From: Singulisphaera sp. GP187
GTDB taxonomy: Bacteria; Planctomycetota; Phycisphaerae; Phycisphaerales; SM1A02
Assembly: GCA_945871445.1 (NCBI GenBank)
Contig: CAMBWI010000010.1
Span: forward strand, 1-49,838
Reading direction: 5' to 3'
Length of the DNA: 49,838 nt
The notes beneath the pieces are model-generated. The model was not told where the DNA came from. It worked only from the letters and a program-made list of their open reading frames with translations, and did not search any database. Both the position numbers and the translations under genes were made by a program. Below, piece by piece: positions 1 to 49,838 of this stretch. Position 1 is the stretch's first letter. Each line of letters begins with the position of its first letter.

Positions 1-254
1 TCCTTGCCAGCAGCATCCATCGCTTGAAAAATGAGCAGGATCGACCAGTGATCTTGCGCATAAAGCATGTCTTGCAGTTCCGCCATCATCTGCACGCTCT
101 TTTCCAGGAGTTCTTTTGAATCCCCCTTCTTGATTCCAGGCAATCCAGACGTTTCATTTGGATCGCAATGCTTCAGCCGAAATGCGTCACCGTCGGTCAC
201 TGCATACTTTTTTCGAAGTGACTTTGCAGCTTCCAGTATGTCTTGCGGTTTCAT
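1..254 (-). CDS. PPK2-family polyphosphate kinase, N-terminal part (runs off the left edge)
   Basis: Read on the minus strand from an ATG at 252-254, the frame stays open to the window edge and gives 84 residues. The product begins MKPQDILEAAKSLRKKYAV. It ends in WSILLIFQAMDAAGK, which is the Walker A segment of the PPK2 family; these enzymes transfer phosphate between polyphosphate and nucleotides. The preceding LQDMLYAQDHW segment is also typical of the family, whose members are usually about 270-300 residues, so roughly two thirds lies outside the window. No strong Shine-Dalgarno site is seen; a TACAAC hexamer lies 8 bases before the ATG. The gene points the same way as tRNA-Val and gltX. 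Whether it is a poly-P:AMP phosphotransferase or an NDP kinase cannot be told from this fragment. Confidence 0.88.
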   Translation of the reverse strand, partial: MKPQDILEAAKSLRKKYAVTDGDAFRLKHCDPNETSGLPGIKKGDSKELLEKSVQMMAELQDMLYAQDHWSILLIFQAMDAAGK

Positions 255-340
255 ATTGGCAAGTTGTATCAGGAAAAAAACATTATCAACTTCAAATGCG
301 ACTTTGCAAATTATTTTGAAGCCCATCCGCCCGCATACAT

Positions 341-367
341 CCCCCTTTCACAACTTCGGAAAGGGGG
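341..367. other. GC-rich hairpin between tRNA-Val and the PPK2 gene
   Basis: Nine bases at 341-349 (CCCCCTTTC) pair perfectly with 359-367 (GAAAGGGGG) around a 9-base loop. It lies downstream of tRNA-Val(GAC) on the minus strand. It has no T-run after it in either direction, so it is not a standard intrinsic terminator. It may be a processing or transcript-end structure. The T-rich tract straight after the tRNA (377-388 on the minus strand) is the more likely place for transcription to stop. Confidence 0.4.
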
Positions 368-388
368 GATTGAAGGCGAAAAAAAGAA

Positions 389-462
389 TGAACCGTACTG
401 GGCTCGAACCAGTGACCTCCTCCGTGTCATGGAGGCGCGCTAGCCAACTGCGCCAACGGTCC
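389..462 (-). tRNA. tRNA-Val(GAC)
   Basis: On the minus strand a 74-base cloverleaf folds fully. The 7-bp acceptor stem is GGACCGT with ACGGTTC and the discriminator base is A. The D arm is GCGC/GCGC. The anticodon stem is CCTCC/GGAGG with loop ATGACAC, giving anticodon GAC (valine, GUC/GUU codons). The T arm is ACTGG/CCAGT with loop TTCGAGC. CCA is not encoded. It lies about 50 bp downstream of the gltX stop codon in the same orientation but has its own promoter-like sequence. Confidence 0.97.
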
Positions 463-472
463 GTTCAATCAC

Positions 473-501
473 ATCCTACGGCGTTCAGTACGAATGGGCA
501 A
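473..501 (-). promoter_or_regulatory. Sigma-70-type promoter of tRNA-Val(GAC)
   Basis: On the minus strand, TTGCCC (501-496) and TAGGAT (478-473) are separated by 17 bases. The -10 box ends 10 bases before the first base of the mature tRNA. It fits entirely between the gltX stop codon and the tRNA, so the tRNA is probably transcribed on its own. Confidence 0.5.
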
Positions 502-513
502 GATGCTCGTTCT

Positions 514-2169
514 TCACGCTTGCGAAGCGACGCAGCGATCGATTCGTTTGAGAGAACTCGCCTTTCCAAGAATTGCCAGAGTGTCAAAGATTGGCGGACT
601 GACAGTTGATCCACAAAGTGCAACACGTAAAGGCTGAGCGATGGATCCAAGATTTCCACCCGCTTCACTCTCTACATATGGCTTGATCGCTGCTTCAAGA
701 CCCTGCACAGACCAATCACCGCACTGAGATAAAATTTTGGAGAGTGCCTTCAAATGCTCACAACCACTTGGCGTCGCACCGTGTAAGAATTTCTTGACCG
801 CCTTTGTATCCCATTCAAGTACATCGTCTGCAACAGTAATAAATCCATTTGTTCGAAAAAGATCATCGAGTGTTTTGCTGCGCTCTTGACTTGCATCACA
901 AAGAGAACGGAACTGTGCATCTGTCACGCGTGACATAAATTCTGGATGAAATGTCCGTCCATGGTCGGCAACCTTGGCAACAAATTCTTCTCGCGGCATC
1001 GCTTGCAATGCGTGCAAATTGAACGCAAGCAATTTCGAGCGATCAAATTTTGCGGGCGTCTTCACCACTCGTGCAAGATCAAAATGGCTCTTGAGAAATT
1101 CTCGATCAAATTTTTCCAAATCTCCACCAGGACTCCATCCATTGAGCGATAAAAAGTTGCAAATGACCTCTGGCAAATATCCAGATCGACGGAAATCATC
1201 AACATTAATTTCTGGAAGTATGACGCCCAGTGCAGAGGCGAGAGAACTTGCGCACGCAAGATCGAGTTGAGTATTTTTATCTTTGATCCATGCAGAAAAT
1301 AGAACTGGATCGACGGTGTTCGCTGGAGGCGAAGTCATCCCCCGCTCTGCGATTGCCTTTCGCAGGACCTTGTCTTTGTCGCGCTTGGACATTTTTGATC
1401 CATCCGGATTAAAAATGAGCGGCAAGTGACCATAGATCGGTCTGCGAAAACCAAGCGCATCCTGCAGAACAATGTGCTTGGCGCTGTTATTGAAATGCTC
1501 TTGTGCACGCAAGACATGCGTGACGCCCATCAGTTCATCATCAACAACAACAGCGAAGTGATATGTTGGAAATCCGTCAGCCTTGCGGATGACGAAGTCG
1601 TCTGTCTCTCCCGCTGGAATGATCGCGTCGCCAAGAATCTCGTCGCAGATCGTGATGGGACTTTGCGGAGTATGAAATCGAATGACCGCTGGTTTGCCTA
1701 CAGCAAGAAACTCTGCGACTTTTTCTGCGCTCAACGCACGAGCAGCTTGGCCGGTGTATCGAAATGGCTTGTTTTCAGCCTTTGCGGCGTCTCTCAAAGA
1801 GGCAAGTTCTTCTGTCGTCTCAAATGCGTAATACGCTTTGCCGCTGGCGATCAAAAGGTCAAAATACTTTCGATAGGTATCGAGCCGCTGTGCTTGAAAG
1901 TATGGACCACGATCTCCGCCGCCGCAACCTTCAAAGACTGGTCCTTCGTCCCAATCAATGCCAAGCCACAACAAATCTTTGACAAAACCAATACTCGCAG
2001 CGTCGCTCGATCTCTTCTGATCGGTGTCTTCAATGCGCAGCACGAAGGTGCCGCCCCTGCCCTTGGCAAATGCCCAACAGAAAAGCGCAGTTCGCGCTCC
2101 TCCAACATGAAGATTGCCAGATGGACTTGGTGCAAAGCGCGTGACGATTTTGTTTGAATTCGAACTCAT
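514..2169 (-). CDS. gltX: Glutamyl-tRNA synthetase
   Basis: This class I aminoacyl-tRNA synthetase (551 residues) charges tRNA-Glu with glutamate in the cytoplasm. The N-terminal Rossmann fold shows RFAPSPSGNLHVGGART, in which HVGG is the HIGH-type signature, followed by LRIEDTDQKRS. The second ATP-binding signature is KMSKRDKDK near residue 260. The family is usually 470-500 residues long. The extra length here is an insertion of about 55-60 residues between KMSKR and the conserved GYLPEVICNFLSLNGWS segment. The C-terminal helical part is the anticodon-binding domain. The start is the ATG at 2169, 36 bp from a divergent phosphoesterase gene. A -10-like TAGTCT (2195-2190) overlaps the -10-like box of that neighbour. 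The enzyme class is certain; discrimination between tRNA-Glu and tRNA-Gln is not shown by sequence alone. Confidence 0.96.
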   Translation of the reverse strand: MSSNSNKIVTRFAPSPSGNLHVGGARTALFCWAFAKGRGGTFVLRIEDTDQKRSSDAASIGFVKDLLWLGIDWDEGPVFEGCGGGDRGPYFQAQRLDTYRKYFDLLIASGKAYYAFETTEELASLRDAAKAENKPFRYTGQAARALSAEKVAEFLAVGKPAVIRFHTPQSPITICDEILGDAIIPAGETDDFVIRKADGFPTYHFAVVVDDELMGVTHVLRAQEHFNNSAKHIVLQDALGFRRPIYGHLPLIFNPDGSKMSKRDKDKVLRKAIAERGMTSPPANTVDPVLFSAWIKDKNTQLDLACASSLASALGVILPEINVDDFRRSGYLPEVICNFLSLNGWSPGGDLEKFDREFLKSHFDLARVVKTPAKFDRSKLLAFNLHALQAMPREEFVAKVADHGRTFHPEFMSRVTDAQFRSLCDASQERSKTLDDLFRTNGFITVADDVLEWDTKAVKKFLHGATPSGCEHLKALSKILSQCGDWSVQGLEAAIKPYVESEAGGNLGSIAQPLRVALCGSTVSPPIFDTLAILGKASSLKRIDRCVASQA

Positions 2170-2193
2170 AGATTGCTCTGTGGATTGTCAGAC

Positions 2194-2199
2194 TAGGAT
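2194..2199 (+). promoter_or_regulatory. -10-like TAGGAT placed for leaderless start at 2206
   Basis: TAGGAT is followed by exactly six bases and then the GTG start of the phosphoesterase gene. Initiation 6-7 bases downstream would begin the mRNA at the start codon. The same bases contain AGGA at a spacing usable as a Shine-Dalgarno site, so the two readings compete here. Confidence 0.4.
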
Positions 2200-2205
2200 G
2201 AAGTT

Positions 2206-2724
2206 GTGAAGCCTAGCAAACCCGAAGTTGACATTCAGGCAGAAACGCGAATTGGCGTGCTTTCGGATAGTCACGGAGATGCAAATCGCACTCGAATTGC
2301 GGTCGAAGAACTTGTACGACTTGGCGCAACAATGTTCATTCATTGCGGCGATATCGAAACAATCGAGTGTCTCGATCCTCTTGCTGGACTGAATGCTCAC
2401 ATCGTCTTTGGCAACTGCGACGAACCATCAGAACTTCAGGATTATGCTCGATCGATTGGTATCACTGTTCATCATCCGCTTGGCGAATTCATCGTCGATG
2501 GTCATCGGATCGCCTTTACGCATGGCGACGATCCCAAGTGTATGCAAGGGCCAATCGATTCCAAAGCGCATTGGCTCTTTCATGGTCACACGCATCACAA
2601 GCGGGATGTCAAGATTCAATCGACGCGCGTGGTCAATCCTGGCGCGCTCTACCGAGCGAAACCTCATACAGTTGCTTTGGTCACGCCAATGATCGGTGCT
2701 GTCCAATTTGAAACAATCTCGTGA
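2206..2724 (+). CDS. YfcE/MJ0936-type metallophosphoesterase
   Basis: This 172-residue single-domain calcineurin-like phosphodiesterase has the metal-binding motifs in the expected order: DSHGD near residue 22, HCGDIE, a GNCD motif, THGDD, GHTHHKRD and NPGALYRAK. Relatives are Mn-dependent phosphodiesterases of about 160-185 residues acting on small phosphodiesters; the natural substrate here is unknown. The start is GTG at 2206. The nearby ATG at 2199 is out of frame, and the reading frame gives the family's usual short N-terminus. The gene is divergent from gltX and is followed on the same strand by a small membrane protein and CorA. No truncation or odd residue was noticed. Confidence 0.9.
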   Translation: MKPSKPEVDIQAETRIGVLSDSHGDANRTRIAVEELVRLGATMFIHCGDIETIECLDPLAGLNAHIVFGNCDEPSELQDYARSIGITVHHPLGEFIVDGHRIAFTHGDDPKCMQGPIDSKAHWLFHGHTHHKRDVKIQSTRVVNPGALYRAKPHTVALVTPMIGAVQFETIS

Positions 2725-2763
2725 GCGATTGTTGGCGGCACGCACATATGAATACAGAATTTG

Positions 2764-3225
2764 ATGAACTCTGAAACGCTTCAATTCCTTGTCCTCTTGT
2801 TGAACTTCGCATCTGCGTGGATGATGGTTGGATTGATTTGGTTGATTCAGGTCGTTCACTATCCATTATTCTCTTTAGTCGGCCGCGACGCATTCGTTGC
2901 GTATGCCGCACAGCACGTCCGCAGAATCACAATGCTTGTTGCTCCAATTATGTTGATTGAACTGCTGTCATCAATAGCACTCTGTATTGTTCGGCCGCCC
3001 GCAGTTGAAATTTGGATCGTCATTCTGGGAATGGTTCTCGTCGCACTGGCTTGGATTTCAACCTGGATGTTGCAGATTCCAGCTCATGAAAAACTTGTCA
3101 GTGGATTTGATTCTGCCGTGAATTTGAGACTGGTGCGAACAAACTGGATCCGCACCATTGCATGGACTTGTCATGGAATCGTGACGGGTTGGATGTGCTG
3201 GATGTGCTTGACCGCAATTGCCTGA
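2764..3225 (+). CDS. Conserved integral membrane protein, four predicted helices
   Basis: The product (153 residues from the ATG at 2764; a TTG lies directly before it) is strongly hydrophobic, with about four membrane segments near residues 6-28, 50-70, 78-103 and 128-150. Short charged or polar stretches between them carry VVHYPLF (about residue 30) and MLQIPAHEKL (about residue 102). Such HYP and QIPxH motifs recur in small uncharacterised bacterial membrane proteins, but I cannot name a family with confidence. The end overlaps the TTG alternative start of the corA frame by 8 bases, so the two may be co-transcribed. No function is proposed. Confidence 0.75.
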   Translation: MNSETLQFLVLLLNFASAWMMVGLIWLIQVVHYPLFSLVGRDAFVAYAAQHVRRITMLVAPIMLIELLSSIALCIVRPPAVEIWIVILGMVLVALAWISTWMLQIPAHEKLVSGFDSAVNLRLVRTNWIRTIAWTCHGIVTGWMCWMCLTAIA

Positions 3226-3250
3226 TCCATCGATTCATCATGCAAACAAG

Positions 3251-3256
3251 TACGAT
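3251..3256 (+). promoter_or_regulatory. -10-like TACGAT placed for leaderless corA
   Basis: TACGAT is followed by six bases and then the ATG at 3263. No Shine-Dalgarno site precedes that ATG. The geometry matches the boxes before the genes at 2206, 17226, 17258, 18423 and 29452. Confidence 0.35.
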
Positions 3257-3262
3257 GTGCCA

Positions 3263-4363
3263 ATGGGCAAGCATCGGAAAAATCGAAAGCGAATTGAACT
3301 TCCGCCAATAGAACTTGCGCCGGGATTCCTTGAAAAAACAAGTGTTGTCACGGCGGTAAAAACTACTTTGTTTGCATGGGACACAAATCGTTTCGTCGAA
3401 CACGAAATCACGAACCTCGTTGAAATTGCAAAGCTTCGTGAAAATCTTCCGATGTTGTGGCTCAACATAGACGGAACGCCTGATTCGTCATTTTTGGCGC
3501 AACTTGGCCAACTTTTCAATCTCCATCCACTCGCACTCGAAGATGTTCAGCATCCAACACAACGCGCGAAAGTTGAACCATTTGGTGAGAATTTATTTGT
3601 TGTCGTTCCAATGCCTTTCAAAGAAGGTGGGCCATTTGAAACAGAGCAGTTAGCGATGTTTGTCGGACCATCTGTTGTCATTACGATCTCCGAGCAAGTC
3701 GATGGTGATTGTCTCGAGCATGTTCGTCAGAGAATTCGACTGCACGAAGGACGCGTGCGTGACAAAGGTGCGCCATATTTGTCATTTGCGATCATTGATG
3801 CGGTCATTGATAACTATTTCCCTATCGTGAATGAACTGGGAAATCGTATTGATCATATCGAGGAAGTGGTTGTCGACAGCCGCACCGCACCAGACATGTA
3901 TGCGATTCGTGATGCGAAACACGATCTTGCAAAGGCGCGCCAAGCGATCTGGCCTATGCGCGATGTATTGACAGCGATGATGACGATGGAAGTTTGGTTT
4001 GATATGGAACACCGCATTTTTCTGCGCAACGCACTCGACCATGTCATGCGACTCATCGATATGCTCGATTCCGAGCGGACGATGGCTTCAGATTTAATGG
4101 AACTTTCGATCGCGATTGCGAATGCGAAACTCGGCGAGGTGACGAAGGTGTTGACGATGATCGCCACCATATTCATTCCGATCACTTTTATCGCAGGTGT
4201 CTATGGCATGAACTTTGATTTTATGCCTGAGCTCCATTGGAAATATGGATACGCGTTGGCGTTGGGGCTGATGGGATTGTCCACGTTGGGATTCATGGTG
4301 ATGTTTTGGAGGCGCGGGTGGTTTCGCTCGTCGATCATGAGTGACCGCGCTCCGCGGAAATAG
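3263..4363 (+). CDS. corA: CorA-family Mg2+/Co2+ transporter
   Basis: This pentameric inner-membrane channel protein takes up magnesium and related divalent cations. The large N-terminal cytoplasmic domain (about residues 1-295) includes the long helices with AIIDAVIDNYFPIVNELG. The C-terminus holds the two membrane helices: the first ends in the hallmark GMN (FIAGVYGMNFDFMPE), and the second is ALALGLMGLSTLGFMVMFW followed by basic residues. From ATG 3263 the length is 366 residues, normal for the family. A TTG at 3218 extends the frame by 15 residues and overlaps the upstream gene, but nothing in the extension looks conserved. The last codons contain a small GC hairpin (4345-4357, CCGCG-CTC-CGCGG). 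The gene ends about 30 bp before the long inverted repeat described below. Confidence 0.93.
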   Translation: MGKHRKNRKRIELPPIELAPGFLEKTSVVTAVKTTLFAWDTNRFVEHEITNLVEIAKLRENLPMLWLNIDGTPDSSFLAQLGQLFNLHPLALEDVQHPTQRAKVEPFGENLFVVVPMPFKEGGPFETEQLAMFVGPSVVITISEQVDGDCLEHVRQRIRLHEGRVRDKGAPYLSFAIIDAVIDNYFPIVNELGNRIDHIEEVVVDSRTAPDMYAIRDAKHDLAKARQAIWPMRDVLTAMMTMEVWFDMEHRIFLRNALDHVMRLIDMLDSERTMASDLMELSIAIANAKLGEVTKVLTMIATIFIPITFIAGVYGMNFDFMPELHWKYGYALALGLMGLSTLGFMVMFWRRGWFRSSIMSDRAPRK

Positions 4364-4393
4364 AGCCGCAGACACAGTCACGGAATTGCATAA

Positions 4394-4529
4394 GTGAGCA
4401 GCCGTGGAAAGTCCTCTCGGGACTCAGACAGTCCTCGGCGACCGACACGATCCGATTTGCGAAGTTTGATTGCAAGCGCAGTCGGCCGCGTGCGGAACTC
4501 GCCCGAGAGAACTTTCCAGCGGCTGACAC
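4394..4529. ncRNA. Candidate structured RNA with a long closing stem and central bubble (6S-like shape)
   Basis: The corA-glnN gap has no convincing protein gene but holds a long imperfect palindrome. Positions 4399-4421 pair with 4502-4525 over 23 bp with one mismatch and one bulge. An outer 3 bp (4394-4396 with 4527-4529) extends the stem. Inside, an asymmetric internal loop (4422-4437 and 4490-4501) separates it from a second stem (4438-4446 with 4481-4489, one mismatch) and an apical region of 34 bases. Within the loop, 4420-4434 can form a small hairpin (GGACT-CAGAC-AGTCC). Read on the minus strand this places a hairpin on the 3' side of a central bubble, which is the layout of 6S RNA. 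No 6S consensus sequence was verified and the strand is undecided. On the plus strand it could instead be a leader element of glnN. Confidence 0.4.
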
Positions 4530-4736
4530 GGTTGTTGAAGTGCGACTGAACCAGCCACGGACACAGGCAGAGATTGAGCACGCATAAAAAAGTGCGACTG
4601 GAAAAACTAGATGAAACAACATTGTCACGAATTTGAAGTTTGTTTCAGTCTTCGCAGCCGAGGCTTTATTCGGTTTGTCTGATCCAATTTGAACCCACAC
4701 GTACAAAGATCGCAGTATTTACCCCCTTGCGCCCAC

Positions 4737-4867
4737 AAGGAGAATCTTGGATGATGATCTATATGCAGCTCGCGGAGCCGCAGATTGACCTTCACGGACG
4801 AGAAAGATCGAATGACCAAACCCTTCACAATTCCAATGGATACTCAGCATTCAAATCGCGCTTCTGA
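4737..4867 (+). promoter_or_regulatory. Possible leader ORF with a strong ribosome-binding site before glnN
   Basis: The 448 bp between corA and glnN contain, besides the hairpin, a perfect AAGGAG at 4737-4742. It lies 8 bases upstream of an ATG at 4751. That ATG opens a 38-codon frame ending at 4867, which overlaps the first 56 bases of glnN in another frame. AAGGAG also sits in the 3' arm of a small hairpin (CCTTG/CAAGG). By contrast the glnN ATG at 4812 has only a weak purine run before it. The arrangement could couple glnN translation to the short frame. The peptide resembles nothing I know, and it may be fortuitous. Confidence 0.3.
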
Positions 4868-6965
4868 TTATTTCGGTTCACTCACCTTCAGCGGTGATGT
4901 GATGCTCAAGAGATTGCCGCCGGAAGTTTTTATGAACCTTCAGCTCACGATGCAGCGCAACCTTTCGCTCGATCGATCGATTGCAAACACCGTTGCATCT
5001 GCAATCAAGGAATGGGCGCTTGAACACGGTGCTACTCATTACTGTCATTGGTTTCAGCCACTCACTGGATTGACTGCCGAGAAGCACGACGCGTTCCTCT
5101 CGCCAACAGGTGATGGTGGAGCAATCGAAAAATTCTCTGGTGATGCTCTCATTCAAGGCGAGCCAGATGCTTCCAGTTTTCCATCCGGTGGAATTCGTGA
5201 TACATACGAAGCGCGTGGATACACAGCGTGGGATGCGACGAGTCCTGTGTTCTTGCTGCGCGGAAGCGATGGAAATAAAACCCTCTGCATTCCAACTGCT
5301 TTCGTTTCGTGGACTGGTGAAGCGCTTGATCAAAAGACTCCACTCCTTCGTTCGATCGATGCAGTTTCCAAACATGCAATGCGCATTGTGCGTTTGTTTG
5401 GCGACACAAAAGCATCCACAGCGATTGCCACACTTGGCTGCGAACAGGAATATTTTCTTATTGACCGCACACTCTTTCTGCAACGTCTTGATCTTGTGGT
5501 CTGCGGTCGAACTCTCGTCGGCGCTCAACCACCCAAGGGTCAGCAATTAGAAGATCACTACTTTGGAGCGATTCCTGAAGCTGTTTTGGCATATATGACC
5601 GAATGCGAAGAGCGATTGTTTGAACTTGGAATCCCCGTCAAAACTCGCCACAATGAAGTGGCTCCTGGGCAATACGAACTTGCTCCAACTTTCGAAAATT
5701 CCAATGTCGCCGTTGATCATCAGATGACCACGATGCATGTGTTGCGGTCCGTTGCGAGAAAGCACGGATTGGAGTGCCTGCTTCATGAAAAACCATTTGC
5801 TGGGATCAACGGCTCTGGCAAGCACAATAACTGGTCGATGTCGACGGATACAGGAGTCAATCTTCTTGATCCACGCGACGACACGTATCCCAATATGCAG
5901 TTTATGGTTTGCCTCGCAGCGATCATCCGTGCAGTTGATTTGCACGCTGACTTGCTTCGAGTATCTATTGCAACGGCTCACAACGATCATCGTCTTGGCG
6001 CGAATGAAGCCCCTCCTGCAATTATGTCGATCTATCTCGGCGAGAAGCTCACAAGCATTCTGGATCAACTCGTCGCAGGCGAAACAAAGAAGTCATCAAA
6101 GACAATGGATCTCGATTTGGGCGCGAGAACACTCCCTCAGATTCCTCGCCATTCCAGCGATCGCAATCGAACAAGTCCTTTCGCATTCACAGGAAACAAG
6201 TTTGAGTTTCGCGCTGTCGGTTCGTCCCAGTCAGTGGCTTGGCCGAACACTGTGCTCAACACAATCATTGCAGAGAGTTTAGATTTCATTGCAACTTCAC
6301 TCGAATCGAAACTCGGGAAAAATCTGACTCCTGCGAAGATGGAAACAGTTGTCAGAGCGTTGTTGAAAGACATTGTGAAGACGCATAAACGTGTTTGCTT
6401 TGACGGAAATGGCTACAGCGCAGAATGGCATGCGGAAGCGGCAAAGCGTGGGTTGCCAAATTTCTCTTCGACTGCGGATGCGTTGCCATCTCTTGCGACA
6501 AAGAAGGCAGAGAAGTTGTTTGCTGCGTATGGCGTTCTCTCACATCGCGAACTGCACGCTCGATATGAAATTCAAATGGAGCAGTATTGCAAGATCGTTC
6601 AGATCGAAGGGCGAACTTTGTCGCAAATGGCGATCACTCAAATCTTGCCCGCAGCTTTGCGAGCGCAAGGAGAATTGGCTGATGTCGTTGCCGCAACTCA
6701 GCACGCAGGCGTCCCCTGCCCTGAAAGCGAAGCGGCACTTCGTGAACTTGCTGGTCAGGTCACAACTTTGCGCAGTGCTGCGGCAACGCTCGATTCTGCC
6801 ACATCGAAAGATGTGCCCAATATCGAAAAGCGCGTTCGTCATTTCCGTGATGTTGTGGTTCCTGCGATGGGTAAAGTTCGTGAAATCAGCGATACTTTGG
6901 AACGAGTCGTGCCTGCAGACATCTGGCCGATGCCCGATTACTCCTCGATGTTGCTGATTCGCTGA
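4812..6965 (+). CDS. glnN: Type III glutamine synthetase
   Basis: GSIII enzymes make glutamine from glutamate, ammonia and ATP and are cytoplasmic dodecamers. The 717-residue length matches GSIII (about 700-730) rather than GSI (about 470). Visible signatures are the N-terminal [16 protein letters not shown] segment, [52 protein letters not shown] and [16 protein letters not shown]. The C-terminal part is helical, as in the family. The ATG at 4812 was chosen over the TTG at 4785 because it fits the family N-terminus. The gene is monocistronic, with an intrinsic terminator right after it. Its upstream region is unusually long and structured, so control at the RNA level is possible. No adenylylation-type regulatory sequence is expected for this class. 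Confidence 0.96.
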
Positions 6966-6995
6966 ACTGCAAACGTCTGTGCAAAGTTTCCAATC

Positions 6996-7023
6996 CCTCG
7001 GTGCAAAGCCGAGGGTTTTTCTT
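6996..7023 (+). terminator. Intrinsic terminator after glnN
   Basis: CCCTCGG (6996-7002) pairs perfectly with CCGAGGG (7010-7016) around a 7-base loop, followed by TTTT. A TATACT hexamer (7023-7028) directly behind it could be the -10 box of tig, which would give tig a leader of roughly 38 bases. Confidence 0.85.
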
Positions 7024-7072
7024 ATACTCTTGAACTCTTCGCAATTGATTTAATTTTGAAATAAGGACCATT

Positions 7073-8545
7073 ATGAGCACCGCAACGACCGTTCAAAACA
7101 CTGTTCGAATTACCGACGCTGGCCCCGCACTCAAGCGGATCGATATCACAATCCCAACTGCCAAGGTGAACGAGCAAATCGAAAACGCTTTCAGCGGACT
7201 TGCAGCGCAAGCTGTTGTTCCAGGATTTCGAAAGGGACATGTTCCTCGCGGATTGTTGGAAAAGCGTTTCGGCGATGCAGTTCTTCAGGAAGCTCGTCAA
7301 CAACTTGTTTCGCAGGCATATCAACACGCATTAGAAGAAAATAAAATTCGTCCCATTGGACAACCCGAACTTGCGCCTGGCGCAGTTGATGCAGAACTTG
7401 TACGAGGAAAAGATTTCCTTCTTTCACTCGAAGTCGAAGTTATGCCAGAGTTTGAACTTCCCGCTTGGGAAGGTCTTCAGCTTCGTCGGCCAATTCTTGA
7501 CATAGAGCCAAAGCATGTCGAAGAAGAAATTGAACGGCTCTCATATCGCCTTGGAACACCAGCGCAAATAGAAGGTCCATTTCAACCACTCGATCGAATG
7601 GTTGGAAAAGCTGTTGTCCGGCTCAAGGGAGATGAAAAAGTGTTTTTCGAAACAGACAATGCACTCTCAGTAGTTCCTGCTGAAGGTGATGCAGGCAAAG
7701 GTCCATTTCTCGGATTGCTCGTCGAAGGGCTTGACGCAATTCTCGCTGGCAAGAAAGTTGGCGATGTGGTGACCATTCATATGGATGGACCAGAAAGTCA
7801 CGAGATCATCGAGATTCGTGGCAAGCCGCTCTCGGTCGAGTACACGATCAATGCGGCCGAACGCATTGCGCCTGCTTCACGGGAAGAAATCGCATCGAAA
7901 ATTGGGGTTGAGACTGTCGATTTGATGCGCGAAAATCTCAAAGGTGTTCTCGAGCGTCGTCGTGACGATGAACAACGCAGCGCGCTGCGCGATCAAGTTT
8001 TCGAACAACTCGCAAGCAAGGTTGATTTCGAACTTCCGGCTCGGCTTTCCGAGGCACAAGTTGGTCGAGATCTCGAACGCCAGCGTTTGGAAATGCTATA
8101 TCGCGGTACAGACACAGAGGTCGTCGAAAGTCGCCTCGCAGAGATTCGTAATGCGACTGCGGATGAAACGCGTCGACGACTGAAGCTCTTCTTCCTTTTG
8201 GCCAAACTCGCCGAAACACTTGGAGTTGAAGCAACGGAAGGCGAAGTCAACGGTCGAATCGCAGCGATCGCACGATCTCGCGGAATGCGACCTGACGCCA
8301 TGCGAGCGGAACTTGATAAGTCGAATCGAGTTGGCGAAATTGCACTGCAGATCCGCGAACATAAATCTGCGGACCGTGTGATCTCCAAGGCTGTGATCGC
8401 AGATATTCCAGCTGAGAAGTGGAATGAGGAAGCACAAGCGAAGACGAAAGGACTTTCTGGGACACCATCTACAGTTGCAACTCCCAAAAAAGCAAGCGCA
8501 AGCAAGTCCCCTGCAAAGGAGTCGAAAAGAAAGTCTAAGGATTAA
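7073..8545 (+). CDS. tig: Trigger factor (ribosome-associated chaperone)
   Basis: Trigger factor binds ribosomal protein L23 at the exit tunnel and shields nascent chains. The ribosome-binding signature GFRKGHVPRGLLEKRFG lies near residues 50-66. A middle FKBP-like region (about 150-245; GPFLGLLVEGLDAILAGKK) and the long helical C-terminal chaperone domain (about 260-450) follow. At 490 residues it is somewhat longer than the usual 430-450. The excess is mostly a Lys/Ser/Ala-rich tail from about residue 455, and the PPIase region is diverged. A good AAGGA Shine-Dalgarno site precedes the ATG. The next genes are a SHOCT-like protein and clpX, so the order tig-(x)-clpX echoes the common tig-clpP-clpX order, with clpP missing. 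Confidence 0.94.
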   Translation: MSTATTVQNTVRITDAGPALKRIDITIPTAKVNEQIENAFSGLAAQAVVPGFRKGHVPRGLLEKRFGDAVLQEARQQLVSQAYQHALEENKIRPIGQPELAPGAVDAELVRGKDFLLSLEVEVMPEFELPAWEGLQLRRPILDIEPKHVEEEIERLSYRLGTPAQIEGPFQPLDRMVGKAVVRLKGDEKVFFETDNALSVVPAEGDAGKGPFLGLLVEGLDAILAGKKVGDVVTIHMDGPESHEIIEIRGKPLSVEYTINAAERIAPASREEIASKIGVETVDLMRENLKGVLERRRDDEQRSALRDQVFEQLASKVDFELPARLSEAQVGRDLERQRLEMLYRGTDTEVVESRLAEIRNATADETRRRLKLFFLLAKLAETLGVEATEGEVNGRIAAIARSRGMRPDAMRAELDKSNRVGEIALQIREHKSADRVISKAVIADIPAEKWNEEAQAKTKGLSGTPSTVATPKKASASKSPAKESKRKSKD

Positions 8546-8560
8546 GCCTCTTTGGGGTGG

Positions 8561-8911
8561 ATGCGAGCGATGATCTTAACTTTGGTGCAACATCATCTGA
8601 CTCTTGCAACTCAGGCTGAGGTAAGTACTGTTGATGTCGGCGCATCAATCTTCCCAGTCTTGGGTTGGCTTCTCGCTATCGTTTTTGCAGGAGGATTGTG
8701 CATTTTTTACATCCGGCGTTGGACGCGCCGAGACTATCAAGAACAAGTTGGATTTACTTTAGGTGATCTTCGCGAGATGCTGGAATCTGGCGAGATCACG
8801 CCCGTTGAATTTCAATCCGCACGAGATGCAATGATCGCACAAGTCAAGAAGCAGGCAGCAAAATCTGCGACAACAAAGGCGAAGAATGCGAAGTACACTC
8901 CTAAAAAGTAA
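8561..8911 (+). CDS. Small membrane-anchored protein with SHOCT-like C-terminal motif
   Basis: The 116-residue product has an N-terminal segment with one clear membrane helix (about residues 28-50, [19 protein letters not shown]). Then come basic residues and [19 protein letters not shown], a short helical motif like SHOCT (LxxLxxxGxITxxEF). It ends in a Lys/Ala-rich tail. SHOCT-like motifs occur at the ends of many bacterial proteins and are thought to mediate oligomerisation or binding; no enzymatic function is implied. The ATG at 8561 was preferred over the TTG at 8552 because a G-rich run lies just before it. It follows tig by 15 bp and abuts clpX, so co-transcription is likely. Confidence 0.75.
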
Positions 8912-8918
8912 AAATAAA

Positions 8919-10358
8919 ATGACGAAAATTATAAAACAACATCCTTTGACCACGGCTGCAACACCTGGAAATGGCGGTCGCAAAGGTGGGCCGCGTGATG
9001 GCGGGCTTGGACCCAATGGCGGATCCAATAGCGGGTCCAATGGTCCATCCTCAAACAGTGGCGGCGGCGGGAATGGTGGTTCTGGTGGCGATGGCGGTTT
9101 TCGAGGAAAGAAAGTCACAACATGCAGTTTCTGCGGCAAGACCAGTCGAGAAGTTGGACCGATGGTCGAAGGTCCAAACGATGTTTACATTTGCGCCAAT
9201 TGCACTGATCTCTGTCAGAATATTTTCAAGCAAGAAAAGCGTCGCGTCACAGGTTCTGCCCCTGCGCTCACGCAGATTCCTTCCCCGCGCCAAATCAAAG
9301 AGTATCTCGATCAATATGTGATCGATCAAGACCGTGCGAAGATTTCATTGTCGGTTGCGGTGCACAATCACTACAAGAGATTGACTCAGATCGATAATGC
9401 AGATGCACCAGTTGAACTTGACAAGAGCAATGTGCTCCTGGTTGGACCAACTGGAACAGGAAAAACACTTCTTGCAAAGACACTTGCTCGAATTCTCAAC
9501 GTGCCATTCGCCATCGGTGATGCGACAACGCTTACCGAGGCTGGTTATGTCGGAGAAGATGTCGAGAATCTTTTGCTGAAACTCTTGCAAGCCGCTGACT
9601 TTGATGTCGAAGCTGCGCAGCGCGGAATTATTTATATCGATGAAATTGACAAGATCGGCAAGACAAGCGGCAATGTTTCAATCACGCGAGATGTTTCGGG
9701 AGAAGGTGTTCAACAGTCCCTGCTCAAGATGCTCGAAGGAACTGTTGCAAATGTTCCGCCACAAGGCGGGAGAAAACATCCGGAGCAACAATACATTCAG
9801 CTCGATACCACGCACATTCTCTTCATCTGCGGCGGATCATTTGTCGGCATCGATGACATCGTTCGACGACGCATCGGCAAGCGAAAAATTGGATTCTCAA
9901 CAGACGGCGTTCACGCCATCACCAAGTCCGAAGATGATTGCGCAATGTTGAGCCAAATTCAGCCGGACGATCTATTGGAATTCGGATTGATTCCAGAATT
10001 GATTGGTCGTCTACCAGTCGCATGTGCTTTGATGCCACTGAATCGCACAGCGATGATTCAGATATTGACTGAGCCAAAGAACGCACTTGTCAAACAGTAT
10101 CAACATCTCTTCCGGCTCGAAAATACATCTCTTGAATTCACAACAGGAGCACTCGAAGCAATCGCAGATCGTGCGATGGAACGCCAGACTGGTGCGCGTG
10201 GATTGCGTGCTGTCGTCGATGAATTAATGACGGATTTGATGTACCAACTTCCAGATCTCGAAAATTCGAACATGATCTATCGCATCGACGAAGCATCAAT
10301 TCGCCAAGGAAAGATTGCTCTCGAAACCGTTCGACAGCGTGTGCGCGAGAGTGCGTGA
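8919..10358 (+). CDS. clpX: ClpX, ATPase subunit of the ClpXP protease, with Gly-rich N-terminal extension
   Basis: ClpX is a hexameric AAA+ unfoldase that feeds substrates to ClpP. All hallmarks are present: a zinc-binding domain with Cys 69, 72, 92 and 95; Walker A GPTGTGKT; pore loop GYVGEDVE; Walker [10 protein letters not shown]; the RKH loop (GGRKHPEQ); an IGF loop (RKIGFSTDG) that docks on ClpP; and ELIGRLPV. Unusually, about 45 residues before the zinc finger are almost entirely Gly, Ser, Asn and Asp, so the first zinc Cys is at residue 69 instead of about 10-15. The ATG at 8919 was taken as start; an ATG at 8886 in frame would add 11 residues and overlap the previous gene. clpP is not in the window. 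Confidence 0.96.
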
Positions 10359-10360
10359 CA

Positions 10361-10837
10361 ATGATCCAGTGGCGGGAGATTCTGGATCAAGCGAAAAATA
10401 TCCCAGTACATTCCACTGATCGAAGTGAACGAATGAATGCGTTCGCCGATCTTTTATGGGAAAAACTTTCGCCACATGGTCTCTCTTGGATCGGTTTCTA
10501 TCTCGATCAACCGAACCAAGACCACGAAGCAAGATTGATTCTTGGCCCCCGTCGCGACAAGCCTGCATGCAGTCCAATCGGATTGCACGGTGCTTGTGGA
10601 AAATGTTTCTTAACTCGAAAACCACTCATCGTTCGAGATGTTCGAGAGCTTGGATCTGGATACATCGCCTGCGACCCACTTGATCAGAGCGAATTAGTGA
10701 TTCCATGCATCGATTCGGATGGTTGCGCCTGGGGGGTCTTGGATGCGGATAGCCACGCTCTTGCCCATTTTGACCTTGAATATCAGCGGAATTTAACTAC
10801 TGCCCTTCAACTCGCTGGGCTTTCTGCCAATGACTAG
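10361..10837 (+). CDS. msrC: GAF-domain free methionine-(R)-sulfoxide reductase
   Basis: This 158-residue single GAF domain of the fRMsr (YebR/MsrC) type reduces free methionine-R-sulfoxide in the cytoplasm. The family pattern is clear: WIGFYLDQ, LILGPRRDKPACSPIGL, GACGKCFLTRKPLIVRDV, GYIACDPLDQSELVIP and WGVLDADSHALAHFD. The three conserved cysteines (PAC, GAC and IAC contexts) are all present, so a redox-active enzyme is expected. It sits 2 bp after the clpX stop; a GTG at 10355 overlapping that stop is an alternative start. Co-transcription with clpX suggests a shared protein-quality or stress role, but this is inference. Confidence 0.87.
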   Translation: MIQWREILDQAKNIPVHSTDRSERMNAFADLLWEKLSPHGLSWIGFYLDQPNQDHEARLILGPRRDKPACSPIGLHGACGKCFLTRKPLIVRDVRELGSGYIACDPLDQSELVIPCIDSDGCAWGVLDADSHALAHFDLEYQRNLTTALQLAGLSAND

Positions 10838-10857
10838 AAAAGATTTGCAACCCTCGT

Positions 10858-10886
10858 TTGCAATTTTCCACTCCTTTGTGTATTCT
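10858..10886 (+). promoter_or_regulatory. Sigma-70-type promoter of rpmB
   Basis: TTGCAA (10858-10863) and TATTCT (10881-10886) are separated by 17 bases. Initiation near 10893 would leave a leader of about 17 bases containing GGAGAG before the ATG of rpmB. Confidence 0.65.
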
Positions 10887-10909
10887 TCTCGACCCCTCGG
10901 AGAGAACCT

Positions 10910-11182
10910 ATGCCACGCGTTTGCTTTTTTACTGGAGCTCGTACAACTTCTGGAAGTCGAATTACCCGTCGCGGTAAGGCGAAATATCTTGGTGGAGTCG
11001 GTATTAAGACGACGAGCGTTACCAAGCGCAAATTCAAGCCGAATTTGCAGCGAGTAAAAGCTGTGGTTGACGGAAAGCCAGTTCGTATTTTGGCAAGCAC
11101 GCGTGCAATTCGAACTGGATTAGTGGTCAAGCCAATCCGCCGAAAATTTGCGTACACCAGAAAACTCGCTGCTCAAGCTTGA
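10910..11182 (+). CDS. rpmB: 50S ribosomal protein L28
   Basis: This 90-residue basic protein of the large ribosomal subunit starts with MPRVCFFTGARTTSGSRI, the usual L28 N-terminus. It continues with KYLGGVGIKTTSVTKRKFKPNLQ and IRTGLVVKPIRRKF. The length is slightly above that of the shortest L28 proteins (about 75-80), through the Gly/Lys-rich loop before KRKFKPNLQ. Only one Cys remains (residue 5), so it is a zinc-free form. It has its own promoter and Shine-Dalgarno site, and a long T-rich stretch follows. Being immediately upstream of dnaG-rpoD, it takes the place that rpsU has in enterobacteria, although a separate promoter lies between. Confidence 0.95.
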   Translation: MPRVCFFTGARTTSGSRITRRGKAKYLGGVGIKTTSVTKRKFKPNLQRVKAVVDGKPVRILASTRAIRTGLVVKPIRRKFAYTRKLAAQA

Positions 11183-11378
11183 TTTTTCATTTTCTTTTTT
11201 AGGTTTTCATTTTGGGGGTTGAATATTTTCGCTTTTTTCAAGCCCTTTTTTGCAATTTAGTTTCTAGCATTCCGGATCCGATACTTTTTCAAAGATCTTG
11301 AAATTCGTTCAAATTGGCGAATCAAATCGCTACAAAGCATTATCTGCCACTGATTTATTAAAAAATATGATTTTTTTC
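11183..11378. other. AT-rich spacer after rpmB, no gene seen
   Basis: About 200 bases with many T-runs on the plus strand. No convincing coding frame was found. A weak U-rich hairpin (TTGAA/TTCAA around 11219-11242, followed by further T-runs) may end rpmB transcription, but it is not a textbook terminator. Confidence 0.5.
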
Positions 11379-11406
11379 TTGACGATTGCGTTTTTCGGTA
11401 TACAAT
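11379..11406 (+). promoter_or_regulatory. Strong promoter-like sequence far upstream of dnaG
   Basis: TTGACG (11379-11384) and TACAAT (11401-11406, in a TATACAAT context) are 16 bases apart. This is one of the best consensus matches in the window. Initiation is expected near 11413, about 450 bases before the dnaG start codon. Confidence 0.6.
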
Positions 11407-11412
11407 CAAGAT

Positions 11413-11866
11413 GTTCGCAGAGGACTTCATGCCCTAAAAGTCAAACCCAAGTGCCATGGTTGGCGCTTTATGACTTGATTTTATGATTGGGGCTACAACT
11501 TCCTGCAAGGCCGGATTCCCGGTGACATTGGTTTGGATGGTCCGTCGCTTCGGTGACGCCTCAGTCCTAAACCGCCGTTTGCTTGAGATTGGATCCAGCG
11601 GTTTGGTTTTTGGATCAGAAATCTTTGCTTTGGAGTTTTATCCTTGGGTTATTCCTTGGGGTTTTATTCCGATTTGGGGCTTCAAGCCATCGTTTTTTGA
11701 TGGTGGGATGCTTCATTGAGTGCAAAGTTGAAGCAATTTCAAGAAAAAACCTTGTTGATTCCGAACGAATCGGGATCTTGATCAGTAAGAGTGCATCGTT
11801 CATGTCCGTAACCCTGTTCCCTGCATAGGCTTAAGAAGTTCTTAGACAAGTTTGGCATCGAAAATA
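11413..11866 (+). ncRNA. Long structured leader or independent small RNA upstream of dnaG
   Basis: The 450 bases between this promoter and dnaG carry no convincing coding frame; the three frames that stay open are Trp/Phe/Gly-rich and resemble no protein. Several hairpins can be drawn. The ends AAGTCA (11438-11443) and TGACTT (11471-11476) enclose a small inner stem and are followed by GATTTT. CGTCGC-TTCG-GTGACG (11543-11558) has the very stable cUUCGg tetraloop. A 9-bp stem joins 11567-11575 to 11598-11606. CCATC/GATGG (11687-11703) has a T-rich loop. A small symmetric element, TAAGAA-G-TTCTTA, lies at 11832-11844. It could be the 5' leader of the dnaG-rpoD transcript or a separate RNA. It lacks the consensus motifs of SRP RNA, tmRNA and RNase P RNA. 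Confidence 0.35.
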
Positions 11867-13765
11867 ATGATCCCCTCCCGCTCCGATTTATCCGATAGAG
11901 ACCGTGTTCTCGAGTTGACAGACCTCGTTTCCCTTGTGGGCGAGTCTGTGGTTCTTCGTCCAAAGGGGCGTGAACATATGGGGCTCTGTCCTTTCCACGA
12001 AGATCGACGCCCTTCATTTTCTGTGGTCACACATAAAGGCAATGCGTTTTACAACTGCTTCGCTTGCGGTGCGAGCGGAAACGCCATCGACTTTATGGTG
12101 AATTATCACCGAATGGATTTTCTCGAAGCACTGCGATTTCTTGCGCAGCGCGCTGGGATTCAATTGCAAGCGCGCGGTTCAACAGGTCCACGATCTTCTG
12201 ATCCTGACAGCCCCGCTTCACTTCGACGCGCGAACGAAGCTGCGTTGCGATTTTTTAGTCGAGCATTGATCGATCCTGCAATTGGAAGTGCTGCGAAAAA
12301 AGCGCTTGATGATCGAGGCATTGATGCCAAGATGATTGAGCGATTTGCGCTTGGTGCATCTCCTGCCTCTGGTGATGGATTGGCTCACTATGTTGAAAAA
12401 CTTGCTGCACATCAAAACCAAAGTGGCGATGAACAACTCGACCCTGCAATCATTCGCGCTTCCTTCGAGGCCGCGGGACTTTTGCGACGTCGTGGGTCAC
12501 TTGTCGACGCATTCCGAAATCGCGTGATGTTTCCTATCGCAGATGAACTCGGACGATGTATCGCTTTCGGTGCGCGAGCGATCGATCCAGAGGATCAGCC
12601 CAAATATCTCAACAGTCCTGAAAGTGCGCTCTTCCATAAATCGCAATCGCTTTACGGTATCAATCTTGCGAAGCGCGCAATCATTCAATCGCGAACCGCG
12701 ATTATCACCGAGGGTTACACCGATGTGATCGCTTGTCATCGAGCAGGGATCGAAAATGCGGTTGCAACTTTGGGTACTGCATTGACGCGTGATCATGCCC
12801 GTATTTTGCAGCGTTTGTGCGACACGATTGTGCTTTTATTTGACGGCGATACAGCTGGTCAGCGTGCGGCGGATCGTGCGCTTGAAATTTTCTTTGCGGC
12901 TCCAGTCGATCTGAAAATTTGCACGCTCCCTGATCAGCTTGATCCCGATGAACTTCTTCGGCAACCCAATGGACGTGAGCGCTTTGATCTTGCGATTGCG
13001 CAATCCGAAGATGCGCTGACACATCTTGTTGGCAATTTCCGTAGAGAGTTGGATGCTCATCCTGGTCTGTCTGCTCGTCAACGAACGATTGAGGCTATGT
13101 TGACGAAACTTGTCTCGCTCGGTCTTGGATCGCTCGACGGAATTCGCCGTCGGCTCGTGATCGATTCGATCGCTGCGACGAGTGGGGTTGCTGTTGTTGA
13201 AATCGAGCGCTTCTTGAAGGCAAGTAAGCGCGCAACTGCACCGGCACTCGATGCGACGATTGTCGAGCCAGTGGAAATTCCGACTGCCAGTGCACGCGGA
13301 AGCGCAGAACGAGATTTTGTTTCAATCCTGATTGCATGGCCATCGACTGGTGGCATTCGAATTTCCCACGAGGAAGGTGATGCAGCTCCCCTGAGTGAAT
13401 TTATTACGCCATCATCACTCGAAGATTCTGCTGCACGAACTCTCTATACACCGATTTTTCATTGGCTCGAAGATGCGAAATCATTCGCAATTCAGGATCT
13501 GCTTGCAGAACTTTCAGATCCAGCGATGAAAACTCTTGCCACCGATCTGTACACGCTTGGAGCAAAACGATTTGAACGCGACGCGGATGCACGCCAAGGC
13601 CTGATCACTGCGGCTCGCGCATTGGACAGTTTGAATCGGCGCCTTCAATTAGCAATTGCCCCGACTGCTACGACACCTGAGGAATTGGATCAGCGGCTGA
13701 ATAAAATTCGCGCTGCTGGTCCAAGACCTTCTGCCATCGCCAGGACGGCGAGGAGTGCATCATGA
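11867..13765 (+). CDS. dnaG: DNA primase
   Basis: DnaG synthesises RNA primers at the replication fork. The N-terminal zinc-binding domain is intact (CPFHEDRRPSFSV then YNCFACGASGNAIDFM). The RNA-polymerase core has FALGASP and GRCIAFGARAID. The Toprim signatures are IITEGYTDVIACHRAG and VLLFDGDTAGQRAADRALE. The C-terminal helical part (after about residue 440) is the more variable helicase-interacting region. The length is 632 residues from the ATG at 11867; a TTG at 11852 would add five. No Shine-Dalgarno site is visible. It is followed after 82 bases by rpoD, the classical dnaG-rpoD order of the macromolecular synthesis operon. The long upstream leader is noteworthy because it may carry control signals. 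Confidence 0.96.
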   Translation: MIPSRSDLSDRDRVLELTDLVSLVGESVVLRPKGREHMGLCPFHEDRRPSFSVVTHKGNAFYNCFACGASGNAIDFMVNYHRMDFLEALRFLAQRAGIQLQARGSTGPRSSDPDSPASLRRANEAALRFFSRALIDPAIGSAAKKALDDRGIDAKMIERFALGASPASGDGLAHYVEKLAAHQNQSGDEQLDPAIIRASFEAAGLLRRRGSLVDAFRNRVMFPIADELGRCIAFGARAIDPEDQPKYLNSPESALFHKSQSLYGINLAKRAIIQSRTAIITEGYTDVIACHRAGIENAVATLGTALTRDHARILQRLCDTIVLLFDGDTAGQRAADRALEIFFAAPVDLKICTLPDQLDPDELLRQPNGRERFDLAIAQSEDALTHLVGNFRRELDAHPGLSARQRTIEAMLTKLVSLGLGSLDGIRRRLVIDSIAATSGVAVVEIERFLKASKRATAPALDATIVEPVEIPTASARGSAERDFVSILIAWPSTGGIRISHEEGDAAPLSEFITPSSLEDSAARTLYTPIFHWLEDAKSFAIQDLLAELSDPAMKTLATDLYTLGAKRFERDADARQGLITAARALDSLNRRLQLAIAPTATTPEELDQRLNKIRAAGPRPSAIARTARSAS

Positions 13766-13803
13766 CGATGCGAGTGATTTCCATGTTTCCTTCCACCAAT
13801 ACC

Positions 13804-13821
13804 AGTCGGGAATTACCGACT
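13804..13821 (+). promoter_or_regulatory. Hairpin in the dnaG-rpoD intergenic leader
   Basis: AGTCGG (13804-13809) and CCGACT (13816-13821) form a 6-bp stem with a 6-base loop, 13 bases upstream of the AGGAG ribosome-binding site of rpoD. It has no T-run, so it is not a terminator. It may mark an mRNA processing point or a binding site between dnaG and rpoD. Confidence 0.35.
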
Positions 13822-13847
13822 CGGTACCAATTTAGGAGTATTGAACT

Positions 13848-15782
13848 ATGAGTCTTGTCCTTCAAGAATTGCACCCTGTTCTTCGTTCGCTTATCCATGC
13901 TGGTCGCAAGCGCGGTTGGATCAGTTATGAAGAATTGAATACATGCCTCCCTGATGACTTCGTTGATCCGTATCCACTGGATGAATTGCTTGTCCTGCTG
14001 ACGCAATACAATATCGCACTCATTGACGAGATCGAGATGAAGCGTGCTGGACATCGAGCATTTCCTGCTCAATTGCAGACCGATCTTCGTTTCCTACGCG
14101 ATACGGACAAGAAAGTTCGTCGTGGACACGGTACTGACAGCCCTGCGACACCTGCGATGCCCGTTGCTCCATCGGCGCCACGACCGCTCGTTGGCGCAGC
14201 AGCCGCAGCAGTTGCTGCCGCTCGATTGAAGGTTCGTCAACAAGATGGCGCAGGCGCAACAAGCGCCGACGCATTCGCCATGGAGGATGATGGTCTCGAT
14301 GATGATCTGCAAGGATCGCTTGAATTTGCAATTACTGAGCCAAATCCAGTTCGGATCGATGATCCCATTCGTATGTACCTCACTCAAATGGGATCGATTC
14401 CATTGCTGACTCGCGAGGAAGAAATTCGTCTTGCGAAGAAAATTGAGATGAGTCGTTACATCTTCCGTCGTATGGTTTTGGAAAGCGAATATTGCGCAAG
14501 ACAAGCTGTCGAAATTCTGCAGCAAGTTCATGAAGGAACGTTGCCATTCGATCGAACGATGCGTATCTCAACCGCGGAATCCAATGCAAAGGATCGTATT
14601 GCTTCCAGAATTCCATACAACCTCTCTACGATTCGGATCAAGCTTGATCAGAACAACGACTTGTGGAGTCAGTTGGAATCTGGGATCGAGTCTGGAAATC
14701 ATTCTGAAGAACGCCTTGAATCGATTCGGCAAAAGATGTGGTCCAATCGTCGCCGCATTTCCACACTGATCGAGGAATGTTGCCTTCGAACTGGTCGCAT
14801 TCAGCCTCTGATGCGCAAGCTGAATTCCGTGAATCGAAAGTGTATTGAATTGGCAACGCTGATCGAACGTTCAGAAAAGAATCCAGAGAGATATGAAGTC
14901 GAAGACACGCAAGTACAGCGTGAGGAACTCTCAGGACTTCAGAATCTTGTGCTTGAATCTCCAAGCGATCTTGCCAAGCGTATTCGTGCAATTGGACAGA
15001 TTTTCGTTGAACATGAATTGGCAAAGCGTGCACTCTCAGGCGGAAACTTGCGCCTTGTTGTTTCGATTGCAAAGAAGTATCGCAATCGTGGCTTACCGTT
15101 CTTGGACATCATTCAAGAAGGCAACACTGGTCTGATGCGAGCTGTGGATAAATATGAATATAAGCGTGGATATAAGTTCTCGACATATGCAACGTGGTGG
15201 ATTCGTCAGGCGATCACCCGCGCAATTGCGGATCATGCGCGAACGATTCGTGTTCCAGTGCACATGATTGAAACAATGTCGAAGCTTCGCAATATTCAGA
15301 AGCATCTACTTCAAGAACTTGGTCACGAACCAAATCATGACGAAATTGCTGCGAAGGCAAAGATGCCCGTTGATGAAGTCAAACGCGTATTGAAAATTTC
15401 ACGACATCCGATTTCACTCGATCGACCAGTTGGCGAAAGCGAAGATTCTCACTTCGGAGATTTCATTGAAGACGAACGCCAAGAAGCGCCAAGTATTTCC
15501 GCTGCCAGCGAAATGTTGCGAGGACGCATCAACGATGTGCTGAAGACCTTGACATATCGCGAACGCGAAATCTTGAAGCTTCGCTATGGAATCGGCGACG
15601 GATACACATACACCTTGGAAGAGGTTGGTCGTATTTTCAAAGTCACCCGCGAACGCGTTCGTCAAGTGGAAAGCAAGGCTCTTCGCAAACTTCAGCACCC
15701 AGTGCGCCGACAACGGCTCACAAGCTTTATGCAAAGTGAAGGTGAAGGCGGAGACGTTGAGGTTCCATCAACGGCTGAGTGA
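13848..15782 (+). CDS. rpoD: RNA polymerase primary sigma factor (RpoD/SigA)
   Basis: This is a 644-residue group 1 sigma factor. Region 1.1 is at the N-terminus (about 1-85), followed by an Ala/Pro-rich linker. Region 1.2 has [21 protein letters not shown] near residue 170. A non-conserved helical stretch precedes regions 2.1-2.4, with [36 protein letters not shown] and [18 protein letters not shown]. Region 3 and region 4.2 follow ([20 protein letters not shown]). The consensus region 2.4 and 4.2 residues fit recognition of TTGACA/TATAAT-type promoters, in agreement with the boxes noted here. AGGAG at 13834-13838 is a good ribosome-binding site. The gene ends 4 bp from the convergent aldehyde dehydrogenase gene, with no obvious terminator between them. 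Confidence 0.97.
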
Positions 15783-15786
15783 TTCC

Positions 15787-17226
15787 TTAGCCATTCACTG
15801 CTGCGCAGACATACTTCCACGAGATGTATTCCTCGATCCCCCATCGACCGCCTTCGCGGCCGAAGCCGGACCAACCGCGGCCGCCGAATGGCGCATAGGC
15901 ATCGCTGATCACGCCAGTGTTCACACCAACGATCCCGCAGTTGAGTTGTCGACTGACTCTTTGGAGAGCGTTTTGATCGCGTGAAAAAATGTAGCCCGCC
16001 AATCCAAATGGCGTGTCGTTTGCCATTTCGATTGCTTGAGATTCGGTCTCGAACTTTGCGATTGGTGCGAGTGGTCCGAATGTTTCCTCGCGAAAGCACA
16101 GCATTTCAGTTGATGCATTGGCGAGTACTGTCGGCGCAAAGAATCTATCAAGGCATCCTTCGACATGCACAGTTTCGCCTCCAGTAACGATCTTTGCACC
16201 ATGAGACACTGCATCCTTGATTTGATTGCGAATGCGAGTGATTGCTCGGTCATCAATGAGTGGTCCAATACGGACTCCAGCATCTCGACCACGGCCAACT
16301 CGCAGTTCCTTCGCCATCGCAGCAAATTGTGAGACAAATTGTTCATAGACATCTTCCGCAACAATGAAACGATTTGGGCAAACGCATGTCTGTCCTGCGA
16401 CACGAAACTTTCCGTTCACTGCGGCAACAACCGCTGCGGAAACATCCGCATCGGAAAAGACAATGAATGGCGCATGACCGCCGAGTTCCAGTGAAAGTCG
16501 CACAACTTGTTCAGCGGCGGATTTCATCAAGAGTCGTCCAACCGCAGTCGAACCGGTGAAGGACAATTTGCGAACGCGTCCATCAGAAAGCCAGGCTTGC
16601 CCAATCGATGATGGATCACCAGTGATCACATTCACAACGCCAGCAGGAAGTCCAACATCGTGAAGTAACTGCGCAAATGCGAGCGCTGTCAGAGGAGTCA
16701 ACTCGGCTGGCTTGACAACTTGAGTGCATCCAACGGCAAGAGCAGGCGCAGTTTTTCGTGCCAACATCGCAAGCGGAAAATTCCATGGTGTGATCGCACC
16801 GACAATGCCGATTGGTTCTGGAATTGCATTGAGCGCACGATCTGCTCTTCGTGATGGAATCGATTCGCTCTGCAAACGATTCGCCTCGTCTGCAGCTGAA
16901 AGAAAATAATCCGCACCATAATCGACTTCTCCCTGCGCTTCATCGAGTGGCTTTCCACATTCCGCAGTCATAATTTGCGCGAATTCTGTTTTACGCTCTC
17001 GCATCCCTTGTGCGATCAAAGTCAGAAACGAAGCACGCTTGGATGGCGAAAGTGTGCTCCATCCGTGGAACGCATTATCCGCAGCGTTGATCGCATCGAC
17101 TGCCTCCAAAGCGCCGCTTTGAGGGACACGAGCCAATTCCTCCCCCGTCGCAGCATCGCAAACTGCGAAAGTTTTGCCGCTGTGCGCTGATCGCCAATGA
17201 CCGTCGATGAAATTTTGATCTTGCAT
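15787..17226 (-). CDS. NAD(P)-dependent aldehyde dehydrogenase, succinate-semialdehyde dehydrogenase type
   Basis: This 479-residue class I-type aldehyde dehydrogenase oxidises an aldehyde to the acid. Family motifs are AITPWNFPLAMLARKTAPAL, VRKLSFTGSTAVGR, the catalytic-Glu motif LELGGHAPFIVF, the nucleophile Cys in AGQTCVCPNRF, and EETFGPLAPI. The C-terminal PFGGRGWSGFGREGGRWG and IEEYISWKYVC, together with QTCVCPNR, are typical of GabD-like succinate-semialdehyde dehydrogenases. Substrate is therefore likely, not proven, to be succinate semialdehyde. No gabT or other GABA-shunt gene is near. The ATG at 17226 has no Shine-Dalgarno site, but TAGGCT lies exactly six bases upstream. The gene is divergent from the type VII-like locus, with only 31 bp between start codons. 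Confidence 0.92.
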   Translation of the reverse strand: MQDQNFIDGHWRSAHSGKTFAVCDAATGEELARVPQSGALEAVDAINAADNAFHGWSTLSPSKRASFLTLIAQGMRERKTEFAQIMTAECGKPLDEAQGEVDYGADYFLSAADEANRLQSESIPSRRADRALNAIPEPIGIVGAITPWNFPLAMLARKTAPALAVGCTQVVKPAELTPLTALAFAQLLHDVGLPAGVVNVITGDPSSIGQAWLSDGRVRKLSFTGSTAVGRLLMKSAAEQVVRLSLELGGHAPFIVFSDADVSAAVVAAVNGKFRVAGQTCVCPNRFIVAEDVYEQFVSQFAAMAKELRVGRGRDAGVRIGPLIDDRAITRIRNQIKDAVSHGAKIVTGGETVHVEGCLDRFFAPTVLANASTEMLCFREETFGPLAPIAKFETESQAIEMANDTPFGLAGYIFSRDQNALQRVSRQLNCGIVGVNTGVISDAYAPFGGRGWSGFGREGGRWGIEEYISWKYVCAAVNG

Positions 17227-17232
17227 TCGAAC

Positions 17233-17238
17233 AGCCTA
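17233..17238 (-). promoter_or_regulatory. -10-like TAGGCT placed for leaderless aldehyde dehydrogenase mRNA
   Basis: On the minus strand TAGGCT is followed by six bases and the ATG at 17226. It shares the 31-bp divergent region with the opposite-facing box at 17246-17251, so both promoters would be packed back to back. Confidence 0.4.
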
Positions 17239-17245
17239 GCACCGC

Positions 17246-17251
17246 TATACT
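17246..17251 (+). promoter_or_regulatory. -10-like TATACT placed for leaderless WXG100-like mRNA
   Basis: TATACT is followed by six bases and then the ATG at 17258; no Shine-Dalgarno site fits. TTGCAT at 17221-17226 could serve as a poor -35 box with a long 19-base spacer. Confidence 0.5.
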
Positions 17252-17257
17252 TGCTGC

Positions 17258-17530
17258 ATGGCAAAGGCAGTCGTTGATCCAAATGAACTCCGTCGATTTG
17301 CAGCTGATTTGCGCAAGTTCAACCAAGACTTGCAATCGGGTATTTCGACCATCGGCGGACGAATGAATACCCTCGCTCAAACATGGCGCGATCAGGAGCA
17401 GCAGAAATTTGCAGAGGAATTCGATCAGACTTTGAAGGTCTTGCAACGACTCATGAAATCGAGTGAGGAGCACATTCCGTTTCTCATCCGAAAAGCTGAC
17501 CGAATCGACGAATATCTTCAGCAGCGCTGA
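17258..17530 (+). CDS. WXG100-like small helical protein
   Basis: This 90-residue, wholly helical, highly charged protein has Trp43-Arg44-Asp45 at the middle turn (LAQTWRDQEQQKFAEEF). That is the position and size of the WXG100/ESAT-6 fold (about 100 residues, helix-turn-helix with W-x-G); here the Gly is replaced by Asp. There is no signal peptide and no membrane segment, as in type VII secretion substrates. It is the first gene of a four-gene run ending in an EssC-like ATPase, which supports the assignment strongly. The canonical C-terminal YxxxD/E export motif is not obvious: after the Trp turn the helix ends in ADRIDEYLQQR. It may be a substrate or a structural partner. Confidence 0.78.
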   Translation: MAKAVVDPNELRRFAADLRKFNQDLQSGISTIGGRMNTLAQTWRDQEQQKFAEEFDQTLKVLQRLMKSSEEHIPFLIRKADRIDEYLQQR

Positions 17531-17541
17531 ACGGAAATTCA

Positions 17542-18162
17542 ATGGAATCCGGAGCAAATCTTCAAGATTCTCAGACACTGATGGCTACGAAGGCGATGCT
17601 TTTGAAAGCATCGCAAGGATTTGCAACCGCAATTGAAGAAGCCCAGTCAGATGCAGAGCGGTTTGGGAAGTGGCTCAATTCCGAGGGACCCGCCCATTGG
17701 GAGCGACAACGCCGACTTCGGACCGAAAAACTGAACATGGATCGTTCCGCACTCGTTCGAAAGGAAATGCAAATGACCGCCGATGGTCGCCCCCCATCGA
17801 CAGTGGATGAACGCAAAACTGTGCAACGTTCTGAGGAAGCAGTACGACAATCTGAAAATTGCCTTCGACAACTTCGCAAATGGGCAATCGAGTATCAGCG
17901 TGTGCTTGCACAGTTTCGTGCTGGATTTTCGCCACTTGCAACTTATGTTGATCAAACAGTTCCCGCAGCGGTGATTTCCTTAAATCGAATGGCGCAAGCA
18001 ATCGATATGTATCTGAGGACTGCGCCTGTCAAGGTCGATTCAACTTTATCGGCTTTGTTAGACGATGCAGCCCTAAAGACCTCTCCCGAATCCGACTCCA
18101 ACTCCAACGCTTCTATGCGAAGAGGTGGCTCAGATTCACCTTCTGGAGACGGCAAGCAATGA
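17542..18162 (+). CDS. Coiled-coil protein of the type VII-like locus, function unknown
   Basis: This 206-residue hydrophilic protein is not recognised as a named family. Residues about 5-155 are predicted to be mostly helical with long charged heptad-like stretches (for example RSEEAVRQSENCLRQLRKW), consistent with coiled coil. The last 40 residues are Ser/Asp/Gly-rich and probably disordered. There is no signal peptide or membrane helix. It begins 11 bp after the WXG100-like gene and overlaps the next gene by 4 bp (ATGA), so all three are surely one transcript. By position it could be a chaperone, substrate or LXG-like partner, but no such motif is seen. Confidence 0.72.
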   Translation: MESGANLQDSQTLMATKAMLLKASQGFATAIEEAQSDAERFGKWLNSEGPAHWERQRRLRTEKLNMDRSALVRKEMQMTADGRPPSTVDERKTVQRSEEAVRQSENCLRQLRKWAIEYQRVLAQFRAGFSPLATYVDQTVPAAVISLNRMAQAIDMYLRTAPVKVDSTLSALLDDAALKTSPESDSNSNASMRRGGSDSPSGDGKQ

Positions 18163-18377
18163 GTGAAGGAACGAATAAAGCGAAGTTAAAAGACACACTT
18201 CGAACTCTCAATGAACAATGGGCTTCACTGCACGCCCAATGGAGAGATTCCGCAAGCGAGACCATCAATCGAGAAGCAGTCCAGCCTGCAAATGATGCAG
18301 TGCGAGTTGCTATTTTGGCACTCGAACAATTGTCAGAGACGATTTCCAAGGCACGACGCGATTGCGATTCAGGATGA
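18159..18377 (+). CDS. Second, shorter WXG100-like protein
   Basis: The product is 72 residues, hydrophilic and helical, starting at an ATG that overlaps the previous stop. It carries Trp28-Arg29-Asp30 in LHAQWRDSASETINREAV, nearly the same W-R-D turn as the first small protein of the locus (TWRDQEQQKF), followed by a second helix. The resemblance suggests the two are diverged paralogues that could form a heterodimer, as EsxA/EsxB pairs do. At 72 residues it is shorter than a normal WXG100 protein. The assignment rests on the motif, the size and the neighbouring ATPase gene. Confidence 0.65.
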   Translation: MSEGTNKAKLKDTLRTLNEQWASLHAQWRDSASETINREAVQPANDAVRVAILALEQLSETISKARRDCDSG

Positions 18378-18410
18378 ATAGCACCTGCAATTGCTCTGCA
18401 CAATTTCTCT

Positions 18411-18416
18411 TATGAT
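18411..18416 (+). promoter_or_regulatory. -10-like TATGAT placed for leaderless EssC-like mRNA
   Basis: TATGAT is followed by exactly six bases and then the GTG at 18423. The gene lies 45 bp behind the previous one, and no Shine-Dalgarno site is seen, so it may be transcribed separately from the small proteins. Confidence 0.45.
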
Positions 18417-18422
18417 TTAGGT

Positions 18423-21400
18423 GTGACATCATTGATACCTGTTGAAGCAAATTGCCAAGGTCAAGATCTTCCCAATTTGGGCGAGAGAATTTTGCGGACA
18501 CTTCTGACTGCGCCGGCACAACGAATCGAAATGGAGCAGGCCCTAGCGGAATTGCGATTTGAATTACATGACCCAGAAATGAATCGTCACGCAACGGAAT
18601 TGGCGAGTTTGAGTGCAGCTCTGACGCAGCAGCGTGAAACGATAACCACTCGGTGCAACGAGGCGAAGGATTCGTCTTCAAAACGCACGGAACGCCAACG
18701 ATCAAAATTAGATACAAACGAAAAAGTTGGTTTGCTTTCGTTAAGTGATTATCGCGATACTCAAATTGATTCTATAGAGCAAACTACTGAGGAATCGAAA
18801 TGGACAGCTGATGCGATCTATGAATCACTCGAGCCTCAGCCAGGCATAGAGTTCAAACGTGCTCGCAGTGAGATAGATCAGTCCGTGCAAGAGATTATTG
18901 AACAAGTCCAACAAGTCGAAAAACTGCTCCAAAAAGCTCGCATCGGATTGGCACCAATTCCGATGCAAGAAGTCGATTTGTCCCATTCAACTCCACGACC
19001 TCATCTACTTCTCTCAGAACAGTTGGATTGTGCAAAAGTGACGCTCAAGGATTTACGTTGCAAGCCACTCAACATTTTCGCAAGGAATTGGGCGGCACAT
19101 TTGGCCTTGCTTATTCTTCTATCTGCATCATTTTTTGTAGTCATCTTTCTCACGGCAGGTCGGGAAACTACCCAAGATTTTCGAATTTTGATTCTTGCTG
19201 GTCTTGTTATCTGTTTGATCCAAAGTGGTATCTGGATTTGGGCGGGGATTCGATTGAAGCCATCGGCCTTGATCATTGCAACAGTACAATTACGAACACG
19301 AGAAGCGGGGAGAATCGCATTAGAAGCTCTTCAACTCAAGCGCAGCGAACAAGAAAAGGTATTCCTCAATCAGCACCAGAAAGAACATTTGACTGCTCAG
19401 CAAGCGATGAATCCCAAGCGAGTCGCAATCGAGGAATTTTATCGGAAAAAATATTCAGAACTGGTTGAAACTGCGGATCGTTTGCGACGAAATGCTGTCG
19501 CACAATATGAAACAGCAATTATCGAGATCGAACAGGACGCAACGCGCGCATTTGAGAAAGCGCACCAGACAAATGACCTCTCCCTCTTGGAAGAGGAGAA
19601 TCGTCACAAAGGGCGAATGGTGGAAATTGCAGCAGTTCTTTCCATGCGAGAACAAACTTTGCGTTCCCAGTGGAAGCAGTCAAGGGACCAAGTATTTATA
19701 GACACGCAACAAACGATGAACTTGGATCGTAAATTCTTTCCATCTTGGACTGATGATTTATGGGAACAATTTTGTGGGCGGACAACTTCGAGCGGCGCAG
19801 CCAAAATCGGAACTGTGACGGTGACCCTCAACTCTATTCCAGGTGCTTTACCTGTGGACCCAGACTTGGCATGGCCATCTGGTTCTCCCAGAATCATTCA
19901 CGTTCCCATTGCATTGACATTTCCCTCTCGTGCTTCTCTTTTGATCGAAACGAATCAAGAGGGTCGTTCTGTTGGAACCGCCCTATTGCAGGAAACAATA
20001 TTGCAGATCTTGACCGCATTGCCGCCTGGGCAAGCACGCTTTACGATTATTGATCCGGTTGGACTTGGTGAAGGGTTTGCCGCATTTATGCATCTTGCGG
20101 ATGAGGCTGAACATCTTATTGGTGAGAGAATATGGACCGATTCCAGACGCATTGAGCAGAAATTGACTGATCTCTGCGAACATATGGAAACGGTCATACA
20201 GAAATTTCTGCGTAATGAGTTCGCAGATCTTGATCAGTACAACCAACAAGCTGGAGAAATCGCAGAGCCTTACAGATTCCTAGTGATCGCTGATTTTCCG
20301 ACAGGCTTGACAGATATTGCAGCGAAACGACTTGCAAGCATCGTCAATAGCGGAACGCGCTGCGGAGTCTTTACGATCATTCTTCGCGACCTTCGTCAGC
20401 CTCTGCCACCTGAAATCGACATTGCAGATATTCGAAGTCGTTCGCTTTGCGTTCATTGGAAAGAAAATCGTTTCGTCGTATCCGCGGAACCATTTTGTCA
20501 CTTTCCATTCACGCCAGGGTCGATTCCAGAGAGCGAAAAAACGATTTCACTTCTCAAACGGATCGCTTTGACGGCAAAGAATTCCAAGAAAGTCCAAGTT
20601 CCATTTTCTGCGATAGCGCCCAAAGATAATGCTCTTTGGTCAGAGTCCACAGCGCAATCAATCACCATCCCTTTGGGTCGTTCTGGAGCCACGCGATTAC
20701 AAAGTATTACGCTTGGGGTGGGTACAAGTCAGCACGCATTGATCGCAGGAAAAACTGGATCTGGAAAGTCCACTCTCCTGCACGCATTGATCACCAATCT
20801 TGCACTGCGATACAGCCCAGACGAAGCCGAGTTATGGCTTATCGACTTTAAGAAAGGTGTTGAATTCCGTACATATGCCACGAATCGACTGCCGCATGCT
20901 CGCGCAGTTGCAGTTGAAAGTGATCGAGAGTTTGGTCTTTCAGTTCTTCGAGGACTTGATGCCGAACTTCGTCGACGAGGCGAGATTTTTCGGGATCGAT
21001 CTGTGCAAGATCTAGGTGGATATCGCAGAATTGGTGCCAGCGAGAAAATTCCACGCACTCTGCTTATCGTTGACGAATTTCAAGAACTCTTCACCGAAGA
21101 TGACAAGGTTTCGGAGGAATCTGCACTTCTCCTAGATCGTCTTGTACGTCAAGGGCGAGCATTTGGAATACATGTCATTCTTGGCTCGCAAACTCTTGGC
21201 GGCGCATATTCAATCGCTCGTGCCACAATGGGTCAAATGGCTATCCGCATTGCTCTGCAGTGCAATGAGGCTGATTCGCAGCTCATTCTTTCAGACGATA
21301 ATGTTGCAGCACGATTGCTTTCGCGCCCAGGAGAGGCGATCTATAACGACGCAGGCGGTTTGATCGAAGGCAACAATCCATTTCAAGTTGTTTGGCTTCC

Positions 21401-22334
21401 AGATGATGAGCGTGACCAAATTCTTGCGAAGATCCGTAAACGAAATGAAAGCCACCCAACATCTGACCGTCCACAAATGATTGTCTTTGAAGGAAGCGCT
21501 CCAGCGAATCTCGAAACAAATCAAATTCTTCGAGCCGCAAAATTGAAGCGAGATCGTGGCGAAACTTCTGGTCCAGGACTCTTATGGTTTGGAGATGCGA
21601 TATCTATCAAGGATCCCACTGCTGTCATTCTCCGCCGGCAATCTGGAACAAACATCATGCTTGTGGGGCAACGCGAAGACGCAGCGCTAGGAATTTCTGC
21701 AGGAGTTTTGGTCTCACTTGCTGCGCAGTACAAATCCGGTGGATGCCAACTCTTTCTGCTTGATGGAACACCGCCAGATGACGAAAATTTTGGTCGCCTT
21801 GGAGCACTTCAAGAGCGCCTTCAAATTTCTGGTGCTTCAGGAGGTTTGCGAGATGCAAACTCCGTTTTGGAAAAGGTGACTGCCGAACTTCTGCGCCGGC
21901 AGAGTGAACAGAGCTCGCAATCTCCACCGTGCGTCATCCTCGTTCACGCAATCCATCGCTTCAGAACTCTGCGCCGAAATGAAGATGACTTTGGATATTC
22001 ATCTTCTGGCGATGCTCCGCCAACCCCAGATAAATTGCTGGCAACATTGCTTCGCGAAGGTCCTGCGCTTGGAATTCATGTCATGGTGACTTGCGATGGA
22101 GCGACAAACCTTGGTCGATCCTTTGACCGCAATTCGATTCGAGAATTTGAGTGGCGTTTGCTTTTCCAAGTCAGCGCATCAGATTCGAGCACGCTGATTG
22201 ATTCCCCCATCGCAAGTCGACTCGGACCCCAACGCGTGATTCTTCACAGCGAGGAAACTGGTACTCAAGAGAAATTCCGTCCATATGCATGGCCATCGAC
22301 GGATTGGCTCGATCGATTTTTCCCACGCCAATAA
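18423..22334 (+). CDS. EssC/EccC-like FtsK/SpoIIIE-family ATPase of a type VII-like secretion system
   Basis: This 1303-residue membrane-anchored translocase begins with a long hydrophilic coiled-coil region (about 1-220). Two adjacent membrane helices follow (about 224-246 and 252-276), then a second coiled coil (about 285-430), where EssC would have FHA domains only before the helices. Three FtsK-like ATPase modules come next. The first (about 495-700) and third (about 1040-1300) lack a P-loop. The middle one is canonical, with Walker A GKTGSGKST at 776-784 and Walker B LLIVDE at 880-885. Three modules after a paired helix anchor is the architecture of type VII ATPases rather than of DNA-pumping FtsK, and no gamma DNA-binding domain is seen. 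The start is GTG at 18423. It follows two WXG100-like genes. Confidence 0.88.
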   Translation: MTSLIPVEANCQGQDLPNLGERILRTLLTAPAQRIEMEQALAELRFELHDPEMNRHATELASLSAALTQQRETITTRCNEAKDSSSKRTERQRSKLDTNEKVGLLSLSDYRDTQIDSIEQTTEESKWTADAIYESLEPQPGIEFKRARSEIDQSVQEIIEQVQQVEKLLQKARIGLAPIPMQEVDLSHSTPRPHLLLSEQLDCAKVTLKDLRCKPLNIFARNWAAHLALLILLSASFFVVIFLTAGRETTQDFRILILAGLVICLIQSGIWIWAGIRLKPSALIIATVQLRTREAGRIALEALQLKRSEQEKVFLNQHQKEHLTAQQAMNPKRVAIEEFYRKKYSELVETADRLRRNAVAQYETAIIEIEQDATRAFEKAHQTNDLSLLEEENRHKGRMVEIAAVLSMREQTLRSQWKQSRDQVFIDTQQTMNLDRKFFPSWTDDLWEQFCGRTTSSGAAKIGTVTVTLNSIPGALPVDPDLAWPSGSPRIIHVPIALTFPSRASLLIETNQEGRSVGTALLQETILQILTALPPGQARFTIIDPVGLGEGFAAFMHLADEAEHLIGERIWTDSRRIEQKLTDLCEHMETVIQKFLRNEFADLDQYNQQAGEIAEPYRFLVIADFPTGLTDIAAKRLASIVNSGTRCGVFTIILRDLRQPLPPEIDIADIRSRSLCVHWKENRFVVSAEPFCHFPFTPGSIPESEKTISLLKRIALTAKNSKKVQVPFSAIAPKDNALWSESTAQSITIPLGRSGATRLQSITLGVGTSQHALIAGKTGSGKSTLLHALITNLALRYSPDEAELWLIDFKKGVEFRTYATNRLPHARAVAVESDREFGLSVLRGLDAELRRRGEIFRDRSVQDLGGYRRIGASEKIPRTLLIVDEFQELFTEDDKVSEESALLLDRLVRQGRAFGIHVILGSQTLGGAYSIARATMGQMAIRIALQCNEADSQLILSDDNVAARLLSRPGEAIYNDAGGLIEGNNPFQVVWLPDDERDQILAKIRKRNESHPTSDRPQMIVFEGSAPANLETNQILRAAKLKRDRGETSGPGLLWFGDAISIKDPTAVILRRQSGTNIMLVGQREDAALGISAGVLVSLAAQYKSGGCQLFLLDGTPPDDENFGRLGALQERLQISGASGGLRDANSVLEKVTAELLRRQSEQSSQSPPCVILVHAIHRFRTLRRNEDDFGYSSSGDAPPTPDKLLATLLREGPALGIHVMVTCDGATNLGRSFDRNSIREFEWRLLFQVSASDSSTLIDSPIASRLGPQRVILHSEETGTQEKFRPYAWPSTDWLDRFFPRQ

Positions 22335-22410
22335 TTGAGTATGCGGGATTGTTCAATCAAGAACCAAGAATTGAATGGACTTCGCAGTACGGACAAACGC
22401 ATCTCTGCGC

Positions 22411-22416
22411 TATCAT
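22411..22416 (+). promoter_or_regulatory. -10-like TATCAT before tRNA-Val(TAC)
   Basis: TATCAT ends nine bases before the mature tRNA. The same hexamer occurs at almost the same distance before tRNA-Arg(ACG) (42488-42493). No good -35 box is evident here. Confidence 0.4.
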
Positions 22417-22425
22417 CCATTCTTC

Positions 22426-22499
22426 GGGCGCTTAGCTCAGCTGGCTAGAGCACTGCCCTTACATGGCAGGTGTCACAGGTTCGAATCCTGTAGCGCTCA
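22426..22499 (+). tRNA. tRNA-Val(TAC)
   Basis: A 74-base cloverleaf. The acceptor stem is GGGCGCT/AGCGCTC with one G-T pair, and the discriminator base is A. The D arm is GCTC/GAGC. The anticodon stem is CTGCC/GGCAG with loop CTTACAT, giving anticodon TAC (valine). The T arm is ACAGG/CCTGT with loop TTCGAAT. CCA is not encoded. A long open frame runs through the tRNA into the FlgI-like gene, but it is not real there. Confidence 0.97.
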
Positions 22500-22578
22500 T
22501 TTGTTTTATTTGGTCCTTCTGTTGCCTTTTTCTGCCTCAGACTTTTCAGATTCAATCGTCTTTGCTTCGAGCCTATTC

Positions 22579-24447
22579 ATGCGACTTATTTTCGTCCCAC
22601 TCTTTCTCGCCGTGACCTGTGTATTGGGTGTAGGTGCGTGCTCAAACATTGAAAAAGCCGACCCAACGCTAGCGCCAAAACGCGCCGCTCGACCCCCCAT
22701 CCCACTTGATGTGGATCCGATCATGCGCGGCACGGTTGCAAGCGAGACAATCGTCATGGGATATCAGCCGGTGGTCGTTCGAGGTTACGGATTTGTGGTC
22801 GGGTTAAAAGGAACAGGAAGTCGTACAGCTCCGGCTGAAGTTCGGCAATACATATTGCGCGAGATGATGCGCTATGGTGTGGGCGAGTTATCTGGAAATT
22901 CCCAGGTCCTCAATCCTGAAGCGCTCATTAATTCGGAAGATACTGCGATCGTCATCGTCGAAGCTTTGATTCCAGCGGGAGCTCCGCGAAACACGATGTT
23001 TGATGTTCGTGTCTATGCCGCACCTGGAACAAGCACAACAAGTCTCGAAGGTGGAACACTCTGGACGACGGAACTTCGGCCAGGAGTTTTGTTGGTTGGA
23101 AGCCGAGAAATTCGTTCGATGGCTGAAGCGAAAGGTCCAATCATTATCAATCCATTTTCTGATGACTCCAATCGAGCCCAAACGATGGTCAATCAATTGA
23201 GTGGACGAATTCTCAATGGTGGTAAATCGCTCAAACAACTTCCAATTAAGTTAGTGATGGCAACTCCGAGTCATTCGCGTGCTCGACTGATTGGAAGTGC
23301 GATTAACTCCAACTATCCCCGAGAACCTGGGCAGCGTGGAGAAACTGCCAATGGCGTCTCTGGCGAACTTATCACAATCGATGTGCCGCCATCGTGGCAC
23401 AAACGATCCGATGAATTTGTCGAATTACTTCGGCATACATCTGTAAATGTCGGCCCAATTGATGCGACAGCGATATCGATTGCGCGTGCGCTGACCAACA
23501 ATCCTGGTGCTGCAAATGCAGCAAGCCTTCGATGGCAAGCTTTGGGTCCAAAGAGCATTTCTGCAACTCGAACTTTGTACGACTATGCAGAAGAGCAACC
23601 ACGATTTGCTGCATTGCAAGCTGGAGCTCGTCTGAATGATGCTTTAGTTGTTCCGCAACTTCTCGCGATGGCTCAAAGTGGAAGTGCAGAATTACGCGTT
23701 CCGGCAATTCGATTGCTCCAAAGAATGAGCATCAATCCAGCGATTGATCTTGGACTCCGACCGTTGCTTGATGACAGCGATATCGATGTACGACTTGCTG
23801 TCTACGAAGTCTTGCGAGAACGCAAAGACCCGATTGTTCAAAGTCAAATGGTTGGGAAGAAGTTTCGAATTGATGTCGTGCCAAGCAAATTCCCAATGAT
23901 TTATATCAGCCAGTCTGGACAACCTGTGGTCACAATTTTCGACCAAGATATGAGCGTGAAAACACCTATGAATTTGCGCGCATGGGATGGCAATCTGTTA
24001 TTCAAAGCCGAAGAAGGCGAATTAAACTTCAGCGTTTTTTATAGGCGAATTTCTGGTAGCGAACCGATCGTCGATAAGGTGAGTGTGAAAGTCCCGGAAC
24101 TCGTTCGATTTTTAGGCCACACCTCCGATGCAGCCAATCCTGCTTCAGGAATGGGGATGACCTACAGCCAAACTATTGGTGCGATCTATGCTCTCTCTTC
24201 AAAAGGGTATTTGCCAGGATCCTTCAAGGTTGAACAAGATCGAATTATTGCTGCGATCGCCAAGGCGGGAGCCGAAGCCGAGCGTACGGACCGTCCAGAA
24301 TTCATCGAGGATGAAACAGTTGGATCGGATCAGCCTTCGGTTGCGAGTTCAAATGTTCCTGGGCTGACGCCAAAGCTTGGAAATGGAACAAGTTTTACAG
24401 AAAATAATGATCCAAGCGGTCCAAAAACAGATATCGTGCCTCGATAA
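22579..24447 (+). CDS. FlgI-like lipoprotein with HEAT-like repeats
   Basis: The 622-residue product starts at the ATG at 22579, which opens a lipoprotein signal sequence: basic start, hydrophobic core and lipobox GVGAC with Cys near residue 21. Residues about 60-330 resemble the flagellar P-ring protein FlgI (VVRGYGFVVGLKGTGSRTA, VEALIPAGAPRNTMFDVRV, SLEGGTLWTTEL). After about residue 345 comes a helical HEAT-like stretch (VPQLLAMAQSGSAELRVPAI, LLDDSDIDVRLAVYEVL). A final beta-rich part and a disordered tail follow. True FlgI is about 350-370 residues with a Sec signal and no lipid anchor, and no flagellar gene is near. The protein is probably an outer-membrane or periplasmic component derived from the P-ring fold; its function is unknown. 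Confidence 0.82.
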   Translation: MRLIFVPLFLAVTCVLGVGACSNIEKADPTLAPKRAARPPIPLDVDPIMRGTVASETIVMGYQPVVVRGYGFVVGLKGTGSRTAPAEVRQYILREMMRYGVGELSGNSQVLNPEALINSEDTAIVIVEALIPAGAPRNTMFDVRVYAAPGTSTTSLEGGTLWTTELRPGVLLVGSREIRSMAEAKGPIIINPFSDDSNRAQTMVNQLSGRILNGGKSLKQLPIKLVMATPSHSRARLIGSAINSNYPREPGQRGETANGVSGELITIDVPPSWHKRSDEFVELLRHTSVNVGPIDATAISIARALTNNPGAANAASLRWQALGPKSISATRTLYDYAEEQPRFAALQAGARLNDALVVPQLLAMAQSGSAELRVPAIRLLQRMSINPAIDLGLRPLLDDSDIDVRLAVYEVLRERKDPIVQSQMVGKKFRIDVVPSKFPMIYISQSGQPVVTIFDQDMSVKTPMNLRAWDGNLLFKAEEGELNFSVFYRRISGSEPIVDKVSVKVPELVRFLGHTSDAANPASGMGMTYSQTIGAIYALSSKGYLPGSFKVEQDRIIAAIAKAGAEAERTDRPEFIEDETVGSDQPSVASSNVPGLTPKLGNGTSFTENNDPSGPKTDIVPR

Positions 24448-24467
24448 CGTTATCGCCCGCTTCGGGC
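24442..24467. repeat. Palindrome and hairpin between the FlgI-like gene and smc
   Basis: A perfect 14-bp palindrome, CGATAACGTTATCG (24442-24455), contains the TAA stop codon of the FlgI-like gene. It runs straight into a second hairpin, GCCCG-CTT-CGGGC (24455-24467). No T-run follows. This may attenuate or end the upstream transcript before smc, or be a protein-binding site. Confidence 0.45.
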
Positions 24468-24516
24468 AAACCTTTCACGGAAGAAAGGTCGAGAAAAGTT
24501 GCGACTGGAGGTCGGA

Positions 24517-27500
24517 GTGCGTCTTTCCAAACTCATACTCAACGGTTTTAAGAGCTTCGCAGATCACACTGAATTTCGATTTGATGAACCCATCATCGGA
24601 ATCGTTGGCCCCAATGGTTGCGGCAAGAGCAACGTCGTCGATGCGATCAAATGGGTTTTGGGCGAACGCAGTGCGAAGAGTCTGCGCGGGAGCGCAATGG
24701 TGGATGTCATCTTTGCTGGAAGCGCAGTGCGCAAGCCAATGGGATGCGCTTCGGTATCACTTGTGTTTTCCAATCCAGTGCTTGCAGCACCAGTGAAAGT
24801 TCGTGAAAAATCTGCCGAAGAAACTGAATCCGTTTCTGAAGAATTTGAAAACGAGTCGACTGACGACAATGAAGAGACGGTCGTTCGTCGCGGACTTGTT
24901 CGACATCGTGCATTGCCTGTTGATTCTGACGAAGTCGATGTCACTCGAAAGTTGTATAGCGATGGTCGATCGGAGTATTTGATAAACGGCCGAAAGGTAC
25001 GACTGCGAGATATCAAAGAACTCTTTATGGATACAGGTATTGGAACGGATGCCTATTCAATAATTGAACAGGGAAAAGTTGCGGCATTGCTCGAAGCCAA
25101 TCCAGCAGAGCGTCGTGCAATTCTCGAAGAGGCAGCAGGTGTCGCGAAATTTCGTGCGCGAAAAGAAGAGGCTGCGCGCAAGTTGGAACTTGCAGAAAAG
25201 AACTTGGTGGTTCTGCGCGAGCAACTTTCGGGAGCTGAACGGCGATTGCGAATTGTGCGCGGGCAAGCGGAGAAAGCAAAGCGCTTCGTCGAACTTGACT
25301 CTCGTCGTCGTGCGCTTCGATCTGCGCTCACGCTCGATCACTACCACGAGCAAAGATCAAAGTTGACCGAGTGCGAACAAGCAGTCTTTGCCGCCGAAGC
25401 TGCGCGAGATGCTTTGACCCAAACGCTTGAAGATGCAGAAAACACAAAAAGAGTGCGGGAAACCGAGCGAGATTTGGTTATGCAGAATCAACAAGGTCTC
25501 GAACGAGATCGCTTTGAAGCCGCATCTGCAGTCAAGCAGGCGCAACAACGCATCGAATTCACAGAACAAGCCCTGCTCGAGACGCGCACTGCTCTCGAGC
25601 AAGATGCTTCTGCAATCGGCGCATTAGATGGGCGAGTCGCTCAACATGCGACTCAATTGGCCGATTTGATTCTGGCGGTTGATCTTGCGGCGAAGGCTGT
25701 TCTGGAAGCGGAAGAGCAAAATGCTGTCGCAGCAGAAGCGCGTGCACAATGCGCCGCCGATGCATCTGCTGCGCGTGACGCGGATTTGCGATGGCGTGAA
25801 GAACATATTGCTCTTGAACGCGAGAAGTCTCGATTGGCCGCACGACGACATGCTGCCGAAGAAAGGCTCGCGTCTATCGATGCGGAATCCGTGCGAGTCT
25901 CCGCTCGTTCGAATGAACAGGAGCGCGAGTTGCAGACTCATTTCGCTGCTCGTGATCTTGCGGCAACTCGTCGGTCAGAGGCTCAGGCTATTGCCGAGAA
26001 GATTCAGGCTGAAGTGGTCAATGAACTTCGAAATGTAGAGTCGTATGGTGAAGAAGGAGTCGCGATCAATGAAAGATTGATGACCTTGCGCGACGAACGA
26101 ACGCACGGCGAAAGCCGACGAGCGATTCTGGAAGAAATGGAATTGGCTCGAGAAGGTTTGGGCGGCGCTGTGCGAATTGTGCTTGGAGATCAGGGCAGAT
26201 TCCCTGGTATTCGGGGAGCTTTGGGCGATCTTGTTTCGACCGATCGTGTCAATGCTGTCGCAGTTGAAGCGGCTCTTGGAAATTGGTTGGAATGCTTGGT
26301 TGTCGATGGGGCTTTGGAATCCTCCCCGTTGTTGGCTCACGCATGTGAACTGGACGGCAGAGTGACATTCGCTCCAGCGACAATTGCAGACTCGCTCGAT
26401 GCAACATCCCGCAACTGTCCGAATGGCGCTCGACCACTTGGTTCGATCATTCGTGTCTCTGGTGGAGCGCAAGGAATTATCGATGCGCTTCTTTGCCGAA
26501 CGTGGTTAGTCAATGATCTTGCAACAGCTTTGCAACTCTCCACTGGCGACAAATCTGGTTCCCGTTTCGTCACGCTCTCTGGCGAGGTGATCGACCATTT
26601 GCAAACTGTGACAGTTGGGCGATTGCGTGGAGGCAGCGGAGGTTCGGTGATTCGTCGCGCGGAATTGACGGAACTGACTGCATCGAATGAAATTCTCGGC
26701 GAGCGTATTCGCGAAATCGAAGATGATGCATCGCGTGTCGCTGCTCTAGGGACTGCAGCGAAGGGTCGTCACGAGGAGCGTGATAGTGCACTTCAGGCAG
26801 CTCGACGAACTGCCATCGAATGCGAATTCCAATCTGAACGAACCGAGCAACTCATAACACGAATCGAACGCGATCAAGTCGCTGTCCGCTTTGAAGTCGC
26901 TGAGATTGCTCGGCGTGCGCAAGCCGCTCAGCAGGAACAAGCATCGATTATCGAACGTCTGGCAATTGCTGATGGAACCCTCTCCGAAGCAGATGCCAAT
27001 GCGACAACAGCTCGCGAGCAAGCTCTGCAACGACAGAACATTTTGGATCAAGCTCAAGAAACACTTTCTGCAGCGCGTCTGCTGCTTGGAGAGACGACCA
27101 GCCGCACACAAGTTGCCCGCCGCGAACAAATTCTTATCGAAACAGCATTGCAGGAATCTCGTCGGCAGCGTGTCACTGCAGAAGACCAGTTGCGCCGTCG
27201 CGAGGCTCATATCGAAACCCTCGAAGAATCGATTTCAGAATCCCGCTCGGTGACACAACGCGCTCAGCAGAAGCACGATGCGATTGCAGTTCGACTCGCT
27301 GACTTAGCTCAATCACTTTCAATGGCTGTTGTTGCAAATGATGCAGCAGGTGAAGTGCTTCGAACTCTGCGCGAATCGGCAACTGATACTGAAAGACAAT
27401 GGAGCGAATCCGAATTGGCTCGCCGCGAATGCTCGATGCGTCTTGAAACTCTTACAACGCAAGCACGCGAAGATCTTGGGCTCGAACTCGAAACGCTTTG

Positions 27501-28329
27501 GACAGCACATCTTCAAGAAAGAGAATCTGGAGCATTTGTGTTGACCGATCGGTCAGTCGCTTCCCTGGAAGCCGATCAACTTCGCGATGAAATTCGCTCC
27601 CTTGGAAATGTAAATCTTGATGCGATGACCGAATTGACCGAGTTGGAAAACCGAACCCAAGAACTTGCAAATCAGTTGACGGATATTGATTCTGCGAAGG
27701 GACATTTGGAGCGTTTGGTTGTTGAACTTGATGCGACAAGTCGAGTTCAGTTTGAAGAAACATTCAATATGGTCCGCGAGAATTTTGGTGGAACAAACGG
27801 AATGTTCCGACGGTTGTTCGGTGGCGGAAGCGCTGATATGTATTTGATCCCGATGGAAGATGGAACGATCGATTGGCTCGCTTCTGGCATCGAAATTCGC
27901 GCAAAGCCGCCTGGAAAAGAACCGCGAATCATCACGCAGCTTTCGGGTGGCGAGAAGTCCATGACGACAGTTGCATTGTTGTTGGCAATCTTCAAGAGCA
28001 AACCAGCCCCCTTCTGCATTCTGGACGAAGTTGATGCCGCGCTCGACGAATCAAATGTCGTGCGATTCTGCAATTCACTCAGTGGTTTCCTTGATCAAAG
28101 TCACTTCATTGTGATTACACATCACAAGCGAACAATGCAGGCTTGCCACAGGTTGCATGGTGTGACTATGCCTCAGCGTGGTGTTTCCAAGCGCGTGACG
28201 GTTCGCTTTGAACAAGTCGGTGTGGGTGGCCGGATTGCAGAATCGGCGATTGCAACAGAAGAAACCGAAAGCGAAGTAAACGCCACATTGCTTGCCAATT
28301 CGGGCGAATCCGCAGTAAAAAATAATTGA
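24517..28329 (+). CDS. smc: SMC chromosome-partition ATPase
   Basis: SMC forms the core of condensin with ScpA/ScpB and compacts and segregates the chromosome. The N-terminal head has [12 protein letters not shown] and Walker [15 protein letters not shown]. Two very long coiled coils (about 175-510 and 680-1010) flank the hinge (about 530-670; [12 protein letters not shown]). The C-terminal head has the signature [16 protein letters not shown] and Walker [16 protein letters not shown]. The length is 1270 residues, slightly long because of an acidic insert in the N-terminal head (about residues 95-125). GTG at 24517 was chosen: GGAGG lies five bases upstream, and the N-terminus then matches the family ([14 protein letters not shown]). 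A TTG at 24499 would add six residues. scpA and scpB are not in the window. Confidence 0.97.
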
Positions 28330-28348
28330 CCAATTCTTCGAAGGGAGT

Positions 28349-28915
28349 ATGAAAATTTCTCCAAGTATCTCTCCAGCGTTGCATTCCAAGATGTGGTGGG
28401 TTCTATGGATCAATGGAATTCTTCTGATTCTTGGAGGAGTGGTCTTGGTCACCGTTCCATTGCTGGCGGCATTCGCATGGCTGTACATCTTTGGAATCAT
28501 GCTTGCTCTTGCTGGCGTGTTTGGATTATTCGGAGCGTTCTTTGGGCTCTCGCACGGAATTCGCAGCGTGACAGCATTTGTAGGTCCAATTTTGGCAATG
28601 ATCCTTGGAGTTCTCTTCGTGGATGCCCCTCAACAGTCGGCAATGACCATCACCGAATTTGCTGGTGCACTGGCAATCTTCGGTGGCGCGGCACTAATCG
28701 CAACCGCCTTTGGTCTTCGTGGTCACGATGGTTGGATTGGGGTGTTGGGCAATGGAGTCTTGACGACAATCGCAGGAATTCTGATTGTCATGTGGCCCGA
28801 TGCCGCCCTTTTCGTCTTTGCGATTTTCTTTGGAGTCCAGTTGATCTTCAGCGGATTTCGTATGTGCGCTATTGGATCGCGCATTCGACGATTTTCAACT
28901 TCGCATCATTCCTGA
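28349..28915 (+). CDS. HdeD-like (DUF308) membrane protein
   Basis: The 188-residue integral membrane protein has six predicted helices in three pairs: WVLWINGILLILGGVVLVT, AWLYIFGIMLALAGVFGLF, VTAFVGPILAMILGVLFVD, FAGALAIFGGAALIATAFG, LGNGVLTTIAGILIVMW and AALFVFAIFFGVQLIFSGF. Paired-helix repeats with 'GILLILGG'-type glycine motifs are typical of the HdeD/DUF308 family. E. coli HdeD is linked to acid resistance, but most relatives are uncharacterised. GGGAG lies six bases before the ATG. It starts 19 bp after smc and overlaps the convergent asparaginase-like gene by 21 bp at the 3' ends. Confidence 0.85.
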   Translation: MKISPSISPALHSKMWWVLWINGILLILGGVVLVTVPLLAAFAWLYIFGIMLALAGVFGLFGAFFGLSHGIRSVTAFVGPILAMILGVLFVDAPQQSAMTITEFAGALAIFGGAALIATAFGLRGHDGWIGVLGNGVLTTIAGILIVMWPDAALFVFAIFFGVQLIFSGFRMCAIGSRIRRFSTSHHS

Positions 28916-29452
28916 TTTATCGGCAGTTGAATCTTGCGCTGAAATCTTGTCGAATGTTCCATTGGTCAAGTCCTTTGTGACACCAGGAAAAGCCAAGACT
29001 TTATTGTGCATGACGGCAAAGACTCCCGCGGGCAGAATCTGCACAGCAACAAGCGATTCTGTCAAATTCTGAACAGCATCCGTGCGGCGCATTTCATAAG
29101 GTCGCATTGCACCAGTCAATACAACGGACTTTCGAGGCGCATTTGGTTGCGACCATTGTTTCCAAATCACTTCGCCAGTCACTGCGAGCCGATCAGTTCC
29201 ATGGACGATCACAATGCCGTCATACTCTTGCGCTCCTTGAAATGCGGCATCGGCAATATCTTGATGATCCTGAGCGGTCATTTCTAAACTGTCCTTATTC
29301 ATCAATGCTTGGCGCGTGATTATGACTCCTCGAAGATCAAGCGATCCAATCATTACATCAAGAACGCTGAGATGATTCGTCAGCACACCTGCCAATTCGT
29401 CATAGGTTTTTTCAATCGTTCCGCCAGTTGATATGAGCAGTAATCGAAACAT
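28895..29452 (-). CDS. Short L-asparaginase-domain protein (N-terminal domain only)
   Basis: The 185-residue product matches the N-terminal domain of type I/II L-asparaginases: LLISTGGTIEKTYDE with the nucleophile-Thr motif near residue 10, and IVIVHGTDRLAVTGE near residue 83 with the Thr-Asp pair. VVLTGAMRPYEMRRTDAVQN also fits. Full asparaginases are about 320-350 residues and need the C-terminal domain to complete the active site, so activity is uncertain. Stand-alone asparaginase N-domain proteins are known in other bacteria, and the rest of the domain is not found nearby in another frame. I therefore treat it as a real short gene. It starts 9 bp after the YyaL-type gene, and TAGTCT six bases before the ATG includes that gene's stop codon. 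Confidence 0.82.
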   Translation of the reverse strand: MFRLLLISTGGTIEKTYDELAGVLTNHLSVLDVMIGSLDLRGVIITRQALMNKDSLEMTAQDHQDIADAAFQGAQEYDGIVIVHGTDRLAVTGEVIWKQWSQPNAPRKSVVLTGAMRPYEMRRTDAVQNLTESLVAVQILPAGVFAVMHNKVLAFPGVTKDLTNGTFDKISAQDSTADKSGMMRS

Positions 29453-29458
29453 CGTCGA

Positions 29459-29464
29459 AGACTA
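29459..29464 (-). promoter_or_regulatory. -10-like TAGTCT placed for a leaderless asparaginase-like mRNA
   Basis: On the minus strand TAGTCT is followed by six bases and the ATG at 29452. Its first three bases are the stop codon of the preceding gene, so a separate transcript and read-through from upstream are both possible. Confidence 0.35.
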
Positions 29465-31735
29465 ATCGCCTTTCGTGAAGTTGGCTTCGAATTTTGCCTG
29501 CAATTTTACGGATTGTGGAGCTGCGCAAACTCCATTTCTGCAAATACTCACGGTCACGAGAAGCGTGACGTCACGAGCGGCTGCAATATTTCTGTGTCGC
29601 ACTGGTATTCGAAACAAGCCTGTGAGATATTTCGCCCCATCGTGCGTTAAGGTCGGTGTTGGATATGTCGCATCAATATCAATTCCACTTGGCGCAAGGA
29701 CACGTACTCCAAGTCCACGCGGACTTCCATCGTTCGCAAGAACTTCCGCACTAGCCTCGGCCACAATTTCGACAGCTCCATTTTGCCAGCGGATTTCAAG
29801 ACCTTCAATTCTGTTCCCTTTCGAGGGCATCGATGTGGATGACACGACGAGTGCTCCGGCTGTAAATGCTTCTGGAACAATTGTTTGCGCAAGTGGCAAC
29901 AGCGAGAGAGTGTTTGCCATTGAAAGCGGTTGCTCGGTCAAATTGGTCGCAAGCGACTGCAAGGAAAATGAGAGGTCGCTGCGAAGTGAACGATCGGCAC
30001 CAGCTTGGATGAGTGCGGTCATCAAACGCAAGATAGAAGAAGTACCGCATGGCACCGCACCATCATTGCAACTCCGAGGGCGCACAAACAACATCGAGTC
30101 TCCTGCGCGCACATCACTCCACCTTCCATAAGTGCTATCAAAGAATGTTTCCCGGGCATTCGAATAGAGTTCCCCTGCGCGTTCAAGCCATGTTGGTTGT
30201 TTGGAATTGCGCCAGATGCTCATGCAAGCGTTGGCGATACCTGCGATGTCTTCGAGTGTTGCAGGTATAGAAGCACGAGAACTGCGCCAACATCGCATCC
30301 ATCCATCAGCCGTTCGCAAATTGTCGAAAATCCAATTTGCGGCTTCTTCTGCCCGAACTTTCCATTCTTCATTCTCCAGCCAGCGACCAGACTCTGCAAA
30401 GCCTTCGATCATCAAACCATTCCATCCAAGCAACACTTTGTCATCACGAAATGGTTGCGGCCACGTCATTCGATTTTGATGGAGAATGTCAAATGCGCGT
30501 TGGACTGTTTCATTGAGCGCATCAGCAGGATCACGCATTTGAAGTACCCAAGTTGGTGGATCATTTGGGTGATGCGGATCTCGAAAGTTCGCTGCGCCAT
30601 CCATTCGTGTGACTTCGAGTAAAAGTTCTTGATCTAAAGCAGTTATCCCAGCATTTTGCAGGACTGTGCGCGTGCGTTCTGGAGTCCATGCGTGACCTGT
30701 TCCTTCTTTGCCGTCAACATCTGCGTCAAGAGCGCAATAAAAACCACCATGAGGAAGTGCAAGTTCGCGATCGACAAATTGCAGAGTTCTTTCGCAGATC
30801 TGCCGCAGAAACGGATCGTGTTTTTTCGCAGCGACTTGCGCATACAAAGGCGCAAGCAACGCATTGTCATAGAGCATTTTTTCAAAGTGAGGAATCATCC
30901 ATGCTTCGTCGACGGAATATCTGTGAAAACCTCCTGCAACTTGATCGAAGACTCCACCGCATGCCATCTTGGTCAAAGACGATCGAACGACTTGTTCACC
31001 TTGATCTCCTCCTGCAGCCAAGAGAAGCGAGAAATACGATGGCTGAGGAAACTTTGGCGCAGAACCAAATCCACCATGTTCGCGATCTTCAATTTGCAAT
31101 AATTGCAACGCGGCGCGTGCAGCAATTGTCGCAGAGACCTTTCCATGCGGATGATCAGATGCAAGCGTGGATTTCACTGCATCTGCAATGCGCTGAGATT
31201 GTTCGATCATCACAGTTTCACGCGTGGACCACGAATTCGAAATCGAATCAAGAAGTTGTTGAAAACTTGGTCGCCCCCACGCAGGTTGCGGCGGGTAATA
31301 CGTTCCAACAAAGAAAGGCCTTCCCTTCGATGGTTCCAAGAATGCAGAAAGTGGCCATCCTCCACTCGCTCGTCCTTCTGTTGCTTGCGTATAAATCTGA
31401 CACGCCTGCATATAAATGACATCGACATCGGGTCGTTGCTCTCGGTCGATTTTGATGCAAACGAATGACGCATTCAATTGTGCCGCCCTCTCGGCATTTT
31501 CAAAGCTTTCGTGTTCCATGACATGACACCAATGGCACGTCGCGTAACCAATCGAGAGAAAAATCGGGACATTTCTTTTGCGTGCGACTTCGAAAGCCTC
31601 TGGACACCATGGCCACCACTCGACAGGGTTTCCAGCGTGCTGAAGAAGGTATGGACTGTCCTCCTTCTCGAGTCGATATCCGCCACTCTGGACCTGCGAC
31701 CCACTCAACAGAAGAAATTCCCATTGTTTGAACAA
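29462..31735 (-). CDS. YyaL/SSP411-type thioredoxin-domain protein (DUF255)
   Basis: This 757-residue protein has an N-terminal thioredoxin-like domain (about 20-175). It opens with [17 protein letters not shown] and contains the Cys-x-x-Cys site in [21 protein letters not shown] large alpha/alpha-barrel domain similar to glycoside-processing enzymes follows ([52 protein letters not shown]). The family is conserved from bacteria to man (spermatogenesis-associated protein 20), but its biochemical role is unsettled. The start is uncertain: the frame opens with TTG at 31735, and another TTG lies at 31708; no ATG precedes the domain. It is divergent from a membrane-protein gene with overlapping start regions. 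Confidence 0.9.
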
Positions 31736-31760
31736 TGATCAACAAAGAGGAAGTGGCACA

Positions 31761-32603
31761 TTGACCGATACTGTAACGACGATGACCACGCTCATTCTTG
31801 CTCTCTTTGCTGCGCTGGGTTTTTTCCTGCTCATTGCGGGCGTGCGACTTGTCGGTCTCATTGCGGCATTTACTGGCGGAGTTCTTGGATGGTGCCTTGG
31901 TGGATTCATCCACGATTCGTTTGTTCCCGAGTGGTCCCCCGCAATCTGTGCGGCGACGGCCAGCGTGGGATGCGCGGCGCTGGCAGCACTCTTTGTGCGC
32001 CCTGCAGTGGCTGTTGGATTTGCTGCAGCTGGAACGATCATTGGATTGCTTTTTGCTGGATTGCTCGTCGAACGTGGAATCGCTCCGACTGCTCCGTTGC
32101 CTTCTGCAAATTCTTCAGCGAGCGCGAGTCCAGAAGCGACTCCTTCTGCCTCTGTTCGAGCTGCACGAAGTGGATTGACCGATTCGATTCTTTCGATTAT
32201 CGGCGAGACGCAGAATCAATCTGATGAAGTGAAAAAGGCTGGAAACATTGCGCGACTTGCAGGTGCGGGCGGGAGAATCGCAACACAAATCAAGAGTCGA
32301 TGGGATCTTGTTCCTTCAGCAACACAAACTTTTCTTGTCGCAGTCACTGCTGGCGGAGCGGTGATGGGCTTTGGCTTGGGAATTTTCTTCGCACGCTGGG
32401 CGCTTGCTGGAGCAGCGTCGACACTTGGATCGCTGCTCTTTCTGGGATGCGGTATGCCTTTGCTCGAAACGATCGTGCCATCATTTCGCTGTCCAGAATC
32501 TCCCGCTGCGTGGCTCTTTCTTGGAGCTGCGACGACCCTCGCCGGCTGGGCGTTTCAGATGCGAAGAGTGCAGGCACAAAAAGAAGCGCCATCGCCCGCA
32601 TAA
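31761..32603 (+). CDS. Polytopic membrane protein of unknown function
   Basis: The product is about 280 residues, with three or four helices in the first 100 residues (LILALFAALGFFLLIAGVRL, AFTGGVLGWCLGGFIHD, AATASVGCAALAALFV, GFAAAGTIIGLLFAGLLVE). A Ser/Ala/Pro-rich hydrophilic loop (about 105-180) follows. Three more helices come near the C-terminus, rich in small residues and Gly (AGGAVMGFGLGIFFARWALA). The pattern resembles TMEM198/DUF4203-like proteins, but I would not assign it firmly. TTG 31761 was taken as start because GAGGAAG lies seven bases upstream; ATG 31782 is the alternative. It lies 54 bp before lysA on the same strand. Confidence 0.72.
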   Translation: MTDTVTTMTTLILALFAALGFFLLIAGVRLVGLIAAFTGGVLGWCLGGFIHDSFVPEWSPAICAATASVGCAALAALFVRPAVAVGFAAAGTIIGLLFAGLLVERGIAPTAPLPSANSSASASPEATPSASVRAARSGLTDSILSIIGETQNQSDEVKKAGNIARLAGAGGRIATQIKSRWDLVPSATQTFLVAVTAGGAVMGFGLGIFFARWALAGAASTLGSLLFLGCGMPLLETIVPSFRCPESPAAWLFLGAATTLAGWAFQMRRVQAQKEAPSPA

Positions 32604-32657
32604 GAAGCGCCACGACTATCCTTCGAAGCGAACGAGTGCATTGCACCAACAAACACT

Positions 32658-33947
32658 ATGGATGATTTTCGATATCTCAACGGATCACTCTCTTGCGAAG
32701 GCGTTTCGATGCGTGACATCGCAAAGTCCGCCGGAACTCCTTGCTATGTTTATTCGTCCGAGACATTTCACCAACATTTCAAACGCCTTCGTGATGCGTT
32801 CGCTCCGATCAATCCGCTGATTTGTTTTTCGGTGAAATGTTGCTCGAATATCGCCATCCTGCGGTTGCTGATTGAAATGGGTGCGGGTATGGATGTTGTT
32901 TCTGGTGGCGAACTTTTCCGCGCAATGAAAGCTGGAGGCGATCCTAAAAACTTTGTGTACGCCGGAGTTGGCAAGTCTGATACTGAAATTCGATACGCGC
33001 TCAATCAACGAATTGGACTTTTCAATATTGAAAGCGAAATGGAATTCGAGAATCTTGCCCGCATTGCGCAGGAAACTGGCATTCGAACTAGAGCTGCCCT
33101 GCGAGTCAATCCCGATGTAGACCCCAAGACGCATCGATACACATCAACTGGAAAACGCGAAAGCAAATTCGGGGTTGACCTCGAACGTGCCGCCGCTTTT
33201 TTTCGCTCGTATGGTCGTGATCCATTTGTTTCCCTTCGCGGTATTCACCTTCATATCGGATCGCCCGTTTATACGACTGCTCCGTATTTAGAAAGTGTCA
33301 CCAAAGCACTTGCGCTTATGGACGAACTTTCTGGACAAGGATTTCAAATTGACACGCTCGACCTCGGTGGTGGATTCGGCGCAGATTATGAAAGCGACCA
33401 GTCGCCTCTTGCTGACGAATATGCAAATGCGATTGTTCCTCTGCTAAGACAGCGTGTCGCAAATGGACTTCAAATTATTCTCGAACCTGGTCGAACGATT
33501 GCTGCCAATGCAGGCGTGCTCTTGACCAAGGTGGAATATCTCAAAAAGTCTGGCGATAGAAACTTTGCGATTTGCGATGCGGGTATGCACACGCTGCTGC
33601 GACCGAGTCACTATGGAGCGTTTCACTTTGTGTGGCCGACGGATGTGACTTCTGATCTCGTACCACCTCGTCGAGCCCGCGAACTTGTTCTGCCAGGTCT
33701 TGAACGAACAGAAGTCGTCGGACCACTCTGCGAAACCGGTGATTTTCTTGCAGAAGATCGCATGCTTCCACCGCTTCACCGTGGAGATTTGCTGGCGGTC
33801 TATACCGCTGGTGCGTACGGCATGACGATGGCAAGCAGGTACAACAGTCATCCACTTCCTGTGGAAGTATTAGTGAACGGCAAACAATTCCGGGTGATTC
33901 GCGAGCGTGAGACATACGACGATCTCATCCACCACGAGAACGCATAA
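32658..33947 (+). CDS. lysA: Diaminopimelate decarboxylase
   Basis: This PLP enzyme decarboxylates meso-diaminopimelate to lysine, the last step of lysine synthesis. The 429-residue fold-type III protein shows the PLP-lysine motif in CFSVKCCSNIAILRLL (a variant of the usual YAVKAN), GMDVVSGGELFRAM, the HIGSPV motif, the Gly-rich LDLGGGFGADY, ILEPGRTIAANAG, and the substrate-site CETGDFLAEDR. These separate it from ornithine/arginine decarboxylases. The length is normal (about 410-430). The ATG at 32658 gives a normal N-terminus, though no Shine-Dalgarno site is evident; TATCCT at 32618-32623 may be a -10 box. The next gene (SRPBCC) follows after 18 bp. Confidence 0.94.
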   Translation: MDDFRYLNGSLSCEGVSMRDIAKSAGTPCYVYSSETFHQHFKRLRDAFAPINPLICFSVKCCSNIAILRLLIEMGAGMDVVSGGELFRAMKAGGDPKNFVYAGVGKSDTEIRYALNQRIGLFNIESEMEFENLARIAQETGIRTRAALRVNPDVDPKTHRYTSTGKRESKFGVDLERAAAFFRSYGRDPFVSLRGIHLHIGSPVYTTAPYLESVTKALALMDELSGQGFQIDTLDLGGGFGADYESDQSPLADEYANAIVPLLRQRVANGLQIILEPGRTIAANAGVLLTKVEYLKKSGDRNFAICDAGMHTLLRPSHYGAFHFVWPTDVTSDLVPPRRARELVLPGLERTEVVGPLCETGDFLAEDRMLPPLHRGDLLAVYTAGAYGMTMASRYNSHPLPVEVLVNGKQFRVIRERETYDDLIHHENA

Positions 33948-33965
33948 GACCTAGCATTCATTCCA

Positions 33966-34427
33966 ATGGTTGTTCAAGATGAAAAAGGAGTTTGGACCGT
34001 CTTGCGAGAGACGATCGCAGCGCATCCCGAAGAAGTATTCGCTGCGTTGACAACTGAAGTTGGATTGATTCGATGGTTTCCTGTTGCCGCACAAGTTGAT
34101 CTTCGTGCGGGTGGGTCGATCGTGCTTGGATGGGACCGTAAATTTAAGCGAACTCTGACCATTGGCATTGAAGAATTTGATGCGGGCGGTCGCATCACTT
34201 GGCATTGGCCTTCACGAATTGATGACAAATTCGTTCGCATCGAATGGTCGGTGCATCCATCTGTCGAGAATGGCAGCGAAGTTGTCTTGCGTATGGGACC
34301 AATCGGAATCGGACCTGAAGCGCTTATGGCAATGGCCGAAGATGCGGAGAGTTGGCGCTGGTATTTATGCAATTTGCGCACGGTCTTCGAAGCGCGTGTC
34401 GATATGCGCACTGTTCGACCGCTGTGA
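33966..34427 (+). CDS. SRPBCC-superfamily (AHSA1/CalC-like) protein
   Basis: The 153-residue protein has the START-like helix-grip pattern of the activator-of-Hsp90 homologue (AHSA1) group: TIAAHPEEVFAALTTEVGL at the N-terminus, IRWFPVAAQVDLRAGGSIVL, the middle strand FDAGGRITWHWP, and a C-terminal long helix containing ESWRWYLCNLRTVFEA. The fold makes a hydrophobic cavity for a small ligand; ligand and role are unknown. It lies just downstream of lysA and may share its transcript. It ends 1 bp before the convergent pgpA gene. Length and motif order are normal. Confidence 0.82.
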   Translation: MVVQDEKGVWTVLRETIAAHPEEVFAALTTEVGLIRWFPVAAQVDLRAGGSIVLGWDRKFKRTLTIGIEEFDAGGRITWHWPSRIDDKFVRIEWSVHPSVENGSEVVLRMGPIGIGPEALMAMAEDAESWRWYLCNLRTVFEARVDMRTVRPL

Positions 34428-34428
34428 T

Positions 34429-34977
34429 TTATGGCCAGTAATGCAGCGCAATCGCTGATGAAAGAATTGTGGGCGGCCACGCCCAGGCGCCCGCTGCGAG
34501 ATCGTCCAAGACGATTCCCCATCCAAATGGTTGCGACTGTAAATCTGAGACATATCCCGGCTTCCAGACATCAAAGAGTCGAAAGAAAAAGAAACCTGTC
34601 GCACAAATAATTGCGGCACGCATCATCGCATTCGAATCTCCCGTTGCGATCATCCACCAAGGCACTGCAAGCAATGTCACCGCGCATCCAGCAGTTTCGT
34701 CGGCCACAACTGAAGATGGATCTTTTGCGCCGAATGCTTCTTCAGCAAGTTTTCCAAACTTGACACACGCGATGGTTCCAAATGCCACGGTCAATGCAAG
34801 CGAGATAACCAAGACCCACCATGGCGCGCCACTCCACACAATGAAGAAAACAAGCGCAACTGGAGGAAGTGATCCCCACGATCCAGAAGCTGGGCGCAGA
34901 AGACCTAATCCACCGATTGTGACAGAGAAAAATGCAAGTGGAGACATTCCCTTTGGTAGACGCTGTCCACTTGTCAT
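34429..34977 (-). CDS. pgpA: Phosphatidylglycerophosphatase A
   Basis: PgpA removes the phosphate from phosphatidylglycerophosphate to give phosphatidylglycerol in the inner membrane. The 182-residue protein shows the family motifs: GLLRPASGSWGSLPP near residue 22, the acidic SSVVADETAGCAVTLLA near residue 88 and FRLFDVWKPG near residue 137. Several membrane helices surround them. Its ATG overlaps the pgsA stop codon (ATGA), and PgsA makes its substrate, so the pair forms a two-step operon. The ends of pgpA and the SRPBCC gene are almost touching, in convergent orientation. Confidence 0.92.
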   Translation of the reverse strand: MTSGQRLPKGMSPLAFFSVTIGGLGLLRPASGSWGSLPPVALVFFIVWSGAPWWVLVISLALTVAFGTIACVKFGKLAEEAFGAKDPSSVVADETAGCAVTLLAVPWWMIATGDSNAMMRAAIICATGFFFFRLFDVWKPGYVSDLQSQPFGWGIVLDDLAAGAWAWPPTILSSAIALHYWP

Positions 34978-35591
34978 TTTGAAATTGCCTTTGATTTATT
35001 GCGGAAAAATTGAACGGCGCGCATCATCGTTGGAATGGCGCTCGCAACGGTCACCGCGATCATTCCCCACAACATAATTTCTGCAACGAGATTGAAAGTT
35101 GGAGATGTTCTTCGCGATTCGATTGCCGCATTGCCAAAGCAGACCGGCACCGCAACGCACTGCACAAGCATCTTGAACTTGCCCGCCCAATCCGCGCTGA
35201 ATGGAGTTCCCTCCGCTTCGATTACCGCACGCACGCTTGTCACGAGAAGTTCTCTGCCGATGACCAAGACGACCATCCAAGGAAGAACTCCGCTTCCGCC
35301 AACAAATGGAGGCGACGCAAGAAAAACAAGTCCACCGATCACCAAAATTTTATCTACCACTGGATCGAGAATTCGACCGAATGGAGAGACCGTTTTCCAT
35401 TTGCGGGCGAGATAGCCATCGAGCACATCGGTCACAGCGGCGACAATAAAAATCCAAACAGCCCACCAAGCCCGCGATGGGTCTTCACCAGGAGTGCAGG
35501 CAACACCAGAAATCACGACAAAAAAGACTACGGAAAGCACAAGCCGTCCCACTGTAATTGTGTTGGGTAGGGTCCGTTGAAGGTCGTTCAT
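34974..35591 (-). CDS. pgsA: CDP-diacylglycerol-glycerol-3-phosphate 3-phosphatidyltransferase
   Basis: PgsA joins CDP-diacylglycerol and glycerol-3-phosphate to form phosphatidylglycerophosphate. The 205-residue polytopic membrane protein has NTITVGRLVLSVVFFV at the N-terminus. It has the complete CDP-alcohol phosphotransferase signature, with Asp and Gly residues in DVLDGYLARKW followed by FGRILDPVVDK. A helix with VLVIGRELLVTSVRAVIEAEG is typical of PgsA rather than of other CDP-alcohol transferases. It leads the pgsA-pgpA operon and is divergent from nuoJ, with 124 bp between. TAGAAT lies nine bases before its ATG, suggesting a very short leader. Confidence 0.93.
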   Translation of the reverse strand: MNDLQRTLPNTITVGRLVLSVVFFVVISGVACTPGEDPSRAWWAVWIFIVAAVTDVLDGYLARKWKTVSPFGRILDPVVDKILVIGGLVFLASPPFVGGSGVLPWMVVLVIGRELLVTSVRAVIEAEGTPFSADWAGKFKMLVQCVAVPVCFGNAAIESRRTSPTFNLVAEIMLWGMIAVTVASAIPTMMRAVQFFRNKSKAISK

Positions 35592-35624
35592 CAGGCGTCG
35601 ATTCTACCCCTTGATTGGAGGTCG

Positions 35625-35685
35625 TTGCAGGCATTCCGATATGCCATTATCTTCCCCACTCCCCCAGTCACACGGAAGTGACTGG
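35625..35685 (+). promoter_or_regulatory. Putative nuo promoter with a hairpin at the start of the leader
   Basis: TTGCAG (35625-35630) and TTATCT (35647-35652) are 16 bases apart. Just downstream of the expected start, CCAGTCAC (35664-35671) pairs perfectly with GTGACTGG (35678-35685) around a 6-base loop, followed by TTTCGTTT. The hairpin would stand at the 5' end of the nuoJKLMN mRNA. It could protect the transcript, bind a regulator or act as a weak attenuator. A late pgsA read-in transcript runs the other way. Confidence 0.4.
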
Positions 35686-35715
35686 TTTCGTTTGAGATTG
35701 GAGAACTGACGCGCA

Positions 35716-36702
35716 ATGGTGCCGACAATTTTTTATGCTGCGTGTGCAATTGCCGCTGCGGGACTCGCACTGCTGCTGATGCAGAGCGGGAAGAAATTTC
35801 GTATGGGTGCAAGTATTCTCGGACTTGCGGGAATTGCTTGGATTCTCGTCATTATCATTCAAAAAATTCCAACGCCTGCAAGTGAATTCGGTCCGCTTGG
35901 GTTGATGATTTTCTGTGCATTTATTTCTGTTGCTTCTGCTGTTCGAGTCATAACACATCACCGACCAGTTTTCTGCGCGCTTTATTTTGTGTTGGTAGTT
36001 GTCAGTGGAGCAGCGATTTATGTGCTTCTTTCTGCGGAATTTGTTGCGTTTTCACTTGTCATCGTCTATGCCGGCGCAATTCTCATCACCTATTTGTTTG
36101 TGTTGATGCTTGCGCAGCAATCCCCTGCTGATATTGGTTCAGCAGATGCTGTGGATTATGACCGGATTGCACGAGAACCCGCCGGTGCTGTGATCGCGGG
36201 ATTCGTCTTGATCGCTGTTCTTGGTGGAAGCGTTTTCTCGGTGAGCGAGCAAAAAGCACAATCGATTCTCGATCAGAATCGTGCCGTTCGCCTCGGTTGG
36301 AACGACCTTTCGATGATGCCAAAATTGTTGCTCGAACAAGCTCGCAGAACAGATCCAACCGTCACCGCAGTCGTTGCTCGAACGGATGGTCAGATGATCG
36401 CAGTTCAACCAGATCATTCCGCAATAATTTCTGTCCAGCGCGCTGACCAAACGACCACGACCGATTTGACGCTTGCTCCATCTCTTCTTCCAGAGAACAC
36501 ATCGCGCGTCGGCATGGCGCTTGTGACAAAATTCCCTGTCAGTTTGGAACTTGCTGGAATCATTCTGTTGATGGCAATGCTTGGAGCAGTCGTACTTGCA
36601 CGAAAGCAAACAGATATTGCAGACGATGACCGTCGAACTTTGGCAGGCATGGGAAAAGTTATGGATGATTCACTTGCAGGTCCTCAAAAGGCGAACCGAT
36701 GA
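35716..36702 (+). CDS. nuoJ: NADH-quinone oxidoreductase subunit J
   Basis: NuoJ is a membrane-arm subunit of respiratory complex I. The core resembles NuoJ: SVASAVRVITHHRPVFCALYFVL, then LVIVYAGAILITYLFVLML, the helix involved in coupling. A long loop and a last helix (ELAGIILLMAMLGAVVLARK) follow. At 328 residues it is much longer than common NuoJ (about 165-200). About 65 extra N-terminal residues contribute two additional helices, and there is an extended hydrophilic segment of about 110 residues before the last helix. It is the first of five genes joined by 1-4 base overlaps or gaps. nuoA to nuoI, which normally precede it, are absent; the upstream gene is the divergent pgsA. Confidence 0.9.
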   Translation: MVPTIFYAACAIAAAGLALLLMQSGKKFRMGASILGLAGIAWILVIIIQKIPTPASEFGPLGLMIFCAFISVASAVRVITHHRPVFCALYFVLVVVSGAAIYVLLSAEFVAFSLVIVYAGAILITYLFVLMLAQQSPADIGSADAVDYDRIAREPAGAVIAGFVLIAVLGGSVFSVSEQKAQSILDQNRAVRLGWNDLSMMPKLLLEQARRTDPTVTAVVARTDGQMIAVQPDHSAIISVQRADQTTTTDLTLAPSLLPENTSRVGMALVTKFPVSLELAGIILLMAMLGAVVLARKQTDIADDDRRTLAGMGKVMDDSLAGPQKANR

Positions 36703-37043
36703 ATCAAGAACTCTCTAGCGGATTCACAATCGCATCAAGCGCACCCATTGCAGTTGCGCTTGCAATCAGCGCATTGCTTTTTGTCATTGGTCTTGTCGGT
36801 TTCCTCTGCAGGAGAAATATGATCATCATGTTCCTCTGCACAGAATTGATGTTCCAAGGTGCAGCGCTTGCCATGATCGCATTCGCTCGATTGCGAATGG
36901 ATGTTTCTGGACAAGTCTTCGTCATTTTCATTCTCACCGTCGCCGCCGCGGAAGCCGCGCTTGCGCTGGGACTGGTCGTTCTTCTCTATCGAAAGCGTGA
37001 AACATTGAGTGCGGACGCATGGTCGGATCTTGGTGAATCATGA
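36699..37043 (+). CDS. nuoK: NADH-quinone oxidoreductase subunit K
   Basis: This 114-residue three-helix membrane subunit (MrpC-like) carries the conserved sequence GFLCRRNMIIMFLCTELMFQGAAL, with the Glu in helix 2 used for proton coupling, and ILTVAAAEAALALGLVVLLY with the second Glu. The N-terminus has about 15 more residues than the usual 100-residue protein. It overlaps nuoJ and nuoL by ATGA junctions, so translation is coupled. Confidence 0.95.
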   Translation: MNQELSSGFTIASSAPIAVALAISALLFVIGLVGFLCRRNMIIMFLCTELMFQGAALAMIAFARLRMDVSGQVFVIFILTVAAAEAALALGLVVLLYRKRETLSADAWSDLGES

Positions 37044-39184
37044 CGCAACTGACTTCCATCCCACAAGCAATCATTGCCCCCGAACTTTCGTGGGTCGGTC
37101 TTGCGCTGCTTCTTCCATTACTTGCTGCAGTTGCATGCGCTCTCTGCTGTGCTCTGCGCGTCAAAGGCAAGGCGGCGGCGATCATCACCATCCTTGCGCT
37201 TGCCGCATCTTTCGGCATCATTGTCAAGGCATACTTTGCATACACGGGACCAGTGCAAGTTCCGATTTTTCAGTGGATCGATTTTGAATGGGGAGCTGGC
37301 CAATTTCAATCTTTCAATGCAAATTGCGCACTCTATATCGATACGTTGACGCTCTTTTGGATGCTCTTCGTCACAGGACTTGGAACGCTCATCGCGATTT
37401 ATGCGAGCGAATATATGGAAGGCTATTGTGGCTCCGGATATTCGCGCTTCTTTTTCGGCATTTGCATTTTCCTCTTCTCGATGAGTGCGCTTGTCATGGG
37501 CGACAATCTCATCATGCTTTACTTGGGTTGGGAAGGCGTTGGTCTCGCCAGTTACTTGCTGATTGGTTTTGACTATGCGCGTCCAGCAGCCGTCGCTGCG
37601 GGCAAGAAGGCATTCATCATGAACCGCATCGGCGATCTTGGACTCGCCCTTGGCATTTTCATGTTGTGGGCAAATTATGGCACGCTGCAATATTCCGAAT
37701 TGTTTGCAGCGATGAACAAAGGTGGACAAACTTCAGTGGACTGGGATCTTTCGGTCATCCCATTCTTGCTGATGCTTGGTGCCTTTGGCAAGAGCGCGCA
37801 GATTCCACTTTTCACTTGGCTGCCGGATGCGATGGAAGGTCCAACGCCAGTGTCTGCGCTCATCCATGCAGCGACAATGGTCACGGCTGGTGTCTATCTG
37901 ATTGCGCGCATGTATCCATTCTTTGAACTGCATCCAGAAGCTCTCGCCACAGTTGCGTGGGTTGGTGGATTGACAGCACTGCTCGCCGCAACAATCGGCA
38001 TGGCGCAGTACGACATCAAACGAGTCTTTGCATATTCCACAATTTCGCAGTTGGGTTATATGTTCCTTGGACTTGGAGTCGGTACATCATTTGGCGCGTG
38101 CTATCACACGCTGACGCACGCTTTCTTCAAGGCGCTTTTGTTCCTCACAGCTGGTGCAATCATGCACGGATTTGCAGGGCAACTTGACCTTCGCAAGTTA
38201 AGCGGACTTCGACACATCCCCGGTTGGCGAATCGTTTCGTGGACGATGTTGGTTGGATGTTTATGGCTCTCTGCATTCCCATACACTGCGGCGTTCTTTT
38301 CGAAAGATGCGATTCTGTTGCAAGCTCTCACCAGCGTTCGAGCGGATTTCAGATTCCTTGGCTGGCTTGGACTTTTCACAGCAGCGCTCACTGCGTATTA
38401 CACATTCCGCGTTTGGTTTCGAGTCTGCGCAGGCCCACTGCATTTCGAACCTGGTGCTGAAGCTCATAGTGAATCGCATGACCATCATGCTCCAAGCACG
38501 CATGCAGCTCATACAACTGCGCCTGCGGCGAAGTCCGATCACTCCTTCCATCCGCATGCTCCTCGTTGGGCGATCAATGGAGTGCTCTTGATTCTTGCTC
38601 TTGGCGCAGTCGTTGTTGGAGTTCCCGCATACAACCAAGCCTTTGCGCACAAGGACAATTGGGCTCAGCAAATGATCGCAGGATCAAGCGCGATGCAAGG
38701 CGCTGGACTTGCCGAGGATCACGGTTCCCAAGCATCCGTAGAGCATCCAAAAGTATTGGGAATGGATGCGCACACTGGATTGACAATCGTCGGATGCACA
38801 GCATCGATCGGCGGCATCTTGATTGCGTGGTATTTCCATTTGGGTTCTCGAAAGTCCGCAGATCAATTGCGTGCGGCGCTCTTGAGACGATGGTGGATTC
38901 GTTGGGTTCCAATTTGCATGGAAAACAAGTGGTATGTGGATGAGATCTATCACTTTTGCTTCAGACTTCCGATGTGGCTTGGATCGCAAATTCTGTATTT
39001 CGCAGATCGACATTTCCTCGACGGAGTGATGGTCGATGGATTGGCAAAGATTCCGATCGCTGTTGGAAAACTCTTCAGGCCACTGTATGGCGGAGCCCTT
39101 CAGGGTTATGCATCAACAATGGCTGGTGGAATTGCGTTGGTTGTCGCTTGGTTGAGTTGGATTTGGTTGCGGGGGTTCAACTGA
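37040..39184 (+). CDS. nuoL: NADH-quinone oxidoreductase subunit L
   Basis: NuoL is the distal antiporter-like proton-pumping subunit (714 residues, 14-16 helices). Conserved parts include YMEGYCGSGYSRFFFGICIF, LYLGWEGVGLASYLLIGF (channel Glu), FGKSAQIPLFTWLPDAMEGP with the key Lys, SALIHAATMVTAGVYLIAR, and FAYSTISQLGYMFLGLGVG. A His-rich loop (about residues 475-510) sits near the C-terminus before the last helices and the lateral helix region. Such His-rich loops are common in NuoL of environmental bacteria. It is preceded by nuoK (overlap) and followed by nuoM after one base. Confidence 0.96.
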   Translation: MTQLTSIPQAIIAPELSWVGLALLLPLLAAVACALCCALRVKGKAAAIITILALAASFGIIVKAYFAYTGPVQVPIFQWIDFEWGAGQFQSFNANCALYIDTLTLFWMLFVTGLGTLIAIYASEYMEGYCGSGYSRFFFGICIFLFSMSALVMGDNLIMLYLGWEGVGLASYLLIGFDYARPAAVAAGKKAFIMNRIGDLGLALGIFMLWANYGTLQYSELFAAMNKGGQTSVDWDLSVIPFLLMLGAFGKSAQIPLFTWLPDAMEGPTPVSALIHAATMVTAGVYLIARMYPFFELHPEALATVAWVGGLTALLAATIGMAQYDIKRVFAYSTISQLGYMFLGLGVGTSFGACYHTLTHAFFKALLFLTAGAIMHGFAGQLDLRKLSGLRHIPGWRIVSWTMLVGCLWLSAFPYTAAFFSKDAILLQALTSVRADFRFLGWLGLFTAALTAYYTFRVWFRVCAGPLHFEPGAEAHSESHDHHAPSTHAAHTTAPAAKSDHSFHPHAPRWAINGVLLILALGAVVVGVPAYNQAFAHKDNWAQQMIAGSSAMQGAGLAEDHGSQASVEHPKVLGMDAHTGLTIVGCTASIGGILIAWYFHLGSRKSADQLRAALLRRWWIRWVPICMENKWYVDEIYHFCFRLPMWLGSQILYFADRHFLDGVMVDGLAKIPIAVGKLFRPLYGGALQGYASTMAGGIALVVAWLSWIWLRGFN

Positions 39185-39185
39185 C

Positions 39186-40808
39186 ATGCTCTTGATTTGG
39201 ACGAGCATTCTCTTCCCAATTCTTGCGGCATTCGCTGTTGCAATTGGTCCCACCAAATCCGCAAAGTGGACGGCATTCGCAGGAACTTTGGTTTCTCTTG
39301 GCGCGCTCACACTCTTTGCGTGGAATTTTCCAGCGTGGCATAACGCAGAACATTTTCCAAACACAACTGGACCAAGTTGGATTCCACAAGCGGGTATCAC
39401 ATTCTCAGTTGGATTCGATACGGTTTCACTATTGCTTGCCCTGCTCAGCGCATTCTTGATGCCGTTGTGCATCGCTGGCTCATTCAGTTCGATCACAGAA
39501 CGAACCAAGGAATATTACGGCTGGTTCCTTGTGCTTGGTTCGTCGATCATTCTCGCTTTCGCTGCTCGAGATGCGATCCTTTTTTATATCGGCTACGAAT
39601 TCACCCTCGTCCCGATGACTTTGATCATTGCGATTTATGGTGGAACCGAGCGCCGCGTCGCAGCTATCAAGATGTTTCTGTACACATTCTTGGGTTCGAT
39701 GTTTATGCTCGCGACGCTGCTTTATATTGGCTGGGAACATCGCCTCGCTGTGGGTGCATGGGATTTTGATATCGACACACTCACGAAGACTACGATTCGT
39801 TTGCCAAGTTCAACTCAGTATTGGATTTTCGCGGCGTTGATGGTTGGATTTGCAGTCAAAGTTCCACTTTTCCCACTGCATACTTGGCTTCCACTCGCTC
39901 ATGATCAAGCCCCCACTGCTGGTTCGGTCATTCTTGCATCTGCGATGTTAAAGCTGGGGACATATGGAAATTATCGATTCGCTTTGCCGATGGCACCAGC
40001 AGGTGGCGCAGAGTTGATGAGTGTCGTTGCAGTGCTTGCGATCATTGCGATCATTTATGCATCGCTGATTTGTTGGGTCCAAACAGACGCAAAGAAGTTG
40101 GTCGCATATTCATCCGTTGCGCATCTTGGACTTTGCATGCTCGGGCTATTCGCGCTGAATCCTGTTGGCGCAGAAGGCGCAGTCTTCTATATGGTCAACC
40201 ACGGACTTTCAACTGGTGCACTTTTCCTGTGCATCGGAATGTTCTATGAGCGCTACCACACGAAGGACACGGACGTTGTTGGTGGCCTGGCAAAGCGAAT
40301 GCCGATCTGGGCTTCGTTCATGGTTTTGTTCACTATGGCCAGCATTGGTCTGCCAGGTTTGAATGGATTCATCGGAGAAGTCCTCTGTTTGGGCGGAACT
40401 TTCATCTCTGAACATGACGGACAATCTGGATATCCCGGCGTGCTTGGACCGTGGTACGCAATTGTTGCAGGACTTGGTCTGATCTTTGCGGCGATGTATT
40501 TGTTGATCCTTCTTGGAAAACTTGTGTGGGGTCCATTGCGTGAACCGCACGATGATGCTGCGCATGCATCATCTGCAGTTCGCCTCTCGCCAGATATCAA
40601 CTTCCGAGAGATCGCAATTTTGACACCGCTTGCAATCGCTTGCATCTGGCTTGGATTGCAACCAAAGCCCATGCTCGATGCGATCGCACCATGCGCCGAA
40701 AGAATGCTTGCGAATTATCCAAAGGAAGTCGAGAGATTGATGGCGCAGTCTGCTGGCACACCGCTTGCGTCCCTGAATAACACGACCAACGAATCGAGTA
40801 GCGAATGA
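39186..40808 (+). CDS. nuoM: NADH-quinone oxidoreductase subunit M
   Basis: This 540-residue antiporter-like membrane subunit shows FFYIGYEFTLVPMTLII-type helix 5 (channel Glu in GYEFTLVPM). It also shows VKVPLFPLHTWLPLAHDQAP with the conserved Lys, LVAYSSVAHLGLCMLGLFA, and GLPGLNGFIGEVLCLGG. The length is slightly above the common 490-510, through loops near residues 190-205 and 395-420. It ends in a short Ser/Thr/Asn-rich tail. The gene overlaps nuoN by ATGA. Confidence 0.96.
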   Translation: MLLIWTSILFPILAAFAVAIGPTKSAKWTAFAGTLVSLGALTLFAWNFPAWHNAEHFPNTTGPSWIPQAGITFSVGFDTVSLLLALLSAFLMPLCIAGSFSSITERTKEYYGWFLVLGSSIILAFAARDAILFYIGYEFTLVPMTLIIAIYGGTERRVAAIKMFLYTFLGSMFMLATLLYIGWEHRLAVGAWDFDIDTLTKTTIRLPSSTQYWIFAALMVGFAVKVPLFPLHTWLPLAHDQAPTAGSVILASAMLKLGTYGNYRFALPMAPAGGAELMSVVAVLAIIAIIYASLICWVQTDAKKLVAYSSVAHLGLCMLGLFALNPVGAEGAVFYMVNHGLSTGALFLCIGMFYERYHTKDTDVVGGLAKRMPIWASFMVLFTMASIGLPGLNGFIGEVLCLGGTFISEHDGQSGYPGVLGPWYAIVAGLGLIFAAMYLLILLGKLVWGPLREPHDDAAHASSAVRLSPDINFREIAILTPLAIACIWLGLQPKPMLDAIAPCAERMLANYPKEVERLMAQSAGTPLASLNNTTNESSSE

Positions 40809-42487
40809 TCGAAGCGATGTCACCACAATTGATTCTTCTTGCTCCTGAGATGATTCTCTTTGTCGCTGCAGTCACGGTCGCGATTTTGGGTCTCTCAAAA
40901 AATCACGGGATTCGTGCTTCATTGCCATTCATCACTTGCGCGGCATTGATCGCTTCAATCGTTGCAGTACCTCTGACTTGGACCAACGAGAATGCTCAGT
41001 CGGCCAACCTGCTTATGCCGATGCTTGGTCGATTCGTCAAACCACTCTTGGCTGGAATCGGCGTCTTGCTTGTTTTACTTTCAGTTGGTTCAGTCGATCG
41101 CAAATTGGAAGAATCTGTCGCACGAGGCAGAATGGCGTTCGATGCACACCGCGTCGTCCGAGGCGAATTTTATGCTTTCTTTCTGCTCAGCATGATGGGT
41201 GCAATGCTTCTGTGCAATGCGCAAGATTTGATTTGGCTGTTCTTGGCGATTGAATTGGTTTCCCTTCCGACTTACATTATGGTTGCAATCGGCGGATCTG
41301 GGAATCGAAATCAAGAAGCCGCAGTCAAATATTTCTTCCTTGGCGCGATGAGCACTGCGGTCTTCTTGTATGGCTTCGCACTTTTGTATGGCTCGACCGG
41401 TTCGTTGCAGTTTTTGGAAATCCGCAACGCTCTTGTTTCACAATCTGAGGGTAGTGGGATTGACACTTTGGCAACGATTGGAATCATTCTGAGTCTCTTG
41501 GGACTTTGCTTCAAGATCACCGCTGTGCCAATGCAGTTTTATGCTCCAGATGTCTATGAAGGTGCGCCAACGCATGTCACTGCATTCTTAGCATTCGTTC
41601 CAAAGACAGCTGGATTCACGGCAATGGTTCTCATCCTGACATGTGTGGGATGGAGTGGTCACACGCTGATTGATTCCGATGGCATTCGCATTCCTTACAT
41701 GGGACTTCCAACTCCCATCGCAGCGATCTTGTGGATGATTGCAATTCTTACGATGACTCTTGGCAACATCGGCGCTCTCTTGCAAACATCTGTCAAGCGA
41801 ATGTTGGCATATAGCTCCATTGCACACTCTGGATATTTGATCCTTGGACTTATTGTTGGTGCGACCGATGGTGTTGAAGCACTTTTCTTCTATCTCCTTG
41901 CATATGGCGTGATGACCACCGCATCATTTGCTGCGCTTGCAGCTTTGGAGCGACGTGGCGAAGAAATCAATTCGTTCTCAGATCTGGCTGGACTTCGCTT
42001 GCGACATCCAGCGATGGCTTGGATGCTTGCGATTTCTGCGGCATCTTTGGTTGGAATGCCGCCGTTCATTGGATTTTTCGGAAAGATCTATCTCTTTATT
42101 GCCGCATTCGAAGCGGACCAATTTGGTTTGGTTCTTGCCGCGGTACTCAATAGTGCGATCAGTGGTTTGTACTACTTGAAGTTAGCGATCGTCCCATTAG
42201 TCGCACCACCATCTGCACGATCTGAAGAAGTCACATCAGTCCCAAGTCGTTGGCCTTTCATCGCTGCAGTTCTTTGCGGAGTTGGAACAATCGTGCTTCC
42301 ATCAATTGCAGGGACACTTGTTGCTGCTGCACGAAGTTCAGCGCAATCATCACCGATTGTTCTCACTGCATCCGAAAGTAAATCAAAAAGTGATTCCAAA
42401 ACGAATTTCAAGGGTTCATCATCAGGCGCACTTTCCGCCGCACCAGTGACTGCACCCCAAGCGTTGCCCACAGCGTCGACGCATTGA
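40805..42487 (+). CDS. nuoN: NADH-quinone oxidoreductase subunit N
   Basis: This 560-residue proton-pumping membrane subunit shows DLIWLFLAIELVSLPTYIMV (channel Glu), EAAVKYFFLGAMSTAVFLYG with the first Lys, CFKITAVPMQFYAPDVYEGA with the second Lys, VKRMLAYSSIAHSGYLILGL, and LVGMPPFIGFFGKIYLF. The last 60 residues are Ser/Ala/Pro/Thr-rich and hydrophilic, an extension not seen in standard NuoN (about 480-500). It is the last gene of the nuoJKLMN block, and tRNA-Arg follows 16 bp later. A tRNA promoter lies inside its last codons. Confidence 0.95.
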   Translation: MIEAMSPQLILLAPEMILFVAAVTVAILGLSKNHGIRASLPFITCAALIASIVAVPLTWTNENAQSANLLMPMLGRFVKPLLAGIGVLLVLLSVGSVDRKLEESVARGRMAFDAHRVVRGEFYAFFLLSMMGAMLLCNAQDLIWLFLAIELVSLPTYIMVAIGGSGNRNQEAAVKYFFLGAMSTAVFLYGFALLYGSTGSLQFLEIRNALVSQSEGSGIDTLATIGIILSLLGLCFKITAVPMQFYAPDVYEGAPTHVTAFLAFVPKTAGFTAMVLILTCVGWSGHTLIDSDGIRIPYMGLPTPIAAILWMIAILTMTLGNIGALLQTSVKRMLAYSSIAHSGYLILGLIVGATDGVEALFFYLLAYGVMTTASFAALAALERRGEEINSFSDLAGLRLRHPAMAWMLAISAASLVGMPPFIGFFGKIYLFIAAFEADQFGLVLAAVLNSAISGLYYLKLAIVPLVAPPSARSEEVTSVPSRWPFIAAVLCGVGTIVLPSIAGTLVAAARSSAQSSPIVLTASESKSKSDSKTNFKGSSSGALSAAPVTAPQALPTASTH

Positions 42488-42493
42488 TATCAT
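42464..42493 (+). promoter_or_regulatory. Promoter of tRNA-Arg(ACG)
   Basis: TTGCCC (42464-42469) and TATCAT (42488-42493) are 18 bases apart. The -10 box ends 10 bases before the mature tRNA. The -35 box is the same hexamer as at tRNA-Val(GAC), and the -10 box is the same as at tRNA-Val(TAC). Confidence 0.5.
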
Positions 42494-42503
42494 TCGATTT
42501 TAA

Positions 42504-42577
42504 GCGACCATAGCTCAATTGGATAGAGCACGAGCCTACGAAGCTCGGGGTTGCAGGTTCGAGTCCTGCTGGTCGCG
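42504..42577 (+). tRNA. tRNA-Arg(ACG)
   Basis: A 74-base cloverleaf. The acceptor stem is GCGACCA/TGGTCGC and the discriminator base is G. The D arm is GCTC/GAGC. The anticodon stem is CGAGC/GCTCG with loop CTACGAA, giving anticodon ACG. A34 is expected to be converted to inosine to read CGU/CGC/CGA. The T arm is GCAGG/CCTGC. CCA is not encoded. A T-rich tract (42580-42587) follows and may end its transcript before polX. Confidence 0.97.
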
Positions 42578-42608
42578 CTTCTTTTTTCATTCGAAATCTG
42601 GAGGTTCG

Positions 42609-44375
42609 TTGGCGACCAATCAAGAATGTGCGAATGTCTTTTCTCGGATCGCAGATCTGCTCGAGATCACTGGAGCGAATGCATTCAAGGTGAATGCTTA
42701 CCGCAAGGCTGCCCGCTCGTGCGAGAATGAATCACGAGAACTCGGCCGGCTTGCACGAGAATCGCCTGCCGACCTTCGCACCATCGAAGGGATCGGCGAG
42801 AGCACCGCCGCGAAGATTGTCGAACTCGAAACTGTTGGAAAAGTTGCTGAACTTGAGGCGCTCCAGTCAAAGATTCCGCCAGGATTGCCGGCCCTTCTCA
42901 CCTTGCAAGGTGTCGGACCAAAGTCCGTAAAACTTCTCTGGGATTCTGCCAAAGTCACCAGTATCGACGAATTGCGCGCCGCAATTGAAAGTGGCGCCCT
43001 GCGGAGTGTCGAGCGCATGGGCGAAAAAACAATTGCAAATCTCCGTGATGCTGTTGCTGCGCATGATGCGGCTGGCGCAGGTCCCGTGCGTTATCGATTG
43101 GGAGAAGCCATACCAATCGCCGAAGCAATGCTGAAAAGAATGCGCGCGACCAATGGCACCGTGCGCGTGTCTTTCGCAGGCAGCGCACGCCGAGGGCGAG
43201 AGACCGTTGGCGATCTTGATCTTCTCGTTTCAAGTACAGATCCCGTAGCAGCAAAAGCTGCGTTCTTGAATTGCCCTGGAATTGGCAAAGTCCTTGCGCA
43301 TGGCGATACGAAATGCGCAGTGCAATTATCGACTGGAATTCAGGTCGATCTGCGCATCGTGAAGGACAATGCCTTTGGTGCTGCGCTTTTGTACTTCACT
43401 GGAAGTGTTGATCACAATGTTCTTCTACGCGAACGAGCAATTGCCCGTGGAATGAGGCTGAATGAGTATGGTTTGTTTCGCGTGCCGAAGGACAGTGCAG
43501 ATGGTGCAGATTTGCCGCTCGTTGCAGCTGAAACCGAGGAGTCGATTTATAGCGCTCTCGATCTTCCGTACTGCCCTCCAGAACTACGCGAGATGCACGG
43601 TTCGGACTTGACGAAATCTTCTCCAACCTTGATCGAACTTGCTGACATCAAAGCAGAATTGCATTCGCATACCACCGCGAGTGATGGTGACTTGAGCATT
43701 CTTGAACTCGCATCACTTGCGAAAGCTCGAGGTTTTCACACGATCGCAGTGACCGATCACAGTCGCGCGAGCGCACAAGCGAACGGACTTTCTGTCGAGC
43801 GTTTGTTGAAGCACATCGACGCGATCAGTGAAGTCGAAGCGAAAATTGGAGGCATTCGAATCCTCGCTGGAAGCGAAGTCGACATCATGGCTGATGGTCG
43901 TTTGGATTATGACGATGACATCCTTGCAAAATTAGATATTGTCGTTGCCAGTCCGCACACAGCACTCAAGCAAGCTCCGCAAGCTGCGACCGACCGACTG
44001 CTGTGTGCGATTCGCCATCCGCTGGTTCATATTCTTGGCCATCCCACTGGGCGAATCATTCAAGGCCGCGAGGGATTGAATCCCAATATGGAATTACTCT
44101 GCAAAACGGCCAAGGACTGCGGGACTGCGATGGAGATCAACTGCCACTGGTCGCGGCTTGACTTGCGCGATCAGCATGTGCGCATTGCCGTTGTCGCTGG
44201 CTGCATGATTGCCATCAACTGCGATATTCACTCCCCAGGCGATGCGGACAACCTGCGATATGGCATCGCGACTGCTCGCAGAGGTGGGCTGACTGCAGCA
44301 GGATGCGTCAATACTTGGTCAGCAGCAAAACTTCACGATTGGCTGTCCAGTAAGCGCAAGTCATTTCAATCATAA
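42609..44375 (+). CDS. polX: Family X DNA polymerase with C-terminal PHP domain
   Basis: Bacterial PolX fills short gaps in base-excision and break repair, and its PHP domain usually carries 3'-5' exonuclease and AP-endonuclease activity. The 588-residue protein has helix-hairpin-helix segments (FKVNAYRKAARS; IEGIGESTAAKI; LQGVGPKSVKLLW) and the polymerase palm with GSARRGRETVGDLDLLVS, including the two catalytic Asp residues. From about residue 345 it has a PHP domain (ELHSHTTASDGDL, TIAVTDHS, GSEVDIMADGRLDYDD, HILGHPTGRI, EINCHW). The real start is TTG at 42609, five bases after GGAGG. The frame remains open upstream through the tRNA, but that part is not coding. Confidence 0.94.
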   Translation: MATNQECANVFSRIADLLEITGANAFKVNAYRKAARSCENESRELGRLARESPADLRTIEGIGESTAAKIVELETVGKVAELEALQSKIPPGLPALLTLQGVGPKSVKLLWDSAKVTSIDELRAAIESGALRSVERMGEKTIANLRDAVAAHDAAGAGPVRYRLGEAIPIAEAMLKRMRATNGTVRVSFAGSARRGRETVGDLDLLVSSTDPVAAKAAFLNCPGIGKVLAHGDTKCAVQLSTGIQVDLRIVKDNAFGAALLYFTGSVDHNVLLRERAIARGMRLNEYGLFRVPKDSADGADLPLVAAETEESIYSALDLPYCPPELREMHGSDLTKSSPTLIELADIKAELHSHTTASDGDLSILELASLAKARGFHTIAVTDHSRASAQANGLSVERLLKHIDAISEVEAKIGGIRILAGSEVDIMADGRLDYDDDILAKLDIVVASPHTALKQAPQAATDRLLCAIRHPLVHILGHPTGRIIQGREGLNPNMELLCKTAKDCGTAMEINCHWSRLDLRDQHVRIAVVAGCMIAINCDIHSPGDADNLRYGIATARRGGLTAAGCVNTWSAAKLHDWLSSKRKSFQS

Positions 44376-44400
44376 ATTCCTACGCTAGGATCAGACTTCG

Positions 44401-45864
44401 ATGTTTGAATCACTCACAGAGAATCTCTCGGGCGCACTTCGCAATCTGACTGGACGAGGGAGAATTACCGAATCGAATGTTCGCGAGGCGATGGTCACAA
44501 TCGAAAATGCGCTGCTTGAAGCCGATGTCAATCGCGAAATCGTAAAAACCTTTTGTGCGGAAGTTCTTCAGGATGCACTTGGATCTGAAGTTCTGCGAAG
44601 CCTTCGACCCGATGAGCAGATGATCGGCATCGTTCACAAACGCCTCGTCGCGTTGATGGGAACGAGCGCATCGCGTATCTCATTCGTCGAACCCGGACCA
44701 ACTGTCTTGATGCTTTGTGGTTTGCAAGGTGCGGGAAAGACAACGACATGTGGCAAACTTGCAGCTTGGCTTGGCCGACGCGGCAAGAGTGTTCTTGTTG
44801 CAGCGTGCGATTTACAGCGCCCCGCTGCTGTCGATCAACTGCGAATCGTCGTCGAATCTGCTGCAAGTGCTGCAGGCGGCAGTCGCATCGCTTTCCACGG
44901 CGAACCTGATCAATGCGCAGATCAACCTGGTGCAAAGCCTGGGAGCGCCGTTGGTGTTGCCAAGCGTGCGCTCCAAAAAGCACGAGCTGAACGCTTCGAT
45001 GTGATCATCATCGATACGGCTGGCCGACTTCATATTGACGATGCGCTGATGCGTGAACTTGAATCTGTTGACAGTGCAATCGAAGCGCATGAAATTCTGC
45101 TCGTTGTTGATTCGATGACTGGACAAGATGCTGTCAACAGTGCGAAGACTTTTCATCAACGAATGAATATTGACGGTGTCATCCTGACCAAACTTGATTC
45201 TGACACGCGAGGCGGAGCGGCTCTTTCGGTTCGTCAAGTGACAGGCGCACCAATCAAATTTATTGGCGTCAGCGAACACTGGGATGGACTCGACGAATTT
45301 GATCCCCAAAGAATGGCTGGGCGCATCTTGGGAATGGGCGATGTTGTATCGCTCGTCGAAAAGGTTCAAGGGCAAGTTGACGAAAAGGAAGCGGAAAAAC
45401 TCGCCGAAAAGATGTCGCGCGGTCAGTTGGACATGGATGATTTCCTGAGTCAACTGAAATCAATTCGTCGCATGGGACCACTGAAGCAGATTCTTGGACT
45501 TCTTCCTGGAGTCGGGTCCATGATGAAGGACATTGATATTGACGAGAAGCAATTCGATCGAATTGAAGGCATGATTCGTTCAATGACAAAGAAAGAGCGC
45601 GCCACGCCGACACTCATTGATCGCAGTCGTGTCAAGCGAATTGCATCAGGCAGCGGCACGAATGCGGTCGAAGTTGGGCGGCTGACAAAGCAATTCGAGA
45701 TGATGCAGAAGATGATGAAGCAGATGGGTGGTGGCGGAATGATGGGCAAGATGAACGCGATGCGCGAGATGGCCGCTGGAGGCGGTATGCCAGGTTTGCC
45801 CAGTGGCGCAGGATCTCGCCCAGACAGTGCGAAGAGCAAATTTAAGCAGCGCCCTCGACGGTAA
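44401..45864 (+). CDS. ffh: Signal recognition particle protein Ffh
   Basis: Ffh binds SRP RNA and signal sequences of nascent membrane proteins and docks with FtsY. The 487-residue protein has the N domain (about 1-95). The G domain has GLQGAGKTTTCGKLAAWL, the DLQRPAAVDQL motif, DTAGRLHIDDALM and ILTKLDSDTRGGAAL. The Met-rich M domain has EMMQKMMKQMGGGGMMGKM and a basic tail. A short Gly/Ala/Pro-rich insertion lies after the AAVDQL segment (about residues 155-180, EPDQCADQPGAKPGSAVG). The ATG at 44401 starts 25 bp after polX; TAGGAT nine bases before it could be a -10 box giving a 2-3 base leader. Confidence 0.96.
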   Translation: MFESLTENLSGALRNLTGRGRITESNVREAMVTIENALLEADVNREIVKTFCAEVLQDALGSEVLRSLRPDEQMIGIVHKRLVALMGTSASRISFVEPGPTVLMLCGLQGAGKTTTCGKLAAWLGRRGKSVLVAACDLQRPAAVDQLRIVVESAASAAGGSRIAFHGEPDQCADQPGAKPGSAVGVAKRALQKARAERFDVIIIDTAGRLHIDDALMRELESVDSAIEAHEILLVVDSMTGQDAVNSAKTFHQRMNIDGVILTKLDSDTRGGAALSVRQVTGAPIKFIGVSEHWDGLDEFDPQRMAGRILGMGDVVSLVEKVQGQVDEKEAEKLAEKMSRGQLDMDDFLSQLKSIRRMGPLKQILGLLPGVGSMMKDIDIDEKQFDRIEGMIRSMTKKERATPTLIDRSRVKRIASGSGTNAVEVGRLTKQFEMMQKMMKQMGGGGMMGKMNAMREMAAGGGMPGLPSGAGSRPDSAKSKFKQRPRR

Positions 45865-45875
45865 TTCGCTCGTTT

Positions 45876-45909
45876 GCGAGACCAGTCTGGCGAGACCAGT
45901 CTGGCGACC
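45876..45909. repeat. Tandem 14-bp direct repeat between convergent genes
   Basis: GCGAGACCAGTCTG occurs twice in tandem (45876-45889 and 45890-45903), and a third partial copy (GCGACC) follows. Each unit contains the short palindrome CCAG-T-CTGG. The repeat lies between the 3' ends of ffh (plus) and the AI-2E-family gene (minus), and may have arisen by slippage. No proper terminator for ffh is visible here. Confidence 0.7.
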
Positions 45910-45921
45910 AAGTGACGCCAT

Positions 45922-47244
45922 CTAGTATCGATCAAGCGGCAGAGGATCAGAAGATTTACCTGCAGCCCAATTTCTCAGCGAAGGCATAATCGTTTCACGG
46001 ATTAAAATCTTTGCGCACGCCGCAACGGGAATCGCCAACAGCATTCCGTAAAGACCCGCAACGCTTGCACCTGCGAGTACAGCGACAAAGATAGAGACTG
46101 GTCCAAGATTTGTCGCACGTCCAGCAAAGACAGGTGTCAGCAAATATCCCTCGATTGACTGAACGATTGTAAAGACGAGTGGTGGGCCACCAATAATCCA
46201 ATACCAAGCCATGCGATCTGCCTCGGGAAGTGTCAACTGATTCGCGGCTAAAAGTGCGATCGCAGGAATGATCACGACCAAGCCAAGATATGGAACGATT
46301 GAAAGGATCCCTGCGAGTAATCCAAGTGTCAATGCGTATGGCACACCGTTGATCCACCAACCGCCGGCAAACATCACACCCATCCCTGCAGCGATGAGGA
46401 TTCTGCCTCGGACAAAACCTGCGACAGCTGCATCCATTTCTGCAGCCAAGTGGAAAATCTTCTCTTGGCTAGAAGTCGGAACAAGTCCTGCAAGAAATTG
46501 AAGTGCGGTTGGAAATCCAACGCTGAAGAACCAGAAATAAAACGGTATGAGAACTGCAGCGAAAAGAAGACTGGAAAAATCGAGGATTTTCCAAAGCGCT
46601 GATTGCGCAGTGGAACTCAGGAGTGCCTGCGAAATTGAACTTGTCGAAGAATCGAGGGCATTGGTAACGACTTCTGGTTTGGCAACTTTGGGTTGGACTG
46701 CGACCGGCACGAGATTGGGAGTCTCCGCTTCGCTGTTCGCTACGCTCGGCTCAGAACTCGTTGAATTTGAAGTCGAAGGAGAAACTTCAGTCGATTTGTC
46801 ATTGATCCATGTGCGTACCTTGCTAATTTCGCTTCGGTACTGTTGTGGAAGGACCTCTTCAAATCGATTGATCCATTGATCGAAGCGACCTGCTCTTGCG
46901 CTCGCTACGAATTCAGAGGCTTGGTAGACGATGGTTGGAATAAAGAGCAACCCAGCGAGGGCAACTCCCAATCCTGCAGAAGCCAAGATCGCACTCACGG
47001 CAACTGGGCGCGACAATTTCAACACGCGACAAAGCCACGCTACTAATGGCTCAACTAAGTATGCGAGCGTAAAAGCAAGCAGCAGCGGAACAGTCACAAA
47101 TCGAAGCGCATATCCCGCCCAGATTGCGCCGAAGATCAACGCAATGACAAGCAGATCTCGAAATGCTTGCACTTGCCAAATGTGCAAACGTGCAAAGTCT
47201 TTTTTCCCAGATTCAGGTGTCGGATTCTGCGGATATTGGTCCAT
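45922..47244 (-). CDS. AI-2E/PerM-family membrane transport protein
   Basis: The 440-residue polytopic protein belongs to the AI-2E exporter/PerM family. N-terminal helices follow a short hydrophilic start (LLVIALIFGAIWAGYALRFV, LLLAFTLAYLVEPLVAWL). A large loop of about 100 residues, Ser/Thr/Glu-rich near residues 150-195, comes next. The conserved C-terminal bundle has GRILIAAGMGVMFAGGWWIN, GLLAGILSIVPYLGLVVIIP, ESIEGYLLTPVFAGRA-type residues and GLYGMLLAIPVAACAKILI. Family members act in transport of small molecules or in Na+/H+ exchange; the substrate here is unknown. The start is the ATG at 47244 (a TTG precedes it) with AAGGA eight bases upstream. It follows the Minf_1886-family gene by 9 bp, so the two form an operon. 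Confidence 0.88.
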   Translation of the reverse strand: MDQYPQNPTPESGKKDFARLHIWQVQAFRDLLVIALIFGAIWAGYALRFVTVPLLLAFTLAYLVEPLVAWLCRVLKLSRPVAVSAILASAGLGVALAGLLFIPTIVYQASEFVASARAGRFDQWINRFEEVLPQQYRSEISKVRTWINDKSTEVSPSTSNSTSSEPSVANSEAETPNLVPVAVQPKVAKPEVVTNALDSSTSSISQALLSSTAQSALWKILDFSSLLFAAVLIPFYFWFFSVGFPTALQFLAGLVPTSSQEKIFHLAAEMDAAVAGFVRGRILIAAGMGVMFAGGWWINGVPYALTLGLLAGILSIVPYLGLVVIIPAIALLAANQLTLPEADRMAWYWIIGGPPLVFTIVQSIEGYLLTPVFAGRATNLGPVSIFVAVLAGASVAGLYGMLLAIPVAACAKILIRETIMPSLRNWAAGKSSDPLPLDRY

Positions 47245-47253
47245 CAATTATCC

Positions 47254-47670
47254 TTATCCCTTGTTTCCCATGATGTGCTTACGCAGTCGGTCATTTGCAA
47301 AGACTTCTGCAAAGTCATAGACAGATCGAAAGTCCTCGATCGAATCATTGGGAGATTTGCGAAAGATGCCCAGATCAATCAATGTAAAGACGATGCGCCC
47401 AAAGTCATCTGTACGCTGAACATTCCACCGTTGAAGTACGACTGGGGCCATCATTCCATATTGCTCAATAGCGAACTCCAACAGGCCCATGCAAAGCTGT
47501 TGTCCACTGAGATGTCTGTCATCTGTCGTGAGTTGGCTGGGATCCGACAGTGCTGCCTTCGCGGCATGCCCAAACCCAGTCTGGACAAAATGCAATGCCT
47601 GCACGGGATATGGTCCCGCAGCAGCCCGGATCGTGGCTAAGTCCAACTCTGGTTTGTCCTTCGAAGGCAT
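47254..47670 (-). CDS. Minf_1886-family conserved protein
   Basis: The 138-residue soluble protein has the pattern of the uncharacterised Minf_1886 family, found in Planctomycetes and Verrucomicrobia. It shows YPVQALHFVQTGFGHAAKAA near the N-terminus, HLSGQQLCMGLLEFAIEQYG in the middle and RTDDFGRIVFTLIDLGIFRK, ending with DFRSVYDFAEVF. No function is known; the family has no recognisable catalytic residues. The frame stays open upstream to 47742, but the ATG at 47670 gives the usual family N-terminus. TAAACT lies five bases before it, a near-leaderless layout. Confidence 0.85.
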   Translation of the reverse strand: MPSKDKPELDLATIRAAAGPYPVQALHFVQTGFGHAAKAALSDPSQLTTDDRHLSGQQLCMGLLEFAIEQYGMMAPVVLQRWNVQRTDDFGRIVFTLIDLGIFRKSPNDSIEDFRSVYDFAEVFANDRLRKHIMGNKG

Positions 47671-47764
47671 ACCATAGTTTATCGGAAATCTGCGTGGAAA
47701 TATGCACAATTCGTACAGGAGAGATTCTGCCAGTAGCACCACACAATGTGTCGGGTTGCTTTCT

Positions 47765-47810
47765 GATGCCCCTAAATGATGCCCCTAAATGATGCCCCTA
47801 AATGATGCCC
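47765..47810. repeat. 13-bp tandem repeat, three and a half copies
   Basis: GATGCCCCTAAAT repeats at 47765-47777, 47778-47790 and 47791-47803, and a fourth copy breaks off after GATGCCC (47804-47810). The copies are identical. The 263 bp between the Minf_1886 gene and the OmpA-type lipoprotein contain otherwise only a few hairpin-poor AT-rich stretches, so no further gene was seen there. Confidence 0.85.
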
Positions 47811-47902
47811 TGGATTGATGCTTTTCCACCAAACCAAGAGTGTCGAAAGACAAATATGAAAAAATTTTCTTTGCCCCCTTCCCAAATGTGGCAATGTCAC
47901 GC

Positions 47903-47908
47903 TACACT
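47903..47908 (+). promoter_or_regulatory. -10-like TACACT before the OmpA-type lipoprotein
   Basis: TACACT would start transcription near 47915. That leaves a leader of about 19 bases with GGAGG (47921-47925) at good spacing to the ATG at 47934. No clear -35 box is present. Confidence 0.35.
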
Positions 47909-47933
47909 TTTCTCCAACACGGAGGTTACTACT

Positions 47934-48812
47934 ATGAACGCATTGGAAGCGTCGTTTCGAACCACACTCATCGGACTTGTTGCTGTTGCTAGTGTTGGTT
48001 GCGTCCCCCAAGAAAAATACAACGATCTCGATTTGGCTTATCGTTCTCAGCAGCAACAACTGCTTCGAACGCAAGGCGATCTCGAGACCACTCGAGCGAA
48101 TGAGTCGAGATTGAGATCGCAGCTGGCACAATCAGCTGGCGATCTTTCCTCTCTCGAAGCGCTGCGAAAAGGCCAGAATGTCGATGTCGACAAGCTGCTC
48201 GCAGATTATGAATCGCTCTTGAAGAGAGTTGGCAACATGAATGGCGGTCCACTTCCTGCAGAAGTGAATGCTGCTCTTGCCGCCCTTGCCGGGCAATATC
48301 CAGATGTATTGCAGTTCGACGAAAAGCGAGGAATGATTCGCTTTGCTGCAGACTTCACATTTGATCCAGGGTCGGTCGGTTTGAAAGCAAGTGCGCTCTC
48401 GGTGCTTTCTCAACTGGCGACGATTCTCAATTCGAATGCAGCGAATCCATTCGAAGTCGTTGTTGTTGGCCACACAGACAATGTCCCGATCAAAAAATCT
48501 GCGGCACAACATCCCACCAACACTCACCTCTCTGCTCATCGCGCAATCGCAGTTCGTGACGCCCTTCATAAAGATGGAGTGCAATCATCTCGCTTTCTTA
48601 TCGCTGGGTATGGCGAATTCAGACCAACGGTCCCAAATGGACCAAACGGTGCTGCGCAAAATCGCCGAGTTGATGTTTATCTGATGCCATACTTCGTACC
48701 GATGGCATCCAATATGGCTTCAGCGGATGCCCCAGTTTCTACCCCAGTTTCTACCCCCGCTGCTCCTCAGTCAGCACCGAAAGCGGCTGGCGACCAAGAA
48801 CCGACGAAATAG
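47934..48812 (+). CDS. OmpA-family peptidoglycan-binding lipoprotein
   Basis: The 292-residue precursor has a signal sequence ending in the lipobox ASVGC (Cys about residue 23), so it is probably lipid-anchored. A helical/coiled-coil region (about 25-90, QQQQLLRTQGDLETT) follows. An OmpA C-terminal domain comes next (about 110-245), with DFTFDPGSVGLKASALSVL, VVVVGHTDNVPIKKSAAQHP, LSAHRAIAVRDALH, RFLIAGYGEFRP and NRRVDVYLMP. The Asp and Arg residues that bind diaminopimelate peptidoglycan are present. A Pro/Ala/Ser-rich tail ends it. Pal-like, it likely tethers the outer membrane to the wall. GGAGG precedes the ATG at 47934; the longer upstream frame is not coding. A strong terminator follows. 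Confidence 0.91.
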   Translation: MNALEASFRTTLIGLVAVASVGCVPQEKYNDLDLAYRSQQQQLLRTQGDLETTRANESRLRSQLAQSAGDLSSLEALRKGQNVDVDKLLADYESLLKRVGNMNGGPLPAEVNAALAALAGQYPDVLQFDEKRGMIRFAADFTFDPGSVGLKASALSVLSQLATILNSNAANPFEVVVVGHTDNVPIKKSAAQHPTNTHLSAHRAIAVRDALHKDGVQSSRFLIAGYGEFRPTVPNGPNGAAQNRRVDVYLMPYFVPMASNMASADAPVSTPVSTPAAPQSAPKAAGDQEPTK

Positions 48813-48836
48813 TCTTGTTTATGTGAGGGAGAGGGA

Positions 48837-48875
48837 AAGGGATCGCACGGAAAACCCGTGAGATCCCTTTTTTTG
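48837..48875 (+). terminator. Strong intrinsic terminator after the OmpA-type lipoprotein
   Basis: AAAGGGATC (48837-48845) pairs with GATCCCTTT (48863-48871), and CACGG (48847-48851) with CCGTG (48857-48861), with one G-A mismatch and a 5-base loop. A run of Ts follows. The 14-bp stem is also A-flanked on the left, so it may work in both directions. Confidence 0.93.
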
Positions 48876-48958
48876 TGTTGGTGGAGTCAAACATGGAGAA
48901 AAATCCCATTGCTAATTCTTAGGAATGTGTAAATAACTCAGAATATTCAAAATTTTAT

Positions 48959-49013
48959 TTGTAAATGTCTGAAGCGGTTATAGAATTACTGAGTACGAAT
49001 CTATTTGACCGCT
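48959..49013 (+). promoter_or_regulatory. Promoter-like boxes and an inverted repeat before the last gene
   Basis: TTGTAA (48959-48964) and TAGAAT (48981-48986) are 16 bases apart. AGCGGT (48973-48978) and ACCGCT (49008-49013) form an inverted repeat spanning the expected start site. It could be an operator or a leader hairpin. A Shine-Dalgarno GGAG (49041-49044) stands six bases before the ATG at 49051. Confidence 0.4.
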
Positions 49014-49050
49014 CTAAACCTGCATAAGCAACGACTTTACGGAGAAAGAA

Positions 49051-49838
49051 ATGACCAACCGAACGACTCGGCTATTGACCAACCTTTGCGCTCTTTCCTT
49101 CACAATTGCCATTGGCTCGAGAGCCTTTGCGCAAGATGCGCTGATCAATGAAGTCCGAGTGGACCAACCCGGCATTGACTTGAGCGAATATGTCGAGTTC
49201 AAGGGCACCCCTGGATCGTCACTCGCAGGCTTGACGCTTGTTGTGATCGGCGATGATGACGCAGCTTCACCACCAAATCAAAATGGAACCATTGAATCTG
49301 TTGTCGCACTCTCTGGAAATTTCTCTTCGACGGGATTCTTTGTTCTCGCAGAATCAACCTATCAGTTCGGGACTCCTGATCAAGTCGCAATTCTGAACTT
49401 TGAAAATCCAGATAATGTCACTTTCGTGTTGGTCAGTGGATTCACTGGATCGAATGGTCAAGATCTTGATACAAACAACGACGGAATTCTTGATGTGCTC
49501 CCTTGGACTGCGATCATCAGTTCGGTCGCATTGATTCAAACTGTAAATCCAGATGGGACAAATGCGGACTTCGTCTATTCCACCAATCGAGTTGGACCAG
49601 ATGGAACATCATCTCCAGCACAAGTTTGGCTCTGCGCTGACAGCAATACGTGGCGAATTGGATCTGCTGATACAACGGCAGGAACAGATTCCCCAGGCGT
49701 AGCAAATCCAACGTGCGGCAGTGGAGTTGCAATCCGACTTTCGGAGATCCGAATCGATCAGCCTGGAACAGACAATGATGAATATGTCGAAATTCAGGGA
49801 CCAGCTGGATTCAATATGAATGGATTTTCGATCATCGT
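49051..49838 (+). CDS. Secreted lamin-tail-like repeat protein, N-terminal part (runs off the right edge)
   Basis: The frame from ATG 49051 stays open for 262 codons to the window end. Residues 1-27 form a Sec signal peptide (basic start, hydrophobic core LCALSFTIAIG, cleavage after SRAFA). Directly after it stands LINEVRVDQPGIDLSEYVEF. The same pattern returns about 195 residues later as IRLSEIRIDQPGTDNDEYVE. This is the start motif of lamin-tail-like domains (xxxNEVxxxxxxxxxEYVEL), so the protein carries at least two such modules. Between them lie Asp/Asn-rich segments (DLDTNNDGILDVLPW), suggesting calcium binding. It is probably a surface or secreted protein; an enzyme domain or sorting tail may follow beyond the window. 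Confidence 0.85.
   Translation, partial: MTNRTTRLLTNLCALSFTIAIGSRAFAQDALINEVRVDQPGIDLSEYVEFKGTPGSSLAGLTLVVIGDDDAASPPNQNGTIESVVALSGNFSSTGFFVLAESTYQFGTPDQVAILNFENPDNVTFVLVSGFTGSNGQDLDTNNDGILDVLPWTAIISSVALIQTVNPDGTNADFVYSTNRVGPDGTSSPAQVWLCADSNTWRIGSADTTAGTDSPGVANPTCGSGVAIRLSEIRIDQPGTDNDEYVEIQGPAGFNMNGFSII

Follow-up and report, generated by a model that had tools for sequence, protein, structure and literature searches.

A conserved four-gene module encoding a WXG100-type protein and an EccC/EssC-related ATPase in PVC bacteria

Do four adjoining planctomycete genes encode a type VII secretion system reduced to its essentials? The question arises from a locus in the stretch of 49,838 nucleotides analysed here (the window), in which the original prediction saw a stripped-down planctomycete version of such a system. 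Type VII secretion has been described mainly from Gram-positive phyla, and these machines are barely studied in bacteria with two membranes. A literature search for WXG100 proteins, planctomycetes and type VII secretion in combination returned no paper, albeit Sutcliffe 2011 or Anantharaman 2012 might mention the PVC group. A 2023 review notes that certain Gram-negative species encode WXG100 sequences next to an FtsK/SpoIIIE protein, and that these are unconfirmed as secretion systems (PMC10765036).

Gene order and co-inheritance

Four consecutive open reading frames are present at 17258-22334, as predicted:

17258..17530, plus strand: wxg1, a WXG100 protein of 90 aa with a W-R-D turn
17542..18162, plus strand: long alpha-hairpin protein of 206 aa, no Pfam family
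18159..18377, plus strand: wxg2, a shortened WXG100-like protein of 72 aa with a W-R-D turn
18423..22334, plus strand: EccC/EssC-related ATPase of 1303 aa, GTG start, predicted to be membrane-anchored

Gaps of 11 nt and 45 nt follow the first and third genes, and the second and third overlap by 4 nt, a spacing that fits a single operon. A promoter scan returned 2 sites against 4.5 expected by chance. That the set is not a chance assembly follows from conservation at the protein level and from co-inheritance in relatives. Of 61 genomes, the window's own and those of 60 relatives, 40 have the ATPase; wxg1 accompanies it in 37 of these 40, the hairpin protein in 38 and wxg2 in 38, and each of the three is found in none of the 21 genomes negative for the ATPase. 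The order of the four genes is kept at 34 of 37 loci from near relatives. All four stand in order at 48 of 53 loci from named genomes, these being the loci with enough upstream DNA among the best 80, a set which overlaps the first.

The synteny is thus well conserved amongst near relatives, but it does not extend to all distant ones. At 5 of the 53 named-genome loci at least one gene of the trio is not near the ATPase, and in a distant planctomycete family the ATPase lacks an adjoining trio in 4 of the 7 genomes checked. wxg1 is retained far from the ATPase in genomes G081, G280 and G421, with neither the hairpin gene nor wxg2 adjoining it in G081 and G421. The hosts of the named-genome loci belong to Planctomycetota, Verrucomicrobiota and Lentisphaerota, so that a planctomycete version is too narrow a description. 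No additional operon gene recurs in the neighbour clusters of relatives; as these clusters were sorted by length and opening residues, they could formally include a TerY-P or CARF gene.

The small proteins and the long hairpin

The predicted W-R-D turn is present in both tiny proteins, and W-x-D is kept in 35/35 wxg1 rows and 36/36 wxg2 rows from close relatives. wxg1 scores above the cut-off of the WXG100 family PF06013 (E 6e-9, 36.4 bits against 27.3), providing the single match to this family in the window's genome, which is 82% complete; the match adjoins the ATPase. Among the small proteins it is also the best conserved, with a mean column identity of 73% in a 24-row alignment. Its profile finds HP0062 (3fx7) as the best solved match in the PDB (E 5.7e-12), as well as chains of EsxB (4.5e-9) and EsxA (2e-4). 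Judged by sequence, wxg1 is a WXG100-type hairpin, as had been proposed. The same proposal for wxg2 stands in weaker form: the protein appears related to wxg1 (hhalign E 6e-5, probability 65%) but falls below the PF06013 cut-off (20.9 bits, E 4e-4), suggesting a weak relationship to WXG100.

The protein between them had been described as an unrecognised coiled coil. It does lack a meaningful Pfam family (best E 0.06), but AlphaFold2 (pLDDT 83, pTM 0.59) predicts a long antiparallel hairpin of two alpha-helices, at 10-76 and 88-160, followed by a disordered tail. Foldseek returned zero matches to this model at E 0.001 or better, and a profile search of the PDB gave none of significance (best 0.015, to short MHC-type stretches). 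Structure comparison could not supply a fold identity, since its matches, reaching Z 10.9, reflect long helices of a generic kind and are uninformative. Nor is a relation to wxg1 shown, the hhalign probability being 2%. The LXG family (PF04740) is absent from the Pfam matches of the hairpin and from the PVC genomes searched (0/25), with a model that was positive in B. subtilis and gave no more than a sub-cut-off match on a Limosilactobacillus plasmid. In 84 of 93 homologous matches fewer than 60 residues lie behind the hairpin. The remaining 9 carry a C-terminal extension, with an Imm33-like domain above cut-off in 5 and no significant match to a nuclease in any of the 9. The hairpin protein is probably cargo or scaffold. 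Further WXG or LXG substrates were sought in the same 25 PVC genomes and discounted, each genome having one PF06013 match and none an LXG match. The export signal of VIIa systems, YxxxD/E in the C-terminal arm, is likewise lacking from the trio: in the final 25 residues of each trimmed row it occurs in 0/35 for wxg1, 0/36 for wxg2 and 0/36 for the hairpin.

The ATPase and the canonical membrane parts

The ATPase is predicted to comprise, in order, a coiled coil, two TM segments, a coiled coil or stalk, a DUF-like module, an active module and a last module:

residues about 227-245 and 255-273: TM segments
residues about 390-720: stalk and degenerate DUF-like module
Walker A 776-784, DEF 884-886: active module
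residues about 1020-1293: degenerate last module

The protein matches FtsK_SpoIIIE in Pfam (E 7e-35), and three RecA-like modules are predicted, in agreement with the three FtsK-like modules first described. The motif G....GK[ST] occurs once per row, and only in the middle module, in all 38 ATPase rows (the window and 37 loci); the first and third modules have no P-loop. At least one TM-like segment is present in 37/38 of these rows, the sole miss being a truncated row, and in 66/67 rows from named genomes.

The claim that the ATPase is of EssC type holds as an affinity, although equivalog cut-offs are unreached. EccC/EssC models give it 103-114 bits and FtsK 35 bits, all below their own cut-offs, that of the FtsK equivalog being 1566. 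Foldseek places EccC/EssC chains at PDB ranks 1-8 (best 4e-27), followed by FtsK (3e-10). Structural alignment matches part 281-611 of the model with the stalk-DUF regions of EccC5 (7b9f, Z 15.0), YukB (9qks, Z 14.7) and ESX-3 (6umm, Z 14.6). When searched by sequence profile, the first module had no significant PDB match (best EccC5, E 0.15), so the DUF assignment is a structural one. The active module, by contrast, is structurally tied between FtsK (Z 25.5) and EccC (Z 24.8). One comparison favours retention of the D2 counterpart, and structure comparison gives high Z for both D2 and D3 chains. By its profile scores and its stalk-plus-DUF-like region, the ATPase is nearer to EccC/EssC than to FtsK.

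A DNA translocase of the FtsK or conjugation kind would accord with the tied active module, which also lies near TcpA (Z 22.7), but is very unlikely. The EccC/EssC models give three times the bits of FtsK, two of the three modules have no P-loop, and the WXG100 partners are co-inherited with the ATPase. Moreover 32/40 carriers have, besides this ATPase, another match that is FtsK-like. In the phylogeny, where clustering with FtsK would have contradicted the EssC assignment, six FtsK-like rows, including two from module carriers and one from a further carrier-family genome, branch apart as one group (support 100/98); the D1 tree unites the PVC ATPases with plasmid relatives (94/96, not starred). 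FtsK carries at its C-terminus a gamma domain that reads DNA, and this domain is not represented among the 21 Pfam rows of the locus proteins. A phage or virus origin was also considered and set aside: 211 records of a phage collection match the ATPase, none covering 80% of it, and IMG/VR yielded two weak FtsK-like matches among 166 pattern stretches.

The original prediction held that the other components of known systems are missing from the neighbourhood. This is borne out for YukD, EccB and EssB, each of which was found above cut-off in 0/20 carrier genomes, albeit divergent forms could escape the models. The YukD control was positive in B. subtilis and the EccB model was positive on a mycobacterial plasmid, with 0/8 PVC genomes in the control run; EssB gave one sub-cut-off match, in genome G036. 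A canonical type VII system with its remaining membrane parts (EsaA, EssA, EccE, the membrane part of EccD and mycosin among the candidates) encoded elsewhere is nevertheless conceivable given the incomplete genome of the window, the scattering of even the four module genes in some distant genomes, and a model search that covered YukD, EccB and EssB. It is, however, improbable in view of the 0/20 results, of the single WXG100 match and absent LXG match per PVC genome, and of the want of any recurrent extra operon gene.

The original prediction further concluded that a translocation pore, if not encoded elsewhere, would have to differ from those already known. Such a difference does not follow, since the TM helices of EccC form part of the central ESX-5 pore, where they are scaffolded by EccB and EccD (PMC8232910), and the ATPase retains two such helices.

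A candidate export route and its relatives

The reading that we favour, and to which we give about an even chance, is that the module is a membrane-anchored, chromosomal and mostly toxin-free variant of a known WXG100/EssC-like operon, and that its probable role is to export a WXG-hairpin-WXG complex, the ATPase itself providing the pore. The ATPase would probably form a hexamer in the inner membrane by means of two TM helices per subunit, the first RecA-like module taking the position of the EccC/EssC DUF, the second hydrolysing ATP and the third being inactive. wxg1, the hairpin and wxg2 would probably assemble into one elongated helical bundle, comparable to LXG-Lap1-Lap2 or PE-PPE, which the ATPase would recognise and convey over the inner membrane, its own TM helices forming the pore. 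The hairpin gene may constitute a modular slot, holding nuclease or extra domains in some plasmid operons, an Imm33-like domain in some PVC genomes and a short tail only in most, so that the protein exported by the PVC system would be helical and free of a toxin. The retention of wxg1 even when distant from the ATPase supports this reading, as by analogy does the contribution of EccC helices to the ESX-5 pore (PMC8232910). The trio incomplete or absent beside some ATPases counts against it, and the missing YxxxD/E counts against export. Release outside a diderm cell would need an outer-membrane or periplasmic partner, none of which is known, and the scaffolding of the ESX-5 pore by EccB and EccD argues against a pore made by the ATPase alone, EccB not having been found here.

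The plasmid relatives bear on this slot and also suggest a different reading. Their operons have the order WXG, helical protein with Colicin-DNase/WHH nuclease, SMI1/KNR4, 77 aa, ATPase on a Helicobacter plasmid, and WXG, 436 aa, 113, 76, ATPase in Caballeronia, with TerY-P-type genes; one relative stands among VWA, CARF, PP2C and kinase genes. The hairpin profile does not match the helical part of the Helicobacter toxin, so homology in that slot is there positional. The closest plasmid ATPases have no clear TM segment, and a WXG protein with an EssC-like ATPase need not therefore mean secretion. The CoCoNuT paper (PMC11090510, eLife 2024) deems a mechanism unlike that of EssC likely where the TM is absent. 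A role in defence has been proposed for such operons. The PVC ATPase may thus be tethered to the membrane and, with its WXG and hairpin partners, carry out remodelling or sensing within the cell, as a chromosomal counterpart of the TM-less CoCoNuT/TerY-P operons. This is possible, if doubtful. The absence of the export motif accords with it, as does the fact that the domain borne by some hairpins is Imm33-like and not a toxin. The TM-like segments of nearly all PVC rows, however, would be superfluous for a cytosolic remodeller, and no family recurs at the operon in clusters judged by size and first residues. Membership of a defence family was rejected, because PADLOC matches at the locus (SspH, mad8, HerA, mad3) are confined to the middle module of the ATPase, the small proteins having none.

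If the favoured export reading is correct, the module bears on the smallest working type VII machine: if the ATPase can form a pore unaided, T7SSa and T7SSb could have gained their accessory membrane parts afterwards, each in its own lineage. A further and rather doubtful step is to regard the PVC module as a distinct old class of exporter, in which a single ATPase would serve as motor and pore without EccB/EccD/EccE or EssA/EssB/EsaA and deliver toxin-free cargo into a diderm envelope, with the TM-less toxin operons as cousins. The PVC group includes cultured planctomycetes, and the module is a defined, conserved four-gene test object for the Gram-negative WXG100/FtsK question.

The kind of module is not in itself new, TM-less WXG100/EssC-like operons being already in print (PMC11090510; PMC4978471). 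With the CoCoNuT/TerY-P operon (PMC11090510) the PVC module shares a three-module EssC-like ATPase in which the central module alone is active, an N-terminal coiled coil in this ATPase, a pair of WXG100-type proteins of which one lacks the classic motif, and a coiled-coil protein at the place of the cargo. It differs in the TM segments of its ATPases, in its chromosomal location in the large single-contig genomes examined and in its hairpins, most of which have no extra domain, in place of a nuclease-fused coiled-coil protein. HP0062 of H. pylori (PMC4978471, PMC3397514) resembles wxg1: its turn reads WRD, and its gene cluster includes one of FtsK/SpoIIIE type. A core gene cluster of H. pylori pairs an FtsK/SpoIIIE-family gene, which may or may not be HP0066, with an HNH/EndoVII nuclease (PMC4978471), unlike the PVC modules examined, which have no nuclease.

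A number of parallels can also be drawn with type VII systems proper. T7SSa/T7SSb and T7SSc-j (PMC11217815) likewise encode a WXG100 protein with a two-TM EccC/EssC-type ATPase containing a stalk-DUF region and tandem RecA modules. The ATPases of T7SSc-j are reported to have four NTPase domains (the DUF and three others), as opposed to three modules in all in the PVC ATPase. The PVC module differs further in its hosts, in lacking YxxxD/E and in that YukD, EccB and EssB, membrane and Ubl parts each specific to certain phyla, were not found above cut-off. In the LXG-Lap1-Lap2 set of T7SSb (PMC9600955) the cargo is an LXG protein, unlike the PVC hairpins, which have no LXG match or recognised toxin domain; common to both is a long helical cargo domain adjoined by two small hairpin partners.

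The four genes and their small proteins

The four consecutive plus-strand genes which had been proposed at 17258-22334 were all found as open reading frames, with intergenic spacings of 11, -4 and 45 nt:

17258-17530, plus strand: wxg1, a 90-residue WXG100 protein (PF06013, E 6.3e-9, over cut-off)
17542-18162, plus strand: the hairpin gene, 206 residues, nothing meaningful in Pfam
18159-18377, plus strand: wxg2, a 72-residue WXG100-like protein (PF06013 below cut-off, 20.9 vs 27.3 bits)
18423-22334, plus strand: the ATPase gene, 1303 residues (FtsK_SpoIIIE, 7e-35)

The first three are termed the trio here, and all four the module. In the genome of the window, which is 82% complete with 2.26 Mb in 96 contigs, wxg1 is the single PF06013 match; the family also has one match per genome in 25 genomes of Planctomycetota, Verrucomicrobiota and Lentisphaerota (PVC); LXG domains were found in 0/25 PVC genomes. 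The mean column identity of wxg1 is 73%, and its profile matches HP0062 (3fx7, 5.7e-12), EsxB (4j42, 4.5e-9; B. anthracis) and S. aureus EsxA (2vs0, 2e-4) in the PDB. The solved structure of HP0062 is a four-helix dimer; WRD stands in its turn, and its gene cluster includes an FtsK/SpoIIIE gene (PMC3397514). The wxg2 and wxg1 proteins align in hhalign with E 6e-5 and 65% probability. The hairpin is predicted to consist of helices of 67 and 73 residues followed by a disordered tail, with RRxG present in 19 of 36 rows. The motif YxxxD/E was not found in the last 25 residues of wxg1, hairpin or wxg2 rows.

The module is flanked in the window by DnaG, RpoD and an aldehyde-dehydrogenase-like gene (the last assigned by reading) on one side and by genes for FlgI-like and SMC proteins on the opposite side. 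The gene clusters matching these flanks each recur at 8-20 of the 37 loci; other groups have unlike flanks, and the gene clusters around the loci included no recurrent extra operon family besides the four genes. A tRNA-Val (TAC) lies immediately 3' of the ATPase gene, at 22426-22499 (+). The frame at 22375-24447 (+) encodes one protein with a FlgI (flagellar P-ring) domain, PF02119, and then a sub-cut-off HEAT-repeat match; since this frame runs through the tRNA, the true start of the gene is probably downstream of 22375.

Affinities and architecture of the ATPase

The ATPase scores 114 bits with the NCBIfam model for EccCb, 111 with EccCa, 103 with EssC and 35 with FtsK, all below the equivalog cut-offs. 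With an AlphaFold2 model of residues 110-1303 (mean pLDDT 77, pTM 0.52), Foldseek placed EccC/EssC at ranks 1-8 (best E 4e-27) and FtsK from rank 9 (3e-10). In VIA-align, residues 281-611 of the model align with the stalk-DUF region of EccC5 (7b9f, 15.0; 7npt, 14.8), YukB (9qks, 14.7) and ESX-3 (6umm, 14.6), a region which FtsK is not known to have. The predicted affiliation with EssC/EccC rather than FtsK is thus favoured by family scores, fold and the stalk-DUF match, but not by the active module, for which the same program gives a tie (middle module vs FtsK, Z 25.5; middle-plus-last pair vs EccC, Z 24.8).

By sequence, the middle module is closer to ATPase domain 1 than to domain 2 of both EccC5 chains, and narrowly so for T. 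curvata EccC. The profile of the first module finds EccC5 alone (E 0.15), and that of the last finds EccC5 at 5e-4, chiefly its second ATPase domain. Because of these structural and module-wise sequence matches, the layout is likely to be DUF, D1 (the first ATPase domain, here the middle module) and D2 (or D3), which is one module short of EccC/EssC. The motif G....GK[ST] occurs once per ATPase, in the middle module. A similar layout is counted by the CoCoNuT authors as three domains of which only the central D2 is active. A 25-row alignment has transmembrane (TM) segments and, at the N-terminus, variable coiled-coil parts; its three modules are strongly conserved. Ahead of the modules, hydrophobic segments (mean of at least 1.6 over 19 residues) are present in 37/38 ATPase rows, the exception being a truncated contig, and in 66/67 named-genome rows, the exception being locus L145.

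A tree of the middle module (43 rows) places on one side each the PVC rows (96/91), the PVC rows with six plasmid or contig relatives (94/96, not starred), the EccC/EssC D1 domains (95/84) and FtsK (100/98). As the FtsK root was chosen and the program flagged long branches, the tree shows groups and not the deepest branching order. The D1 profile gives 158-273 bits for plasmid relatives, 89 for EssC, 86 for EccC and 50-61 for FtsK.

Conservation and dispersal of the module

Among the window's genome and 60 relatives, the ATPase, counted as present above 400 bits, occurs in 40/61 genomes (a cut-off of E 1e-10 instead gives 47/61, 7 of these being weak FtsK-like matches only). Profiles of wxg1 (A3), the hairpin (A2) and wxg2 (A4) match in 37/61, 38/61 and 38/61 genomes, and all trio-positive genomes fall within the 40 carriers; the 21 ATPase-negative genomes have no match to any of the three profiles. 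All three partners are absent from carriers G009 and G028, and wxg1 from G029. These genomes are 70, 74 and 82% complete, the G028 and G029 loci reach contig ends, and G009 holds only the end of the ATPase. The whole module is absent from G002 (90% complete) and G030 (96%).

The order wxg1-hairpin-wxg2-ATPase was found in 34 of the 37 loci read in this set. Two exceptions (L061, L066) reach contig ends. The third, L062 of genome G034, has other genes upstream of the ATPase, including a topoisomerase (assigned by reading), and the trio is on a separate contig ending 39 bases past the wxg2 match; this may be a true split or an assembly break, which look alike here. At locus L040 (G020) the hairpin gene lies about 1.3 kb from wxg2, a spacing found at no other locus of its set.

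When GTDB species genomes were scanned, at least 590 stretches fitted the pattern, with 337 confirmed relatives among those listed. The best 80 of the 337, which were retained and overlap the near-relative loci, belong by record title mostly to Planctomycetota (Phycisphaerae, Planctomycetia, Gemmatales, Isosphaeraceae, Pirellulales, Kuenenia and others), Verrucomicrobiota (L104, L125, L143) and Lentisphaerota (L134). A record titled Alphaproteobacteria (L131, PBMH01000006.1), perhaps a misnamed MAG, carries a typical PVC-type module. Upstream DNA of 1.5 kb or more is available for 53 of these best 80 loci, and the full ordered trio was found in 48/53; L119 has no wxg1 match, and in L092, L103, L105 and L111 (the same record as L062) no trio lies within about 5 kb upstream of the ATPase. 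Across the phylum the ATPase is scattered between families (78/391 sampled genomes, 65/280 good ones).

The best 80 loci favour the closest relatives. Seven distant planctomycete genomes were also read. The full ordered module is present in G273, G364 and G386, whilst in G081, G148, G280 and G421 no trio gene adjoins the ATPase (L165, L177, L178, L180). These four belong to a single family, f34, as does G273. The trio genes of G280 lie together about 480 kb from the ATPase; in G081 and G421 wxg1 is far from it, and the hairpin and wxg2 were not found in the surroundings of wxg1. The wxg1 loci read in f34 are L174, L175 and L176. G148 was read around its ATPase only. All five distant genomes searched for wxg1 contain it (G081, G280, G364, G386, G421). 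This dispersal speaks against a unit in which the four genes always stay together. The expected conservation of gene order holds for most loci near the window and most of the 53 assessable ones among the best 80 but breaks down in four of the seven distant genomes, where the operon argument is weakened; co-occurrence near the window is unaffected.

Mobile relatives, proposed export and comparison with known systems

Plasmids of Deinococcus, Rhodococcus (two), Caballeronia and Helicobacter carry related ATPases, as does a gut contig labelled bacteriophage. Genes like wxg1 adjoin four of them (profile E-values for 29 sequences: Caballeronia 2e-24, Helicobacter 2e-16, Rhodococcus AH-ZY2 1.5e-14, Deinococcus 3e-9), with weak matches in Rhodococcus R79 (0.009) and the gut contig (0.01). 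On the Helicobacter plasmid the WXG gene is followed by a protein ending in a Colicin-DNase/WHH nuclease (PF14414, 1e-11), then SMI1/KNR4 (1.6e-6), a 77-residue protein and the ATPase. This stretch (L169:5740-10142, NZ_AP024820) is a cassette of toxin, immunity and ATPase genes in which no clear TM gene occurs. The same slot in Caballeronia, whose operon is surrounded by VWA, CARF, PP2C and kinase genes, holds a 436-residue protein with, by reading, a D-ExK-like stretch in its C-terminal half, which has no Pfam match. The PVC hairpin profile matches the Rhodococcus AH-ZY2 (1e-8) and Caballeronia (2e-5) proteins and not that of Helicobacter; coiled-coil composition may inflate these scores. In 9/93 PVC hairpin matches there is a C-terminal extension of 157-187 residues, over cut-off for Imm33-like PF24719 in 5/9. 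From the Helicobacter and Caballeronia slot proteins and these extensions, the long hairpin therefore looks like a modular place of the operon, apparently filled by a toxin in one or more of the mobile operons and, in PVC bacteria, usually by nothing. Most of the nine extended hairpins (L044, L047, L067, L076, L087, L093, L095, L132, L141) carry a DSGW-type motif. In the five with the Imm33-like match, an immunity-type domain is joined to a protein that the module would putatively export.

No TM segment was found in the Caballeronia, Deinococcus and gut-contig ATPases, and one borderline hydrophobic segment (1.62-1.71) occurs in those of Helicobacter and both Rhodococcus plasmids. The Deinococcus and Rhodococcus R79 plasmids encode, apart from the ATPase, a small protein whose hydrophobic segment is strong. 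The Deinococcus actinosclerus operon (L149:9264-14503, CP029776) comprises this membrane protein, the ATPase, two WXG-like proteins, a 326-residue coiled-coil protein and a 144-residue wxg2-like protein. The gut contig (L150:584-7371, MT836827) has a ThiF-family gene, the EssC-like ATPase and a protein with a WXG-like N-terminus and an HExxH stretch further on.

The original prediction had EccB, EccD, EccE, mycosin, EsaA, EssA, EssB and YukD missing from the neighbourhood. Of these, the searches covered YukD, EccB and EssB. Each of the three was 0/20 over cut-off in carrier genomes, with one sub-cut-off EssB match (G036). The EccB control was silent in that search; in a second, where it matched a mycobacterial plasmid, EccB was 0/8 in PVC genomes. 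The central pore of ESX-5 is contributed by EccC TM helices, with EccB and EccD as scaffold (PMC8232910, PMC8131196), so that two TM helices per ATPase might in principle suffice to line a pore. Recruitment of LXG toxins takes place in complex with two small hairpin partners (PMC9600955). By analogy with these systems, the best reading we can offer is that a wxg1-hairpin-wxg2 complex would be moved across the inner membrane, driven by ATP. That the module serves a non-secretory role is the less probable view, though a serious one: no export signal was recognised in the trio proteins, no outer-membrane partner is known, and TM-less WXG100/EssC-like relatives indicate that export is not a necessary function of such operons.

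WXG100 genes beside FtsK/SpoIIIE in some Gram-negatives are noted, as unconfirmed, in PMC10765036, and WxG plus FtsK of H. pylori as a minimal T7SS set in PMC4978471; within a partial coverage of the literature no published description of a TM-anchored PVC module was found. The module differs from known type VII systems, which have a fourth NTPase domain and YukD, EccB or EssB, and from CoCoNuT-type operons, with their TM-less ATPase and nuclease fusion. As two tested features of each were not found in it, we file the module as a member of neither kind and place it, as a variant, among WXG100/EssC-like operons in the wider sense.
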